Below are positions 1-51,892 of a stretch of 51,892 nucleotides of DNA, in pieces. How positions within the stretch are numbered: the stretch's first letter is position 1; each line of letters starts with the position of its first letter. Where the stretch lies: positions 1 through 51,892 of the IMG/VR virus record IMGVR_UViG_3300042691_006664; one strand, given 5' to 3'. This DNA comes from a virus. The position numbers and the translations under genes are program-made. The notes under the pieces were generated by a model. The model was not told the DNA's origin and did no database searches. It saw nothing but the letters and a program-made list of their open reading frames with translations.

Positions 1-277
1 GCACCAGCAGCTTCTTGTGGATGGTGCAGAACGCCGCCGTCTCCATCTGGTGGTGATAGGGTGTGAACCTACCGGGCCAACTGTAGTGATGCAGAATGGG
101 CGACGGCGCGTCGATCCCTAGGTCTTGCAACCTGCGAACCTCGTCGACACCGTGCGGTACAACCACGACCTCCTGACCCCGCACAGAAATACGTTGTGCT
201 GTGCTGAGCGCCGCAAGCACCCTGTCTGGGTTGTTCAGCTTCAGCGCCAGCGCCTTGGCAGACGGGATGACTAGCAT
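1..277 (-). CDS. SNF2/DEAD-type DNA helicase, N-terminal part only
   Basis: The first 92 residues of a protein whose remainder lies beyond base 1. The start is the ATG at 277-275; it overlaps the stop of the upstream nuclease gene (ATGCTAG). Residues 68-92 read PGRFTPYHHQ METAAFCTIH and so on, the Q-motif-like entry (aromatic-PYxHQ) that precedes Walker A in phage SNF2-family and UvsW-like helicases. The Walker A itself would be just outside the window, so ATPase function is inferred, not seen. Lying directly behind a VRR-NUC nuclease fits a role in replication or recombination, since VRR-NUC and SNF2 helicases are often neighbours in phages. Confidence 0.7.
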   Translation of the reverse strand, partial: MLVIPSAKALALKLNNPDRVLAALSTAQRISVRGQEVVVVPHGVDEVRRLQDLGIDAPSPILHHYSWPGRFTPYHHQMETAAFCTIHKKLLV

Positions 278-585
278 TTGTTGGCACCGTTAATTCTAAG
301 CCATGCCTTCAATCCGACGAGACTTTCTTCGTCCTTTACAACCCAGCAAAACGCTCCAGCATCAATCATCTCCTTGATGGTCTTCTCCTGCAGGGCGGTC
401 AGCCCGTACTTGGTGCCAGCCTTCACCTCCACGGCGATCATGCGCCCACCGGGCAATATGCCCACCCGGTCAGGGATACCGGAGCGCCCGTAGATGCCCG
501 CTTGTGGGGCGAAGAACCAGATACCATGCTCTTTCAACACCTCGTCCACCTTCTTCTTCATCTTCTTTTCAGGGGTCATCGCCAT
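271..585 (-). CDS. VRR-NUC domain nuclease
   Basis: A 104-residue protein that is essentially one VRR-NUC domain of the PD-(D/E)XK superfamily. The catalytic set is visible: GIPD with D39, AVEVK with E53 and K55, and Q66 in the helix after the core (TALQEKT). Stand-alone phage VRR-NUC proteins of this length are thought to cut branched DNA such as Holliday junctions or flaps. It overlaps the start of the helicase gene by 7 bases, so the two are probably translated together. The ATG at 585 has a modest AAAGGA upstream; a second in-frame ATG lies two codons in. Confidence 0.88.
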   Translation of the reverse strand: MAMTPEKKMKKKVDEVLKEHGIWFFAPQAGIYGRSGIPDRVGILPGGRMIAVEVKAGTKYGLTALQEKTIKEMIDAGAFCWVVKDEESLVGLKAWLRINGANKC

Positions 586-612
586 GTAGCAATCCTTTAC
601 ACTCGTGTCAAG

Positions 613-1293
613 TTACAACTTACTGAATTCGCACAAGTGCTGTGCTGGGCAAAACCTGCACAACCCGCTGGGCTTGGCGGGCCAGTCATCGCTGTGTAAA
701 CTTCTCTCTATGCGGCTGACCTTGTTGAGGAGGTTGGACCAGAGGTCACCAATATTATCACGCTTGTACAGATGCCGGTCCATGGCTTGGTCCTTCAGCC
801 AGACGAAGCAGCTAGACACCTCCTTGATCTTCTTGTGGTGTGTAAAGACTTGCAGGGCGAATAGCTCCAACTGGTTGAAGTCCGGGCGGCGCTTGCCTGT
901 CTTCCAGTCCAGAACCACTGCCGTGTCGCCACGCAGGATCAGCACGTCCAGCTTGGAGCGCATCCACGCATCCTCATCCCACCAACCTGTCGGCTTGAGG
1001 TTCCGGTTCAGCGTCATCTCCTGTTCGATAAGCATCGCATCGTCAGGCTTCATGCCACGCAGCACCGCCTCCACCATGGGCGCATAGTCCTTGGCCTCGT
1101 CCGGCAGGGGTGTCTCGTCACGCAGCCGCTCCTCAATCATCTTGTGCAGCCGCTCACCGTAGATGGTGGCCTCGCCGCCTTGGTCCGTCACCTCCTTGGT
1201 AATACGTTGGTGGTAGTATCGCTTCGGGCAGTTCTCGTACATCTTGAGCGACGAGTACGAATGCGCCAGCGGCTTGGGCTGGGTGTCAGTCAT
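613..1293 (-). CDS. PD-(D/E)XK exonuclease, RecB/Cas4-like, with Fe-S cysteines
   Basis: A 226-residue nuclease. The core motifs are GERLH (H50), KLDVL (D116), LDWKTGK (D129, K131) and the QLELFAL helix (Q141), the order seen in RecB-family and Cas4-like nucleases. Four cysteines are placed as in the iron-sulfur versions: C22 near the N terminus and C212, C215 and C221 at the C terminus. The family digests DNA ends, usually producing 3' overhangs for recombination or degrading host DNA. It overlaps the preceding gene by an ATGA. Together with the VRR-NUC protein and helicase downstream it forms a DNA-processing trio. Confidence 0.87.
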   Translation of the reverse strand: MTDTQPKPLAHSYSSLKMYENCPKRYYHQRITKEVTDQGGEATIYGERLHKMIEERLRDETPLPDEAKDYAPMVEAVLRGMKPDDAMLIEQEMTLNRNLKPTGWWDEDAWMRSKLDVLILRGDTAVVLDWKTGKRRPDFNQLELFALQVFTHHKKIKEVSSCFVWLKDQAMDRHLYKRDNIGDLWSNLLNKVSRIERSLHSDDWPAKPSGLCRFCPAQHLCEFSKL

Positions 1294-1562
1294 GCGCTTG
1301 GCCCCTCTTCAGCAGCAGTGTCTTCAATGTATTCCACAATACGCTTCTCTGGTGCGGGCTGTGTGAGGGGGAGGATGATGCAACGCTCGTCAGACAGTTC
1401 ACCGTCGACGCGCGCCAACGGCCACCCTTCCAGCATGGCTTGGCACGCGGCGCGGGCGATTGCAATTGCCGCGTCATCTGTGAACGGCACAAGCGGGTGA
1501 TCTTTCATGGCCCTAGCAGCAGCCTCCAGCGCCTCTGGCGGGATGGTGATGTGGTCAGTCAT
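1290..1562 (-). CDS. Small hypothetical protein
   Basis: A 90-residue protein of unknown function beginning MTDHITIPPEALEAAARAM. I chose the ATG at 1562 rather than an upstream in-frame start because the earlier codons lie inside the preceding gene and lack a good ribosome binding site. The N-terminal half (PPEALEAAARAMKDH, then IAIARAACQAML) resembles a type of small phage protein with an Ala-rich helical pair that recurs in alphaproteobacterial phages, but I cannot assign a role. It overlaps both neighbours by a few bases, so it is part of the same translationally coupled operon. Confidence 0.7.
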   Translation of the reverse strand: MTDHITIPPEALEAAARAMKDHPLVPFTDDAAIAIARAACQAMLEGWPLARVDGELSDERCIILPLTQPAPEKRIVEYIEDTAAEEGPSA

Positions 1563-1770
1563 TACTTTCCAATTCCTTCTTGAGTTCATCAAGCGGTGAC
1601 GGTTCAGGCGCAGCACGCATCTCAGGATACACAGGCGGCGGTAGCTCCGGGTTGGATAGGCATTTATATATGATGGACGTGTTGCTTTCCGGCAGGACTA
1701 TCACCGTGCTCGGGCAGACAGTGGTCATGTACACAAGCATCTGTGCGGCAGTCAGTGTAAGAAACATCAT
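1555..1770 (-). CDS. Small hypothetical protein
   Basis: A 71-residue protein, MMFLTLTAAQMLVYMTTVCP at its start. The N-terminal 30 residues are hydrophobic and might form one membrane segment, though two polar clusters make that uncertain. The C terminus is proline- and acid-rich (PPPVYPE, ELKKELESND). The ATG at 1770 shares an ATGA with the stop of the dCMP deaminase gene, and a GGAGGA stretch lies just upstream, so the start is well supported even though no homologue is recognised. Confidence 0.6.
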   Translation of the reverse strand: MMFLTLTAAQMLVYMTTVCPSTVIVLPESNTSIIYKCLSNPELPPPVYPEMRAAPEPSPLDELKKELESND

Positions 1771-2213
1771 ACCAGTTCCTCCTCGAATATCACCAGCGTT
1801 ACGCCAGCTTCTGTGAACATTTTCTGCGCTACGTCGAACTCCTCCAGCACCATCTTGGTGCCGTTGTTCATGGCGTAGATCGTTGTGATCCCTGCTTGGA
1901 TAAGCATACGTGCGCACCGGGAACATGGCACGTTGGTGGTGTACACCGTCCCCCCTGCAAGCCGCGCACCTACACGTGCAGCCTGAGCGACAGCGTTTTC
2001 CTCGGCATGGCTTGTCCAAAGATATTTGGCAGGGCGCTCCATCCTGTAGTCATGATCCTCCACACCGCGCGGGATACCGTTATACCCAGTGGATACCACC
2101 ACCTTGTCATCGCTGACGATGACGCACCCCACCTTGGTGCTTGGGTCCTTGGAGCGTGTGGCCACTTGCTCGGCTATCTCCATGAAGTAATGATGCCACG
2201 ACTTCCTCATCAC
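1767..2213 (-). CDS. dCMP/cytidine deaminase family protein
   Basis: A 148-residue zinc-dependent deaminase. The zinc and catalytic residues are in the expected places: HAEENA (H69, E71) and PCSRC (C97, C100). The N-terminal part (DPSTKVGCVIV, TGYNGIPRGVEDH) matches dCMP deaminases, which turn dCMP into dUMP and so feed dTTP synthesis during phage replication. It sits two genes from the DNA polymerase, consistent with nucleotide supply. The stop overlaps the next start (ATGA) and its own start overlaps the previous stop. No thymidylate synthase is in the window. Confidence 0.93.
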   Translation of the reverse strand: MMRKSWHHYFMEIAEQVATRSKDPSTKVGCVIVSDDKVVVSTGYNGIPRGVEDHDYRMERPAKYLWTSHAEENAVAQAARVGARLAGGTVYTTNVPCSRCARMLIQAGITTIYAMNNGTKMVLEEFDVAQKMFTEAGVTLVIFEEELV

Positions 2214-2404
2214 TTAATCTCCACACGGCGTGACGGTATATACATCACCGCCGTGGCTTCACCCTGACCACGCAGGTTTTCCAGTGCGCTCTCCACGCAT
2301 TCGGTTATATCAGCAATAGATACACCGGGTTCGAGTATGAACTGCGCCGTAATGGTGACGCCAAGCTTACCACCCTCGTGGGGCTCTTTCTTTTTCGTTG
2401 TCAT
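2210..2404 (-). CDS. Small hypothetical protein behind DNA polymerase
   Basis: A 64-residue protein beginning MTTKKKEPHEGGKLGVTITA. It looks like one small alpha/beta unit: a charged start, a strand (LGVTITAQFIL), a helix (IADITECVESALENL) and a final strand (ATAVMYIPSRRVEIK). No family recognised. It overlaps the polymerase stop (ATGA) and the deaminase start, with GGAGAGG upstream, so it is clearly a coupled gene between the two. Confidence 0.7.
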   Translation of the reverse strand: MTTKKKEPHEGGKLGVTITAQFILEPGVSIADITECVESALENLRGQGEATAVMYIPSRRVEIK

Positions 2405-4275
2405 TTCACCTCTCCATAGTTGATACCGACATGGGCTTCGCAGTTAACAGGCAGGTCGGGTGCCCATGTCGGTGGTGTCTTCATGACCTGCTCCATAAAC
2501 TTCAGTGCTTCCTCTGCTTCGTGCTCATCCACCATGATAACGATCTCGTCGTGAACCTGCAAAACGGTCTTGTACCGCTGGCCGATGGTGACCATCTGCT
2601 CGGCCACGACGATGCGGGCTAGGGCTTGGACGATGTTCTCCACCACCTTGCCCCCGTAAATATATTGCCACTTGATTGTACTCACGTTGCCGCCAAGCAC
2701 TCGGGCTTTGGCAGCCTCAAGGAAGGCACGTGCATCGCCGCAATACTTGAACCCGCCATCGGCTGTCTGCAACAAGGGGTAGTTGATCTGCAATCCGTTG
2801 GGCAGACCTATATGCTCAGGCTCGAATGGGAGATACGGCTTGATGTCACCTGTCTTGCCCTGCGCCATCTGGTTCAGCGCCCAGCCGCAACGGTTCCATA
2901 GCTGCGGGATCATGGGGTACTTGCTGCGGTATGCCTGTACGATGCGCTTGGCTTCGCTCTCGTCCATGTCCACCTTGATACCGCCAGCACCTAGCGCCAG
3001 CGTGGCCTTGAACTTGGTGAAGCCCATGCCATAGCCAAGGCCAAGCACGGCGGTCTTGCCGACGTGGCGTTCCAGCTTGTCAGCCTTGGTGATCTTCCTG
3101 CCGTACACATCGGTGGCGAACTCGGAGTACACATCGCGCCCCTCACGGAACGCTTGGAGCAGATGCTCCTGCTCTGCCACCCATGCCACGATGCGGGCTT
3201 CGATCTGGGAACTGTCGCTGGCCACCAGCACCTTGCCTTCCGGCGCACATAGCGCACGGCGTAGCGTCCCGCCTCTCGGCAGGTTCTGCAGGTTCATCTT
3301 GTCGCCACCGGAGAAGCGCCCTGTGTGTGCGCCGTAGTAGTTCAGCATGATTGGCAGAGGCCCGCGCTCTGCCACCCCTATCAGCGATGCCGTTCGCGTC
3401 TCCTCCAGTGTGGACTTGACGCCCAGACGGGCCGCGACAACCGCTCTTACACGAGGATCATCATGCTCAAGTAAGTCTGTGAATGCCTTGTCGGTCTTGC
3501 CAAATGCGAACGTCGCCTTGCCTGTGGCAGGGCTGGTCTTCATAGGCGTGTCCACACCCAACGCACCTAACACAACACCAAGCTGGTTGTTGCTCATAAG
3601 CTGGGCCTTGACTGCCTCCTCGCTGTCGGCCAGCCATCCCAGTTCGTCCATGAGATTGGACTTGCGGTCACGTACCTCTTGCAGGTGCTGTTCCAGCAGC
3701 GGCTTATTCAGCACGATACTGGGCTCGGTGTACATGCGAATGGTCTGGTCTATGAGCATAAGTTCTGACGGGTTGAACTTGCCCTTGAGCTTATTGAAAA
3801 GTTTATACGTCAGGTCCACGTCGTTGGTGCAGTAGCGACCGTACGCATCCATCTCCTCGCGGGTAAACTCCTTGCGCCGCATACCCATGGCGCGGATCAC
3901 CTCGTCACCCTTCTCGCCCAGCCTGTAATGGGCCACCAGTTTCTTGAGCGAACCACCTACGGTGAGGCCGTGCCATGGGCGGGCCATGGACAGCGTGTCA
4001 AGCCATAGCCTTGGGCGGATACCAAAGTGCCACGACAGGATAGCCCCGTCGAACACGGTGTTGTGGCAGAGGATGGCGCGATTGGTATAGTCGAGCGACT
4101 TGAGGAACTTGCCGGGGTCACTACCTGTATACCAGTCAGCGGGGTGGTCGTTCACCTTGATACCCACGCCGATCACTTCAAAGCGCGGGTCACGGACATA
4201 TGCTTCCGTGGTGATCTTCGACAGGGAATAGTCCTTGTCGTAGTATGTTTCAAAGTCAATGGTCACGATATCCAT
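2401..4275 (-). CDS. DNA polymerase, family A, with 3'-5' exonuclease
   Basis: The replicative polymerase, 624 residues. The DEDDy exonuclease motifs are intact: DFE (D7, E9), NTVFDG (D76) and YCTND (Y148, D152). The polymerase motifs follow: motif A ASDSSQIEARIVAW with D354, motif B RHVGKTAVLGLGYGMGF with K406 and Y415, and motif C VHDE (H575, D576, E577). There is no 5' nuclease domain. The protein is shorter than E. coli Pol I Klenow plus linker and close to other compact phage Pol A enzymes. It should copy the phage genome with proofreading; the processivity factor, if any, is not evident here. ATG at 4275 with AAAGG upstream. Confidence 0.96.
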   Translation of the reverse strand: MDIVTIDFETYYDKDYSLSKITTEAYVRDPRFEVIGVGIKVNDHPADWYTGSDPGKFLKSLDYTNRAILCHNTVFDGAILSWHFGIRPRLWLDTLSMARPWHGLTVGGSLKKLVAHYRLGEKGDEVIRAMGMRRKEFTREEMDAYGRYCTNDVDLTYKLFNKLKGKFNPSELMLIDQTIRMYTEPSIVLNKPLLEQHLQEVRDRKSNLMDELGWLADSEEAVKAQLMSNNQLGVVLGALGVDTPMKTSPATGKATFAFGKTDKAFTDLLEHDDPRVRAVVAARLGVKSTLEETRTASLIGVAERGPLPIMLNYYGAHTGRFSGGDKMNLQNLPRGGTLRRALCAPEGKVLVASDSSQIEARIVAWVAEQEHLLQAFREGRDVYSEFATDVYGRKITKADKLERHVGKTAVLGLGYGMGFTKFKATLALGAGGIKVDMDESEAKRIVQAYRSKYPMIPQLWNRCGWALNQMAQGKTGDIKPYLPFEPEHIGLPNGLQINYPLLQTADGGFKYCGDARAFLEAAKARVLGGNVSTIKWQYIYGGKVVENIVQALARIVVAEQMVTIGQRYKTVLQVHDEIVIMVDEHEAEEALKFMEQVMKTPPTWAPDLPVNCEAHVGINYGEVK

Positions 4276-4466
4276 TCTGGGAACCTTTCATCCGGCACAG
4301 CAGGGTCGATACCCGTAATGATCCGCGTCTTGTAGCGCATCATCCACAGCTTGTGCTTATAGTGATCCCGCGTCCATACATGGCCCATGTACATACAAGA
4401 ACCGTGGGTAAACATCTGCGCCACTATAAGCAGCGCCCACTCCCACCATACTTTGTCCCCCCACAT
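4263..4466 (-). CDS. Small hypothetical protein, possible membrane segment
   Basis: A 67-residue protein starting MWGDKVWWEWALLIVAQMFT. The first 35 residues contain a hydrophobic, tryptophan-rich stretch that could be one membrane helix; the rest is basic (TRDHYKHKLWMMRYKTR). The start is the ATG at 4466, which shares its A with the TGA of the preceding gene (TGATG), so translation is probably by re-initiation. The end overlaps the polymerase gene by 13 bases. No family recognised. Confidence 0.55.
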   Translation of the reverse strand: MWGDKVWWEWALLIVAQMFTHGSCMYMGHVWTRDHYKHKLWMMRYKTRIITGIDPAVPDERFPEWIS

Positions 4467-4810
4467 CACTCCTTCTCCACGATATGGAAGCACTCCTTGG
4501 TATCAGCCACCCGCATCTTGGTGCTCTCGACTTGGTTGAACTCCTTCACAGCATCGGGGTATCGCTGGACCATGAACTCCAGAAAGGTAACGCTGCCCTG
4601 CACCCACTTCTTCAACTCGGACAACTGCCTGTCGGATTGCTCCATCCGCTGCTCAAGTGTGGTGATGGTGTCTACCGTGCTGTTGTTCGCAGTTTGCGCT
4701 GTCCGTATCCACGTATCCAAGCTCTTGACAGATAGCGCCCGCACTTGGTCGGACCCTACCCACACCTCGTTACTAACGATGGTATCTGCGCCCCATATTT
4801 TCATGGTCAT
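4466..4810 (-). CDS. Hypothetical protein with predicted coiled coil
   Basis: A 114-residue protein. Residues about 50-75 (TLEQRMEQSDRQLSELKKWV) have a heptad-like pattern suggesting a short coiled coil. They are followed by FLEFMVQRYPDAVKEF, a motif shared with several other small proteins of this arm (see findings). Start ATG at 4810 with GGAGG five bases upstream. Function unknown. Confidence 0.7.
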   Translation of the reverse strand: MTMKIWGADTIVSNEVWVGSDQVRALSVKSLDTWIRTAQTANNSTVDTITTLEQRMEQSDRQLSELKKWVQGSVTFLEFMVQRYPDAVKEFNQVESTKMRVADTKECFHIVEKE

Positions 4811-4819
4811 AACTACCTC

Positions 4820-5107
4820 CTATTTATACGGGCTCACGATGGCCCTGATTTTTACTGCTGTTATCAAGTCGGCCCGTGCTTCAGCTATACGCGCCGCCTT
4901 CTCGCGGGCCTCATGAAAGGCCAGCGGTATCATGTTGTGTGCTTCAGTGACGGCGCGCTTGAGTGATGTGGTGCTCTCCTCCTGAGAACGTATCTGTGCG
5001 CGACACCACTCAACCTCTGCCATGAGACGTTGGTTCTCGTCTTCCAGTCTGCGGTACGCCCGCCTTACCGCCAGCGGCATCTTGTACTCGTCCAGTGCGA
5101 ACGTCAT
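4820..5107 (-). CDS. Hypothetical helical protein
   Basis: A 95-residue, almost entirely helical, charged protein (RRLEDENQRLMAEVEWCRAQ; later REKAARIAEARADLI), likely a coiled coil. Its AGGAGGG ribosome binding site and its ATG at 5107 both lie inside the coding sequence of the upstream HicA-like gene, so the two genes overlap by 98 bases in different frames. Function unknown. Confidence 0.62.
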   Translation of the reverse strand: MTFALDEYKMPLAVRRAYRRLEDENQRLMAEVEWCRAQIRSQEESTTSLKRAVTEAHNMIPLAFHEAREKAARIAEARADLITAVKIRAIVSPYK

Positions 5108-5303
5108 CGCGCAGTTCCCTCCTGATATCTCCTAGCAGCCATGACGGCCAGTTGTCAGTCCGAGGAGATAGCGAGAGTGTTACTCTCGCCACCTTGTTGT
5201 TGTGCTCCACGGTCACGGCGTAGTGCTTGCTCAGACGGATGGATACGATCTTGTACCCGGCGTCTTCCACTACCTTGGTGATGGACCTAGGGTTTACTCG
5301 CAT
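5010..5303 (-). CDS. HicA-like small protein with overprinted C-terminal extension
   Basis: A 97-residue protein from the ATG at 5303, which has AGGAG six bases upstream; an in-frame TTG two codons earlier is less likely. Residues 1-65 have the look of small HicA-like double-stranded-RNA-binding-fold proteins found in phages: a helix (ITKVVEDAGYKI), then SIRLSKHYAVTVEHNNKVAR, where H takes the place of the HicA histidine, then a strand and a helix (LLGDIRREL). The last 30 residues are low in complexity and overlap the next gene. No HicB partner is adjacent, so a toxin role is not implied. The fold assignment is by eye only. Confidence 0.5.
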   Translation of the reverse strand: MRVNPRSITKVVEDAGYKIVSIRLSKHYAVTVEHNNKVARVTLSLSPRTDNWPSWLLGDIRRELRDDVRTGRVQDAAGGKAGVPQTGRREPTSHGRG

Positions 5304-5625
5304 TGCCAACTCCTATGCGCTTGGCAGCGGCGAACGCAATGTCGAACTGCGCCAGCACTTCGGGATACGAGTGTTGCAGGAAGGTACGCATTGCTGCGTA
5401 CTCCACCGTCTCCTTCTGCACCGCTTCCATGATAGCCGAGATTGTCAGGGCTTCAGTGGAAGCGGAGCGCATAGTGGGGGTATGCGCACTCCACAGGCCC
5501 CCCACAGATGTGCCTACACCTACCCCACTGGTGTTTACTGAACTGGATGGCATGATCTGCCCTGTCCTTCTGTTGATATACACATCGTTGGCAACGTCAT
5601 GATCCCACTCATTCTGATACGACAT
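5287..5625 (-). CDS. Hypothetical protein
   Basis: A 112-residue protein. The N-terminal half is polar (MSYQNEWDHDVANDVYINRR) and the C-terminal half helical, ending with TFLQHSYPEVLAQFDIAF, a motif shared by several small proteins in this arm. It overlaps the end of the HTH-DUF6378 gene by 17 bases and the start of the next gene. ATG at 5625. Function unknown. Confidence 0.65.
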   Translation of the reverse strand: MSYQNEWDHDVANDVYINRRTGQIMPSSSVNTSGVGVGTSVGGLWSAHTPTMRSASTEALTISAIMEAVQKETVEYAAMRTFLQHSYPEVLAQFDIAFAAAKRIGVGNASKP

Positions 5626-6163
5626 TGGCCAGCACCGCTGCGTAACCAGCGATATCCGTGATGCTATCCATGTGGTTGGGGGAAGCCTTGAGACGCAGCA
5701 GCTTGACTGCGATCATCATCTTGACCGCCGTGTCGGCGTTGATGTGAGCACCGGATACCGAAGACCACACGAGAGCCACATCACGCCAGTGTGCAGCCGC
5801 GTCACCATATGTTTTACCACGTTCGTCAAAGACATGCGCTGCGTCCAGCAGCATCTGCACCCCCGGCGGCGGACCTGCCGCGATATCCGCCATTACTTCC
5901 GCCTCCTTGGCAGCGGATAGTTTATTGGACTTGGCCCTCTTAATGGCTTCAACAGCCATGGTCTTCCACTGTGCCTCATCTGGCTCGACAACACGTTTCC
6001 AGTTGGCCTTCAACACCTCCACTGGGGTCTGCCGCTGCTTGATGATCTTGCGCACGGTCTGGACCGATAGGCCCGAACGCCTAGCCACTTCCGCCGCAGG
6101 TGCATCAGGGCGCTTGAGCAGAATGTTGATGGCCTTCTGCCGCCTAAGACTACGGTTTCTCAT
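5609..6163 (-). CDS. HTH domain fused to DUF6378 domain
   Basis: A 184-residue two-domain protein. Residues about 10-45 form a helix-turn-helix (AAEVARRSGLSVQTVRKI). Residues about 101-184 match the phage DUF6378 family: FDERGKTYGD, ALVWSSVSG, DTAVKMMIAVKLLRL and MDSITDIAGYAAV. That domain usually stands alone at about 90 residues; its exact activity is unknown, though it resembles all-alpha NTP-pyrophosphatase-like proteins. A DNA-binding domain in front suggests a regulator. The start at 6163 shares ATGA with the preceding stop. Confidence 0.75.
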   Translation of the reverse strand: MRNRSLRRQKAINILLKRPDAPAAEVARRSGLSVQTVRKIIKQRQTPVEVLKANWKRVVEPDEAQWKTMAVEAIKRAKSNKLSAAKEAEVMADIAAGPPPGVQMLLDAAHVFDERGKTYGDAAAHWRDVALVWSSVSGAHINADTAVKMMIAVKLLRLKASPNHMDSITDIAGYAAVLANVVSE

Positions 6164-6387
6164 TTCGTCCTCGCTGAGATAGGGGGTTCAATGCTGGTGA
6201 CAGGATTGGGTACTGCCATAGGCACGGATGGCGTGGGCTTGATATCTTCCTCAGCCCACGGATCGTAGTCGTCCTCATGCTGTGGAGTAAGTTTATCCGT
6301 GATCCACGTCACGATGTACACGAGGCCCCCGATAGAGCCCAATGTATAGAGGATGAAGAACCCCCACTGGTACTCATTGGTCGGCAT
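6160..6387 (-). CDS. Small single-pass membrane protein
   Basis: A 75-residue protein from the ATG at 6387, with GGAGG eight bases upstream. Residues about 9-29 (FILYTLGSIGGLVYIVTWI) form a clear membrane helix; the C-terminal 45 residues are acidic and proline-rich (DDYDPWAEEDIKP). It probably sits in the host inner membrane with a short N terminus and a cytoplasmic or periplasmic tail. No family recognised; small membrane proteins of early phage genes often act on the host envelope or exclude other phages. Confidence 0.65.
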   Translation of the reverse strand: MPTNEYQWGFFILYTLGSIGGLVYIVTWITDKLTPQHEDDYDPWAEEDIKPTPSVPMAVPNPVTSIEPPISARTK

Positions 6388-6616
6388 AGTGCGCCTCCGT
6401 GGTACCACCGTTGATCTTCTCCACAACGGAAGGCTGCGGACCTAGAAGCCCCTCAAGTGAGCGGCGGCGGGCGGCGAACTCATCCGTGATCTGCTGCTTG
6501 CGCTCGTTGATACGGGCAATGTCCTCGTCAAGACGTGTCAAGATATTTGCAAGGCAGATATCGGACATATCAATCTCGTCACGAAGAACTTTGGAAACGT
6601 CAGTGAGACTGCTCAT
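6374..6616 (-). CDS. Hypothetical coiled-coil protein
   Basis: An 80-residue protein. Residues about 23-60 (ILTRLDEDIARINERKQQIT and the following RRRSLEGLL) form a charged helix compatible with a coiled coil. Its start at 6616 overlaps the stop of the XRE-type regulator, and its end overlaps the membrane-protein gene. Function unknown. Confidence 0.65.
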   Translation of the reverse strand: MSSLTDVSKVLRDEIDMSDICLANILTRLDEDIARINERKQQITDEFAARRRSLEGLLGPQPSVVEKINGGTTEAHYADQ

Positions 6617-6858
6617 TCTTTCATACTCCTGATGGTAAGTTTATGTCCTAGTGTTCGTGCTACTGCGTCGAACTCCAGCATACGGGGGGACCTGTCCCCC
6701 GTACGCCATTTGCGTAGGGCACTGGATGAAACGCCGGATCGCTTGGCAATATCTTCCTGTGAAGCATGTTGCCTGTTGATCTCACGCCACATCCAGCGCA
6801 CCAGTGGGTGTATCGCCCTGTCAGGGCGGGGTTGCTTCTGCTTTTGAAATATACGCAT
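6613..6858 (-). CDS. XRE-type helix-turn-helix DNA-binding protein
   Basis: An 81-residue protein with a Cro/CI-type HTH at about residues 32-75: ASQEDIAKRSGVSSSALRKW, then GDRSPRMLEFDAVARTLGH. The arginine- and lysine-rich N terminus may add DNA contacts. It is a likely transcription regulator of the phage. The 35-base gap before the ATG at 6858 contains no purine-rich ribosome binding site, unlike most genes here, so its translation may be weak or coupled to the upstream gene. Confidence 0.8.
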   Translation of the reverse strand: MRIFQKQKQPRPDRAIHPLVRWMWREINRQHASQEDIAKRSGVSSSALRKWRTGDRSPRMLEFDAVARTLGHKLTIRSMKE

Positions 6859-6893
6859 GACAGGACAATAGTACCAGCACTTTTCAGTGCTGT

Positions 6894-7703
6894 CTACTCC
6901 TTTGCGACAAGCACGCCGAGATGCAACCGCATGTCGCGGCTATTCGACTTTACTGCGCTCTCGAACACATCCACCACGGCCTCGCCCGGTGGCACTGTCC
7001 GGTACTTCCATGCCCCCATGCGGGCGATGACCAGTTGCATCGCCTCGGGGGAGAAGTCCTGCGCCATGATGGCATCGGCCAGCTTGTTGAGGTGCGTGCC
7101 ATCCCACCAGTTATGGTAGCTGCGCTCCCTTACGACGTTATCGAACGCACCAATGCGGGCCATGGTACGCAGCCGCAAGCGATAGGCTTTGAGATTTCGC
7201 AGCCACTCCTTGCGCCTGTCCTCGTTTACGTCGGGTGCCATGTCCTTGGGGTTAATGATCTTGCCCGTGCATAGGTCCAGCTTAAGGTGTTGGAAATACT
7301 CCTGTCCACTTTTACGTAGGGCGTTCCAGTCGTTGAACTCATAGTATTGCCCATCGTACGACATAACCCGCCGTTTGGGGGTCGTACCCTCATGGCACAC
7401 CTTGTACTTGCCAGTGTCGAAGTTTATGAAATGGACAGGCAGGAAGGACCGGAACGAACTGGACAGCGTATACTGCTGCGTCCGTATGGTCTTGTCAGTG
7501 GCGATGAAGGTGAGCACGTTGTCACTGGTGATGGTGCATATCTTATCGTCATGCACACTGAAAGTTATTTCTGTGTGTTCTTCGTTGACGTGCAGTCTGC
7601 CGAACGTGCGGAACGGCACGCCGTTCTTGTAGGGACTGCGCCCTTTCATGGCGAAGTCCAGTATCTGCCCGAACCTGTCGAAGCGTCTTGCCTTCTTTCC
7701 CAT
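6894..7703 (-). CDS. Hypothetical protein, 269 aa
   Basis: A 269-residue protein I do not recognise. The N-terminal 110 residues are mostly beta (TEITFSVHDDKICTITSDNV, then TFIATDKT); the C-terminal half is helical and basic (RRKEWLRNLKAYRLRLRTMA). It ends ELVIARMGAWKYR-like without cysteine clusters. A GAGGTAAGCAC stretch precedes the ATG at 7703. It follows the Nmad5-like gene with a 4-base gap and so belongs to the same operon as the MoxR/VWA group. Confidence 0.7.
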   Translation of the reverse strand: MGKKARRFDRFGQILDFAMKGRSPYKNGVPFRTFGRLHVNEEHTEITFSVHDDKICTITSDNVLTFIATDKTIRTQQYTLSSSFRSFLPVHFINFDTGKYKVCHEGTTPKRRVMSYDGQYYEFNDWNALRKSGQEYFQHLKLDLCTGKIINPKDMAPDVNEDRRKEWLRNLKAYRLRLRTMARIGAFDNVVRERSYHNWWDGTHLNKLADAIMAQDFSPEAMQLVIARMGAWKYRTVPPGEAVVDVFESAVKSNSRDMRLHLGVLVAKE

Positions 7704-7707
7704 GTGC

Positions 7708-8337
7708 TTACCTCGTGATCTTGGATGCTGCGACAGTCGCCGTCAGCTTGTTAAGGTCCACCTCTGGCGCGGCAGGACCCTCGTCCTTGTTGCGCTCCAC
7801 CACCTTGCGATGGCGCTGCTTGTACTCCTCGGGCACCAAGTCCCACAGCGGGGGCCATGCCTTGAGAGCCGGGGCCAGTGTGGCGTGTGCCTCCAGTACC
7901 TTCATCACACCTTCGATGAAGGCATCCTGCTCAGCACTTACCGCTTTACGCTTGGCCATCCACTCGTCCATCTGGGCCTTCACGTCATCCCATGCGGGGT
8001 CATCTGCCAGCTTGATATCAGGCACAGACGAGCCCTGCACAGAACCAAGCGGTAGCCTGATATCCCTGTCAGGCGTGGGGTAGTTGCTGCTGGTCTTGAG
8101 CCGCGTCCGGTATTCTGTCTGCCCGATCCTGACAAGATCGAACGTGTCCGTCATGTCGATAAACCCCGGTGGCAGAGCCTTGACCGTCTCCACATACGGC
8201 CCCAAGAGGCGGCTCATGATGGCCTCGCCCACATCAGGCGGGTTATCCCAGATAGCCTTGATCCTGTCGGTGAACAGGTTACGGGCGTTGGTCCTCACGC
8301 CGGTCTTCAAGTCTTCAGATATACGAACTACAGCCAT
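7708..8337 (-). CDS. Nmad5-like protein (nucleotide modification associated domain)
   Basis: A 209-residue protein from the ATG at 8337 (AAGGAG seven bases upstream). The start MAVVRISEDLKTGVRTNARN, the helix that follows, and the ALPPGFIDMTDTF segment around residue 55 resemble the Nmad5 family, a phage family linked by gene neighbourhood to DNA modification but without a demonstrated activity. Later parts (RDIRLPLG, DDVKAQMDEWMAKRKAV, helical to the end) agree with that family's length of about 200. I do not see catalytic residues I can name, and no clear base-modification enzyme lies nearby, so the role stays open. Confidence 0.55.
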   Translation of the reverse strand: MAVVRISEDLKTGVRTNARNLFTDRIKAIWDNPPDVGEAIMSRLLGPYVETVKALPPGFIDMTDTFDLVRIGQTEYRTRLKTSSNYPTPDRDIRLPLGSVQGSSVPDIKLADDPAWDDVKAQMDEWMAKRKAVSAEQDAFIEGVMKVLEAHATLAPALKAWPPLWDLVPEEYKQRHRKVVERNKDEGPAAPEVDLNKLTATVAASKITR

Positions 8338-8338
8338 G

Positions 8339-8518
8339 TTACTTCTCCTTGTTGATAAGTTGTACCTTGACGGCACCATTGATGCGGGCAACCTTGGCCT
8401 TGCCATCGGCCATCTCCCTGAAGCACCATGCCATAGCCGACACGGTTGCATCCTGCTTCCGCAGTCTCCACTCCAAGGCTATTGCCCAGAGGGCCAGACC
8501 TATGATAATGATCTCCAT
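8339..8518 (-). CDS. Small membrane protein
   Basis: A 59-residue protein from the ATG at 8518. Residues 1-17 (MEIIIIGLALWAIALEW) make an N-terminal membrane anchor, followed by a basic cytoplasmic-type tail (RLRKQDATV, NGAVKVQLINKEK). Two ribosome-binding-like stretches precede it: AGGAG close to the ATG and a CAACAGGAGA element 18 bases away. Between this gene and the zincin/VWA gene lies a perfect stem-loop at 8552-8575. Function unknown. Confidence 0.6.
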   Translation of the reverse strand: MEIIIIGLALWAIALEWRLRKQDATVSAMAWCFREMADGKAKVARINGAVKVQLINKEK

Positions 8519-8551
8519 ATGGAGCACTCCTGTGTTCTCCTGTTGGTGATT

Positions 8552-8575
8552 GGGCGGGGTCTGACTACCCCGCCC
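8552..8575 (-). promoter_or_regulatory. Perfect intergenic stem-loop
   Basis: A perfect 9-bp GC-rich stem (8552-8560 with 8567-8575) closing a 6-base loop, directly after the stop of the zincin/VWA gene. It has no following T-run on the minus strand, so it is not a standard terminator; it may slow transcription or protect an mRNA end. It is followed by the CAACAGGAGA element (8536-8546 on the plus strand). Confidence 0.6.
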
Positions 8576-8582
8576 TTTCTCG

Positions 8583-9731
8583 TTACATGGGGACGACTTC
8601 ACCCCACGGCGCATCCTTCTTGTCGGTGTTGACCACCCACAGCACCGGGTAATCCGGGGCAGGACCGTAGTCGGAGCAGTACAGATCGGTCAGCACGATG
8701 GTAGCCACCGGGTTGATGTTGTGCTCCTCCTGATAGCGGAAGATCGGGCTGAACGCAGTACCGCCACCGCCGTGGGGCTTGACCGCCACGTCATCACCAC
8801 GCTCAAACTTATCGTAGTGACACACCTCGTGGTCGAAGTAGACCACGTGCAGCTTGAAGGGCAGCATGTCCTCCCAGACGAACCTGATCTCGGCAGCGAA
8901 CTCGTTCAACTCCTTCTCACCGATGGAGCCAGAGCAGTCGATGGCGAAGGTGATCTCCCCCAACGTCTCGCCAGAGATGGACGGCATGTGCAGCCCAAGG
9001 GCTGCCATGCGGCGGTTAGGACGAGCCCATGTCCGGGTTTCGTTCTTCTGCTTCTGGACGAAGCGGCGCAACACCTCACGCCAGTCCACCTTGGGCTGAA
9101 GCACACCCGTCACAAGACGTTCCATGTTGGCCGACAGCTTGCCCATCATCTTGGCAGCCTGTGCAGCCTGAGCGACCTGTACCTTCATCTCGGCCTGTGC
9201 CTGTGCCACCTCGGCCTGAGAGCCATCAGCTTGCACCACATCGTCGCCAGTACCGGGGATACCACCGGGCTGCCCATTGGGGCCATTGCCGCCACCCCCG
9301 CCCGGAGGCGGTTCCGGCAAGTAATCGTAGATACCGTCCGTGGTTCCCTTGCCAGCGTCATAGGTGGCCTTGTTGAGCAACCCACCTTCGATGAACTTGC
9401 CGATCTTCTCGTCGGTAAGTATCTGGTTGATGACGTAATCACCAGCCATGTTCCACTTCTTGGGGTTGCGCCCATGCAGACGGTAGTTGTGCTCGAACAT
9501 GGGATGGAACACCTCATGTGCCATGAGGAACTTCAACTGCTCGTCGCAGAGGTCTTCACAGAACTTGGGGTTGAACTCGATCCACTTGCCATTGGTGGCC
9601 GCAGTCGGAAAGCGTTCCGATATGCGGATTTCCATGTTGAGCGCCAGCGTACCGATGAACGGCTGCTCAAGGATGAGGCTGGTACGCGCCTTGGCAAGGC
9701 GCTTTTCGAGGGGGAGTGTGTGGGGTTTCAT
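8583..9731 (-). CDS. Zincin-like metallopeptidase domain plus von Willebrand A domain
   Basis: A 382-residue protein with two parts. Residues about 10-135 carry AHEVFHPMFEH (H72, E73, H76, with H81) and WNMAGDYVIN, the signature of the putative metallopeptidase domain that precedes VWA in this family. A Gly/Pro linker (140-165) and an Ala/Gln helix follow. The VWA-like domain (about 255-382) has a full MIDAS: DCSGS (D265, S267, S269), GGTAF (T325) and LTDLY (D349). Such proteins work with MoxR-type AAA+ ATPases, and one is encoded 2.5 kb upstream (12188-13234). GGAGG precedes the ATG at 9731. Confidence 0.88.
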   Translation of the reverse strand: MKPHTLPLEKRLAKARTSLILEQPFIGTLALNMEIRISERFPTAATNGKWIEFNPKFCEDLCDEQLKFLMAHEVFHPMFEHNYRLHGRNPKKWNMAGDYVINQILTDEKIGKFIEGGLLNKATYDAGKGTTDGIYDYLPEPPPGGGGGNGPNGQPGGIPGTGDDVVQADGSQAEVAQAQAEMKVQVAQAAQAAKMMGKLSANMERLVTGVLQPKVDWREVLRRFVQKQKNETRTWARPNRRMAALGLHMPSISGETLGEITFAIDCSGSIGEKELNEFAAEIRFVWEDMLPFKLHVVYFDHEVCHYDKFERGDDVAVKPHGGGGTAFSPIFRYQEEHNINPVATIVLTDLYCSDYGPAPDYPVLWVVNTDKKDAPWGEVVPM

Positions 9732-10147
9732 ACGCGGATACCTCCGTTGTGCATGACTGTGATGGTGTTGCTGATCTTGTCAGGTTCGACCTGATAGACA
9801 CCGGGGCCGAACTTGGTGTGGCACGCTGCGGCAGCAGCCCCTGCAATATCTTGCAGAGCGATATCATCGCTGCCCGGGATGACCACCATGTCGCCAGCCT
9901 GAGTGATCTTGTCGATGTACGGCTTGACGTAGCTGGCGCGCAGCCCATGGGGGTACTTCTTGCCCCCTCTGGATACCTTGGCTTCCTTCTCGGGCTTGGC
10001 TGCCTTCATACCGACAGCCATCTCCTCACCATCGGGCGTCTTGATATAGAATTTGCACCCAAGGTTGGTGAGCAAGGACGCTGCCTTGACGACCATCTCA
10101 CGCTGCTTGGGATGCAGCTTACCCGTAAACATATCCTGTTGTGTCAT
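9728..10147 (-). CDS. Hypothetical protein
   Basis: A 139-residue protein beginning MTQQDMFTGKLHPKQREMVV. It has a helical N terminus, a strand (CKFYIKTPDGEEMAV), a Lys/Gly-rich linker (KVSRGGKKYPHGLR), and an alpha/beta C-terminal part ending TITVMHNGGIRV. No family recognised. The ATG at 10147 shares ATGA with the previous stop, and a variant of the CAACAGGA element lies eight bases upstream. It is translationally coupled to the zincin/VWA gene behind it (ATGA). Confidence 0.65.
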   Translation of the reverse strand: MTQQDMFTGKLHPKQREMVVKAASLLTNLGCKFYIKTPDGEEMAVGMKAAKPEKEAKVSRGGKKYPHGLRASYVKPYIDKITQAGDMVVIPGSDDIALQDIAGAAAAACHTKFGPGVYQVEPDKISNTITVMHNGGIRV

Positions 10148-10377
10148 CTGACTATTTCCTGTTGGTTGTTGGGTTCAGGCACGTCTAGTTCAATCTCACC
10201 TCCTACAAAGTTCAGCACGTATCTTGAAAACTCATTCCAGTGCGCCTTCTGCTGCACCCAATGCGCCTCATGATACGGCGTCCCTTGAAGGCTCGGCACC
10301 CATACATCCAGTATCCTAAGCTGGGCGCACAGTGCCGTAACCCTCTCAGGGCCGGGGTAATCGCGGGGGAGTTTCAC
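10144..10377 (-). CDS. Small hypothetical protein (GTG start)
   Basis: A 77-residue protein rich in aromatic residues (LDVWVPSL, EAHWVQQKAHWNEFSRYVLN). The start codon is GTG at 10377, directly against the TAA of the DUF3150-like gene, with GGGG about nine bases upstream. No family recognised. Its position between two members of the MoxR/VWA group suggests it is part of that module. Confidence 0.62.
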   Translation of the reverse strand: MKLPRDYPGPERVTALCAQLRILDVWVPSLQGTPYHEAHWVQQKAHWNEFSRYVLNFVGGEIELDVPEPNNQQEIVR

Positions 10378-11226
10378 TTACTGCCCCATGAAGACAGCCA
10401 TGCGGTCCATGATCTCCTTCGCCTTGGCAGCAGTATCCTGCCGCAAGTCAGGGTCATTGCGCAAAGCATCGGGGTGGAAGCTCACCAGCTTCTGCTCGAC
10501 CTCCTGACGCATGGCCTCAAGTGTCGGGTCATCAGCGAAGTTGAGACGCGGCAGCATCGCACACAACTCACGGGCATTCTCCAGCATTGTGTCACGGAAC
10601 ACAGCAGCCGGATTGGCCAGACGCTCCTCAATATGTTTCACCTTGTCGTAAAGCCGCTGCCATACGTCCTTCATTGCGGAAGCACTGGCTTCCTGCACCC
10701 GCTTCTCCACGTCCTGCTGGATGCGTGACAGTTCCTCACTGGCGATCTGCACCCGGAAGTCATTGCTCGGCACAGGGAACACAGCCAAGTCCATCTTGAA
10801 CTTGGTGTCGATGTTCTCAGCCCTCGGGTAATCGTCGATGTTGAACATCGGCCCCAGTGTGCGCTTGGCATCGTCGATGTAGTCCGCGTAGTTGGTGGTG
10901 AACACCGTGACGAGATGGGACCACTCGTTCTTGTACTTGCGGAACCGTGTCATGAACTCAAGGTAGTTGCTCGTCGGCAACAACTGCGTGCCTTCGATAC
11001 CCCACGGCAACGTGTTGTCGTAGAACTCAGACCTGATCTGGTTGGACTTGCGATGGATGAGTTCAAGCTGGTCGTTCATGGGCAGCAACGACTTGTTGTA
11101 CCGCCCCACGTTTATATCCACGCGGTTGTCGTCAGCTACCTGCTTGGTAGCCTTCTTGTCGTACTTTCGGGCTGTCCACTGGGAGATGTTAAGCTGCACA
11201 AGCAGCGCACGGTCGTTAAGGTTCAT
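10378..11226 (-). CDS. DUF3150-like protein of the MoxR/VWA module
   Basis: A 282-residue, mainly helical protein. The opening (LNDRALLVQLNISQWTARKY) and the following lysine-rich stretch and long helices resemble DUF3150 proteins, which occur next to MoxR-type ATPases and VWA proteins in proteobacteria and phages. A substrate or structural partner role is inferred from that neighbourhood only. The gene has its own CAACAGGAGA element five bases before the ATG at 11226 and a sigma70-like promoter at 11258-11286, so it may start a separate transcript. Confidence 0.6.
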   Translation of the reverse strand: MNLNDRALLVQLNISQWTARKYDKKATKQVADDNRVDINVGRYNKSLLPMNDQLELIHRKSNQIRSEFYDNTLPWGIEGTQLLPTSNYLEFMTRFRKYKNEWSHLVTVFTTNYADYIDDAKRTLGPMFNIDDYPRAENIDTKFKMDLAVFPVPSNDFRVQIASEELSRIQQDVEKRVQEASASAMKDVWQRLYDKVKHIEERLANPAAVFRDTMLENARELCAMLPRLNFADDPTLEAMRQEVEQKLVSFHPDALRNDPDLRQDTAAKAKEIMDRMAVFMGQ

Positions 11227-11257
11227 TGTCTTCTCCTGTTGTAGTCGTTTTTATTTA

Positions 11258-11286
11258 ACTTTACACTATCGTTCAACTCACGTCAA
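11258..11286 (-). promoter_or_regulatory. Predicted sigma70-type promoter, leftward
   Basis: On the minus strand, TTGACG (11286-11281), a 17-base spacer and TAAAGT (11263-11258). The -35 differs from consensus at one base and the -10 at two. It sits in the only sizeable gap (51 bases) of this stretch, just upstream of the DUF3150-like gene, and would feed the genes from there down to the XRE regulator. Confidence 0.5.
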
Positions 11287-11499
11287 CTTGTTTAGTCCAA
11301 GCACCCTCATCTTTGCACGGAACGTCAGGAACTCCTGCGGATACTTGTGTGCAAGCCAGCTATGGAAGCTGGCTATGGGCCAGATATCCCTGATGTTCTC
11401 ACTCCATATCTGCCACAACGCACCCAATCGACACGCATCAAGTGTGCCGTGGTCGATGAGAAACATACTGAAACTTCTTTTGTGGTCATCACTTGGCAT
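11278..11499 (-). CDS. Small hypothetical protein, YPE-motif family
   Basis: A 73-residue protein, helical, with ASFHSWLAHKYPQEFLTF near the C terminus, a motif shared by several small proteins of this arm. ATG at 11499 with AAGGAA upstream; it overlaps the previous gene by 11 bases. Its 3' end contains the -35 box of the predicted promoter. Function unknown. Confidence 0.62.
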   Translation of the reverse strand: MPSDDHKRSFSMFLIDHGTLDACRLGALWQIWSENIRDIWPIASFHSWLAHKYPQEFLTFRAKMRVLGLNKLT

Positions 11500-11665
11500 T
11501 GCGCCGTTCCTTCTCCATCGCAGCCCATGCTAGGAAACGAAACCATTCACCGGGGTTATCCCGCTGCATCTTGGCCATCTGCTTGAACACGCTGCGCTGC
11601 TTGAGCGGCCAGCCCTGATCTGCCATGAACTTGGTAAACAGTATCGCCATACCGAAATCAGTCAC
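11489..11665 (-). CDS. Small hypothetical protein (GTG start)
   Basis: A 58-residue protein. I prefer the GTG at 11665 (VTDFGMAILFTKFMADQGW): it has GGGAGG eight bases upstream, whereas the upstream in-frame ATG codons lie inside the previous gene and lack a binding site. The C-terminal MQRDNPGEWFRFLAWAAM is a divergent form of the YPE motif of its neighbours. Function unknown. Confidence 0.6.
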   Translation of the reverse strand: MTDFGMAILFTKFMADQGWPLKQRSVFKQMAKMQRDNPGEWFRFLAWAAMEKERRNAK

Positions 11666-11667
11666 GC

Positions 11668-11880
11668 TCACCACCTCCCTGTGCATTTCATCCATGCCAG
11701 CAGTTGAGCAAATACCTCGGGGTGCCGCGTATGCAGGAACTCACCGAACACCATGGTGATGGGTAACTCGTCCCACTCACGTTGCAGCAAGCGGCACTCC
11801 TCGGGGTCAAGTACCGTTCGAGCAGCATCAAGAAACTGATACTTGCCTTTGCGATTATATAACGGGTTATATGATGGCAT
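11668..11880 (-). CDS. Small hypothetical protein, YPE-motif family
   Basis: A 70-residue protein ending FGEFLHTRHPEVFAQLLAWM followed by a short basic tail. The ending resembles the end of the 5287-5625 product (TFLQHSYPEVLAQFD). The ribosome binding site is weak (GGGTA), and the ATG at 11880 lies one base after the previous stop, so coupling is likely. Function unknown. Confidence 0.6.
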   Translation of the reverse strand: MPSYNPLYNRKGKYQFLDAARTVLDPEECRLLQREWDELPITMVFGEFLHTRHPEVFAQLLAWMKCTGRW

Positions 11881-11881
11881 G

Positions 11882-12124
11882 TCAGTTACCCAGTACCCGG
11901 TTTTTGACTAGAATAAGTTTGTATAAGTCGGGCTTATTCTCCTTCAGCCATTCGCGTATGTACGCTGGGCTAGGCTCCTCGGTGTTCACCCACGTGTAGA
12001 ACTCCACGATGACGTGCCTATAGCCCCATTCGTCAAGTGTCTGGGCAATCCGCTGCCCCATTTCCGAACCTAGATCGCAAGCAAGCAAGCGTTGCGTCTT
12101 CTGCTCTGGTGTACCTTCTACCAT
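11882..12124 (-). CDS. Small hypothetical protein
   Basis: An 80-residue protein with a central beta stretch (RHVIVEFYTWV) and a C-terminal AYIREWLKENKPDLYKLIL, which again carries the aromatic-Leu-x4-Pro-acid pattern of its neighbours. Strong AGGAGG six bases before the ATG at 12124. It is the first of four small genes between the MoxR ATPase and the DUF3150-like gene. Function unknown. Confidence 0.66.
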   Translation of the reverse strand: MVEGTPEQKTQRLLACDLGSEMGQRIAQTLDEWGYRHVIVEFYTWVNTEEPSPAYIREWLKENKPDLYKLILVKNRVLGN

Positions 12125-12140
12125 GTTTGACCTCCTCAGT

Positions 12141-12173
12141 GCCCGCCTTACGGGCAGACCGCCTCACGGCGGT
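12141..12173 (-). promoter_or_regulatory. Two tandem stem-loops after the MoxR gene
   Basis: Two adjacent perfect hairpins: GCCCG with CGGGC (12141-12155, 5-base loop) and ACCGCC with GGCGGT (12158-12173, 4-base loop). They fill the 63-base gap between the MoxR ATPase stop and the next gene. No T-run follows on the minus strand, so termination would be incomplete at best; attenuation or mRNA end protection is equally possible. Confidence 0.55.
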
Positions 12174-12187
12174 TTCGGTCTAGGTCA

Positions 12188-13234
12188 TCAGAACAACACG
12201 TCCTGATGGGCCACCGCCCACTTCGCAAACGCTGCCGTGCTAGCCAGTGAGTTATCACGCCGTGCAGCCATGCTGATGGACAGCACGCTGAACTCAGGCG
12301 GCATACGCTCCACATAGGTGCAGACACGCTCGAAGTTGCTTGCCGTAGCACGATGCGCCAGAGAACCAGCCAATGCGTACAGCGTTGCAGGATCGGTCGG
12401 CACTTCCGACGTTGCCGGGTTCATGAGGATCACGTCCGGGTTAGGCAGCTTGCGGAAGATACGCAGGTAACCAGTGAACTCCGCAGCAGGTCCCTCACCC
12501 ACGGCACCAGTGAAGCACTCGTACTCGGCCTCTGGCGGCACCGCACCGATGATATCCGACACACCTTCGACCCAAGCACGCGGTGTGGGGTTCATATCAC
12601 GGTTAGGGTCGAAGTCGTGGAGCATGGCGGGCTTGAACCGCATGAAGCTGATGATCTCAGGCTTCACGTTGTTATCAATCGCCCACTGCGTCCAGTCGTC
12701 CAGATGTGTCTCGAACTCGATCCGTGTCTCACGGTTACGTAGATGGCTCAGCACCTTGTTGGCACCAGCACGGTCAGACTGGCGGTTACCTGTGGAGATA
12801 ACCATCCAGCCCTGCTTCATCCGCACACCGTGGAGATTGCGAGCCTGACAGATGTTCGCCAGCACCTTCTGCAAGTCAGCACCGCACTGGTTGCGGTCAT
12901 CGAAGCACAGGATGCCTTCCTCGGGGATATCGTCACGGTACTCGGCAGGGAACCAATCCGGCACCTTGTAGCCAAACGTGCTGTCACCAGTGTTGAGATC
13001 GGGGATACCGAAATCTTCCACCAGCATCGTCGGCATGTGCTTCTCGACATAACCGAACCTGTCGTTGAACACCTCACAGATGCCGATGTGATGCACCGAT
13101 GTGCCGCCAGCCAAGTCCTTGGCCACCTCACGGACAATGGTGGTCTTGCCACCACCCGGAGGGCCTTCCAGCGCAATGGTGCGCTTGATGGGGTGCAGCG
13201 ACTTGATCGTAGCCTTGATGAGCATAGGACGCAT
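12188..13234 (-). CDS. MoxR-type AAA+ ATPase
   Basis: A 348-residue ATPase from the ATG at 13234, chosen because CAACAGGAGA sits seven bases upstream; in-frame codons further up run through a hairpin. Walker A is GPPGGGKTT (residues 24-32), Walker B GILCFDD (107-113) and sensor 1 STGN (147-150), followed by LRNRETRIEFE as in MoxR proteins. The residues after Walker B read RNQC instead of the usual EINR, a departure worth noting. MoxR ATPases act as chaperones with VWA proteins to insert metals or remodel complexes; the matching VWA protein is at 8583-9731. Stem-loops flank the gene on both sides. Confidence 0.88.
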   Translation of the reverse strand: MRPMLIKATIKSLHPIKRTIALEGPPGGGKTTIVREVAKDLAGGTSVHHIGICEVFNDRFGYVEKHMPTMLVEDFGIPDLNTGDSTFGYKVPDWFPAEYRDDIPEEGILCFDDRNQCGADLQKVLANICQARNLHGVRMKQGWMVISTGNRQSDRAGANKVLSHLRNRETRIEFETHLDDWTQWAIDNNVKPEIISFMRFKPAMLHDFDPNRDMNPTPRAWVEGVSDIIGAVPPEAEYECFTGAVGEGPAAEFTGYLRIFRKLPNPDVILMNPATSEVPTDPATLYALAGSLAHRATASNFERVCTYVERMPPEFSVLSISMAARRDNSLASTAAFAKWAVAHQDVLF

Positions 13235-13279
13235 TCTGTAGTCTCCTGTTGGTTTCTGACGTGTATTGGCCATCATCAG

Positions 13280-13315
13280 CATGGGCACTACCCATGGACC
13301 GGGATTGCTCCCGGT
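13280..13315 (-). promoter_or_regulatory. Two tandem stem-loops before the MoxR gene
   Basis: CATGGG with CCCATG (13280-13296, 5-base loop) followed by ACCGGGA with TCCCGGT (13298-13315), whose loop reads GCAA on the minus strand, a stable GNRA tetraloop. They lie between the stop of the 13323 gene and the CAACAGGAGA element of the MoxR gene. No T-run follows. The layout copies the tandem pair on the other side of the MoxR gene. Confidence 0.58.
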
Positions 13316-13322
13316 TTCGGCC

Positions 13323-14069
13323 TTAGAACCCCTCCTTGTCACCGATCCAGAAGCACGGCACCTCGTGTATCTCCTTGGCAGGTGCCCATTTAAGACGGGC
13401 GATATGCACTTTCTCACGGAGCGTTAGCTGCTCATACGCTGTGCCGAGGAACGCCGCTGGCTCAGGCCCACTAACACCAATGCACCCACGTCTTGCCACG
13501 TCCTCCTCGGTTTCTTGTACCTGCCAGATATTCTTAGGCAACGCATCCACCCGATCCGCAGCCATGCAGCATTTCTTGAGATGGGCAAGATGGGCTTTCT
13601 GCTCACGTGTGAACTTCACAGGCTGTGCGTAGCTGCACACCGTAGGGCTTATCCAGTCACAGCCATTGCCACCGCAATATGCCTTGAAACTGGTACGCAG
13701 GAACCACTCAGGCACACCAGCGATGGGCTTCTTGCGGTCTGCTGTGTACCCAACCTGCACCACCTGCCCCGTCTCCATGTCGGCCATGTACATACCGTTG
13801 TCCAGCCACGTCTTGCGTACCGGGACGGTACACGCCTTGTCGGTGTACAGCCGCTTGAGTAGCGGGTCGTTGTCCTGTGGGGCCATGAAGCGCATACCCC
13901 ACGGCGTGGTCCGTCCACGCTGGTCAGGGTCATAGCTGCCATATCCGTTGACGATCACCTCGCCTGTGTCGAACAGCGTCATGTGGTAACGAGCGTCAGT
14001 GACGTGGAAACGCTTCCACATATCCCACTTTGGTAGTTGGAAATGCTCTTTCATGTCGATCTTAGGCAT
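13323..14069 (-). CDS. Hypothetical protein, 248 aa
   Basis: A 248-residue protein. The N-terminal third is a beta region (YHMTLFDTGEVIVNGYGSYD) followed by GMRFMAPQDNDPLL; the middle has several cysteines (YCGGNGCDW, KKCCMAADR) and the C-terminal part is helical and basic. Mixed Cys/His content could bind metal, but the spacing matches no motif I know. CAGGAG seven bases before the ATG at 14069. No family recognised. Confidence 0.7.
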   Translation of the reverse strand: MPKIDMKEHFQLPKWDMWKRFHVTDARYHMTLFDTGEVIVNGYGSYDPDQRGRTTPWGMRFMAPQDNDPLLKRLYTDKACTVPVRKTWLDNGMYMADMETGQVVQVGYTADRKKPIAGVPEWFLRTSFKAYCGGNGCDWISPTVCSYAQPVKFTREQKAHLAHLKKCCMAADRVDALPKNIWQVQETEEDVARRGCIGVSGPEPAAFLGTAYEQLTLREKVHIARLKWAPAKEIHEVPCFWIGDKEGF

Positions 14070-14223
14070 CGTTCAACTCCTGAAAACATATTGCCCTGTT
14101 GATGCGGCGCAGACGCTTGTTGATCTTGCGCTTGATCCATTTACGGACACCAGCCCTGAACTTGAGGTACGACTTGCCTTCGATAGCGTCCACCTCGGCT
14201 CCACCGTGCAGCTTGCACTTCAC
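14062..14223 (-). CDS. Very basic small protein (GTG start)
   Basis: A 53-residue protein starting at GTG 14223, which overlaps the stop of the small membrane-protein gene (GTGA). About a third of residues are Arg or Lys (VRKWIKRKINKRLRRINRAI), so binding to nucleic acid is plausible. It overlaps the next gene by 8 bases. Longer in-frame starts exist upstream but lie wholly inside the neighbouring gene. Function unknown. Confidence 0.5.
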   Translation of the reverse strand: MKCKLHGGAEVDAIEGKSYLKFRAGVRKWIKRKINKRLRRINRAICFQELNDA

Positions 14224-14366
14224 AGCAGCACCCACACGATGAAGGCCACGGTTGCCAGTGACACGGCCCAAGACACCACAATAAGTTTCCGTTCGCTCTC
14301 GTTGTCAACCATCCTCCATGCCCTCCTTGTCAGCATGATCTCCTCCTTGGTCCACTCGTAACTCAT
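14220..14366 (-). CDS. 48-residue membrane protein
   Basis: A short gene read directly from the sequence: MSYEWTKEEIMLTRRAWRMV, a charged middle, then a hydrophobic C-terminal stretch (LIVVSWAVSLATVAFIVWVL) that ends the protein, so a tail-anchored membrane protein. AAGGAG five bases before the ATG at 14366. Its TGA overlaps the GTG start of the basic small protein. The size, binding site and coupling support a real gene; the function is unknown. Confidence 0.6.
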   Translation of the reverse strand: MSYEWTKEEIMLTRRAWRMVDNESERKLIVVSWAVSLATVAFIVWVLL

Positions 14367-14432
14367 ACTGTCTCCTTCCTCGGGACTTGCCCCCACTGCA
14401 CCAGCACTGGGCTGATGCAGGGAGAGTTTTCC

Positions 14433-14582
14433 CTAGTCGGTGTCCTGTATCCTTATGCTGGTGTTGATATGCACGCGCTTGGCCTGTTCCATGAAGAACG
14501 TGTAAGCTTCCCGCCATGTCTTGAAGGTTTCCGAACGCACCTCCTCATTGCGATCATGGCAGTACACTGTCACTCGCATCAT
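14433..14582 (-). CDS. 49-residue hypothetical protein
   Basis: Starts at ATG 14582 in an ATGA overlap with the previous stop. Sequence layout: a strand (MMRVTVYCHDRNEEV), a helix (TFKTWREAYTFFMEQAKRV) and a strand (HINTSIRIQD), a compact beta-alpha-beta unit. No family recognised. A weak 5-bp inverted repeat overlaps its stop codon. Confidence 0.58.
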   Translation of the reverse strand: MMRVTVYCHDRNEEVRSETFKTWREAYTFFMEQAKRVHINTSIRIQDTD

Positions 14583-14953
14583 GCTGCTTCTCCCTTGGTT
14601 GTGTTGCCATCCAGCCGCCATTCGACCAGCTTGGTATAGCCCTGCGCCACCAGTTGCTTCATGGCGTTGCATGACAGCATCACCACACTAACCCCGAACG
14701 GATGTGCCTTGCTGTAGTGCTTGCTGGTCGTGGTGCCGTACTTGTCCTCGTTGGCGAACCACTTGGATGTGGTGGGCTCGTAGACGAACAAAGGCCAGTG
14801 CTGGCCGTAGCTGAACACAGCGTAGACCCCTGATGGAGCCCAGTACCCGAACAACTGCTTGTTGCTGGTGTGGAACGGTACCCTACGCTCCACGTACTGC
14901 CGACAGTTCTGGACAGTGGCCTCATGGGCCGTTACGCCGTTGATCTTACCCAT
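14579..14953 (-). CDS. Hypothetical protein
   Basis: A 124-residue protein from ATG 14953 (MGKINGVTAHEATVQNCRQY). It is rich in aromatic residues and predicted beta strands (LFGYWAPSGVYAVFSYGQ, WPLFVYEPTTSKWFAN), suggesting a small globular domain. I chose this start over an upstream in-frame ATG that lies inside the previous gene. It overlaps both neighbours. No family recognised. Confidence 0.63.
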   Translation of the reverse strand: MGKINGVTAHEATVQNCRQYVERRVPFHTSNKQLFGYWAPSGVYAVFSYGQHWPLFVYEPTTSKWFANEDKYGTTTSKHYSKAHPFGVSVVMLSCNAMKQLVAQGYTKLVEWRLDGNTTKGEAA

Positions 14954-15134
14954 TGATGTGCCCTCTCCACTTGTATTTATAGTCGAACTTGGCATCAAGC
15001 AGATGCTTGGTGAAATACGCCTTATCGGCCTTGGACAGCTTGCTCCACCACGGCCAGTTCATCTCACATACGTGGAAGTACCTGTCCCACCGATAGAGGT
15101 AGTCGGACTTATCCACCCACCTGATTGCCATCAT
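14946..15134 (-). CDS. Small aromatic-rich hypothetical protein
   Basis: A 62-residue protein; start at ATG 15134 sharing one base with the previous TGA and with GGGAGG seven bases upstream. It has eight tryptophan/tyrosine residues in the first half (SDYLYRWDRYFHVCEMNWPW) and a basic C terminus. Function unknown. Confidence 0.58.
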   Translation of the reverse strand: MMAIRWVDKSDYLYRWDRYFHVCEMNWPWWSKLSKADKAYFTKHLLDAKFDYKYKWRGHING

Positions 15135-15379
15135 CACACATCCTCCCTGCGGACAATGCTGACCGTGCCATCAAAGGCGATGTTGAGCACCGTGGCCTCA
15201 TAGGCATCCTCTGCCACGATCCACGCCATCTTACCGGGCACTACGCGGGCGATAGGGTTATGCTCCTCATCCAGCACGGTGATGGCCCTACGGCTGTAGC
15301 TGCCGCTGTCGGCAGCGTGGACGATCTTCCAGAACGCTTCCTCGGTAATGGTGAGCACCTTGAGGTTTCCTTCGGTCAT
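15134..15379 (-). CDS. Small hypothetical protein
   Basis: An 81-residue protein with an alpha/beta pattern: TITEEAFWKIVHAA, then RRAITVLDEEHNPIARVV and ATVLNIAFDGTVSIVRRED. The ATG at 15379 shares ATGA with the zinc-ribbon gene before it. No family recognised. Confidence 0.66.
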   Translation of the reverse strand: MTEGNLKVLTITEEAFWKIVHAADSGSYSRRAITVLDEEHNPIARVVPGKMAWIVAEDAYEATVLNIAFDGTVSIVRREDV

Positions 15380-15576
15380 TTTACATTCACTCCTTTCAGA
15401 TCATTGCGGTTTGTCACGACTGTATAGTTGCTCTTGTGCATGGGCACCACGGTGTGACGTACTTTACTCGCTTGTCTATCCCCACACTGTATGCAGGTGT
15501 CAAGGATAGCCGCGCGGGCTGTTGGTAGTATGGGTAACTGGCATACCTTGCACTGTACCACCGTGTTAAACTCCAT
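15376..15576 (-). CDS. Small zinc-ribbon protein
   Basis: A 66-residue protein with two CxxC pairs (VQCKVC at C9 and C12; TCIQCGD at C28 and C31), a typical four-cysteine zinc ribbon, followed by VVPMHKSNYTVVTNRNDLKG, an ending I associate with a conserved small protein of proteobacterial podophages. It is the first gene after the AT-rich region. No ribosome binding site is visible before the ATG at 15576. A possible promoter (TTTACA at 15685-15680, 16 bases, TATACA at 15663-15658) would give a GC-rich leader of about 75 bases. Confidence 0.68.
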   Translation of the reverse strand: MEFNTVVQCKVCQLPILPTARAAILDTCIQCGDRQASKVRHTVVPMHKSNYTVVTNRNDLKGVNVK

Positions 15577-16447
15577 ATGGTTGGGGCGGGCCGAGGCCCC
15601 GCCGGACCCCCATCCTACCACGGCCCGGCCCCGCCGTCAAAACGGCCCGGGTAAATGTGTATAGTTGCCTTGATTTAACTGTAAAAGTTCTTGGGACGTT
15701 CCGTGTACTGTAAAGCATATTGTGGCGAAAGTGGACAAGGTGCACTGATATTACACAACTATATTGTGGCGGTTCGCCACTATCCAAGGAAAAGATTGTG
15801 GCACGGATAGAAATAGGCCAATGATTTCAAGGTGCTATCCAGACTATCCAAACTATCCATGTTTTTTGAGATAATGTGGCCCAGAATTTAAGGGGTCGGT
15901 ATACATATGTGTAAGATATACGTAAGCGTATAGTATTAGGAGATTAAGCCGCTTTACAGGAATAAATGTGATATTTTCAAAAAATTGTACCCAGCTACTA
16001 AAAAATCATGTATTTCTTAGATAGTTTGGATAATATAATATAATAGGAATAGTTCTTAGTATATATATCAAGGGGTTGCCCGTGGTATACACCCCGATCC
16101 GTAAAGCAACAGGAATTTATTGGTGTATAGTTAGCTCTGGATAGTGTGTATAGTCCAGATTGCAGCCACAATTGAACACTTTTAACGTATAATTAGGGCG
16201 AATTATGTCATTTGCATATACACAAATGTAAAAACAACACATTTTGCCCCACAAAATCCAGAATTTACATCATTTATTCCTATATGCCCGTAAAGTGTAC
16301 AGCATATACAGCCCTTGCGTTGCATTATGCGCGCGAGCTATAGGCCCCCGACGTATGGTCGAACGTAGTGAGAGCCAGAAACCCCCCAAAAAACAAGAGG
16401 TTGAGACGTTCACACACGTCGAACGGCAGATTTTGGGCAAAAAGAAA
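15577..16447. other. AT-rich gene-free region, candidate replication origin
   Basis: About 870 bases without a convincing gene in an otherwise packed GC-rich genome. The middle (15700-16320) is strongly AT-rich. It contains seven copies of a CTATCCANA-like 9-mer close to the DnaA box (listed separately), repeated GTGTATAGT strings (15657, 15926, 16123, 16146), and the probable promoter of the leftward genes near its left end. The leftmost 75 bases are very GC-rich and carry GGCGGGGCC twice, a structured leader. Lying between two blocks of leftward genes, it suits an origin plus early promoter. Origin function is inferred from composition and repeats. Confidence 0.6.
15780..16144. repeat. Cluster of seven DnaA-box-like/iteron 9-mers
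   Basis: Plus-strand copies: CTATCCAAG (15780), CTATCCAGA (15835), CTATCCAAA (15844), CTATCCATG (15853); the last three are in perfect 9-base tandem. Minus-strand copies: CTATCCGTG (15810-15802), TTATCCAAA (16033-16025), CTATCCAGA (16144-16136). They differ from the DnaA box TTATCCACA at one to three positions, so DnaA or a phage initiator may bind them. Confidence 0.7.
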
Positions 16448-16464
16448 GGGGGCTTTCGCCCCCT
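16438..16464 (-). terminator. Rho-independent terminator
   Basis: On the minus strand a GGGGGC stem, GAAA loop and GCCCCC (16463-16448), followed by TTTCTTTTT. It starts at the stop of the 32-residue gene and would end the first leftward transcript before the AT-rich region. Confidence 0.85.
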
Positions 16465-16562
16465 CAGTAACCTCGACACGCCCACAGGTAGAACTTCGCT
16501 TTGTCAGTCTGCCATCCGTATGTCCACGCCGCCCAGTGGACCATGTGCCATGAGTATTTCAT
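16464..16562 (-). CDS. 32-residue aromatic-rich peptide
   Basis: A tiny gene: MKYSWHMVHWAAWTYGWQTD followed by KAKFYLWACRGY. It has five tryptophans and three tyrosines in 32 residues. Support comes from the AGGAGG five bases before the ATG at 16562, from the ATGA overlap with the preceding gene, and from the terminator immediately after its stop. Its repeated WxxW-like spacing may let it lie on a membrane. It might have been missed by length-filtered annotation. Function unknown. Confidence 0.55.
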   Translation of the reverse strand: MKYSWHMVHWAAWTYGWQTDKAKFYLWACRGY

Positions 16563-16705
16563 GCGGTCCTCCTGACTAATGTGGCAAACATGCGCGCAAG
16601 CTTGATCACGTCGGCTCGCGTGTTGTTGTCGACCTGCGCAGGCATATGCCTGAGCATGAGCGCCGCGAAATCGTTCATCGCAGCCGCAAATTTTTCTTCC
16701 GTCAT
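16559..16705 (-). CDS. 48-residue hypothetical protein
   Basis: Starts at ATG 16705, five bases after a CAACAGGAGA element (MTEEKFAAAMNDFAALMLRH). It is helical throughout and ends VRRTA. No family recognised. The stop overlaps the start of the 32-residue gene. A perfect stem-loop (16725-16746) separates it from the previous gene. Confidence 0.6.
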   Translation of the reverse strand: MTEEKFAAAMNDFAALMLRHMPAQVDNNTRADVIKLARMFATLVRRTA

Positions 16706-16724
16706 AACCTTCTCCTGTTGAGAG

Positions 16725-16746
16725 GGGAGGAGCTTGCGCTCCTCCC
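16725..16746 (-). promoter_or_regulatory. Perfect intergenic stem-loop
   Basis: A 9-bp stem GGGAGGAGC with GCTCCTCCC (16725-16733, 16738-16746) and a 4-base loop reading GCAA on the minus strand. It follows the stop of the 16753 gene and precedes a CAACAGGAGA element. No T-run. Confidence 0.6.
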
Positions 16747-16752
16747 GCCAGT

Positions 16753-16920
16753 TCACTTGTTGATCTGCTTCCAGACGTGGCCATCTTGGTCGACGAGGAT
16801 CACAGGGCAAGCCTTGGGATCAATCGCCTTTTCCGAGGCCAGCCGTTCCGCTTGGGTATAGCTCGGGAATTGCTTGTTCCGAACAATGCCGTGGCGGTCG
16901 TGATAGGAAACGAAAAACAT
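16753..16920 (-). CDS. 55-residue hypothetical protein
   Basis: From ATG 16920 (MFFVSYHDRHGIVRNKQFPS), eight bases after AGGAG. It shows a beta-alpha-beta pattern: an N-terminal strand pair, a helix (YTQAERLASEKAI) and a C-terminal strand pair (CPVILVDQDGHVWKQI). It resembles other very small phage proteins of similar layout, but I cannot name a family. Confidence 0.62.
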   Translation of the reverse strand: MFFVSYHDRHGIVRNKQFPSYTQAERLASEKAIDPKACPVILVDQDGHVWKQINK

Positions 16921-16943
16921 AGAGCGTTCTCCTGTTGGAAGGT

Positions 16944-16965
16944 GAGGCGGCCCGGAGGCCGCCTC
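16944..16965 (-). promoter_or_regulatory. Perfect intergenic stem-loop
   Basis: A 9-bp stem GAGGCGGCC with GGCCGCCTC (16944-16952, 16957-16965) and a 4-base loop, placed eight bases after the stop of the first leftward gene and just before a CAACAGGAGA element (16928-16938 on the plus strand). No T-run. Confidence 0.6.
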
Positions 16966-16973
16966 GTTTGTTG

Positions 16974-17321
16974 TCAACCCAGCTTGAGAGTATTCTTGGA
17001 CGTGGACTTCGCAGTCGGCTTGACGAATGCGACGGACTTGCGGCCATAGTTGTAGCCGAAGATCATCTCACCGTTTTCCGGCACGCATTCCTTCTTGGAA
17101 GGATCAATGTCGCCTTCCTTGATGGCTTCTGCCGCACCCTTGCGGAGCGAGGCTTCAGCGTGCTTGCGGACCGCCGTTTCAAAATCAGCATTGATTTGCT
17201 GAAGTTGAGCCCTAACCTTGTCCTGAAGCTCGGAAAGTTTCCGAATTTCGGGATGGACCGACTTGTCCTCAAGGTCCAGAGCGAACCAAGCGGGCTTCAC
17301 GTCCGAGCGGAATGTGCTCAT
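16974..17321 (-). CDS. Hypothetical protein, first gene of the leftward arm
   Basis: A 115-residue protein starting MSTFRSDVKPAWFALDLEDK. Residues about 25-68 form a charged helix (ELQDKVRAQLQQINADFETA), then a Lys-rich segment and a short strand region (MIFGYNYGRKSVAFVKPT). Only a weak GAAGAG precedes the ATG at 17321. As the first gene read leftward from the control region it is probably early. No family recognised. Confidence 0.68.
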   Translation of the reverse strand: MSTFRSDVKPAWFALDLEDKSVHPEIRKLSELQDKVRAQLQQINADFETAVRKHAEASLRKGAAEAIKEGDIDPSKKECVPENGEMIFGYNYGRKSVAFVKPTAKSTSKNTLKLG

Positions 17322-17459
17322 TTTCTGTACTCTTCAATCAGCAGGGACCTTTGCAGGCCCGGTCCCTTTCGGGGCCGTCTCGGCGTCACCGCCTCGACAA
17401 CTCAAATGTCTCACAATCGGGGCGAATATGCAAAACGCTTTGCCTTTGCAGGGATTTAA

Positions 17460-17495
17460 GCGCAAGCGCGCTTGCCCGATTGCGCGCGCTTGCGC
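17460..17495. repeat. Perfect 12-bp inverted repeat
   Basis: GCGCAAGCGCGC (17460-17471) and its exact complement GCGCGCTTGCGC (17484-17495) around a 12-base spacer. The left arm also contains part of a 14-base palindrome centred at 17468/17469. A cruciform, a protein-binding site or a structured transcript would all fit. No T-run follows in either direction. Confidence 0.7.
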
Positions 17496-17509
17496 CGCGC
17501 CGCGAGGCA

Positions 17510-17530
17510 GGGGGAGGGGGGGCCGGGGGG
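17510..17530 (+). other. G-run with quadruplex potential
   Basis: Five Gs, one A, seven Gs, two Cs and six Gs in 21 bases. The long central run can supply two tracts, so a four-tract G-quadruplex is possible on the plus strand. Confidence 0.4.
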
Positions 17531-17584
17531 CACATGGATTGGGAAATCTAGAGGCCCGCCCATTTGTAGGCGCACTTTCACACT

Positions 17585-17609
17585 ACGACCCCATTTTACT
17601 ATACAACTT
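17585..17609 (+). repeat. 25-base direct repeat, copy 1
   Basis: Identical to copy 2 (17631-17655) at 23 of 25 positions and 46 bases away from it, start to start. It contains ACGACCCCATTTTAC followed by ATACAAC. It covers the -35 box of promoter P1, so a bound protein would block or aid that promoter. Confidence 0.75.
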
Positions 17610-17623
17610 CTACGTGTTATAAT
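17595..17623 (+). promoter_or_regulatory. Predicted sigma70-type promoter P1, rightward
   Basis: TTTACT (17595-17600), a 17-base spacer and a perfect TATAAT (17618-17623). Transcription would begin near 17630, at the edge of repeat copy 2, giving a leader of about 74 bases before the small terminase gene. Confidence 0.55.
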
Positions 17624-17630
17624 TTTACCC

Positions 17631-17655
17631 ACGACCCCATTTTACCATACAACCT
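17631..17655 (+). repeat. 25-base direct repeat, copy 2
   Basis: Second copy of the repeat at 17585-17609. It starts at the expected start point of promoter P1 and ends 13 bases before the -35 box of P2, an operator-like position for both. Confidence 0.75.
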
Positions 17656-17667
17656 CAGCGTGCATGA

Positions 17668-17696
17668 TTGACAAGCGCCCCAAACTGTAAGATATT
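17668..17696 (+). promoter_or_regulatory. Predicted sigma70-type promoter P2, rightward, leaderless
   Basis: A perfect TTGACA (17668-17673), a 17-base spacer and GATATT (17691-17696, four of six). A start seven or eight bases after the -10 falls on the A of the small terminase ATG (17704), so the transcript would have no 5' leader. Confidence 0.55.
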
Positions 17697-17703
17697 TCCC
17701 TGC

Positions 17704-18192
17704 ATGGACCTGTCGCCCTTCAACTACACCAAGTGGTCAGACCGGCTGGCGTTTGACATGGCGCTGCTGCTGGAGGGCTCCGGCGAGGACATCAAGGAAC
17801 TGATCGACCGCCACAAGATCAGCGAAGATGACCTGCTGGTGTACAGCAAGGACCCGGTGTTCATTAAAAAGGTGGAGCACTACCGGTCCGAAGTTCAGGA
17901 GAAGGGCCTCACCTTCCGCATGAAGGCCCGGGCACAGGCCGAGGAACTTCTTGTCACAAGCTGGACCCTCATCCACAGCGCCGACGTAAGCGCCTCCGTC
18001 AAGGCCGATCTCATCAAGCAGACGGTCAAGTGGGCCGGACTTGAACCGAAAGACACCACCGACATCAGCGCCGGTGGCGGCGGGGTCAGGATCACCATCA
18101 ACCTCAATCAGCAGGAGGACTACTCCTATGACGATGAACAGCAGGTGATCGACCATGACATCGACGATGCCGAATTTGTGGAGCCTGCCTGA
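17704..18192 (+). CDS. Terminase small subunit
   Basis: A 162-residue protein directly in front of the packaging genes. The N-terminal region has an HTH-like helix set (DIKELIDRHKISEDDLLVYS, then PVFIKKVEHYRSEV), followed by long helices (RMKARAQAEELLVTSWTLIH) and an acidic C-terminal tail (DYSYDDEQQVIDHDIDDAEF). This is the usual layout of phage small terminases: DNA recognition, oligomerising helices, and a tail that contacts the large subunit. There is no ribosome binding site before the ATG at 17704, which fits the leaderless promoter P2. The assignment rests on layout and position rather than a signature motif. Confidence 0.75.
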   Translation: MDLSPFNYTKWSDRLAFDMALLLEGSGEDIKELIDRHKISEDDLLVYSKDPVFIKKVEHYRSEVQEKGLTFRMKARAQAEELLVTSWTLIHSADVSASVKADLIKQTVKWAGLEPKDTTDISAGGGGVRITINLNQQEDYSYDDEQQVIDHDIDDAEFVEPA

Positions 18193-18382
18193 CGTTTTGT
18201 CGGACCAGTTCATGGAAGCCCATGACGGTGGGTTCATCACTACCATCTATAGCGCCGTGGACGCAGCCGAGGTCGAACGTACGCTGCAGGAGCACGGCCT
18301 GAGCTACCAGACCAAGATCATCCGCTCCCGCAAGAAGGGGGTGTATTACCAGATCAGACTGCTGGAGGACACCGATGCCTAG
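18155..18382 (+). CDS. Small hypothetical protein
   Basis: A 75-residue protein overlapping the end of the small terminase gene by 38 bases. The start is uncertain: ATG at 18155, 18167 or 18212, none with a clear binding site. The fold looks like beta-alpha-beta-beta (FITTIYSAVDAAEVERTLQE, then YQTKIIRSRKKGVYYQIRLL). No family recognised. It lies between the two terminase genes, where phages often keep small packaging or early-morphogenesis genes. Confidence 0.6.
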   Translation: MTSTMPNLWSLPDVLSDQFMEAHDGGFITTIYSAVDAAEVERTLQEHGLSYQTKIIRSRKKGVYYQIRLLEDTDA

Positions 18383-18566
18383 GAAAGCTCTCCCGGTGTT
18401 TCACATCACCCCCAAGAACGACACGTACCTGCATGTGTTCGACCCGGAGGGGACCTGCTGGTGCTGCCCGATCAGGGATGACGACGACTTCGAGGAGATT
18501 ACCTTTCTGCACCTGTCGTACGACCGGCGGGAGGACTACGAGGACGGACTGAGGAAGCCGCACTGA
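18375..18566 (+). CDS. Small hypothetical protein
   Basis: A 63-residue protein (MPRKALPVFHITPKNDTYLH) with a CWCC cluster at residues 28-31 region and a run of aspartates (RDDDDFEE). GGAGG six bases before the ATG at 18375. Overlaps both neighbours slightly. No family recognised. Confidence 0.62.
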   Translation: MPRKALPVFHITPKNDTYLHVFDPEGTCWCCPIRDDDDFEEITFLHLSYDRREDYEDGLRKPH

Positions 18567-18862
18567 TGAAGAAGAAAAATATGCCCGCTGATTATTCCAG
18601 TGTCGAAGACCAGCGCAGGGGCTGGGCTGGGAACCTTGTTGAGCAGTTCAAGCACCGGGCTGCGCGCAAGGAGCAGACCATTAAGGCCCTGCAGGAGAAG
18701 CAGAAAACCAAGCAGCAGAAAGACACGGAACACGTTCGTAACTACAACTTGGATCGTCAGGGCAGCACTGCGGCTGAGGTTGCCAAAGCGCGGCAGGAAG
18801 CATCCCGTGCGCTTCCCGATATCAAGGTCGGAAAGGCCAAGAGCCCACGTAAATGGCAATAG
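18566..18862 (+). CDS. Hypothetical basic helical protein
   Basis: A 98-residue lysine- and glutamine-rich protein with a long charged helix (FKHRAARKEQTIKALQEKQK, then TKQQKDTEHVR). The ATG at 18566 is in a TGATG junction with the previous gene and the end overlaps the large terminase start by 10 bases, so expression is tied to packaging genes. Function unknown. Confidence 0.62.
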   Translation: MKKKNMPADYSSVEDQRRGWAGNLVEQFKHRAARKEQTIKALQEKQKTKQQKDTEHVRNYNLDRQGSTAAEVAKARQEASRALPDIKVGKAKSPRKWQ

Positions 18863-20244
18863 AGATCAACTATACACCGCCCCGGACGGGCAAGCTGTTC
18901 ATGGAGTGCGATGCCAAGATGCGCGTGCTCATGGGGCCTGTCGGCTCGGGCAAGAGCGTCACGTGCAGTTTCGAGGTCATCCGCCGCGCCAGTATGCAGA
19001 AGCCCGACAGCACAGGCCGCAGGCGCAGCCGCTGGGCAATCGTGCGCGAGACCGCACGCCAGCTTCAGGACACGACGATCAAGACCTTTCTGGATTGGTT
19101 CCCGCCGGGGCCGTGCGGGCAGTTCATGAAAACCACGAAGACCTATTTCTTCAAGGTCGGGGATGTCGAGGCCGAGGTTATGTTCCGTGCGCTGGACGAC
19201 GCCGACGACGTGGCCAACTTGAACTCACTGGAGCTTACTGGGGCGTGGTTCAACGAGTGCCGTGACATTGACCCCGCGATCATCGACGCCATGTCCAAAC
19301 GTATCGGGCGATTTCCGTCTGCCAAGGACGGCGGGCCGACGTGGTTCGGGATGTGGGGGGATACCAACCCGCCCACGATGGATACGTGGTGGTACTACCA
19401 GATGGAAGGTCTCGACCCCAACGACGGCGTCAGCATGAATGACAACGGCTGGGAATTGTTCCGGCAGCCGTCAGGAAGGAGCCCCTATGCAGAGAACATT
19501 GAAAATCTCCCCGAGGGCTACTACGACATCCAAGGCCGCAGTGAGGAGTACGTCCGGGTTTACATCGACGGAGAGTATGGTCTCTCACTGGCGGGTATGC
19601 CGGTTTACAAGTACTTTCGCCCGGACTACCACATGGCTCATGAGCGACTTCGTCCATTTGTCAACGGTAACCGTCCTGTTGTGGTCGGCATGGACCTTGG
19701 GCTCACTCCTGCTGCGCTGATCGGACAGCAAGACCCGCGCGGGCGGGCACTGATCATGGCCGAGGCGATCAGTTACGACATGGGTATCCAGCGGTTTGTC
19801 CGCACCCTCCTTAAGCCCCTGCTGTTCGAGCGGTTCGCCGGGTGCCCCGTCATGGTGGTAGTCGACCCGGCGGGTACCGCGAGAGCCCAGACCGACGAGC
19901 GCAGCGCGGTCGACATCGTCCGCGCCGAGGGGTTCAAGGTCATCCCGGCCAAGACCAACGCCATTTCCGCGCGTATCTCGGCGGTGGACGACTATCTCAT
20001 GCGGCAGGTGGACGGCGACCCGGCCTTCATGGTCGACCCGGGGTGTACACACCTTAAGGCTGCAATGATGGGTGGGTATCGCTACAAGCCCACGGGTGAC
20101 AACCTGATCGACAAGAACAAGCACTCGCACGTTGCAGAAGCTCTCCAGTACCTGTGTCTGCACCTGAATAGCGTGGGCGGGGACGCCATGTACGCCAATC
20201 TGGCGCGTCCGGTGCGGCCTGTCCATGCCGGTGGATGGACGTGA
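18853..20244 (+). CDS. terL: Terminase large subunit
   Basis: A 463-residue DNA-packaging motor. The ATPase half has Walker A GPVGSGKS (residues 28-35) and Walker B LELTGAWFNE with catalytic E135, followed by GMWGDTNPP, the coupling-motif position. The nuclease half has VVVGMDLG (D281), VVVDPAG (D338) and SHVAEALQYL (E429 where many family members have D). It translocates DNA into the procapsid through the portal and cuts the concatemer. It is shorter than T4 or T7 large terminases but within the range for podophages. Only a weak AAGG precedes the ATG at 18853. Confidence 0.95.
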   Translation: MAIEINYTPPRTGKLFMECDAKMRVLMGPVGSGKSVTCSFEVIRRASMQKPDSTGRRRSRWAIVRETARQLQDTTIKTFLDWFPPGPCGQFMKTTKTYFFKVGDVEAEVMFRALDDADDVANLNSLELTGAWFNECRDIDPAIIDAMSKRIGRFPSAKDGGPTWFGMWGDTNPPTMDTWWYYQMEGLDPNDGVSMNDNGWELFRQPSGRSPYAENIENLPEGYYDIQGRSEEYVRVYIDGEYGLSLAGMPVYKYFRPDYHMAHERLRPFVNGNRPVVVGMDLGLTPAALIGQQDPRGRALIMAEAISYDMGIQRFVRTLLKPLLFERFAGCPVMVVVDPAGTARAQTDERSAVDIVRAEGFKVIPAKTNAISARISAVDDYLMRQVDGDPAFMVDPGCTHLKAAMMGGYRYKPTGDNLIDKNKHSHVAEALQYLCLHLNSVGGDAMYANLARPVRPVHAGGWT

Positions 20245-20335
20245 TACAACCCATTGCGTCTCATACCGTGTCATGCCATACTAATGGGGCTTCTGAGGGC
20301 TCACTCCCTTCGGGACACCTCCCTGTTGGAACTTT

Positions 20336-20366
20336 CCCCGGTAGAGTTGATCTACCGGGGATTTTT
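20336..20366 (+). terminator. Rho-independent terminator after terL
   Basis: A perfect 10-bp stem (CCCCGGTAGA with TCTACCGGGG), a 5-base loop, then ATTTTT. The strongest terminator in the window; it separates packaging genes from the fibre genes that follow. Confidence 0.92.
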
Positions 20367-20403
20367 GTGTATCATCACACGTAAACATGTTGGGGACTGA
20401 CTG

Positions 20404-21339
20404 ATGGCTGAGATCAACAGGGACGGCAAGACCAGTCTCGGCAAGCCGAAATCCAATTTCCAGCGGTTCACCGACAAGTACGGCACCAAAAGGAGCGGGT
20501 TGAACATCAAGAGCCTGTCGCCACCGATTGCGCCCGGGATCGGCGGTGTTGTTAAACGACTGGCCCATGGCCGGTCGACGGCTGTGGCCAACCGGAAGGT
20601 CGGTATGGACCTGAACAAGCAGGTCAAGGAGCTTTCCAAGGCCCGTAAACCATCCCCCAAACTAGAGATACGTGACACGCTTGCTGGCAGGATTAGCGCC
20701 AATGTGGCACGGCGGAAGGCGGGGCCAGCTTCGTTGGCTGAGCGGGCCTACAACACGGTCCAACGCACTATCGACCGCGTGACTGACTTTGCCGGTTTAG
20801 GTACCGGGGAAGCGGCAAGGGCAAAAGCCGCCAGCGGTCTTGTTGGCGCGGGGTACATAGCGAAAAACCTTGTGGAAAGGGCGCAGAACCTAGGCTCCGG
20901 TTCTGACAAGCCCCGTGGCCCTACGATGAGAGGCAACTCGCTCAGCATTAACCGTAGCGGGAAGTCCAGCCTTGGCGGGGGCGGTACCAACTCAAGCGGC
21001 AAGACCAGCCTCGGCGGTAAGATGGGGGCCAGAAGCAGCCAATCTGGCGGGATTAAGGGCGGCGGCACCAGTTCATCGCGTTCTCTCAGCGGCGGTATGA
21101 GGTCCGGCCCCGGTTCGACGGGTGGCTCCAAGACGGGTGCCAAGGGCGGCGGCACTAGCTCGTCACGCCCCGGCGGTATGAGGTCCGGCCCGGGTTCGAC
21201 TGGCGGCTCCAAGACAGGTGCCAAGGGCGGCGGCACTAGCTCGTCACCGGTAGGAGGAATGAGGTCTGGCCCCGGCTCGACGGGTGGCTCCAAGACTGGC
21301 GCGTCGAAGTCTGGGCCGCTCGGTACCAGCCGGTTCTAA
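20404..21339 (+). CDS. Basic Gly/Ser-rich repeat protein
   Basis: A 311-residue protein of low complexity. The first 170 residues are basic and partly helical (KQVKELSKARKPSPKLEIRD). From residue 175 on it is almost only Gly, Ser, Thr and Lys. A 27-residue unit starting GGMRSGPGSTGGSKTGAKGG occurs nearly three times (21091-21318). It is very likely disordered. A similar basic low-complexity protein is encoded at 35386-36066. Given its place among structural genes it may be packaged or bind DNA; that is a guess. Start ATG 20404 with GGGGA upstream. Confidence 0.75.
   Translation: MAEINRDGKTSLGKPKSNFQRFTDKYGTKRSGLNIKSLSPPIAPGIGGVVKRLAHGRSTAVANRKVGMDLNKQVKELSKARKPSPKLEIRDTLAGRISANVARRKAGPASLAERAYNTVQRTIDRVTDFAGLGTGEAARAKAASGLVGAGYIAKNLVERAQNLGSGSDKPRGPTMRGNSLSINRSGKSSLGGGGTNSSGKTSLGGKMGARSSQSGGIKGGGTSSSRSLSGGMRSGPGSTGGSKTGAKGGGTSSSRPGGMRSGPGSTGGSKTGAKGGGTSSSPVGGMRSGPGSTGGSKTGASKSGPLGTSRF
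21091..21318 (+). repeat. 81-bp tandem repeat, 2.8 copies
   Basis: In-frame units start at 21091, 21172 and 21253, exactly 81 bases apart, each coding for GGMRSGPGSTGGSKTG plus a Gly/Ser tail. The copies differ mostly at third codon positions. Confidence 0.85.
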
Positions 21340-21403
21340 CAGTTTCTGTTGCACGACACAACGCAGTGCAGTATGTTTAAGCGACTTTTACAAAGGGTAG
21401 CCC

Positions 21404-21748
21404 ATGGCCGACGTAAATCCCACACTGTCCAATAGCGCGGGTATTATCCGTACGACTTGGACTGGCATTACCTCCGCTGACACGGCTACGGCCTTCACGG
21501 TGCAGGGATACGGCGGCAACGTCGCCGCAGTCCAGATTACCGGCACCTTCGGTGGCACTACCGTCACCCTGCAGGGGTCAATCGACGGCTCCAATTACAC
21601 CACACTGAAAGATATTGCTGGGAGTAACGTCTCCATGAGCGCCGCCGGGTTGGTCGATTTCCGCACGGCAGCGGTCTATATCAAGCCGGTCTGTACCGGC
21701 GGTGCGGGCTACACTATCACCGTGACCTGCGTGCTGCGAGGGAAGTAG
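21404..21748 (+). CDS. Small virion structural protein (beta-rich)
   Basis: A 114-residue protein made of beta strands, with VQITGTFGGTTVTLQGSIDG in the middle and YIKPVCTGGAGYTITVTCVL at the end. The pattern (vTGtFgGtTVtlqGSiDG, aGL, yIrP) is one I know from small decoration or tail-associated proteins of proteobacterial phages. It is probably part of the virion surface; no biochemical role is known to me. ATG at 21404 with AAGGG nine bases upstream; the stop shares a base with the GTG of the next gene. Confidence 0.68.
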   Translation: MADVNPTLSNSAGIIRTTWTGITSADTATAFTVQGYGGNVAAVQITGTFGGTTVTLQGSIDGSNYTTLKDIAGSNVSMSAAGLVDFRTAAVYIKPVCTGGAGYTITVTCVLRGK

Positions 21749-22125
21749 TGGCAGTTGTCCTTGTCAATAACGTAGCCTCTACGCTGGCACAGGACCTGAC
21801 TGCCGCCGCTGGAAGCCTGCGCGTGCGCAGCGGGACGGGCTCCCGCTTCCCTGTCCTCACAGTCGGCAGTTACTTCTACGCCACGGTCATCGCCACCGAT
21901 GGCCGATGGGAGATCGTCAAGGCCACGGCCCGCAGTGTTGACCTCATCACCATAACCCGGGCGCAGGAGAACACCCTTGCGCAGGCGTTTCCCTCCGGGT
22001 CCAAGGTCGAGCTACGCATCACGGCGGCGTCCATTCAGGACGTAGTCGACGACAGCCAGATACACGTGGGCACCAGCCCGCCAGCAAATCCCTCAGTCGA
22101 CACGCTGTGGGTGGATACGAACTAG
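21748..22125 (+). CDS. Fibre-type protein with virion-anchor domain
   Basis: A 125-residue protein starting at GTG 21748. Its first 100 residues (VVLVNNVASTLAQDLTAAAG, then WEIVKATARSVDLITITRAQ) align closely with the N terminus of the collar-domain fibre at 38193-39458, including RAQExTLAxAF and VELRITA. This shared module is probably the part that docks on the virion. The remaining 25 residues end TSPPANPSVDTLWVDTN. It may be a short adaptor for another fibre component. Confidence 0.72.
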   Translation: MAVVLVNNVASTLAQDLTAAAGSLRVRSGTGSRFPVLTVGSYFYATVIATDGRWEIVKATARSVDLITITRAQENTLAQAFPSGSKVELRITAASIQDVVDDSQIHVGTSPPANPSVDTLWVDTN

Positions 22126-22135
22126 GAGAACCCCC

Positions 22136-22558
22136 ATGGCAACATACGTCAAATACGAAAACTTCGTGCAGGTCCTTGCGAACAAGGAAGTCGACTTGTT
22201 CGGCACGGCTGAAACAGTCAACGCGGCCATCCATACGGACGCACCAGTGGTGGCGACTGACACCACGATAGCCAACGTAACCCAGATCACCGGTACCGGC
22301 TACGCCGTCGCGGATATTCAGAACGATGCGACCCGCACGGGCGGCACGGTGACGATGACCGCTGTCGACTACACATGGACGGCAGGCGCTGCCGACTGGA
22401 CCAGCACGGCGCGGTATGTGTCGATCTACGACGACACGCCGACGACCCCGACCGCTGACCCGCTGATCGCTTCTTGGGATTACGGTACAACCTTTGCGGT
22501 AGGCAACGGTGAGACCTTCACGCTCGACTTCGGGGCCTCCGTCTTCACGCTTGCATAA
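22136..22558 (+). CDS. Probable structural protein
   Basis: A 140-residue beta-rich protein, low in charge, rich in Thr and Ala (NVTQITGTGYAVADIQNDAT, then YVSIYDDTPTTPTADPLIAS). The AGGAGA before the ATG at 22136 supports the start. Its composition is like decoration and tail-fibre domains and it lies among such genes. It may share a fold with the 21404 protein. No specific family assigned. Confidence 0.62.
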   Translation: MATYVKYENFVQVLANKEVDLFGTAETVNAAIHTDAPVVATDTTIANVTQITGTGYAVADIQNDATRTGGTVTMTAVDYTWTAGAADWTSTARYVSIYDDTPTTPTADPLIASWDYGTTFAVGNGETFTLDFGASVFTLA

Positions 22559-22566
22559 GGTGGAGC

Positions 22567-23016
22567 ATGAGCGACGAACCGGACTTTGGTATTGGGCACA
22601 ACTACGGTAGCAATGCGCCACGAACACTGGCGCATTTGCCACTGGATGCCGAGCATATACTGGCGTGCGCGCGTGCGCCGTATCTGCAGGTGCGTGCCAG
22701 TATCGAACGTGCTGGCAAGGGGAAGTGGTTCATCTACCTGCAGCAGAAGGCCAAGTTCGACTGCTGCAAGAACCCGGCGAACCTAGACATCGAAGCTTGG
22801 TATTCCAAGCAGATCGAGGCCGACAAGGGCGCGCCGGATGTTTACAAGTTCTACTGCCGCGTATGTGAGGGGCTGCACAACGAGGGTGAGGACCGTGGCT
22901 ACTGCCATGCCATGTTCTGCGTCGGTGGTTCTCACCCTCTTGCCCTGCAGGGGAAAGCCAACCGCAACGACCGCCCCGATATGTTTGACATCCGACCGAA
23001 GTGGGATATTCGCTGA
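22567..23016 (+). CDS. Hypothetical Cys-rich protein
   Basis: A 149-residue protein that differs from its fibre-like neighbours: seven cysteines, including CCKNP near residue 59 and CRVC ... CHAMFC near residues 97-118, with histidines between. A metal-binding or disulfide-rich domain is possible. It opens MSDEPDFGIGHNYGSNAPRT. AAGGTGG precedes the ATG at 22567. Function unknown. Confidence 0.62.
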   Translation: MSDEPDFGIGHNYGSNAPRTLAHLPLDAEHILACARAPYLQVRASIERAGKGKWFIYLQQKAKFDCCKNPANLDIEAWYSKQIEADKGAPDVYKFYCRVCEGLHNEGEDRGYCHAMFCVGGSHPLALQGKANRNDRPDMFDIRPKWDIR

Positions 23017-23777
23017 TGGCTATTTCCAATAAACACAAGTACGTTTCTGGTAAGGCCGATGGCGGTGATACCTCACTTGTCAGGCCGTCGAACTGGAACG
23101 ACGAGCACGATCTCACAATGGCCACGGCCCGTATCCTTGGCCGCACGACGGCAGGCACGGGGGCTGTTGAAGAGCTTACTGCGGGTACTGGACTTACGCT
23201 TTCGGCTGGGTCGCTGTCCGTGACAGCGGGCACTTACGCTGCTGCTGGTGATATCATCGGCCAGCAGACGATCTGGGTTCCTGCCGGGGCGATGACGCCC
23301 ACCACCACCAACGGCGCTGCTTCTGGCTCCTTTGAAACCACTACCAACGATGTGATGTTGAAGTATCTCGCGTTTGACGCAACCACGCGGGAAAAAGCAC
23401 AGTTTGGCATTCAGATGCCAAAAAGTTGGGATGAGTCTACTACGATTATCGCGCAATTCGTGTGGACGCACCCCTCCACCACAACGAACTTCGGCGTGTC
23501 GTGGGAACTTGCCGCCGTTGCATTTGCGAACGACGATGCCGCTGATACCGCCTTTGGCACGCTACAGGAAATTGACGACACGGGCGGCACCACCTACGAC
23601 ATCTACATCTCGGATGAAACGCCCGCCATCACGGTAGCGGGAAGCCCTGCAGCCGAAGAGTACGTCATATTCGAGGTCACGCGCGATCCCGCTGACGCGG
23701 GCGATACCATGGCCGTGGATGCTTGGCTTTTGGGCGTGAAAATCCACTACACCACCAACGCCGCGAAGGACGACTAA
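23016..23777 (+). CDS. Tail fibre/tailspike-like protein
   Basis: A 253-residue protein. The start at 23016 (MAISNKHKYVSGKADGGDTS) forms a TGATG junction. The segment ILGRTTAGTGAVEELTAGTG is the head-domain pattern common in phage tail fibres and spikes. It is followed by beta-rich sequence with GDIIGQQTIWVPAGAMTPT and ends KIHYTTNAAKDD, a short beta domain resembling those of other phage-surface proteins. It may bind the cell surface or decorate the virion. Confidence 0.68.
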   Translation: MAISNKHKYVSGKADGGDTSLVRPSNWNDEHDLTMATARILGRTTAGTGAVEELTAGTGLTLSAGSLSVTAGTYAAAGDIIGQQTIWVPAGAMTPTTTNGAASGSFETTTNDVMLKYLAFDATTREKAQFGIQMPKSWDESTTIIAQFVWTHPSTTTNFGVSWELAAVAFANDDAADTAFGTLQEIDDTGGTTYDIYISDETPAITVAGSPAAEEYVIFEVTRDPADAGDTMAVDAWLLGVKIHYTTNAAKDD

Positions 23778-23780
23778 GTC

Positions 23781-24470
23781 ATGTCGCTGCATGTAAATCA
23801 GTTGATCGGGTTTGGGGCGGGCGGGGGTGGAGGTCCGGTCTCGGTCACGCAGACAGCCCTCCCGGCTGGAGTGATGACGTCTAGTAGCGTTTCAACCTAC
23901 TCGACACAGAGTATCGGCGCCGCAGATGCATCAAGAATTGTCTATGTTCTTGTAGCAACCTCTGCCGCAACGACAATTGACTCAGCCACTCTTGACTATG
24001 GTTCTGGCGATACCGCCATGACTTCAGTTTGTTCGGCGACAGTCTCTGGGGCCAATATAAAATTCAAGATATTTTCGCTCGCTGCCCCATCAGGCACAAC
24101 GGCAACCATCAAGATCACTTTCAGTGGCTTTACGAGCGCCTCCGAACAGCAAATTTCTGTCTACTCAGTAGTGAACGGCACGCAGTCTTCCTCTGGAACT
24201 GATACATCGTTCAATGTGGAAAGTGATGCCCTCACTACCGGGAGCGTCACAATTCCTGTTGACGGAGGCTTTTTGGCCATCTGCTTGATAGAGACGACGA
24301 CAAACGGGGCTTCTTGGACTAACGCCACAGAAGACTTGGATTTCTCCGAGGCAGACTATCGGTACAGCACCGCGATGCGTACAACAAACGGAACCGTAAC
24401 GATCACCGTATCAGCATCCACCTCGCAACCGGGAGCCCTCGGCTGGGTCATTTTCCAAAAGGCCGGATGA
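23781..24470 (+). CDS. Fibre-like structural protein
   Basis: A 229-residue protein of Ser/Thr-rich beta sequence following a glycine hinge (MSLHVNQLIGFGAGGGGGPV). The rest has alternating strands as in Ig-like or lectin-like fibre domains (ASRIVYVLVATSAATTIDSA; ATIKITFSGFTSASEQQISV) and ends GALGWVIFQKAG. Its base composition is noticeably less GC-rich than the neighbours, hinting at a swapped-in host-range module. No enzyme motif. Confidence 0.65.
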   Translation: MSLHVNQLIGFGAGGGGGPVSVTQTALPAGVMTSSSVSTYSTQSIGAADASRIVYVLVATSAATTIDSATLDYGSGDTAMTSVCSATVSGANIKFKIFSLAAPSGTTATIKITFSGFTSASEQQISVYSVVNGTQSSSGTDTSFNVESDALTTGSVTIPVDGGFLAICLIETTTNGASWTNATEDLDFSEADYRYSTAMRTTNGTVTITVSASTSQPGALGWVIFQKAG

Positions 24471-24498
24471 ATAAGTTCTAAAGTTAGGAAACCCCACA

Positions 24499-24924
24499 AT
24501 GAACGAATACGCACTCCTCATCGACAGCCAATTCGTGGAAATCCGTCAGTACGCGGAGAAGCCTGCGGATATCGCGCATAAGCTCTCCACATGGCACGAT
24601 GTTTCACGGGCGTCTCGCCCCGCATCCACATTGACGCAGGACCCGGCAGAGCAATGGTCGCTGATCGACGGCGTGTGGACGCAGGCATGGACCATGGTGG
24701 ATGTCAGTCCGGAGGAGGCCGCAAGGCGTCAGCAGCGGGACACTGACGCGGCGGCCCGCGAAGCCGTCAAGGTTGATGCCTTTGTTCAGAACTTCATCGC
24801 CATGACCCCGGCTCAGGTGAGCGCCTACATTGACGGTAACACCAATAGCCTCGCTGAGGTCCGCGCGCTGTTGAACAAGATGGGCTTGATGCTTCTCGCT
24901 CTCGCGCGGCGTGAATACCGTTGA
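24499..24924 (+). CDS. Hypothetical fibre-associated protein
   Basis: A 141-residue protein: N-terminal alpha/beta part (MNEYALLIDSQFVEIRQYAE), a middle part with tryptophans (QWSLIDGVWTQAWTMVDVSP) and a helical C terminus (EEAARRQQRDTDAAAREAVK). Small proteins with this kind of layout are often encoded next to phage fibre genes and may act as assembly factors; that role is inferred. AGGAA ten bases before the ATG at 24499. Confidence 0.6.
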   Translation: MNEYALLIDSQFVEIRQYAEKPADIAHKLSTWHDVSRASRPASTLTQDPAEQWSLIDGVWTQAWTMVDVSPEEAARRQQRDTDAAAREAVKVDAFVQNFIAMTPAQVSAYIDGNTNSLAEVRALLNKMGLMLLALARREYR

Positions 24925-24939
24925 TGCAGTGGGTGAGCA

Positions 24940-27105
24940 GTGGCCCAAGGTGATCTAAGAGGTAATCTAACAGCCTCCGTTGCCAGCGTAACGAACCCGA
25001 CCAATTTAACCGGGTCGGTCGCGGTATCGCTGCGCGACCTCATCTTTGTCGCCTTTTCGCAGCAGACCGCCCTTACCGCTGGCGCAGTCACTGACAACCT
25101 CGGCAACACCTACACCGCCATCAACGCAGGTACGGACGGGGGCACGGCAACGCTTAGGTGCTATCGCGCGCCTGTCACGGTTGCTGGCACGCTCACCACA
25201 ATTTCGGTTGCGGCAACGGCCTCGACGAACGATGCAAGCGCCGTTGCCGCTGTTATCGAAGGCCCGTTTTTCGCGGCCCCACTCGACACCAACCCAGCCA
25301 ATACCTCCGACGCCACGACGCCGTTTACTTGCCCGGCGACGGGAACGCTGGCGCAGGCCGAAGAAGTCATCATTGCGGCGATTGGCGTGGGTGCCAACAC
25401 GACGGTTGCCGCAACTTCGCCGTTTACCCTGTCTGGTACAGTTGCCCGCGCAAATATTTCGACTGGTATCAGTCGCCAAAAGGTCAGCGCCACCACGACG
25501 CAGACACCGGAGTTTACCGGAACGTCTGCAAACGCAGTCCAGACCACGGCGAGTTTCAGGCTTGCTAGGGTCGTAATCGCCGACACTACTTCGTACGCAG
25601 TCACGGGCACGGCGGCGAATACGGAGTGGAACCGACGTGTTGTCGCTGAAACATTTATCTCTTCGCCTAGCTATGCGGTCACGGGCACGGCGGCGGACCT
25701 TGAGCGTGGGTACGAGGTCGTCGCAGACGGCGCGTCCTATACCGTCACTGGTACAGACGCTACGCTTGCCTACGCAGGTCCGGCGTTTCAGGGCGATGCG
25801 TTCCAGTATGGCACGTTCCAGTCGCGTTCAACGGCCATCTCCATTGCGGCAGACCCCGGCAGTTATACTGTTACCGGCACAGATGCCCTATTGGAGCGCG
25901 GCTACGAAACACTTGCCGACCCCGGCTCCTACGCCGTCACCGGTACCAACGCTAACCTTGAGCGTGGTTATGAGACCCTTGCCGACGCTGGCGCTTACGT
26001 CGTCACAGGTACGGACGCGAACCTCGAATGGGGCCAAGAAGTTGTTGCCGACCCCGGCTCCTATGCTGTCACCGGTACAGACGCCCTGTTGGAGCGCGGG
26101 TACGAGACAGCGGCGGACACAGGCGCATATGTTGTCACGGGTACGGACGCTTCGCTTGTCACGGAGACCGCGACTAACCTCCTTGCTGAAGGGGGGTCTT
26201 ATGCAGTTACGGGCACGGCTGCCGCACTTGAGCGCGGCTATGAAACGGCGGTGGATAGCGGCTCTTACGCGGTTGCAGGTACGGACGCCAACCTTGAGCA
26301 TGGGTGGGAAGTTCTCGCGCTTGGCGGCTCCTACGCGGTTACAGGCACGGATGCTGCGCTTGAGCATGGGCGGGAAGCTGCGGCGGGCAGTGGGGCGTAC
26401 GTCGTCACAGGTACGGATGCTACACTCACAGCACTGAACGCCGTCACGCTACCCGCCGACGCTGGTGCGTACGCCATCACAGGCGCAGCCGCCAGTCTCG
26501 AACACGGATGGGAAGTTGTTGCTGACAGCGGGGCGTACGCCATCGCTGGTACGGATGCTAACCTCGAATGGGGGCAGGAGGTCCTCGGCGGGGCCGGTTC
26601 CTATATCGTCACAGGTACGGCTGCGCTGCTTGAACCGGGGCGTGAGGTTGTCGCCGGGAGCGGGGCTTACGATATTAACGGCATCGCTGCTTCGCTGCGC
26701 AAGAACAGCCTCGCGGATGCGTTCCAGACCGATGCGTTCCTCTATGACGGCTTCCAGATGGCCCGTCAGGACACCACGCTGGAGAACCCTGTCCCGGGTG
26801 CGTACGCTATCACGGGCACGGCTGCCACGCTGGACTGGTCCGACGAAGTGCTGGCCGCTGAGGGGGGCTCCTACGCGGTTACTGGCTCTGCGGCTGAGCT
26901 TCTGCGCTTTGTCGTGGCTGGCTCCCCCGGCAGCTATGAAATTACGGGCGATCTGGCCTCACTGCGGAAACCCCGCCGTATTGGGTATGTCTGGTGGTGG
27001 GACGGCACGGAGTGGCGTGAGAAGCCGGTGAAGCGTTGGAATGGTGCAGGTTGGCAGATCAAGCCGGTGAAGTATCTGTCTGACGATGGCTGGAGGTTAG
27101 GATGA
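24940..27105 (+). CDS. Large repeat protein of the virion surface (adhesin-like)
   Basis: A 721-residue protein (GTG start at 24940). Residues about 1-210 form a beta-rich N-terminal domain (DLIFVAFSQQTALTAGAVTD; TTISVAATASTNDASAVAAV). Residues 218-675 hold nineteen copies of a roughly 22-residue repeat with the core GSYAVTGTDALLERGYET, interrupted by two related AFQxDAFxYxxFQ insertions. The C terminus is tryptophan- and lysine-rich (WWWDGTEWREKPVKRW, then DDGWRLG). The repeat array should form a long beta structure. Virion surface attachment or host binding is inferred from context. Alternative starts are possible because no strong binding site precedes the GTG. Confidence 0.75.
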   Translation: MAQGDLRGNLTASVASVTNPTNLTGSVAVSLRDLIFVAFSQQTALTAGAVTDNLGNTYTAINAGTDGGTATLRCYRAPVTVAGTLTTISVAATASTNDASAVAAVIEGPFFAAPLDTNPANTSDATTPFTCPATGTLAQAEEVIIAAIGVGANTTVAATSPFTLSGTVARANISTGISRQKVSATTTQTPEFTGTSANAVQTTASFRLARVVIADTTSYAVTGTAANTEWNRRVVAETFISSPSYAVTGTAADLERGYEVVADGASYTVTGTDATLAYAGPAFQGDAFQYGTFQSRSTAISIAADPGSYTVTGTDALLERGYETLADPGSYAVTGTNANLERGYETLADAGAYVVTGTDANLEWGQEVVADPGSYAVTGTDALLERGYETAADTGAYVVTGTDASLVTETATNLLAEGGSYAVTGTAAALERGYETAVDSGSYAVAGTDANLEHGWEVLALGGSYAVTGTDAALEHGREAAAGSGAYVVTGTDATLTALNAVTLPADAGAYAITGAAASLEHGWEVVADSGAYAIAGTDANLEWGQEVLGGAGSYIVTGTAALLEPGREVVAGSGAYDINGIAASLRKNSLADAFQTDAFLYDGFQMARQDTTLENPVPGAYAITGTAATLDWSDEVLAAEGGSYAVTGSAAELLRFVVAGSPGSYEITGDLASLRKPRRIGYVWWWDGTEWREKPVKRWNGAGWQIKPVKYLSDDGWRLG
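25591..26964 (+). repeat. Nineteen in-frame repeats of about 66 bp
   Basis: Each unit codes for about 22 residues with SYxVTGTxAxLE at its core. Full-length units run from 25850 to 26690; the first three and the last three are more divergent or separated by insertions at 25780-25850 and 26700-26790. Confidence 0.85.
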
Positions 27106-27173
27106 TTGCTAACCGTACGTCATTCATGTATAGATATGTTTTCCGGCGTTGGGATGGGGGTGTATGTGATTGA
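27102..27173 (+). CDS. Possible 23-residue peptide
   Basis: ATG at 27102 overlaps the stop of the repeat protein (ATGA) and has a perfect GGAGG five bases upstream. It would encode MIANRTSFMYRYVFRRWDGG and three more residues. The binding site is better than that of the following gene, so it may be a translated leader peptide or a coupling device. Low confidence as a functional protein. Confidence 0.3.
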   Translation: MIANRTSFMYRYVFRRWDGGVCD

Positions 27174-27396
27174 ACCTAGTCCGAATGAGCACCCCGGCGT
27201 GACCAAGGTCAAGCAGATGTGGGAACGCGGTGATTTCGAGAAGATCGACCAGATGGTGAAATACTGGGAGGCGATGGAAAACATCGGCATGTTGGGTAAC
27301 ATGGTGCGCCGGTTTATCATCTGGTTTGGTGTGATCGCCGCAGGTTATCTGGCATTCAGCGGGTACATTACCGAGTGGATAAGGGGTATCCGGTGA
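27154..27396 (+). CDS. Small membrane protein, lysis cassette
   Basis: An 80-residue protein if started at ATG 27154; ATG 27136 or the GTG at 27160 are alternatives, none with a strong binding site. A soluble helical part (VTKVKQMWERGDFEKIDQMV) is followed by one C-terminal membrane helix (residues 53-72, FIIWFGVIAAGYLAFSGYI). The stop overlaps the GTG of the next gene. In first position of a lysis-like cassette it may assist holin function, but this is inferred. Confidence 0.6.
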   Translation: MGVYVIEPSPNEHPGVTKVKQMWERGDFEKIDQMVKYWEAMENIGMLGNMVRRFIIWFGVIAAGYLAFSGYITEWIRGIR

Positions 27397-27875
27397 TCCT
27401 TTCAGTTCTTAAATACCATATCCTCCCGGCGCTACTTGCCGCCATTATGGTCTTTACTATCGTGCCGTTCATTGTTTCGGTGCTTCACCTTCGCGATGCT
27501 TTTGGCCCTGCCGTTTCTTGGCATGGCGTTACGGTAACTACTCCTGTGGTCGCTCCCGGTAGTGTATTGGGTATTGTTTACCGCGCCACGATCAATAGAG
27601 CCTGTCCATCCGACATACGCGGTTTTCTGGTAGCTCCTGACGGAACTGTCCCCGTTCGTTTCCCTACAGTTTTCGGTGGGTACACACTACCGGCTGACGG
27701 CCCTGTTGACATCAAAGTATCCATTCTTATCCCACAACGCGCTGATGTAGGTTTGGCCCCGTTAGGTGATGGAGATTACGTCTACCGGGTGCTTGTCACC
27801 CGTTACTGCCCTGCGGGGGTAGAGCATGACCATTTCGTGCCTGATGCGAGGTTCACTTTAAGGGTGCCAAAATGA
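27393..27875 (+). CDS. Membrane-anchored periplasmic protein
   Basis: A 160-residue protein from GTG 27393 (GTGA overlap, AAGGGG five bases upstream). Residues about 8-32 (YHILPALLAAIMVFTIVPFI) form a signal anchor. The rest looks like a beta-sandwich domain with two cysteines in similar settings (NRACPSD, TRYCPAG) that could form a disulfide in the periplasm. I do not recognise the family. It lies between a small membrane protein and a secreted protein, all upstream of the endolysin. Confidence 0.62.
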   Translation: MILSVLKYHILPALLAAIMVFTIVPFIVSVLHLRDAFGPAVSWHGVTVTTPVVAPGSVLGIVYRATINRACPSDIRGFLVAPDGTVPVRFPTVFGGYTLPADGPVDIKVSILIPQRADVGLAPLGDGDYVYRVLVTRYCPAGVEHDHFVPDARFTLRVPK

Positions 27876-28246
27876 TGCGGATTATACTCGCTTTGCTTGT
27901 ATTTACCGTGCCTGCCTACGCGCATGGCTGGTATAGTGGTAAGAAAGACCCGGTTTTTAACCAGACGACATGCTGCGGAAACACAGATTGCGCCCCTCTC
28001 CCGCCCCACGCCATTAGCTACGTCAACGGTGATCTGCGCGTGACGCTCACTCTTGAGGAGGCGAGGCGCATCAACCCAGCCCGTAAAGAAGCATTTGATG
28101 AGATCATCCCATTCGAGCGCATCCAGATTGTTCCGCCGGAAGGAGACGCTGGCCCACACATTTGCTTGATGGCGGAAAACCGCGCGAAGATTGACGGAGA
28201 CCGCCGTCAAGGCTTTTTCTGCATCTGGCTCCCCCCACAAGGATAA
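27872..28246 (+). CDS. Secreted HGWYS-type Cys-rich protein
   Basis: A 124-residue protein with a clear signal peptide (residues 1-17, ending VPAYA). The mature part begins HGWYSGKKDPVFNQTTCCG, with C34, C35 and C40 and two later cysteines. This beginning (HxWYSxxxDP...CC...DC) is a pattern I know from small exported proteins common in alphaproteobacteria and their phages; no function is established as far as I know. It should act in the periplasm. Coupled to the previous gene by ATGA. It could modify the envelope, assist lysis or block other phages. Confidence 0.75.
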   Translation: MMRIILALLVFTVPAYAHGWYSGKKDPVFNQTTCCGNTDCAPLPPHAISYVNGDLRVTLTLEEARRINPARKEAFDEIIPFERIQIVPPEGDAGPHICLMAENRAKIDGDRRQGFFCIWLPPQG

Positions 28247-28252
28247 CGAAAC

Positions 28253-28690
28253 ATGGCCAAGCGTACGCGAACCAACCAGATCGTGCTTCATTGCAGTGCA
28301 ACACGCGGCATTCAGGATGTCGGTGTCAAGGAGATCAGGTCTTGGCATAAGGCCAAAGGCTGGAAGGATGTGGGGTATCATTTCGTGATACGCCGTAACG
28401 GTAAGGTTGAGTTGGGCAGGCCCGAGGGGGACATCGGTTCCCATGTGCAGGGCTACAATACAGCCAGTATCGGTATCTGCATGGTCGGCGGGCTCGACGA
28501 CAAGACATGGAGGCCGTCAAATAATTTCACTGCGCTGCAATGGAAGGCGCTGACCACCCTTGTCGCACAGCTTGTAAAAAGATATCCTGCTGCGAAAGTT
28601 CTCGGGCATAGGGACTTCCCCCGTGTCCAGAAAGCCTGCCCCTGCTTCGACGCCCGCACGTGGGCCAAGAAGTCCGGGTTCCCAATCTAA
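28253..28690 (+). CDS. N-acetylmuramoyl-L-alanine amidase, T7-lysozyme-like endolysin
   Basis: A 145-residue Amidase_2 enzyme cutting the bond between N-acetylmuramic acid and L-alanine. Zinc ligands by comparison with T7 lysozyme: H13 (VLHCSAT), H119 (LGHRDF) and C129 (KACPCFD); the catalytic pair is Y42 (GYHFV) and K127. There is no signal peptide or wall-binding domain, so it needs the holin for release. T7 lysozyme also inhibits a phage RNA polymerase; no such polymerase is in this window. AAGGA upstream of the ATG at 28253. Confidence 0.94.
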   Translation: MAKRTRTNQIVLHCSATRGIQDVGVKEIRSWHKAKGWKDVGYHFVIRRNGKVELGRPEGDIGSHVQGYNTASIGICMVGGLDDKTWRPSNNFTALQWKALTTLVAQLVKRYPAAKVLGHRDFPRVQKACPCFDARTWAKKSGFPI

Positions 28691-28702
28691 CGGAGAATGG
28701 AT

Positions 28703-29005
28703 ATGAAATTCCCCAACCTGACAAACGCCTTCGGTACCATCACGGGTATCCTGACGGCTATCAGTGCCTTCATGGTGTCGATTGGCTGCGCTCCCGGGGC
28801 TACCGATTTCGCCGCCACGTGCGCAGTACCTTGGCTCCCGCCCGCGTGGATGCCCATCCTTGCCGGTGTGTTCGGCGTCCTGACGCTCATTGGCAAGGCG
28901 ATCCGCCCCGGCGGCTTCCTGCACAGCATGTTCGGCGGTACGGCGGTCATCACCTCCACGGCTGGTGTTGGTACGGTCACGCCGGAACAGGTCAAGACCC
29001 CGTGA
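28703..29005 (+). CDS. Holin-like membrane protein
   Basis: A 100-residue protein; ATG 28703 is preferred because GGAGA lies six bases upstream, while the ATG at 28697 is too close to it. Two membrane helices are visible: TITGILTAISAFMVSIGCA (about 12-30) and WMPILAGVFGVLTLIGKAI (about 50-68), separated by a short loop, then a Gly-rich tail. Its place directly between endolysin and spanin genes makes holin the best guess. The GTG of the Rz-like gene overlaps its stop. Confidence 0.72.
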   Translation: MKFPNLTNAFGTITGILTAISAFMVSIGCAPGATDFAATCAVPWLPPAWMPILAGVFGVLTLIGKAIRPGGFLHSMFGGTAVITSTAGVGTVTPEQVKTP

Positions 29006-29235
29006 CATACGCCAAGATAATCTTGGCGCTGGTTTCTCTGGCGGGTTCGCTTGCCAAGTTTTTCGAGCGCCAAGGATATCTGAAAGACGGGGAGAGGAAG
29101 GCCATCCTCGACGCAATGCAGAAGGAGGCACAGGATGTCGGGATTGCACTCAAAGCACGTGCCGATGCTCGTCGCGCTCATGAGCTTAACCCTGACTGGG
29201 TGCGTGACGACGACGGCTTCAAAAGGCCCGACTAG
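29002..29235 (+). CDS. Rz: Rz-like inner-membrane spanin subunit
   Basis: A 77-residue protein from GTG 29002 (GTGA overlap with the holin-like gene). An N-terminal membrane helix (AKIILALVSLAGSLAKFF) is followed by a charged helical, coiled-coil region (ERKAILDAMQKEAQDVGIAL, KARADARRAHEL). This is the i-spanin layout. The Rz1-like lipoprotein gene starts inside it in another frame, the classic nested arrangement. It is shorter than lambda Rz (153) but typical of small podophages. Together the pair disrupts the outer membrane at lysis. Confidence 0.78.
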   Translation: MTYAKIILALVSLAGSLAKFFERQGYLKDGERKAILDAMQKEAQDVGIALKARADARRAHELNPDWVRDDDGFKRPD

Positions 29236-29365
29236 CACCGGGGCGGCTTCCTTCTGCAAGGTGGCCGAGCCGATTTACTGGTCTGGCAAGGACACGGACA
29301 AGACTATTGCTCAGGTCAAGGAACATAATGCCGTTGGCAAGAAGCTTTGCCAGTGGGGGAAGTAG
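29135..29365 (+). CDS. Rz1: Rz1-like outer-membrane lipoprotein spanin subunit
   Basis: A 76-residue protein whose ATG (29135) and AGGAGG lie inside the Rz-like gene. A signal peptide ends in the lipobox LTGC with the lipidated Cys at 23 (MLVALMSLTLTGC). The mature part (SFCKVAEPIYWSGKDTDKTI, then EHNAVGKKLCQWGK) has two more cysteines and resembles the o-spanins of other proteobacterial phages. It should span the periplasm together with the Rz partner. Confidence 0.85.
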   Translation: MSGLHSKHVPMLVALMSLTLTGCVTTTASKGPTSTGAASFCKVAEPIYWSGKDTDKTIAQVKEHNAVGKKLCQWGK

Positions 29366-29381
29366 AGAAGGATAGACGCTG

Positions 29382-31454
29382 ATGCCGGGGCTCACACTAC
29401 TTCGCGTGGTTAGCGGGGATGAACTTGCAAGGCAGGAGCGTGAACAGCTTCAGTCCGAGATGGAGGCCCGCCAGCAGAACCCTGTCATTCTGGGGATTGC
29501 GGCGCACCTGCGCACTTGCTGGGACGCTGCCTACATGGCGAAGCAGCCGATCAACACCATCATGCTCAAGGCCCTGCGGCAGCGCAACGGTGAGTACGAA
29601 CCTGACAAGCTGAACGCCATTCAGGCGCAGGGCGGCTCCGAAGTTTACATGATGTTAACCGAGATCAAGTGCCGCGCGGCTGAAAGCTGGCTGCGAGACA
29701 TCCTGATGGATAGCGGTACACCCCCTTGGGACATCCATCCGACGCCTGAGCCTGACATGGCCCCCGCCCATATGGAGGAGATCAAGCAGGCATTTGCCGA
29801 GCAGGTGATGATCACTATCCAGCAGACGGGGCAGGCTCCGTCTCGCGCTGATCTCTTGGAACTGAAGGAGGTCGTTGCCCAGCAGTTCCGCTTCAAGACG
29901 CTGCAGGCGGCGCAAAACCGCGTCGACCGGATGAAGATCAAGATCGAAGATCAGCTTGCCCAAGGCGGCTGGTCGGACGCCTTCAACGAGTTCATCACCG
30001 ATATGGTGACTTTCCCCTGCGCCTTTCTCAAGGGGCCGATTGTCCGCCGTCAGCGGCACCTCAAGTGGATACAGGGCAGTGATGGCCGCATGGCGGTCGA
30101 GCCCGGGGAGCGCATCGCGCCTGAGTTCGAGCGTGTCAGCCCGTTCAATATCTACCCGGAACCGGGCATTACCCGCGTCAACGACGGGTATTTGTTCGAG
30201 TACCACGAGCTTTCCCGGCAGGCGCTGGCTGATCTGATCGGTGTCCCGGGCTACGACGAGCAGGCGATCCGCAGTGCTCTGGACCTTGGCCCCGGCGCGT
30301 CATGGGTTAACGACCCCAGCGCAAGCGCCCGCGAGGACGAGGAGCGCAAGTTCTACACCGAGATGCGTCCTACCGACGTGTTCGATGCGCTGGAGTTTTG
30401 GGGCAAGGTGTCCGGCAAGATGCTCCGCGAGTGGGGCATGACTGAAGCCGAGGTGCCCGACGAGGCCAAGGAGTACGACGCCAATGTCTGGATGGTGGGC
30501 ACCTTGGTCATCAAGGCTGTGCTCAACTATGACCCGCTGGGCGAGAAGCCTTACGCCAAGACCTCGTTCATCAAGACCCCGGGCTCGTTCTGGGGCCGCG
30601 CCATCCCCGAGATCATCGAAGACCTGCAGAACATCTGTAACGCTGCAGCCCGCGCGCTGGTCAATAACATGGGTATCGCATCCGGTCCCCAAGTGGAGCT
30701 TAACCTCGAACGTATCCCCACGAACGAAGACATCACCCAGATGCACCCGTGGAAAATCTGGCAGGTCCTGAACGACCCGCTAGGCAGTTCCGCGCCAGCG
30801 GTACGGTTCAACCAGCCGGAGGACAACTCCACCAAGCTTATGGCTGTGTATGACAAGTTCAGCCGTCTGGCCGACGACCACTCCGGTATCCCATCCTACA
30901 TCTACGGTGATACGGACGTGCAGGGCGCTGGCCGTACGGCCTCTGGCTTGTCCATGCTGATGGGTTCGGCGGGTAAAGGTATACGTCAGGTTGTGATGCA
31001 CATCGACCATGACGTGGTCAAGCCCATGATCCAGCGCCAGTTCGTGTACAACATGCGCTATGATGAGGACGAAAGCATCAAGGGCGATGCCCAGATCGTG
31101 CCGCGCGGTGCCGTGAACCTAGCCGTCAAGGAGACCACCAACGTCCGCCGCGTCGAGTTCCTGACCGCCACGGCCAACGACTTCGACATGGGCATCATCG
31201 GCCCCGAGGGCCGCGCCTCCATCCTGCGCGAGATCGCCAAGGGGCTGCAGATGCCGGTCGACGAGGTGGTTCCGTCCCGTGAGGCCATGGCTATGAAGAA
31301 GAAAGCCATGGAGAAGCAGGCCATGATGGAGCAGCAGATGGCGGCGCAGCAGGGGCAAGTGCCCGGGCAGACCCCCGGCGCGCAGAACATGGACCCCGGC
31401 GGCACTCCCGCTGGTGGCATGAACGTGGTCGCTAACCAGCAGACCGGCAGATGA
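29382..31454 (+). CDS. Portal protein
   Basis: A 690-residue head-tail connector, P22-type in size. Helical N-terminal region, a central part with WGRAIPEIIEDLQNICNAAA and ALVNNMGIASGPQVELNLER, and GRTASGLSMLMGSAGKGIRQ, the conserved stretch I know from podophage portals of this class. The C terminus is methionine- and glutamine-rich (KKAMEKQAMMEQQMAAQQG), a flexible tail inside the capsid. Twelve copies would form the ring through which terminase pumps DNA. The next gene starts at its stop (ATGA). Confidence 0.92.
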   Translation: MPGLTLLRVVSGDELARQEREQLQSEMEARQQNPVILGIAAHLRTCWDAAYMAKQPINTIMLKALRQRNGEYEPDKLNAIQAQGGSEVYMMLTEIKCRAAESWLRDILMDSGTPPWDIHPTPEPDMAPAHMEEIKQAFAEQVMITIQQTGQAPSRADLLELKEVVAQQFRFKTLQAAQNRVDRMKIKIEDQLAQGGWSDAFNEFITDMVTFPCAFLKGPIVRRQRHLKWIQGSDGRMAVEPGERIAPEFERVSPFNIYPEPGITRVNDGYLFEYHELSRQALADLIGVPGYDEQAIRSALDLGPGASWVNDPSASAREDEERKFYTEMRPTDVFDALEFWGKVSGKMLREWGMTEAEVPDEAKEYDANVWMVGTLVIKAVLNYDPLGEKPYAKTSFIKTPGSFWGRAIPEIIEDLQNICNAAARALVNNMGIASGPQVELNLERIPTNEDITQMHPWKIWQVLNDPLGSSAPAVRFNQPEDNSTKLMAVYDKFSRLADDHSGIPSYIYGDTDVQGAGRTASGLSMLMGSAGKGIRQVVMHIDHDVVKPMIQRQFVYNMRYDEDESIKGDAQIVPRGAVNLAVKETTNVRRVEFLTATANDFDMGIIGPEGRASILREIAKGLQMPVDEVVPSREAMAMKKKAMEKQAMMEQQMAAQQGQVPGQTPGAQNMDPGGTPAGGMNVVANQQTGR

Positions 31455-31678
31455 TCCGCCCCCCACCCGAGATTGTGGAGATGGTCGCCCGCATGGGCGC
31501 TCATTATCCTGAGATCGCCAAGTGGCTCAACGAGTGGCGTCAGCACGAGCTTGATCAACTCCCCTACATATCTTCTGGTGCCACTGGCATTGCACAGGGG
31601 AGGTGCCAACTCTTGACAGAGTTGTGTAAACTTGTTAATAGTTCACGTGATCTTGCCGCACAATCGCGGAAGCGATAG
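31451..31678 (+). CDS. Small hypothetical protein between portal and scaffold
   Basis: A 75-residue helical protein (MIRPPPEIVEMVARMGAHYP, then EIAKWLNEWRQHELDQLPYI). Coupled to the portal gene by ATGA. No family recognised. Small genes here sometimes help procapsid assembly; that is only positional evidence. Confidence 0.65.
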   Translation: MIRPPPEIVEMVARMGAHYPEIAKWLNEWRQHELDQLPYISSGATGIAQGRCQLLTELCKLVNSSRDLAAQSRKR

Positions 31679-31716
31679 CGGAAAAACTCAGCACGCACAC
31701 CGAGAGGAGCGTTTGT

Positions 31717-32712
31717 ATGGCCCTACCCGAGCAGATTAGGAAGCAGTCCGAGGCGATCCAGAAGATGTATGACGGTTCACCCGCCGATCCTGCGCCTGCT
31801 ACTGAGCAGGAAGCGGAAGGCGTTGCGAACTCCGCATCCGACGAAGCCAACGGTGCTGAAGCATCTGCACCTGAAGCCGCGCGTAACGAGCAAACGCGAC
31901 CGGCTACCACTGATGAGACTGCTGAACAGCGTTATCGCACCCTTCAGGGTATGTATAATGCTGACACCGCCCGCCTCCGGGCGGACAAGCAGGAACTCAC
32001 CGCACGTGTCGAGCAGCTTGAGAAGCTGCTGTCTTCCATCTCAGCCCAGCCCGCACAGCAGGTTCAGGCCCAGACGAAGCTCATCACCGATAAAGATATT
32101 GAGGACTATGGGGACTCCATTGATGTCATGCGCCGCGTGACAAAGGAGGAGAACTCGTACATGCAAAACAAGATTGCCGAGTTGGAGGCCACGATCCGTG
32201 ACCTCCGCGTCAGTGTTGTTCCTCGTGTCGAGCAGGTCGCCCAGCGACAGGCGGTATCGGCGGATCAGGCGTTCTGGAATGATCTTACAGCGGCTGTTCC
32301 GAACTGGAGGGACATCAACGGTAACCGTGACTTCCACTCTTGGCTTCTTGAGGTCGATCCGCTGACCGGGGTAACCCGCCAGTCCCACCTCGAAAACGCC
32401 CAGCGCAGTCATGATATCCGTCGCGTAGCGGCGTTCTTCACCACGTGGCAGGGGAATACGGGCCAGCGCATTGCTCAAGAACCTCGGGACGCTGCAAAGT
32501 CTCAACTTGAGAAGCAGGTAGCCCCCGGACGTGGCCGCGCAGCGGCTGCGCCTGTTGGAGACCAACCTAAAACATACGCGCCGCAGGACATTGCTACGTT
32601 CTTCAGCGACGTGCGTAAGGGGCTTTACAAGGGCCGTGAGACCGAGCGCGACCGTATTGAACGCGACATCTTCGCTGCACAGCGGGATGGACGCATTGTC
32701 GCAACTGGTTAA
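31717..32712 (+). CDS. Scaffolding protein
   Basis: A 331-residue, acidic, mostly helical protein between portal and capsid genes. The N terminus is Ala/Glu-rich and disordered (residues 20-70). A coiled coil follows (RLRADKQELTARVEQLEKLL), then a second helix (YMQNKIAELEATIRDLRVSV) and a C terminus rich in charged residues (ERDRIERDIFAAQRDGRIVA). Position, length and composition match podophage scaffolds, which guide capsid assembly and then leave. A GAGGAG lies seven bases before the ATG at 31717. Confidence 0.83.
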   Translation: MALPEQIRKQSEAIQKMYDGSPADPAPATEQEAEGVANSASDEANGAEASAPEAARNEQTRPATTDETAEQRYRTLQGMYNADTARLRADKQELTARVEQLEKLLSSISAQPAQQVQAQTKLITDKDIEDYGDSIDVMRRVTKEENSYMQNKIAELEATIRDLRVSVVPRVEQVAQRQAVSADQAFWNDLTAAVPNWRDINGNRDFHSWLLEVDPLTGVTRQSHLENAQRSHDIRRVAAFFTTWQGNTGQRIAQEPRDAAKSQLEKQVAPGRGRAAAAPVGDQPKTYAPQDIATFFSDVRKGLYKGRETERDRIERDIFAAQRDGRIVATG

Positions 32713-32725
32713 ACGGAGCACTTAA

Positions 32726-33649
32726 ATGGCGTTTCCTGTCGCACCCGGACGCCCCAACTATTCGGGCAACTTTATCCCCGAGATTTGGTCCGGCAAGCTG
32801 ATCGAGAACTTCTACGACGCAACGGTTCTCGCGGCTATCTCGAACACCGACTACGAAGGCGAAATCAAGGGTCAGGGCGATACGGTCAATATCCGTACCA
32901 CCCCGAACATCACGATCCGTGATTACGTCAAGGGTCAGAACCTTGTCGTGGAGAACCCCGACAAGCCGAAGCTGCAGCTTCTCATCGACAAGGGCGAGTA
33001 CTTCGCTTGCGTCGAGGACGACATCGACAAGGTGCAGTCGGACATCAAGCTCATGGATCAGTGGTCCAAGGATGCGTCCGAGCAGATGAAGGTCAAGATC
33101 GACCAGCGCGTCCTCACCGACATGCTGCCTGACATCTCTGCCGTCAACAAGGGCACTACCGCTGGCCGCATCTCTGCAGCCTTGAACCTCGGCTCTGCCG
33201 CTTCCCCCCTCACCGTCACCAAGGACGGCGTGGGCGGCACGACCCCGGTCACCGATCTGATCGTTGACATGGGCACCGTGCTGGACGAAGCCAACTGCCC
33301 TGAGAGCGGGCGCTTCCTCGTCATTCCGGCCCGTATGGCTGGCCTGATCAAGAAGTCCGAACTCAAGGACGCTTCCCTGTCGGGCGACAGTACGTCGGTG
33401 ATGCGGAATGGCCGTCTCGGCATGATCGACCGGTTCACGGTCTACGTCAGCCACAACATCAACGTGTCCTCCAGCAAGTACAGCATCATCGCCGGTACCA
33501 AGATGGGCCTCACCTTCGCATCGCAGATGACGGAGATGGAGACCATCCGCTCGGAAACCACCTTCGGTGACATCATCCGTGGTCTTCAGGTTTACGGCTA
33601 CAAGGTCGTGAAGCCCGAAGCACTCGCGATGGCTGTCGTGTCGTTCTAA
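32726..33649 (+). CDS. Major capsid protein
   Basis: A 307-residue protein directly after the scaffold. Features seen: FIPEIWSGKLIENFYDATVL at the start, GDTVNIRTTPNITIRDYVKG, MDQWSKDASEQMKVKIDQRV and FLVIPARMAGLIKKSELKDA, with FASQMTEMETIRSETTFGDI near the end. These recur in capsid proteins of P22/podophage type with an HK97 fold. Gene order portal-scaffold-capsid supports this strongly. GGAG eleven bases before the ATG at 32726. Confidence 0.93.
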   Translation: MAFPVAPGRPNYSGNFIPEIWSGKLIENFYDATVLAAISNTDYEGEIKGQGDTVNIRTTPNITIRDYVKGQNLVVENPDKPKLQLLIDKGEYFACVEDDIDKVQSDIKLMDQWSKDASEQMKVKIDQRVLTDMLPDISAVNKGTTAGRISAALNLGSAASPLTVTKDGVGGTTPVTDLIVDMGTVLDEANCPESGRFLVIPARMAGLIKKSELKDASLSGDSTSVMRNGRLGMIDRFTVYVSHNINVSSSKYSIIAGTKMGLTFASQMTEMETIRSETTFGDIIRGLQVYGYKVVKPEALAMAVVSF

Positions 33650-33662
33650 GGAGACATGAACA

Positions 33663-34133
33663 ATGGTTGCTTACACTGACAGCTACGGCATTAACAAGGG
33701 CTCTACGGCTCTTGCGTATTCCTATACCAACCGTTACACGGTTATGGAGTACACCATCGACTTCGCCAAGATCGCAGCGGCCCGTACCGCTGCCGGTGTC
33801 ACGGCTCTGGCCAACACCGACACTCTGGTTCTGGCGAAACTGCCCAAGGGCTCCTACATCGTCGGCGGTATGACCAAGCTGCTGAAGGCGGAAGGCGCTG
33901 CGGGTACCATCGACATCGGTGTGACCGGTTCGTTGACGTTGTTCTGCAACGACTTCGATTGCAACACCACGGTAGACACCATTGTGGCGGGTACCACGGC
34001 GTCGGCTCTTACCGCCGACACCGACGTGGTGATGACGGTCAACACGGCGAACATGGACGTGGCCAAGGTCAAGCTTGCCATCATCGTGATCGACGTGCTC
34101 GCCAACCCCGGTTCGATCCCGAACGCAACGTAA
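33663..34133 (+). CDS. Probable head decoration protein
   Basis: A 156-residue beta-rich protein immediately downstream of the capsid gene: YTNRYTVMEYTIDFAKIAAA, then TLVLAKLPKGSYIVGGMTKL and VKLAIIVIDVLANPGSIPNA. The order and composition suit a capsid-decorating or head-stabilising protein. AAGGAGA before the ATG at 33663; the gene ends at a UUCG-loop hairpin with a short T-run, so strong expression of capsid plus this gene is likely. Confidence 0.7.
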   Translation: MVAYTDSYGINKGSTALAYSYTNRYTVMEYTIDFAKIAAARTAAGVTALANTDTLVLAKLPKGSYIVGGMTKLLKAEGAAGTIDIGVTGSLTLFCNDFDCNTTVDTIVAGTTASALTADTDVVMTVNTANMDVAKVKLAIIVIDVLANPGSIPNAT

Positions 34134-34137
34134 TTGT

Positions 34138-34159
34138 AGGGGGCTTCGGCCCCCTCTTT
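34138..34159 (+). terminator. UUCG-loop hairpin, likely terminator
   Basis: AGGGGGC, TTCG loop, GCCCCCT, then TCTTTA. A stable 7-bp stem with the extra-stable tetraloop, after the decoration gene. The T-run is short, so partial readthrough into the tail genes is expected. Confidence 0.7.
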
Positions 34160-34178
34160 ACCCCCAAGGAGAGAACAC

Positions 34179-34559
34179 ATGGGTCGCTATACTGGTATTG
34201 CTCTCGACAACGTGGCCATCACGAGTGGTACCGCTGTTGTCCAGAGCCTCCGCAACACGAACAACGCGCCGCCTGCGATCAAGACGGCGGCTACGCACAC
34301 GGTCGGTGCCAACGAGAACTTCATCATCTACAACGGCGGCGCGTCCAACATCACGGTCACGCTTCCGGCTGCAGCCTCGTTCCCCGGGCGTGTCATTCAG
34401 GTCAAGAACTTGTCGGGCACTTACACGGTGATTTCGGCAAGCTCGAACGTCAAGCCTGCCAACTCGGACAGCGCCGGTACTGCCATCCTCGCGGCTACCG
34501 CTGGTGCTTGGGCGATGCTGGTGAGTGACGGGACCAACTGGGTCGTCATGGCCTCGTAA
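34179..34559 (+). CDS. Probable virion decoration protein
   Basis: A 126-residue beta-rich protein (MGRYTGIALDNVAITSGTAV; NFIIYNGGASNITVTLPAAA; VIQVKNLSGTYTVISASSNV; MLVSDGTNWVVMAS). Repeated strands with NGG and NLSG turns are typical of head fibres or small tail proteins. AAGGAGAG before the ATG at 34179. It is bracketed by two near-identical UUCG hairpins, so it is probably expressed at a level of its own. Confidence 0.66.
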   Translation: MGRYTGIALDNVAITSGTAVVQSLRNTNNAPPAIKTAATHTVGANENFIIYNGGASNITVTLPAAASFPGRVIQVKNLSGTYTVISASSNVKPANSDSAGTAILAATAGAWAMLVSDGTNWVVMAS

Positions 34560-34562
34560 TTG

Positions 34563-34582
34563 GTGGGGGCTTCGGCCCCCAC
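34563..34582 (+). promoter_or_regulatory. UUCG-loop hairpin without T-run
   Basis: GTGGGGGC, TTCG loop, GCCCCCAC: an 8-bp stem almost identical to the hairpin at 34138. No T-run follows, so it is more likely an attenuator or mRNA stabiliser than a terminator. Confidence 0.6.
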
Positions 34583-34604
34583 TACTCCAATTTCAGGGGT
34601 TTAG

Positions 34605-35372
34605 ATGGCTACCTCACTTACCGGCCTGCAGATCAAGGATACGTATCAGCAGCTTCTGCACCTCGACGGTGGGGTTAGCGCCACGGAGCGTATCGTCCGC
34701 ACGGCAACGGGTGCGGCCACTGCCTTAAGCCTCGGCTCTGACAGCGCGTCTGTCGACAACGTCCGCATCAACGGCAACACCATCACTGCCACCAATGTGA
34801 ATGGCAGCCTTATCCTTACGCCCAACGGGACGGGCACGGTCGACATCGCCGCTGCCAATGTGACGGGCGGGGTCGTCGCGGGCATTACCGATCTGGCCAT
34901 TGCGGACGGCGGTACCGGTGCCTCGACGGCGGGAGACGCCCGCACCAATCTCGGCCTCGGTTCCATGGCCACCCAGAACGCTGGCTCCGTGGCTATCAGC
35001 GGTGGCTCTGTCCGGGCAACGACGGATGTCGGTTACGCCAGCACGGCGAGCACTGGCGGCGCGGTTACCCAGATTACGGACAAGGCCACTGGCGTCACGC
35101 TCGACAAGCCTTGCGGCCAGATCACCATGCACAACGCCAACTTGGCGGGTGTCACGCGCGTGAGCTTCACGCTCACCAACAGTTCGATTGCTGCCACGGA
35201 TGTGGTGATCGTGAATATCGCCAGCGGCGCGACTGCGGACGCCTACGGCGTAACCGTGACGGCTGTTGCCGCCGGATCGTGCCGTATCCAGATTGCCAAC
35301 CTGACAGCCGCAACTACGCTGGGCGAGGCGCTGGTGTTGAATTTCGCAGTGATCAAAGCCATCAACGCATAA
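34605..35372 (+). CDS. Head or tail fibre protein
   Basis: A 255-residue protein. Residues 1-20 (MATSLTGLQIKDTYQQLLHL) form the typical anchor of fibre proteins of this kind. They are followed by beta-rich sequence, the ADGGTGASTAGDARTNLGLG motif widespread in tail fibres, and a C-terminal domain (VTRVSFTLTNSSIAATDVVI; ALVLNFAVIKAINA). It probably projects from the capsid or tail. AGGGG before the ATG at 34605. Confidence 0.76.
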   Translation: MATSLTGLQIKDTYQQLLHLDGGVSATERIVRTATGAATALSLGSDSASVDNVRINGNTITATNVNGSLILTPNGTGTVDIAAANVTGGVVAGITDLAIADGGTGASTAGDARTNLGLGSMATQNAGSVAISGGSVRATTDVGYASTASTGGAVTQITDKATGVTLDKPCGQITMHNANLAGVTRVSFTLTNSSIAATDVVIVNIASGATADAYGVTVTAVAAGSCRIQIANLTAATTLGEALVLNFAVIKAINA

Positions 35373-35385
35373 GGAGATTACGGTT

Positions 35386-36066
35386 ATGGCATGGGTAAAA
35401 GACCCCAAAACTGGGCAGTCCAAGTGGTCGAGTAACAAGACCTATCATAGCCGTGTAGGTCCTGAAGTGACTACATCCGTTCGTGGTGGGTATGGACAGG
35501 TCGCTACTGCCAACAAGAACACCCTCAGCAAGAAAGACCAGTCGCGTGTTGGCCCCACGTCGCAGGTGCGGAACGCATCCACTGCTGCCGCTGGCGGTCT
35601 CGGCTTTCAGGCTTACGGCAATCCCTTCAAGAGCACTACGGCTCAGACCCAGAAGGACACGTCGACCAAGACCCGCAACAAGTTCTATGGTGGGGCAGCC
35701 GCGCGCGCTGCTGCGCCTGCAGCCAAGAAGTCCGCGCCAAAGTCTTCTGCCGGGGGGCAAAAGATTTACGGCGGTTCGTTCAGTCAGGCTTTCGGTGCAG
35801 CCCGCGCTGAGGGGGCCAAAACATTCGGATGGTCCGGTAAGCCGGGTATGTCCTTCTCGACCAAGCTGGCTGGTAGCAGCGGCGCAAAGAAGACCATGGG
35901 CGGAAGCAGCAGCGGCGGTGGCACGGTCAAGAAGACTTCCGGCGGCACGGCTTCCAAGTCTAAGTCTACGGCGTCCAAGGCCACGACTTCTTCCGGCAGG
36001 AACCCAAGGACTGTCGGTGGCCCCGGCGGGCAGACGCCCGCGCAGAGGCTGAGCGCGCGTTACTAG
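35386..36066 (+). CDS. Basic low-complexity protein
   Basis: A 226-residue protein rich in Lys, Ser, Gly, Ala and Thr, mostly disordered (KKSAPKSSAGGQKIYGGSFS; KKTSGGTASKSKSTASKATT). No hydrophobic core is visible apart from short aromatic patches. It is like the protein at 20404-21339 and the one that follows at 36084. Such proteins could bind DNA inside the capsid, but nothing in the sequence proves it. AAGGAG before the ATG at 35386. Confidence 0.7.
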   Translation: MAWVKDPKTGQSKWSSNKTYHSRVGPEVTTSVRGGYGQVATANKNTLSKKDQSRVGPTSQVRNASTAAAGGLGFQAYGNPFKSTTAQTQKDTSTKTRNKFYGGAAARAAAPAAKKSAPKSSAGGQKIYGGSFSQAFGAARAEGAKTFGWSGKPGMSFSTKLAGSSGAKKTMGGSSSGGGTVKKTSGGTASKSKSTASKATTSSGRNPRTVGGPGGQTPAQRLSARY

Positions 36067-36083
36067 GAAGTAAGGAGGGTACA

Positions 36084-36476
36084 ATGAAATCATCTCGTGG
36101 CGGTCCGCCGCCTTCTGCTCCCGCCAACGGCACGCGGTCTAGGCCGCCCGGTGGTGGCCCGCCCTCATGGGCTCCTGCCCATGGGTACCGTCGTAAGGCT
36201 GCTGCCGGGGCTACCCCGGGTGCGCCAAAGCCCGGTGCCGCCAAGAAAGCCGCTTTCCGCGAGAAGGTAGCTGGCTTGCGCGAGACGGCGCGTGGACTGC
36301 GGGATAAGGTTGTTGCCGCGCGTGCTGCGGCGAAGCCGAATAACGCCAATCTTCAGGCCAAGGCTGCATGGAGAGCGACACGTCCTGCCCGCCCTGGCTG
36401 GGCTCTTGGTTGGGGCAAGTCCGGTGCCATGAAGTCATGGCGTGCGTCGAAGCCTTCAAAGCGGACCATTACCTGA
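36084..36476 (+). CDS. Basic Ala/Lys/Arg-rich protein
   Basis: A 130-residue protein. The first 50 residues are Pro/Gly-rich and basic, and the rest resembles a histone-H1-like tail (AKKAAFREKVAGLRETARGL; RDKVVAARAAAK), ending in an aromatic, basic stretch. Net charge is strongly positive. AGGAGG six bases before the ATG at 36084. It may bind nucleic acid. The stop overlaps the next start (TGATG). Confidence 0.66.
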   Translation: MKSSRGGPPPSAPANGTRSRPPGGGPPSWAPAHGYRRKAAAGATPGAPKPGAAKKAAFREKVAGLRETARGLRDKVVAARAAAKPNNANLQAKAAWRATRPARPGWALGWGKSGAMKSWRASKPSKRTIT

Positions 36477-36751
36477 TGAAAATCTGGCTCAAGCATAAGG
36501 AGGATGGCAGCCTGTATGACTGGCATCCCCAACTCGCCAAGCACCCCAAGCTATATGAGGTGACTGACGAGGAACTGTTCCCCGAGAAGTATGCGCCGCC
36601 GCAGGTCCTTGCCAAGATGGAAGCGATCAAGGCCAAGCATACGGATCAACTGCCGCTGTTCACGGACGACATCCCCGAGGAGCCCGCTCCCGAGGCGAAC
36701 CCCGACCTGAGCGCGGAAGTAACTGCCCGTACGAGGAAACGTAACAAGTGA
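36476..36751 (+). CDS. Small hypothetical protein
   Basis: A 91-residue acidic protein from ATG 36476, one base overlapping the preceding TGA. It begins MKIWLKHKEDGSLYDWHPQL, contains DEELFPEKYAPP and ends in an acidic, proline-rich tail (TDDIPEEPAPEANPD) with a final basic patch. No family recognised; in-frame starts further upstream lie inside the previous gene. Confidence 0.6.
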   Translation: MKIWLKHKEDGSLYDWHPQLAKHPKLYEVTDEELFPEKYAPPQVLAKMEAIKAKHTDQLPLFTDDIPEEPAPEANPDLSAEVTARTRKRNK

Positions 36752-37413
36752 CACCTGCTGAAGTCATAACCGAGTGCCGCCGATTGCTGAATGACACGGT
36801 GACCCCGTATCGTTACAGCGATACGTCGATGCTCGGTTATGTCAATCAGACGATCAAGCGCATGGCCATCCTGCGCCCTGACCTGTTTGGGGAAATGGGT
36901 GAAATCCCCACGGCGGCTGGCACCACTATCCAGTCGCTCCCCGCCGGGGCGCATCGCCTGATCGACATCTATCAGGTCAAGGACGGCGATGCCGTGACGG
37001 AGGTCGACCGCGAGACCATGGCCCGTAACCACCCCTCGTGGATGACTGAGGCTGCCGCCGCACCGGTCAATTTCATGCGCCATGTGCGCAACCCGACCAA
37101 GTTCTTCCTCTACCCGCGTCCGCCTGCGGACACCATATTGATCGGTGAGTACGCGGTGACGCCCGCCAATTACACTGCCGACGCCGAGATCGCTGTCCTG
37201 CCCCCATCTTACATGGGCGCTCTGGTTGACGGCGTGATGTTCCTTGCTTCCTCCATCGACGATGAGCATGTGAACTCGGGCCGCGCCGGGGTCTTCCTTG
37301 AGAGCTTCACCCAGCAGCTTGGTGTGGCATTGCAGAACCGCCCAGTGACTGATAGCAAGATATCCGGTATGCAGCCTTCTCGCGCTGGTTCTGAACTTGG
37401 CGAGGTGATGTAA
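36748..37413 (+). CDS. Head-tail adaptor / tail tubular protein A-like
   Basis: A 221-residue protein (GTG start at 36748). It opens with the helical adaptor pattern TPAEVITECRRLLNDTVTPY followed by YSDTSMLGYVNQTIKRMAIL, and later has FMRHVRNPTKFFLYPRPPAD. It is a pattern seen in phage adaptor proteins that sit under the portal and receive the tail nozzle. A helical end (GVFLESFTQQLGVALQNRPV) completes the fold. Adjacent to a second adaptor-like gene. Confidence 0.76.
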   Translation: MTPAEVITECRRLLNDTVTPYRYSDTSMLGYVNQTIKRMAILRPDLFGEMGEIPTAAGTTIQSLPAGAHRLIDIYQVKDGDAVTEVDRETMARNHPSWMTEAAAAPVNFMRHVRNPTKFFLYPRPPADTILIGEYAVTPANYTADAEIAVLPPSYMGALVDGVMFLASSIDDEHVNSGRAGVFLESFTQQLGVALQNRPVTDSKISGMQPSRAGSELGEVM

Positions 37414-38183
37414 TGGCTACTGCGACCTTCGCCTCGCTCCTGCCGAAAATCCTCCCCTCAATCCCCGGGGCACCTCAGCCTCTGGTGGTCCAGCATCTGC
37501 GGGACGCGGCTATCCGCGCCTGCGAGACTTCCCTGTTGTGGCGCTACACCCCGCCGCCATTCGATCTACAACCCGGGTCGCACGAGAACCTGTTTCGCAA
37601 GCCGCAGGAGACTGCGGTTCACGTGATTTTTGGGGCTACCTGCAACGACCGGCCCCTTACCAAGGCTACGCTGGAAGAAGCCATCTGCATGTATCCCGAG
37701 TGGGCCGACCGGTTCAACGGGTTGACGGGGGATCAGCTTTGGTCGCTCACCGATCCCGGTACGCTGAATGCCGAGGAGTTCAACGAGCTTCTGTACAACG
37801 GCAGCACCGACATCGTGATCCCGGCGGAAGCATATGAAGGTGGCAGCGAGCCGCGCTACATCACGCAGCTTACCCCCGAGAAGTATATTGTCCTGCCTTT
37901 GCCCGGGGCGGATGAGGTCTACACGTTGCGCATGTTCTACGCACTGAAGCCCAGCAAGACTGCCAGCGGTATGGATGAGGTAATCCTCAACGAGCTTGAG
38001 GACGCGATTATCCATGGCGCGCTGCAGCAGCTTCTGGTGATGCCCAAGGTTACGTGGAACGACAACGTACTTGCCAGCTACCACGCCCGTCAGTTCCTGT
38101 TCCGACTGACGGAGCGCCGAGCGCGGGCCAATCTGAACAACAACCGCAGCAGCTTGACGGCTCGCGGCGGGTCTTTTTCTTAG
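37413..38183 (+). CDS. Second head-tail adaptor-like tail protein
   Basis: A 256-residue protein starting in the TAATG junction with the previous gene. HLRDAAIRACETSLLWRYTP near the start, AICMYPEWADRFNGLTGDQL in the middle and ALKPSKTASGMDEVILNELE near the end are patterns I know from podophage tail-completion proteins. The second half has strands and a helical end (SYHARQFLFRLTERRARANL). It probably forms part of the connector between portal and nozzle. Confidence 0.72.
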   Translation: MATATFASLLPKILPSIPGAPQPLVVQHLRDAAIRACETSLLWRYTPPPFDLQPGSHENLFRKPQETAVHVIFGATCNDRPLTKATLEEAICMYPEWADRFNGLTGDQLWSLTDPGTLNAEEFNELLYNGSTDIVIPAEAYEGGSEPRYITQLTPEKYIVLPLPGADEVYTLRMFYALKPSKTASGMDEVILNELEDAIIHGALQQLLVMPKVTWNDNVLASYHARQFLFRLTERRARANLNNNRSSLTARGGSFS

Positions 38184-38192
38184 GGGGTTTAG

Positions 38193-39458
38193 GTGGGTAT
38201 TGTCCTAGCAAATAACGCCACATCCCTTCTGGCCTCAGACATCAGTGACGCCGCTGGCACGCTGACTGTTACGTCTGGCGAAGGCGCGTTGTTCCCGAGC
38301 CCTGCCCCGGGGGATTACTTCTATGTCACGCTGCTCGACAGCGACGGCAATATGGAGATCGTCAAGGTCACCGCCCGCACCGTGGATGTTTTCACGATTG
38401 TGCGTGCGCAGGAGGGTACTCTTGCGGCTGCCTTTGCAACCGGTGCCCGGGTTGAACTGCGCATCACTGCGCAGACTGTTCTGGATACTGTGGATGTTGC
38501 TGTAGCCGCCGTAACCCTCGCTGATTTCGGTGTCACGGCCAGTGCCGCTGAACTTAACAAGCTGGATGGTGTCACAGCCAGTGCTGCGGAACTGAACGTC
38601 CTAGATGGCGTCACGGCCAGCACTGCAGAACTGAATATCCTTGACGGTGTGACTGCGTCTTCCAGCGATCTGAACAAGCTCAATGGCATGACTTCGTCTA
38701 TCAGTGAGTTGAATATCCTGACGGGCGTTACAGCTACGGCTTCCGATATCAACAAGTTGTCTGGGCTCACTGCCAGCACGTCGGAACTCAACAAGCTGTC
38801 CGGCGTCACGGCGACGACCTCCGAGATCAACAAGCTGGCGGGCCTCACGGCTTCGACTGCCGAGTTGAACAAGATGACTGGCGTCACTGCGACGACCGTC
38901 GAGATCAACTATCTGGCCGGTGTGACCTCCGGTATCCAGACGCAGATCAACGCGTTTGCCACGTTCCCCTCCGGCTCCGTGATTGCCTTCGCCGGTAGCG
39001 CAGCCCCCGCTGGCTGGATTTTGTGTGATGGGCAGGCGATCAATCGCACCACTTATGCTGCGCTGTTTGCCGTGATCAGCACGACATTCGGTGCCGGTAA
39101 CGGGTCGACCACGTTCAATATTCCTGACATGCGCGGGCGTGTCGCTGCTGGCAAGGACAACATGGGCGGTGTCGCAGCCAACCGCCTCACCGGGACTTCC
39201 GGCGGTGTCACCGGCACGACGCTCGGCGCTGTCGGCGGTGCCGAGGCGCACACGATGACCATTGCCGAAATGCCCGCCCACCAGCACACGATCTATTACG
39301 ATCAGGAGACACCTGATGGCGGCAGCGGTGACAACGCCGCGTGGGACCTGAGCCCGACAACCGGTTCGCGCAACTCGCTTACTTCCAGTGTGGGTAGCAG
39401 CACGGCGCATAATAACGTCCAGCCGACCATGGTTATGAACTACATCATCAAGACATGA
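38193..39458 (+). CDS. Tail fibre with 13-residue repeats and collar domain
   Basis: A 421-residue fibre (GTG start at 38193, AGGGGG five bases upstream). Residues 1-110 are the virion-anchor module shared with the 21748 gene. Residues 113-242 contain ten perfect-length 13-residue repeats of the type GVTASAAELNKLD, expected to form a thin coiled or beta-helical stalk. Residues about 258-335 form a phage tail collar domain (GSVIAFAGSAAPAGWILCDG, FNIPDMRGRV). The C terminus has the HNNVQPTMVMNYIIKT end typical of this family. Most likely a receptor-binding short tail fibre. Confidence 0.88.
   Translation: MGIVLANNATSLLASDISDAAGTLTVTSGEGALFPSPAPGDYFYVTLLDSDGNMEIVKVTARTVDVFTIVRAQEGTLAAAFATGARVELRITAQTVLDTVDVAVAAVTLADFGVTASAAELNKLDGVTASAAELNVLDGVTASTAELNILDGVTASSSDLNKLNGMTSSISELNILTGVTATASDINKLSGLTASTSELNKLSGVTATTSEINKLAGLTASTAELNKMTGVTATTVEINYLAGVTSGIQTQINAFATFPSGSVIAFAGSAAPAGWILCDGQAINRTTYAALFAVISTTFGAGNGSTTFNIPDMRGRVAAGKDNMGGVAANRLTGTSGGVTGTTLGAVGGAEAHTMTIAEMPAHQHTIYYDQETPDGGSGDNAAWDLSPTTGSRNSLTSSVGSSTAHNNVQPTMVMNYIIKT
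38529..38918 (+). repeat. Ten in-frame 39-bp repeats
   Basis: Ten consecutive units of exactly 39 bases coding for GVTASxAELNxLD-type repeats. Nucleotide copies have diverged mainly at third positions, so the array is old rather than recently expanded. Confidence 0.88.
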
Positions 39459-42100
39459 CCGCGATCAAGATCACCAAGTTTGTCGGCACGGCTCCGCGCA
39501 ACAGCCCGGAGCTTTTGTCCGACACGTCGGCGCAAGTTGCCCGGAACGCCAAGCTGTATTCCGGCGACCTGATCCCGTATCCTACACCTGTCGTGACTGG
39601 CAACACCGCGCGTACCGGTGAGATCAAGACACTCTATGGCATCCGTGGGCATAACCAGAGCACGGTCAAGTTCCTGTCTTTCAACAACAAGGTGGATATC
39701 GTTACCCCGGCGACCGACAAGCTGGAGGAGCACCGGTTCTATTACAGCGGCGACGGCAAGCCAAAGGTAAGTACGTACGATTTGGCCACCGAAGGGAGCG
39801 CAGGTCCCTACCCCATTGACTATTACGAGCTTGGGCTGCCCCTGCCCAAGCTGAAGCCGACTGCCGTAGCTACGGCGTTCACTGCCGCAACGGCGCTTAC
39901 CTTCAAGCGCGACAATGCCAACACGGTTACCGTTACCACGGCGAACCCGCATAACCTAAAGACTGGCGCTGTGGCGTCGATCAGCGGCTTTACCTATCGT
40001 ACGGGCACGTACACGCGCAGCACCACGACGATCACTGTCACTATTACCGCTCATGGGCTTACCAGCGGGGCCACGATTTTCCTTGAGTTCATATCTGGCG
40101 GGGCTACGACCAACAACTACACCATCATTGTTACGAGCGTGGATACGTTCACCTGCACTGACACCGCGTCTGGGACTATCTCCTCCAGCAACGTGAAATG
40201 GGATATCCGCGATCTCAACACAATCGCAGAAGTGGCCGTTATCAACCCGACGACGATCACATACACCTCCGCTGGTCCTGCCATTGCCGAGACTTCTGTA
40301 GTGAAGGTCGGTGCCTACACGCAGGTGGCCAGTGCCACCGCGACGATCACTCTGGCCGCGCATGGGCTTGCGACGGGTAATCAGGTGTATCTGGAGTTTA
40401 CTTCCGGCACAGCCACTGACGGCGTGTACTCAGTCACTGTGCTGACTAGCTCCACCTTCACAGTCGTTGTGCCTGTCAGCACTACGACAAGCGGCAACGT
40501 GAATGTCTATCTCGTCGTCGGCATTGTCGACCTCGGTGATCAAGTGCAAGGCCGGTCGTATCTCTACACATGGTTCACTCCATGGCGCGAAGAAAGCATT
40601 GGCTCCGAGCCCATTGAGCCGTTGTATATCCGTGAGGGGCAGACGGTCACCATCTCCAATCTCCCAACCGTGGCCCCTACAGGCAAGAACAATATCCGTG
40701 GTATCAGGCTTTACCGTACCATCGCCACGCTGACAGGCGCGGATTTCTTCCTGCTCAAGACCCTGTGGTTCCCGGCTTACATCCGGTCGATCTCGCGCAC
40801 CAACGGTACTGTGAGTGTGACGCTTACCCAGTATCATAACATGCTAGTCGATGACCGGTTCAAACTGGTGTCTGATGTCGAGCCCGCGTTTGATGTTACG
40901 GACGGCGTAGTTACCCGCATTGTTAATTCGGACACGTTCGAGTACGCTCTCCCCGGCGTCGACATCCCCGAGGTCGAGTACGCTGGGCGGCTGTATTATG
41001 ACATTGCCGAGAAAAAGACGAACCCTGCCCGCTACTGGGGGCTGGACGACAACTACCTGTTCACGGATGATTTCAACTACCGCAGCCTGCTGACGCTCCT
41101 GCGCACGACAGAGTACGAACCGCCGCCCGAGACCCTGCAGGGGCTTACGGTCCTGCACAACGGGATCATGGCGGGCTTCGTCGGGAACGACCTGTATTTC
41201 TCGGAACCCAACCAGTACCATGCGTGGCCGAGCCAGTACCGCCGGTCATTCGAGTACGACATCGTGGCGCTTTCTTCGTTCGGCGGCTTCCTGCTGGTAC
41301 TGACCAAAGGGTTCCCGTATCTCGTCGAAGGTAATACCCCGCAATCCATGGTGCCGCAGAAACTCTCGGTCATGTATCCCTGTCTGTCCGCGACCTCCGT
41401 GGCGCAGACGAATTTCGGTGTCGTGTGGTCTACGCACGACGGCCTTGCCGTGTTCGGCTCCACGGCTGCCAGCCAGCTTCTTACCAAGGCTGTGCATCAC
41501 AGCGACACGTGGACCGATGGCACTGTACCCAGCGAGCTTGTGGGCGCGGTGTTCAAGGAAAACTACATCGGCTCCACGCGCAGCTATGCGCTGACCCTTG
41601 AGAGTGTCGACGGCGAGGAAGGCACGGGGCTATCCTTCGTCGATCTCGACTTCAACTTCAGCGCCTCATGGTTCGATAACGAGGAGAACGTCCTCTACAC
41701 CACCAGCGGCACCAGCGGCGATATCTACCAGTGGGACGACCGTAGCCAGCAGTCCATGACTGCCCGGTGGAAATCCAAGGTGTTCGTCACCCCCACCCCC
41801 GTAAATCTGGGGGCCGCGCGCGTCGTGGCAGATTACGACGGTCAGAGCGCCAGCCCGTTGTGGGAGACGGTCGAGAGTACGTGGCTTACTTCTACCCAGC
41901 AGTGGGACGGCGGTGCTACCCTGACGTTCAACCTCTACATTAACAAGCAGCTTGTTTTCACCACGACCCGCACGGACGGCGGCGTCTTCCGCCTGCCTGC
42001 CGGGTACAAGAGCGACACGTTTGAGGTTGAGGTCATCAGCCCGCTTCGTGTACGCTCCATCCATCTTGCGGAAACCCCTCTCGGATTGGCGACGGTGTAA
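39455..42100 (+). CDS. Tail nozzle / tail tubular protein B-like
   Basis: An 881-residue protein, coupled to the fibre gene by ATGA. Residues 1-130: FVGTAPRNSPELLSDTSAQV and PYPTPVVTG, the opening typical of podophage nozzle proteins (NSPxLL...AxxxxN..L). Residues about 150-355 hold three related beta modules (PHNLKTGAVASISGF; HGLTSGATIFLEFISG; HGLATGNQVYLEFTSG). The rest is mixed beta with FEYDIVALSSFGGFLLVLTK and VWSTHDGLAVFG. It most likely forms the short tail tube. Confidence 0.82.
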   Translation: MTAIKITKFVGTAPRNSPELLSDTSAQVARNAKLYSGDLIPYPTPVVTGNTARTGEIKTLYGIRGHNQSTVKFLSFNNKVDIVTPATDKLEEHRFYYSGDGKPKVSTYDLATEGSAGPYPIDYYELGLPLPKLKPTAVATAFTAATALTFKRDNANTVTVTTANPHNLKTGAVASISGFTYRTGTYTRSTTTITVTITAHGLTSGATIFLEFISGGATTNNYTIIVTSVDTFTCTDTASGTISSSNVKWDIRDLNTIAEVAVINPTTITYTSAGPAIAETSVVKVGAYTQVASATATITLAAHGLATGNQVYLEFTSGTATDGVYSVTVLTSSTFTVVVPVSTTTSGNVNVYLVVGIVDLGDQVQGRSYLYTWFTPWREESIGSEPIEPLYIREGQTVTISNLPTVAPTGKNNIRGIRLYRTIATLTGADFFLLKTLWFPAYIRSISRTNGTVSVTLTQYHNMLVDDRFKLVSDVEPAFDVTDGVVTRIVNSDTFEYALPGVDIPEVEYAGRLYYDIAEKKTNPARYWGLDDNYLFTDDFNYRSLLTLLRTTEYEPPPETLQGLTVLHNGIMAGFVGNDLYFSEPNQYHAWPSQYRRSFEYDIVALSSFGGFLLVLTKGFPYLVEGNTPQSMVPQKLSVMYPCLSATSVAQTNFGVVWSTHDGLAVFGSTAASQLLTKAVHHSDTWTDGTVPSELVGAVFKENYIGSTRSYALTLESVDGEEGTGLSFVDLDFNFSASWFDNEENVLYTTSGTSGDIYQWDDRSQQSMTARWKSKVFVTPTPVNLGAARVVADYDGQSASPLWETVESTWLTSTQQWDGGATLTFNLYINKQLVFTTTRTDGGVFRLPAGYKSDTFEVEVISPLRVRSIHLAETPLGLATV

Positions 42101-42450
42101 TGGCACGCTTCTATGGCATCCCGGCTGTATCCTACGAGAACACCGACCCGCTGACTTCGCGCGTGCTGTCGGCGCTGAAGGAGAATGTCGAGCTTCTTAC
42201 CGGCCAGCGCGGTGAGGTTGATCTGGATAGCACTGCCATCACACGCGGGCAGATTACTACCCCGACCGTAGAGGCCGAGTTTACAGGTTTGACAGCCAAG
42301 GGCGCTGGGCTGCGGCTGACGGAAGGTACTGTCCCGCAGTATGAGGATTACTTAAAATTGCTGCGCGACATGCAGCTTTTGGCCTATGATGTGGCCGTAC
42401 TGCGAAACACGGTGAACACTTTGCTGGCGCAGTTGAGGAGCAACCAATGA
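42100..42450 (+). CDS. Small tail-associated protein
   Basis: A 116-residue protein in a TAATG junction with the nozzle gene. MARFYGIPAVSYENTDPLTS, then VLSALKENVELLTGQRGEVD and a C-terminal coiled-coil-like helix (YLKLLRDMQLLAYDVAVLRN). The LKENVELLTGxRG stretch is a pattern I know from proteins encoded next to podophage tail genes. Function unknown. Confidence 0.68.
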   Translation: MARFYGIPAVSYENTDPLTSRVLSALKENVELLTGQRGEVDLDSTAITRGQITTPTVEAEFTGLTAKGAGLRLTEGTVPQYEDYLKLLRDMQLLAYDVAVLRNTVNTLLAQLRSNQ

Positions 42451-43232
42451 ACGACGGTATGACCCCCGGCCTGTCCGGTATCCTCAATATGAGCACCATG
42501 ATGACCCCCCTCGACCTTGGGGCGTACGGCGCGAACAACAACCCCGGCAGCGGCGATGCGTCCGCGCTGATGCCGTCGTTCGAGCTTGGCGGCATGGTCG
42601 GCCCCGGTGGCTCGCCTGTCCGCCCGAACATCCCCGGTATGCCCGGGTTATCCAGTGGCCCGTCCGAAGGAGGTATGGGTCCGCAGCAGATGGAAATGGA
42701 GGCACGCCGCTTTGTCCAGCAGAACCCCCAGCAGGTTGCTGAAATCCGTGAGGCCGTCGAAGAAGCACTCGCGGACGGGGATATCACGATGGATCAGGTC
42801 CAACTCCTCACCAATATGGCGAAAGTGGCTCTCCAAAACCCGGAGATGTATCCAGCCCTGAAGCAGTCCATTGTCACCCGGGGAATTCTGGAAGAAGACG
42901 AGCTTCCGCCCGAGTTCGATCAGGGGACGATGTTTGTCCTGCTGCTGATCGGGCAGATCATCCAAGCTCCCGTGCAGGGAGGGATGCAGCAGCCCGCCAT
43001 CCCGGGCGCTGCGAATGCTGCCGGGGGCGCGCCGCCTGCCGCTGCCCCCGGCAGCGCCCAGCCTATGCCGTCGATGGAGGCGGGCGGGGCCTTGCCGCCC
43101 AAGAGCGCGAACCCCAACGGCTCGATCCCGATCAATGCACACGAAGGAGAATATGTTATACCGCGTAATGTCGTAGCGGCGAAGGGCACAGACTTTTTCG
43201 ACAAGCTCGTACAAAGCTATACACAGACGTAG
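42447..43232 (+). CDS. Virion-associated protein, probably internal
   Basis: A 261-residue protein rich in Met, Gly and Pro at both ends (GMVGPGGSPVRPNIPGMPGL). It has a helical core (RFVQQNPQQVAEIREAVEEA, MDQVQLLTNMAKVALQNPEM) and a C-terminal motif (INAHEGEYVIPRNVVAAKGT DFFDKL, residues about 230-255) that I know from proteins in the same position in related podophages. GAGGAG precedes the ATG at 42447. Likely part of the ejected or tail-hub protein set. Confidence 0.7.
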   Translation: MNDGMTPGLSGILNMSTMMTPLDLGAYGANNNPGSGDASALMPSFELGGMVGPGGSPVRPNIPGMPGLSSGPSEGGMGPQQMEMEARRFVQQNPQQVAEIREAVEEALADGDITMDQVQLLTNMAKVALQNPEMYPALKQSIVTRGILEEDELPPEFDQGTMFVLLLIGQIIQAPVQGGMQQPAIPGAANAAGGAPPAAAPGSAQPMPSMEAGGALPPKSANPNGSIPINAHEGEYVIPRNVVAAKGTDFFDKLVQSYTQT

Positions 43233-43267
43233 GAATGATGTAGCATCGTCCGAATAAAGGTACCGCC

Positions 43268-44281
43268 ATGGGTCTCTGGAAGTCCATCAAGAATGCCGCC
43301 AAGGGTGTCGGCAAGTTCATCAAGAAGAACTGGAAGACCATCCTCGGCGTTGCTGCGGCTGTTGCCATTCCATTCGCGGCTCCTGCTATCGGCGGGCTTC
43401 TCGCGGGCAGCGCCTTCCTCTCCAGCGTAGCCCCCGGTGTCGCCAGTTTCCTAGGGGGTAATCTAGGGGCCGGTATGATCGGTGCCGGTCTCGGCGCTGG
43501 CGCTGCCGCTCTGACCGGCCAGAACCCCCTGCTTGGTGCTGCTCTCGGTGGCGTCGGCGGCTTCGCAGGTTCGGCTCTGGGCGCTGGTGGTATGTTTGGC
43601 GGTGGCGGGCTTACCGGTGTCCCTACGGGCGCAAGTGCTGTCGTCCCGGCCACGGGTGGGATTATCGACATCGGCGGTGCCACGGTCAACGCTGCCACGG
43701 GCATGGCTGCAGGTGCAGCCGCCAGCAGTTCTGGTTCCGCTATCGGTGTTCTGGCGTCTAAGCTGGCAGCCAACCCACAGTCTCTGGGCGCGCTGGGCCA
43801 GCTTGCCATGGTGATGTTCAACAAGGACATGACCGAACTGACGCCCGAGGAAGAAGCCCAGCTTCAGGAGGTGGCTGCTCAGGCAGCGACCAACCGTGGC
43901 CTGTTCGAGACGCAGGTGATGGAAGCCCGGAAACTTATTCAAGCGGGTACACCTAACCCCGAGCAGGCGTATGCCAACGCACGTATGCAGACCGATGCCC
44001 AGCTTGGCGAGAACAGGCGCTCCATGCCCGCAGGGCTGCAGGAGGCCGACGAGCGCAAGGGTGCCATCGAAGGCACCAAAGCTGGCCTGCAGAACGTCGC
44101 TCTTGATTATGTACAGGCGGCGCAGACCCGCCGTGCCGGTGTCCAGTCGCTGCCGGATGGCGCGCCCACCGGCTACAACCAGCTTGCCATGCCGACGTAC
44201 AACTCACTCTATGAGCGGCAGAACGATTACAACGAGCAGATCAGCAAGGGCGTCGGTGCCCTGTTCGGCTCTCTGGCTTAG
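43268..44281 (+). CDS. Internal virion / ejection protein, membrane-active
   Basis: A 337-residue protein. A basic amphipathic N terminus (WKSIKNAAKGVGKFIKKNWK) leads into hydrophobic Gly/Ala stretches (ILGVAAAVAIPFAAPAIGGL; LGAGMIGAGLGAGAAALTG) out to about residue 140, then a helical soluble part (ELTPEEEAQLQEVAAQAATN). This is the look of podophage ejection proteins that insert into the host membrane to form a DNA channel. It sits just before the transglycosylase gene, as T7 gp14/15/16 and similar sets do. Confidence 0.72.
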   Translation: MGLWKSIKNAAKGVGKFIKKNWKTILGVAAAVAIPFAAPAIGGLLAGSAFLSSVAPGVASFLGGNLGAGMIGAGLGAGAAALTGQNPLLGAALGGVGGFAGSALGAGGMFGGGGLTGVPTGASAVVPATGGIIDIGGATVNAATGMAAGAAASSSGSAIGVLASKLAANPQSLGALGQLAMVMFNKDMTELTPEEEAQLQEVAAQAATNRGLFETQVMEARKLIQAGTPNPEQAYANARMQTDAQLGENRRSMPAGLQEADERKGAIEGTKAGLQNVALDYVQAAQTRRAGVQSLPDGAPTGYNQLAMPTYNSLYERQNDYNEQISKGVGALFGSLA

Positions 44282-44290
44282 GGGGTATAA

Positions 44291-46366
44291 ATGGCCGCAC
44301 CGCGCGAGTATTCCGGCAAGGGCTTTATCCTTGGCGGTGTGACCGACGAGACGCCCGATTGGCTGGGGTCTTACGACGCGGGTGTGCAAGGTGCCCAGCA
44401 GCAGACTACCACCCGGCTGAACCAGCGGGAAACCCGCCAGCGCATGGGGCAGAACGCCGCTGAAGAAGCGCGGCGTGCGCAGATTTTTGCTAACCAGCAA
44501 GCTGATCGTAATACCCTTATCGACGAAACCGGTAAGGCGACAGGTGCGTCCGACGTTCCGTTCAACGCTACGCCCGGTCCCGGGCTTATGCCCCTACAGG
44601 ATATCCCCGCCCCGCAAGCTCCGTCCCCGGGGCTGATGACCGAGCCCACATCTAATCAGCCGACAGCCCTGACCCGCGATCAGTTTCTTCAGATGCTTCC
44701 TGAGTGGGCGGGCTATGAAAGCGAAGCTGGCCTGCCACCGGGGTTCCTTGAGCGTACAGCCATGCTGGAGAGCAGCAACGGCACGAATTTCCGCGAAGGT
44801 TCCCAGTATATCGGTGTGTTCCAGATCGGCGCTGGTGTTGCCAAAGACTTCGATGTGACACCCGAGCAGCTTAAAGACCCGCGTGTCAACGCACAGGTGG
44901 CAGCCAAGCTCGCAAAGCGTAACGCTAGTGTATTGCGCGTATATCTTGGGCGCGACCCGCAACCGTGGGAGCTTTACCTTGCCCACCAACAGGGGGCAGC
45001 AGGTGCGGCGCACTTACTCAGTAACCCTGATATGAATGTTGTTGACGCCCTGACAAAGGCTTACAGCGGCGGTAATCCTGAGCAAATTCGTACTAGAGTT
45101 ATGGAAATAATCACCGCCAACGGCGGCAACCCGCAGATGACTGCCGGTCAGTTCGCTCAGGTCTGGGCAAGCAAGTACGGCGGTGGTGTGGGTGTCGGCT
45201 CTGATCCCGGTGTCAAAGATGTACCGGTTATCCCCGGTGCCCAGTCTCAGGCGTCCCGCCCGGGGCGCATGGACTCCGGCACAGCCCGCCTCCCCAACAT
45301 GCCGAATGTATCTTCGGGCGTTCCGGTCGAACCTGTGACCGGCGGTGGCAAAAGGGATATCCCTGCTGGGCTGATGATGGATGCGCCCGCCGCTCCTACT
45401 GCCCCCGGGCAAGTGTCGATCAACGCCAATGGCGTGCCGGTTACTGGCGCTCCTGCCGCACCGCAGCAGGCTGGCCTGCAGACCGCTTCTGAGTACGTGC
45501 CGCCGAACGTGACGAACGACGAGGCTATGCCCCGCGTGTCACAGGAGGATTATGCCGGTCTGGATATGCCCGGGCGCGGGTCGATTGCCGACCAGATCAT
45601 GCGCTCCCCCGCTGGCCAGCCTGCTGCCCTCCCCGAGTCGGGGATGTACCTTATCGAACCCGCGCGGATCACCAACGAGCGGCGTCTGCTTGCGGCCAAG
45701 CGCGGCCTGCTACAGCGGCAGCTTGAAACCGCCAAGCGCCTCCGTGACGTTGCTACGATCACCGATCTCCAAAACAAAGACTTTGAGATTGTCGCGGCTG
45801 ACAACCTCTTGCAGGCCATGGAAGTCATTGCCGGTATGCAGCAGGGCGACGATGAGCAGTTCGCTCAGACCCTGTCCGGTTTGACCCAAGGCAGGCAGCG
45901 TCTGCAGCCGCGCTCCGATGGCAAGTTCAATGTGTACTGGGACGGCAAACTGCAGAGCGAAGGCGTCGACCGCAACCAGATCATCGCTTCGCTGCGGATG
46001 CAGTACGACCAACAGTATCAGGCGCTTGTTGCCCAGCGCGTAGCTTCGGCGCAGGAGCGCGAGGGTAAGGTCCTCGACAGCCAACTCAAGCAGAGCGAAG
46101 AAATCACCAAGCAGCAGGCCATCATGTACAAGGATGTGGCCATCGAACAACTCAAGCGGTCGTACCCGGCGGATGCGAGCGTCAACTTCGATGCTGCCAC
46201 CGGCAGGCTGGTTGTTGTGCCGGATCAAGGCAGGGGGCAACCCGAGATGTGGGAGATCGCACCTGTTATGGGAACAAACGGCCAGCCTGTCGAGGATGGC
46301 GCTGGTAACCAGAAGATGGAACTGCGGCGTGTTAACACGGCGGGTAGCTCCGTACCGGTACAATAA
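44291..46366 (+). CDS. Internal virion protein with soluble lytic transglycosylase domain
   Basis: A 691-residue protein. Residues about 135-285 form an SLT domain: FLERTAMLESSNGTNFREGS with catalytic E160, then YIGVFQIGAGVAKDF and LYLAHQQGAAGAAHLL, ending with PQMTAGQFAQVWASKYGGG. The rest is Pro/Ala/Gly-rich linker (290-460) and a long helical C-terminal part (RRLLAAKRGLLQRQLETAKR). It should cut peptidoglycan locally as the phage injects DNA. Similar domains occur in T7 gp16 and N4-type virion proteins. AGGGGGT before the ATG at 44291. Confidence 0.88.
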   Translation: MAAPREYSGKGFILGGVTDETPDWLGSYDAGVQGAQQQTTTRLNQRETRQRMGQNAAEEARRAQIFANQQADRNTLIDETGKATGASDVPFNATPGPGLMPLQDIPAPQAPSPGLMTEPTSNQPTALTRDQFLQMLPEWAGYESEAGLPPGFLERTAMLESSNGTNFREGSQYIGVFQIGAGVAKDFDVTPEQLKDPRVNAQVAAKLAKRNASVLRVYLGRDPQPWELYLAHQQGAAGAAHLLSNPDMNVVDALTKAYSGGNPEQIRTRVMEIITANGGNPQMTAGQFAQVWASKYGGGVGVGSDPGVKDVPVIPGAQSQASRPGRMDSGTARLPNMPNVSSGVPVEPVTGGGKRDIPAGLMMDAPAAPTAPGQVSINANGVPVTGAPAAPQQAGLQTASEYVPPNVTNDEAMPRVSQEDYAGLDMPGRGSIADQIMRSPAGQPAALPESGMYLIEPARITNERRLLAAKRGLLQRQLETAKRLRDVATITDLQNKDFEIVAADNLLQAMEVIAGMQQGDDEQFAQTLSGLTQGRQRLQPRSDGKFNVYWDGKLQSEGVDRNQIIASLRMQYDQQYQALVAQRVASAQEREGKVLDSQLKQSEEITKQQAIMYKDVAIEQLKRSYPADASVNFDAATGRLVVVPDQGRGQPEMWEIAPVMGTNGQPVEDGAGNQKMELRRVNTAGSSVPVQ

Positions 46367-46375
46367 GAGGGCGAC

Positions 46376-49300
46376 ATGGCTGGACTGAACGACCCGCTTA
46401 CCCAACTGGATTACGGCGAACAGTTCGTCCGTGGGCCGCAGAGCGTCACACAAGCGTCCGGGCTCGCCGGTCTTGCTGCGCCTACTGCCAACGACATCTC
46501 CCGCGCCAACGCCAACTCGCTGAACGACATGCGCAACTTCGGGGCTATGAACTTCGGCCCCGCGCCAAAAGCTCCTGCCATGCCGCAGGGGCCTGTGCTG
46601 GCGATCTCGCGCTCGTCCGGTAAAATCTGGGCCAACGGCAAGCTGTTCACGCTCGACGACGCACAGGGCGCGATTGAGAGCGAGCAGTATCTTTCACAGC
46701 CGCCTGCACCCGCCCCCGCCGCAGAAGCTGGGGATTGGGAACCGCTTGACCAGACGGCCTACGCGCAGCACCTGCAGAGTATCAAGAACCCCGGGCTGGG
46801 CACGCTGGCATCCAAGAACTTCGGCATTGGCGTGGACAACATGCAGATGCTGGGCGGCTACGGCCTTCAGTTCCTCGGCGCTGAAGAAACCGGGCAGGCC
46901 GTCGTCCGCAACCAGCTTGAAGACCTCAACAAGAACGCGCCCTACCAGCGCAACTTTGAGGATGTGGGTTCCGAGAACCGTGGGTATCTGGACTGGTTCG
47001 TCGCCAACTTCGCCCAGCAGGGACCGAACCTTGTCGAGAGCGTCGTGACTGCTGCCATCGGTGCTGTCGCTGGTGGTGCTGCCGGTGGTGGTGCCAACCC
47101 CTTCACTGCTGCAGGCGGTGCCATCACCGCCATGGTCGGCAAGCAAGCCTTCAAACAGGCGCTGCTCAGTGCAGTCAAGAAACATACGGCGGGCGAAGTT
47201 CTCGACGCCGCCGAGACCAAGCTGCTGCGTGAGGCAGCGGGCATCACCGCCGCTGCCGCCAAGGAAGTCAATGAGCGGGTCGGTACCCAGTTTGTCGTGG
47301 ATGCCGCCGGTACGGCCTCCCGCTTCGGCATGGATGATGCTGCGCGCATCCTGAACTCTGGCTTCGACGATACAGCCAAGAAGGTCGCTGCAGGCGGGCT
47401 TTCGCAGGCCCGTCTCGGCGGTGCGGCTTTTGCTACCGGCGCGCAGAACTATACGGCTGGTGTGTCCGATCTCTACGGTGACAGCATCGAAGGCGGTAGT
47501 CCCGACCGTGGGCTGGCTGCTCTGGGTGGTATTCCCTACGCCGCCATGGAGACTGTGCCCGAGTATCTTGCCGCCCTCCGGTTCTTCAAGGGTATCGGGA
47601 TGAAAGCCGCCAAGGCTGGCGGCAAGCTGGGCCGCACGGGTTCCGTTGCGACGAATGTCGGTCTCGGCATTGGCGCGGGTGCCGCGCTGGAGGGTGCCAC
47701 TGAACTGGGGCAGGAAAGCCTCGGTATCGGCATGAACGCCGAGCTTGATTACGACAGCCCGGAAGGTATGTCTCGCCTGCTCAACGCCTTCGCTGCGGGC
47801 GCTGCCATCGGTGGCTTCGTCGGCGGTGCATCCAGCCTCAACAAGGGCAAAGCCCACGACCTCCTGTCGGGCGGTACCAAGCCTGCCGAGCAGGGCGGCG
47901 CGACGATTGACCAGCCCGACACACCGTTTACGCCGCGCCCGCCGAACCCGAATGCGGCTTCGTTCAACGACCTGAACGCTGGCGGGCCGATGTTCGCGCA
48001 GGACGGAACTGTTATTCCCCCGGGTACTGCAGTAGGCGCACCGGCTGCGCCCGCGCAGGGGCCGATCATCGACGGCACGGTAAACCAGCCGCCCGCTGGT
48101 AATCTGGGGATGACACCTGTGTCTCCCTCCCCCCAGCAGACGCAGCCCAATATGTTGCAGAGCCCTGCTCCGCAGCTTGCGGCCCCTCCCGGCCCCGCGC
48201 AGGCTACCCCTGCTGGGGCGGCTCCCGATGTCATCCCGTTGCCCGGTCAGATCGGCGGCTCCGCTTTGGATCAGGCCGCGTCCGGGCAGCTTGAAGGGGG
48301 CGTTCCCCCGGCTTTGCCGAACCGCCTCCAGCAAGCGCAAGCTGCTGCCAAGCAGCGTCAGCTTGAGGCGACCAGCGGCTCCGCGCTTGCGCGCCTTGGC
48401 CGTGGTGATCTGCCGGTCCCGCTGACCCAGCCCGGTGGTGCCGAGACCATGGGGGGCGCAGCCACTGCCCAACAAATTCCTACGATGACGGGCAAGGCCA
48501 AGCTGAAGCGCGGCAAGAAGGTCATGCAGGTCGAGGGTATGCCCCTCGCCGCAGCCGAGCCTGAGATCGACGCCACGGTCACGCAGACTGATGAAGCTCC
48601 GATGCAGGGTGATCTCGCTCCTGCCGACGAGGTGTCGCAGTCTCCTGTCCACGACAAGTTCGTGGCCGAGTTCGATGAGTTGCTGTTGAACGACGCCAAC
48701 AAGGTGCAGATAAAGGCTGCTGCCAAGAAGGCAGTGAAGGCCGGTGTACTTACGCAGAAGCAGCTTGATGACACGGCCTACCTGTTCAAGGACAAGGACA
48801 TGTCGGCTGGCGACATCGTGCCCGAACTGAACAGCTACATCGAAGCAAACAAGGAGGTAGCACCAGATGCCACTGAAGTCGGGGCCAGACCGCCGAACAA
48901 TAAACTCAAACGTGCGCGAGATGATCAACGCGTTCCGGGGGACGGGGAAAATAGGCTCGTCGAAACCGGCAAACGCCGCAGCAGCGCGAAAGCAAGCGAT
49001 AGCAATCGCCTTAGACAAGGCAAAAAAGCGACCGGAAAGGCCGAGGAGCAAGTAAGCCCAAAAGCGGAAGGGGCGGCAGCCGCCCCCTCAAAAAAAGCTG
49101 AGAAGGTTTCTGAGGAAGTTCTCAGGGACGCGGGCTTTACCGGCAGCGAAATCTCAGACTACCAGCGTGAGGGTACGTACGCCGACAAGGCCGAACAGGC
49201 CGCGCGCGGCTATATGTGGATTGCTGGACAGTTCCGCGCCGTAACCAAGAAGGATATCGAAGACGCGCGCATCGGGGCCGAGCAGTACAGGACTGAGCGA

Positions 49301-51892
49301 CTTCCGAAGCTGCGCGAGTATGTCAAGAAGAGGTTCGAGGAAGCGCGTGCGAGCCGCCGCGACTTCGGTCCCAACGGCAAGCTGGCAAACGTACCGTACA
49401 GTGACGGTCCTGCTGTTACTGAGGCGGAAGCCATCCGCATGGTGGAGAACGACCGCGCTCTCCGCACGGTACCTAAGCTAGAGCGCGTCTACGCGCTGAC
49501 CGACGAGGCCAAAGCCGAAGCCGCCAAGCCGAAGCAGGCGCTGGCTGTCGTCGAGCCGAAGGAGATTGTCGACCCCGAAACCAAGGTAAAGCGGCAGGCC
49601 GCTCGTGACACCGAAGACCTCGCCGGTCTTGACCAGCGCGCGGCTAATGATCAGGAGGAGGTGCGGGCGCTTATTGAGGTTTTGGATTACCAGCCGCCGG
49701 GTGGGGAAGACTATGAAATCGCACTGCAGGCGCTGATCGGTTTTGCCAAGGCTAGCGACACGCGCGTACCGCGTAGGTTAGCGCAGGAGTATCTGGAAAC
49801 GCTGCCCGCTGAGGAAGTCAAAATAGCCGAACGTACGTTCACGGCCCAATACGCCGAGGAAATGCGCAAGGAAGCTAAGTTTGCGCAGACCATACTAAAG
49901 TCTGACGCGCCCGCCGAAGCTAAGGAAGAAGCCAAGAAAACAATCAGAGATTATAAGGCTGCTGTTAAAGCTGCTGAAAAAGTCGCTGGTGATGTTGCCG
50001 CTATTGAGGATACGAAAGACTTCAATCTCATCGCCACGACGATGAACCTCTACAACAGCGGCGAGATCACCATGATCCCGCAGTCTGTTCTGGATAAGCT
50101 GAAGGCTGCGTGGGCGCGCATCAAGGATAAGGGCAAGAAGATAGGCGACACGCCGCTGGCTGCCTACATCAAGAAGAGCGACCCGCGTTTCTTCAATATC
50201 GTCAAGGGCAGGATCGAACCGCAGGAACCCGGGCGCTACTCCCTCTCCATGTGGGATACCCCCGACAACCCTGTGCCTGCAGGCCGCATCAAGCTCATCA
50301 TCCAGAAATTTACGTCCAAGCTGGCGATGAAGCCCGAGGTCCATGTGTTCCGCAACCAAGCGGACATGAAGGCCAGCAACCCCAAGCTCTACGCCCGGAT
50401 GAAGGCAGGCCGCGCAGGCGATTTCGATACCGCTATCGCGGCGGGCTATTCCATGGGCGACACGGTCATCATCTTCAGCGACCGGATCGGCAGCGAGGAC
50501 CATCTGGCTTTCGTGCTGGCGCATGAAACGCTGGGCCACTTCGGCTTCAAGGGCCTCATGGGCGCGAGCGAGTTCAACGCGCTCATGGATAAGTTGTACG
50601 ACAGCGATCCGCGCGTGAAGGCCGCCGCCGATGCAGCAATGAGCGCACGCGGGCTGCCCAAGGCCGAGGCTGTCGAGGAGTACCTTGCCGACTACGCAGG
50701 CCAGCTTCACACCCGTCTGGTGGTCCGCATCTGGAAGGGTATCAAGTCCGTGCTCAACCGCGTGGGCATCAAGTTCGGTGACGAGGCCACCCGCTACCTG
50801 CTGGATCAGTCCAAGCGTTACGTCCGCACCGGGCAGAAGTCCGGGGTGTTCAACACCAGTTCGGTAATGAGCCGCCTGTGGGCCGTGGAGCATGGCATGA
50901 CTGGCCGCTTCTCCATGGTCGGCATGTCCGACGAGAACGAGCGCGTCAGCAGGATGGTACGCCACGATGCACCGTGGGTGCCAATGAACCTCAAGGAGGC
51001 CGCTGGCAAGCTCAAGGATTTCGGCGGTACATGGGAAGGGTTCAAGCAGCAGTTCTTCAGCCTGCTCAAGTTCGACGCCCTGCGCAACCCCGGGCTCTAT
51101 GAGTTCTCCCAGCTTCTGGCGGAAGCCACGGAGCGCGAGCAGTACATCCACAACAAGTACAACGAGGTCCTGTCCGGGCTGCTGTATAAGGGTGAGAAGT
51201 ACAAGGCAGAGGTCAGCCGTGCGCTGCTGCTGGGCCGCGAGGTCTCCGTCTTCCGCTTGCTGGAGGAGCCGCTATCGCCTGCCGACCGCCGCAACACGCT
51301 GTTCAACATCGTGGATGGCGAACTGGTCCGCAACTCCAAGGCCATCGAAGAATTTACCCAGCGCGGCATCCTGTCGTACGACGAGCTTGTCAAAGGCGGC
51401 TCCTACTACCGCACCACGATAGACGAGAACGGCAAGTCGCTGCGCCGCGAGATCAAGTTCGAGGGTATGCCGAAGCTGACCAAGGAGCAGTACGAGGATT
51501 ACGTACTGTCCCGCCGCGCCATCGCCAACGTCGAGATCGAACTGCTAGAGGCCAAGTATAATAACTTCCTGCACAGCGAAGGTGTATCGCGCGGGGCCAT
51601 CAAAAAGATGTTGAAGTCGGCCAAGGTGGAGGGTGAAGCTGCCAAGCTGATGACAGGTGTTTCCAAGTGGTACAAGGAGATTTACGTCTCTGGCTACAGC
51701 GTTGACGCTCGTGGCAACATCACGCCCGGTCTGGCCGAAATCAAGAAGGCCGACGACTTCCTCGTGGCTGTTAACCGCGCACTCATCAGCGCCGATGCCA
51801 AGAACGATCCTGACGTGCGTGCGTTCTTCGACAGCCAGAAGCAGGCTGACGACTTCATGTCAGTGCTGGACGATGTGCGCAAGGACCGTAAG
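46376..51892 (+). CDS. Giant polyvalent protein with HExxGH motif, partial
   Basis: An open frame of at least 1839 codons that runs off the right edge; I checked every codon in the window and found no stop. Residues about 220-470 contain Gly/Ala-rich hydrophobic stretches (TAAIGAVAGGAAGGGANPFT; LGIGAGAALEGATELG; FAAGAAIGGFVGGASSL) that may enter membranes. A Pro/Gln-rich linker (490-700) follows. Residues about 1320-1430 carry LAHETLGHFGFKGLMG with HExxGH (H1383, E1384, H1388), a zincin-like motif typical of phage polyvalent proteins. It is followed by long helical regions. Such proteins are packaged and injected with the DNA. It directly follows the transglycosylase gene. A small gene is nested at 48867-49055. 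Confidence 0.85.
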   Translation, partial: MAGLNDPLTQLDYGEQFVRGPQSVTQASGLAGLAAPTANDISRANANSLNDMRNFGAMNFGPAPKAPAMPQGPVLAISRSSGKIWANGKLFTLDDAQGAIESEQYLSQPPAPAPAAEAGDWEPLDQTAYAQHLQSIKNPGLGTLASKNFGIGVDNMQMLGGYGLQFLGAEETGQAVVRNQLEDLNKNAPYQRNFEDVGSENRGYLDWFVANFAQQGPNLVESVVTAAIGAVAGGAAGGGANPFTAAGGAITAMVGKQAFKQALLSAVKKHTAGEVLDAAETKLLREAAGITAAAAKEVNERVGTQFVVDAAGTASRFGMDDAARILNSGFDDTAKKVAAGGLSQARLGGAAFATGAQNYTAGVSDLYGDSIEGGSPDRGLAALGGIPYAAMETVPEYLAALRFFKGIGMKAAKAGGKLGRTGSVATNVGLGIGAGAALEGATELGQESLGIGMNAELDYDSPEGMSRLLNAFAAGAAIGGFVGGASSLNKGKAHDLLSGGTKPAEQGGATIDQPDTPFTPRPPNPNAASFNDLNAGGPMFAQDGTVIPPGTAVGAPAAPAQGPIIDGTVNQPPAGNLGMTPVSPSPQQTQPNMLQSPAPQLAAPPGPAQATPAGAAPDVIPLPGQIGGSALDQAASGQLEGGVPPALPNRLQQAQAAAKQRQLEATSGSALARLGRGDLPVPLTQPGGAETMGGAATAQQIPTMTGKAKLKRGKKVMQVEGMPLAAAEPEIDATVTQTDEAPMQGDLAPADEVSQSPVHDKFVAEFDELLLNDANKVQIKAAAKKAVKAGVLTQKQLDDTAYLFKDKDMSAGDIVPELNSYIEANKEVAPDATEVGARPPNNKLKRARDDQRVPGDGENRLVETGKRRSSAKASDSNRLRQGKKATGKAEEQVSPKAEGAAAAPSKKAEKVSEEVLRDAGFTGSEISDYQREGTYADKAEQAARGYMWIAGQFRAVTKKDIEDARIGAEQYRTERLPKLREYVKKRFEEARASRRDFGPNGKLANVPYSDGPAVTEAEAIRMVENDRALRTVPKLERVYALTDEAKAEAAKPKQALAVVEPKEIVDPETKVKRQAARDTEDLAGLDQRAANDQEEVRALIEVLDYQPPGGEDYEIALQALIGFAKASDTRVPRRLAQEYLETLPAEEVKIAERTFTAQYAEEMRKEAKFAQTILKSDAPAEAKEEAKKTIRDYKAAVKAAEKVAGDVAAIEDTKDFNLIATTMNLYNSGEITMIPQSVLDKLKAAWARIKDKGKKIGDTPLAAYIKKSDPRFFNIVKGRIEPQEPGRYSLSMWDTPDNPVPAGRIKLIIQKFTSKLAMKPEVHVFRNQADMKASNPKLYARMKAGRAGDFDTAIAAGYSMGDTVIIFSDRIGSEDHLAFVLAHETLGHFGFKGLMGASEFNALMDKLYDSDPRVKAAADAAMSARGLPKAEAVEEYLADYAGQLHTRLVVRIWKGIKSVLNRVGIKFGDEATRYLLDQSKRYVRTGQKSGVFNTSSVMSRLWAVEHGMTGRFSMVGMSDENERVSRMVRHDAPWVPMNLKEAAGKLKDFGGTWEGFKQQFFSLLKFDALRNPGLYEFSQLLAEATEREQYIHNKYNEVLSGLLYKGEKYKAEVSRALLLGREVSVFRLLEEPLSPADRRNTLFNIVDGELVRNSKAIEEFTQRGILSYDELVKGGSYYRTTIDENGKSLRREIKFEGMPKLTKEQYEDYVLSRRAIANVEIELLEAKYNNFLHSEGVSRGAIKKMLKSAKVEGEAAKLMTGVSKWYKEIYVSGYSVDARGNITPGLAEIKKADDFLVAVNRALISADAKNDPDVRAFFDSQKQADDFMSVLDDVRKDRK
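48867..49055 (+). CDS. Nested DUF6496-like small basic protein
   Basis: A 62-residue gene inside the polyvalent ORF, in the +1 frame relative to it. MPLKSGPDRRTINSNVREMI, then KQAIAIALDKAKKRPER: the MPLKxGxSxxTIxxNIxEM and (K/R)QAxAIALxxA signature of DUF6496-type phage proteins, usually 50-75 residues long and stand-alone. A strong AGGAGG lies nine bases before the ATG at 48867. The protein is very basic, so binding to nucleic acid is plausible, but the function is unknown. The other frame across this stretch codes for a low-complexity charged segment (residues about 831-893 of the giant protein). Confidence 0.68.
   Translation: MPLKSGPDRRTINSNVREMINAFRGTGKIGSSKPANAAAARKQAIAIALDKAKKRPERPRSK

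Follow-up and report, generated by a model that had tools for sequence, protein, structure and literature searches.

A small gene nested out of frame in the linker of a giant phage gene, a probable site of start-to-stop gene exchange

A 62-aa open reading frame (ORF), contained entirely and at an offset of +1 within a much larger ORF, is very likely a genuine small gene housed in a giant polyvalent virion gene, within a linker that is disordered, and this linker appears to be a site at which small genes are exchanged. The window, i.e. the whole stretch of DNA analysed, is the IMG/VR virus record IMGVR_UViG_3300042691_006664 (51,892 bases), whose relevant features are listed in Table 1. Beyond what the preliminary description of this DNA contained, a second small-gene family, its exchange with the first one and the recurrence of the nesting in unlinked giant genes are reported here.

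Table 1. Coordinates of the nested gene, its signals and its genetic surroundings in the window
Feature	Position	Strand	Remarks
Upstream late gene, transglycosylase-like	44291..46366	+	phrog_22520 and phrog_4067 matches
Giant host gene	46376..51892	+	at least 1,839 codons; open to the record end, where it is cut
Shine-Dalgarno AAGGAGGT	48851..48858	+	ends 8 nt before the nested ATG
Nested-frame TAG	48858..48860	+	just upstream of the nested start
Giant-frame linker over the nested gene	48863..49055	+	charged, poor in hydrophobic residues, aberrant codons, stop-free
Nested small gene (family A)	48867..49055	+	ATG to TAA; 62 aa; begins MPLKSG

Results

The giant host gene and its linker

The giant gene directly follows the transglycosylase-like gene, and the gene order is alike in the related records L001 and L002. 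As a whole, 42 relatives of the giant gene were found in IMG/VR, whereas none was found in isolate phages or in GTDB genomes. An HExxH-type motif, AHETxGHFG, is invariant in three relatives, and Pfam gave no match for it. The C-terminus of the L002 giant matches F116-type PLxRFG/DarB-like proteins, and the giant of L055, another nested host, has LPD38. On the motif, the C-terminal match of L002 and its place after the transglycosylase-like gene, the giant is regarded as a putative polyvalent internal or ejected virion protein. An antisense ORF of 785 codons (46694-49051, minus strand) runs opposite a large part of the giant gene and covers the nested gene as well; it has no match in Pfam and is probably an effect of codon bias.

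The preliminary description had pictured the large frame over the nested stretch as charged, low-complexity sequence written in codons that are rare elsewhere in the gene (AGA, AGG, CGA, AAT and TCA). The first part holds, the linker being charged and having few hydrophobic residues. As for the codons, seven of this set were seen vs. 0.76 expected, and for synonymous-codon score the stretch ranks lowest in the giant gene (none of 550 other windows being as low), although TCA itself is absent from it. Over all nested hosts, the giant-frame codon usage in the nested stretch lies below the mean of the gene itself in 51 out of 51 cases.

Translation signals of the nested gene

That the nested ORF has its own AGGAGG and ATG, inside a large frame that stays open throughout, was confirmed. 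Among the nested copies, a Shine-Dalgarno match of at least 4 bases precedes 75% of the starts vs. 25% of the control +1-frame ATGs of the same giants (p = 7e-13, related genes not being independent), whereas the L148-L171 clusters show a weak match or none. Many carriers have a stop in the nested frame 1 to 7 codons upstream of the nested start, which speaks for a separate initiation of the nested gene.

Such stops also bear on a programmed frameshift from the giant into the nested frame, which would yield a shortened giant with a basic tail and with which the invariable +1 relation would agree. In many carriers the frame to be entered is closed by these stops, and in the window the TAG lets it open only two codons ahead of the ATG, so that just two codons are available for the shift. 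Moreover, the nested gene has its own Shine-Dalgarno and start, and the free-standing family members begin with the same MP(L/F)K. A frameshift is thus given hardly any credence. Under separate initiation, ribosomes would start at the nested gene's own Shine-Dalgarno on the late mRNA of the giant, and the giant and the small protein would thereby be made together.

Family assignment of the small proteins

The window protein matches Pfam DUF6496 (PF20106) with E = 2.2e-4 and a score of 22 bits, slightly short of the curated threshold of 24 bits, and the phrog_2423 profile matches its C-terminal part with E = 1.1e-5. The DUF6496-like nature proposed earlier is therefore borne out as a likeness, while formal membership, judged from these scores, is borderline. 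In L002 and L089, the nested copies gave no DUF6496 match in the Pfam search; they match phrog_2423 with 2.1e-8 and, over the whole length, 1.9e-9, respectively. A profile built from the nested copies of the relatives scores 98 bits on the window protein, which is itself part of that profile. Literature searches found no paper naming DUF6496. These DUF6496/phrog_2423-like proteins are hereafter called family A.

A second family of small genes, family B, consists of phrog_1375-like proteins of the type MPFKSxAQR... It shares the nested site and frame with family A in sister phages and is treated as a separate family; the profile comparison between the two gave a probability of 30%.

Structure models of the products of both families comprise two helices and a basic tail. 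Fold searches against PDB and BFVD returned nothing convincing for family A and only uncharacterised phage proteins for family B, sequence searches of PDB with the small proteins gave no match, and no nuclease family was matched by the products of either family (45-62 aa).

Constraint on the two frames

In eleven related copies, the variable sites fall at nested codon positions 1, 2 and 3 in numbers of 10, 9 and 33. In the related clade, where pairs are not independent, the per-site rate is 0.31 for changes that are nonsynonymous in the giant and synonymous in the nested frame vs. 0.049 for the reverse class, a ratio of about six, and 0.091 for changes altering both frames. Close pairs of family B go in the same direction (0.19 vs. 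0.045). The window copy is without close relative, its nearest nested neighbour being that of L015 (48% shared), and the contrast between these two is weak (0.61 vs. 0.38).

As for the giant frame, 18.7% of the nested-silent mutations would place a stop in it, and not one of 52 nested copies contains such a stop. When the small protein was kept fixed and its synonymous codons were randomised, the giant frame was open in 1.8% of the trials for the window and in 0-0.6% for most of the other carriers of DUF6496-type genes. Of 81 free-standing copies, just 2 lack a stop in the frame corresponding to that of the giant. Concerning the choice of frame, the nested copies are always +1, although among free copies it is the other alternative frame that is more frequently open (25/140 vs. 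9/140).

Taken together, the two rates (0.31 and 0.049) and the missing giant-frame stops indicate that the small gene is constrained and the giant selected for openness. Both frames are thus under selection, by amino-acid constraint in the nested frame and by avoidance of stops only in the giant frame; the small gene would be under purifying selection for its sequence, and the giant would need nothing but openness in its linker. The suggestion that the nested gene is the constrained one is thereby supported, and the per-frame substitution analysis, run on the relatives, did not confine selection to the large frame.

The near absence of constraint on the giant protein in this stretch, where the rate for changes altering both frames (0.091) is not below that for nested-only changes (0.049), could also mean that the giant is broken into at least two proteins, with an ordinary small gene between them and an openness that is accidental. 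In L025, L040 and L051, the giant is indeed divided between separate ORFs, and a variant nested copy lies downstream of the split. However, accidental openness does not agree with 52 copies devoid of giant-frame stops, when the probability of remaining open is a few per thousand for most of them and nearly one in five nested-silent changes is a stop; besides, L001 and L023 read straight through without any insert. A broken giant is accordingly considered very unlikely.

Presence, absence and exchange at the linker

DUF6496-like copies, all in +1, occupy the corresponding giant linker in L002, L015, L022, L024, L028, L029, L033, L034, L036, L037, L039, L044, L052, L053 and L089; in L038, the contig end cuts inside the small gene. 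No nested copy of either family was found in L001, L018, L023, L027, L047, L049 and L050, which implies that the gene is dispensable. The giant of L001 is 49% identical to that of the window; its linker is shorter, and the nested stop codon is the point from which it matches the window again.

In very close relatives without the DUF6496-like gene, a family B gene (MPFKSQAQRKYLYANEPKVAAKFAKETPKGAKLPQKVKPSKPKKK or kin) was found at the exact site, again at +1; family B is often what a giant has there when its nearest kin have DUF6496. A comparison of L036 with L045 gives 100% identity over the 60 nt upstream, 36% over the ORFs and 90% over the 60 nt downstream: since the flanks are near-identical and the ORFs unrelated in sequence, the exchange spans the start codon to the stop codon. 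On a tree of the giant N-terminal region, in which several branches are long, the states family A, family B and none require 13 changes vs. 18.6 with shuffled labels. Among the records searched for both families, many of which are fragments, carriers of one family showed no confident copy of the other, and family B carriers have one copy each.

Some irregular arrangements were also recorded. L162 has two family B-like stretches (9479-9655 and 10001-10183) within a single giant, both at +1; the former lacks a start codon at the family N-terminus. A nested variant of family B (MKPKKK...GVRSQAQ) is present in L025 (about 5558-5698), L040 (15273-15500) and L051 (about 6412), early in the second half of the split giant. 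The L040 match seemed at first to lack a start; together with those of L025 and L051 it is read, by eye, as a variant with its own ATG.

The length of any ORF, counted between its start and its stop, is divisible by three, so that its exact insertion or swap keeps the giant in frame; start-to-stop exchange is automatically frame-neutral, and the outer gene thereby survives the replacement of the nested one. The linker would thus act as a frame-neutral site where DUF6496-like or phrog_1375-like MPFKS genes are inserted, lost and exchanged, the sole condition for an insert being a giant frame without stop. Of the two origins considered in the preliminary description, insertion into the giant gene and overprinting of a linker, the common free homologues, the shorter linker of L001 and the start-to-stop swaps favour insertion or replacement, and the small gene was probably pre-existing when it entered the linker. 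A disordered, tolerant linker would also suit a gene overprinted de novo and later escaped to a free-standing life, but free copies occur widely, in phages that differ greatly from one another, and close relatives exchange the gene wholesale; the chances of such an origin seem slim indeed.

Recurrence in other giants and free-standing copies

When the nested stretch was masked, the nested hosts fell into ten clusters unlinked by BLASTP, every offset being +1, and searches with family B added many nested cases. These ten clusters may be remote kin. In the very large hosts, the nested gene mostly lies at 0.24-0.36 of the gene length; the case is weaker for the small hosts (389-701 aa). In L008, which is another phage, a short-form DUF6496-like gene (5001-5132) is nested, also in +1, in a gene of 1,160 aa that is unrelated.

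Long same-strand alternative ORFs in the linkers of the giants examined are all +1 and none is +2; consequently, the +1 offset does not count as support in itself. Together with the charged low-complexity sequence and a score just under the Pfam cut-off, this regularity would suit a nested ORF that is a by-product of the compositional bias of the giant and only coincidentally resembles DUF6496. Such a by-product would not explain the orthologous copies in place, the free homologues, the selection on the nested frame, the exact start-to-stop swap with another recognisable gene or the low giant codon usage in all 51 hosts, and it can practically be set aside in favour of a genuine gene.

Homologues of the small protein were found both nested and free-standing, the latter being common across very different phages, and the possibility that it had none does not apply. 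In L180, L193, L196 and L214, a family B gene stands directly behind the giant, at about 10001 (gap of -17 to +1 nt), and these giants are homologous to the nested hosts of the second cluster. The expectation that relatives might carry the small gene next to the giant is thus realised for the second family and for relatives of other nested hosts.

Free family A genes often come directly after the portal gene, and in Pbunavirus they lie among head genes. In Obolenskvirus, the CDS annotated as prohead/head maturation protease begins, in frame, with the DUF6496-like motif (2501-2611 in both L215 and L216, the Acinetobacter phages Brutus and P919); the annotation makes these matches look nested, but they are in frame at the CDS start. 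In phage 023Pt_psg01, a family B gene sits between the portal and capsid genes. Other places of free copies do not fit this pattern: phiCbK has one next to tRNAs, SP6 one behind the tail fibre and FlowerPower one by a holin.

Discussion

Generalised to the giants of diverse uncultivated phages, these observations would outline a conserved docking site, placed some 30% along the gene in a disordered linker, in which at least two families are stored in +1 and exchanged start-to-stop. Each phage would have one copy, instead of a free gene close to the portal or following the giant, and the two families would be equivalent in function and necessarily made with the giant. We regard this wider picture as having roughly even chances of being right. 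The position of the two families near the portal, fused to the prohead protease and inside or behind the giant provides a testable clue to the function of what are common yet unexplained phage protein families. From the gene neighbourhood of the free copies (portal, head genes, prohead protease), the product may tentatively be proposed as a small basic two-helix factor for the assembly of the head or ejection core or for the binding of packaged DNA, a role that we put forward as possible rather than likely. In annotation, gene callers that choose one frame would miss such nested genes.

The giant resembles the polyvalent phage proteins (PMC5512222) in being a very large late protein with a possibly zincin-like HExxH-type motif; relatives match PLxRFG/DarB-like proteins, and LPD38 is present in the giant of L055. 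A term search of the text of that paper gave no mention of nested genes. With DUF6496 (PF20106) and phrog_2423, the nested family A copies have in common the N-terminal MPLKxG, the QAxAIAL motif and the basic C-terminus. They differ in mostly being of a longer form, to which the window copy belongs, with an extra GKIGxSxPxxKxAA segment inserted, and in being nested, whereas DUF6496/phrog_2423 genes are usually free-standing.

The nearest published arrangement is that of the ShiLan-type insertions, in which HNH genes are inserted out of frame in phage methylase genes with the host frame left open, the ShiLan insert encoding a 195 aa HNH endonuclease that accounts for homing (PMC11855218). The likeness lies in a gene within a phage gene, in another frame, with the host open and a scattered occurrence among relatives, and the patchy presence and unlinked hosts seen here could likewise reflect a selfish homing insertion whose nested frame encodes its own spread. 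However, the products are basic two-helix proteins of 45-62 aa that match no nuclease family, HNH included, and two families are exchanged here, often standing free in structural (head) gene modules. The identity of the flanks, moreover, permits swaps by ordinary phage recombination. Homing is therefore held to be highly improbable, and exchange of small genes at a frame-neutral linker is preferred.

No account of small genes that are nested in giant phage genes and can be exchanged was met with in the literature searches, although this does not prove their absence. Overlapping genes are usually viewed as locked together; here, one partner is modular and replaced as a unit. A classic same-strand, out-of-frame nested gene of phages is Rz1, whose partner is Rz, the gene that hosts it. 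The same-strand, out-of-frame nesting is common to both arrangements (spanins: PMC6139136), but Rz1 works with the very gene that contains it, whereas the nested gene described here can be replaced by one of another family.
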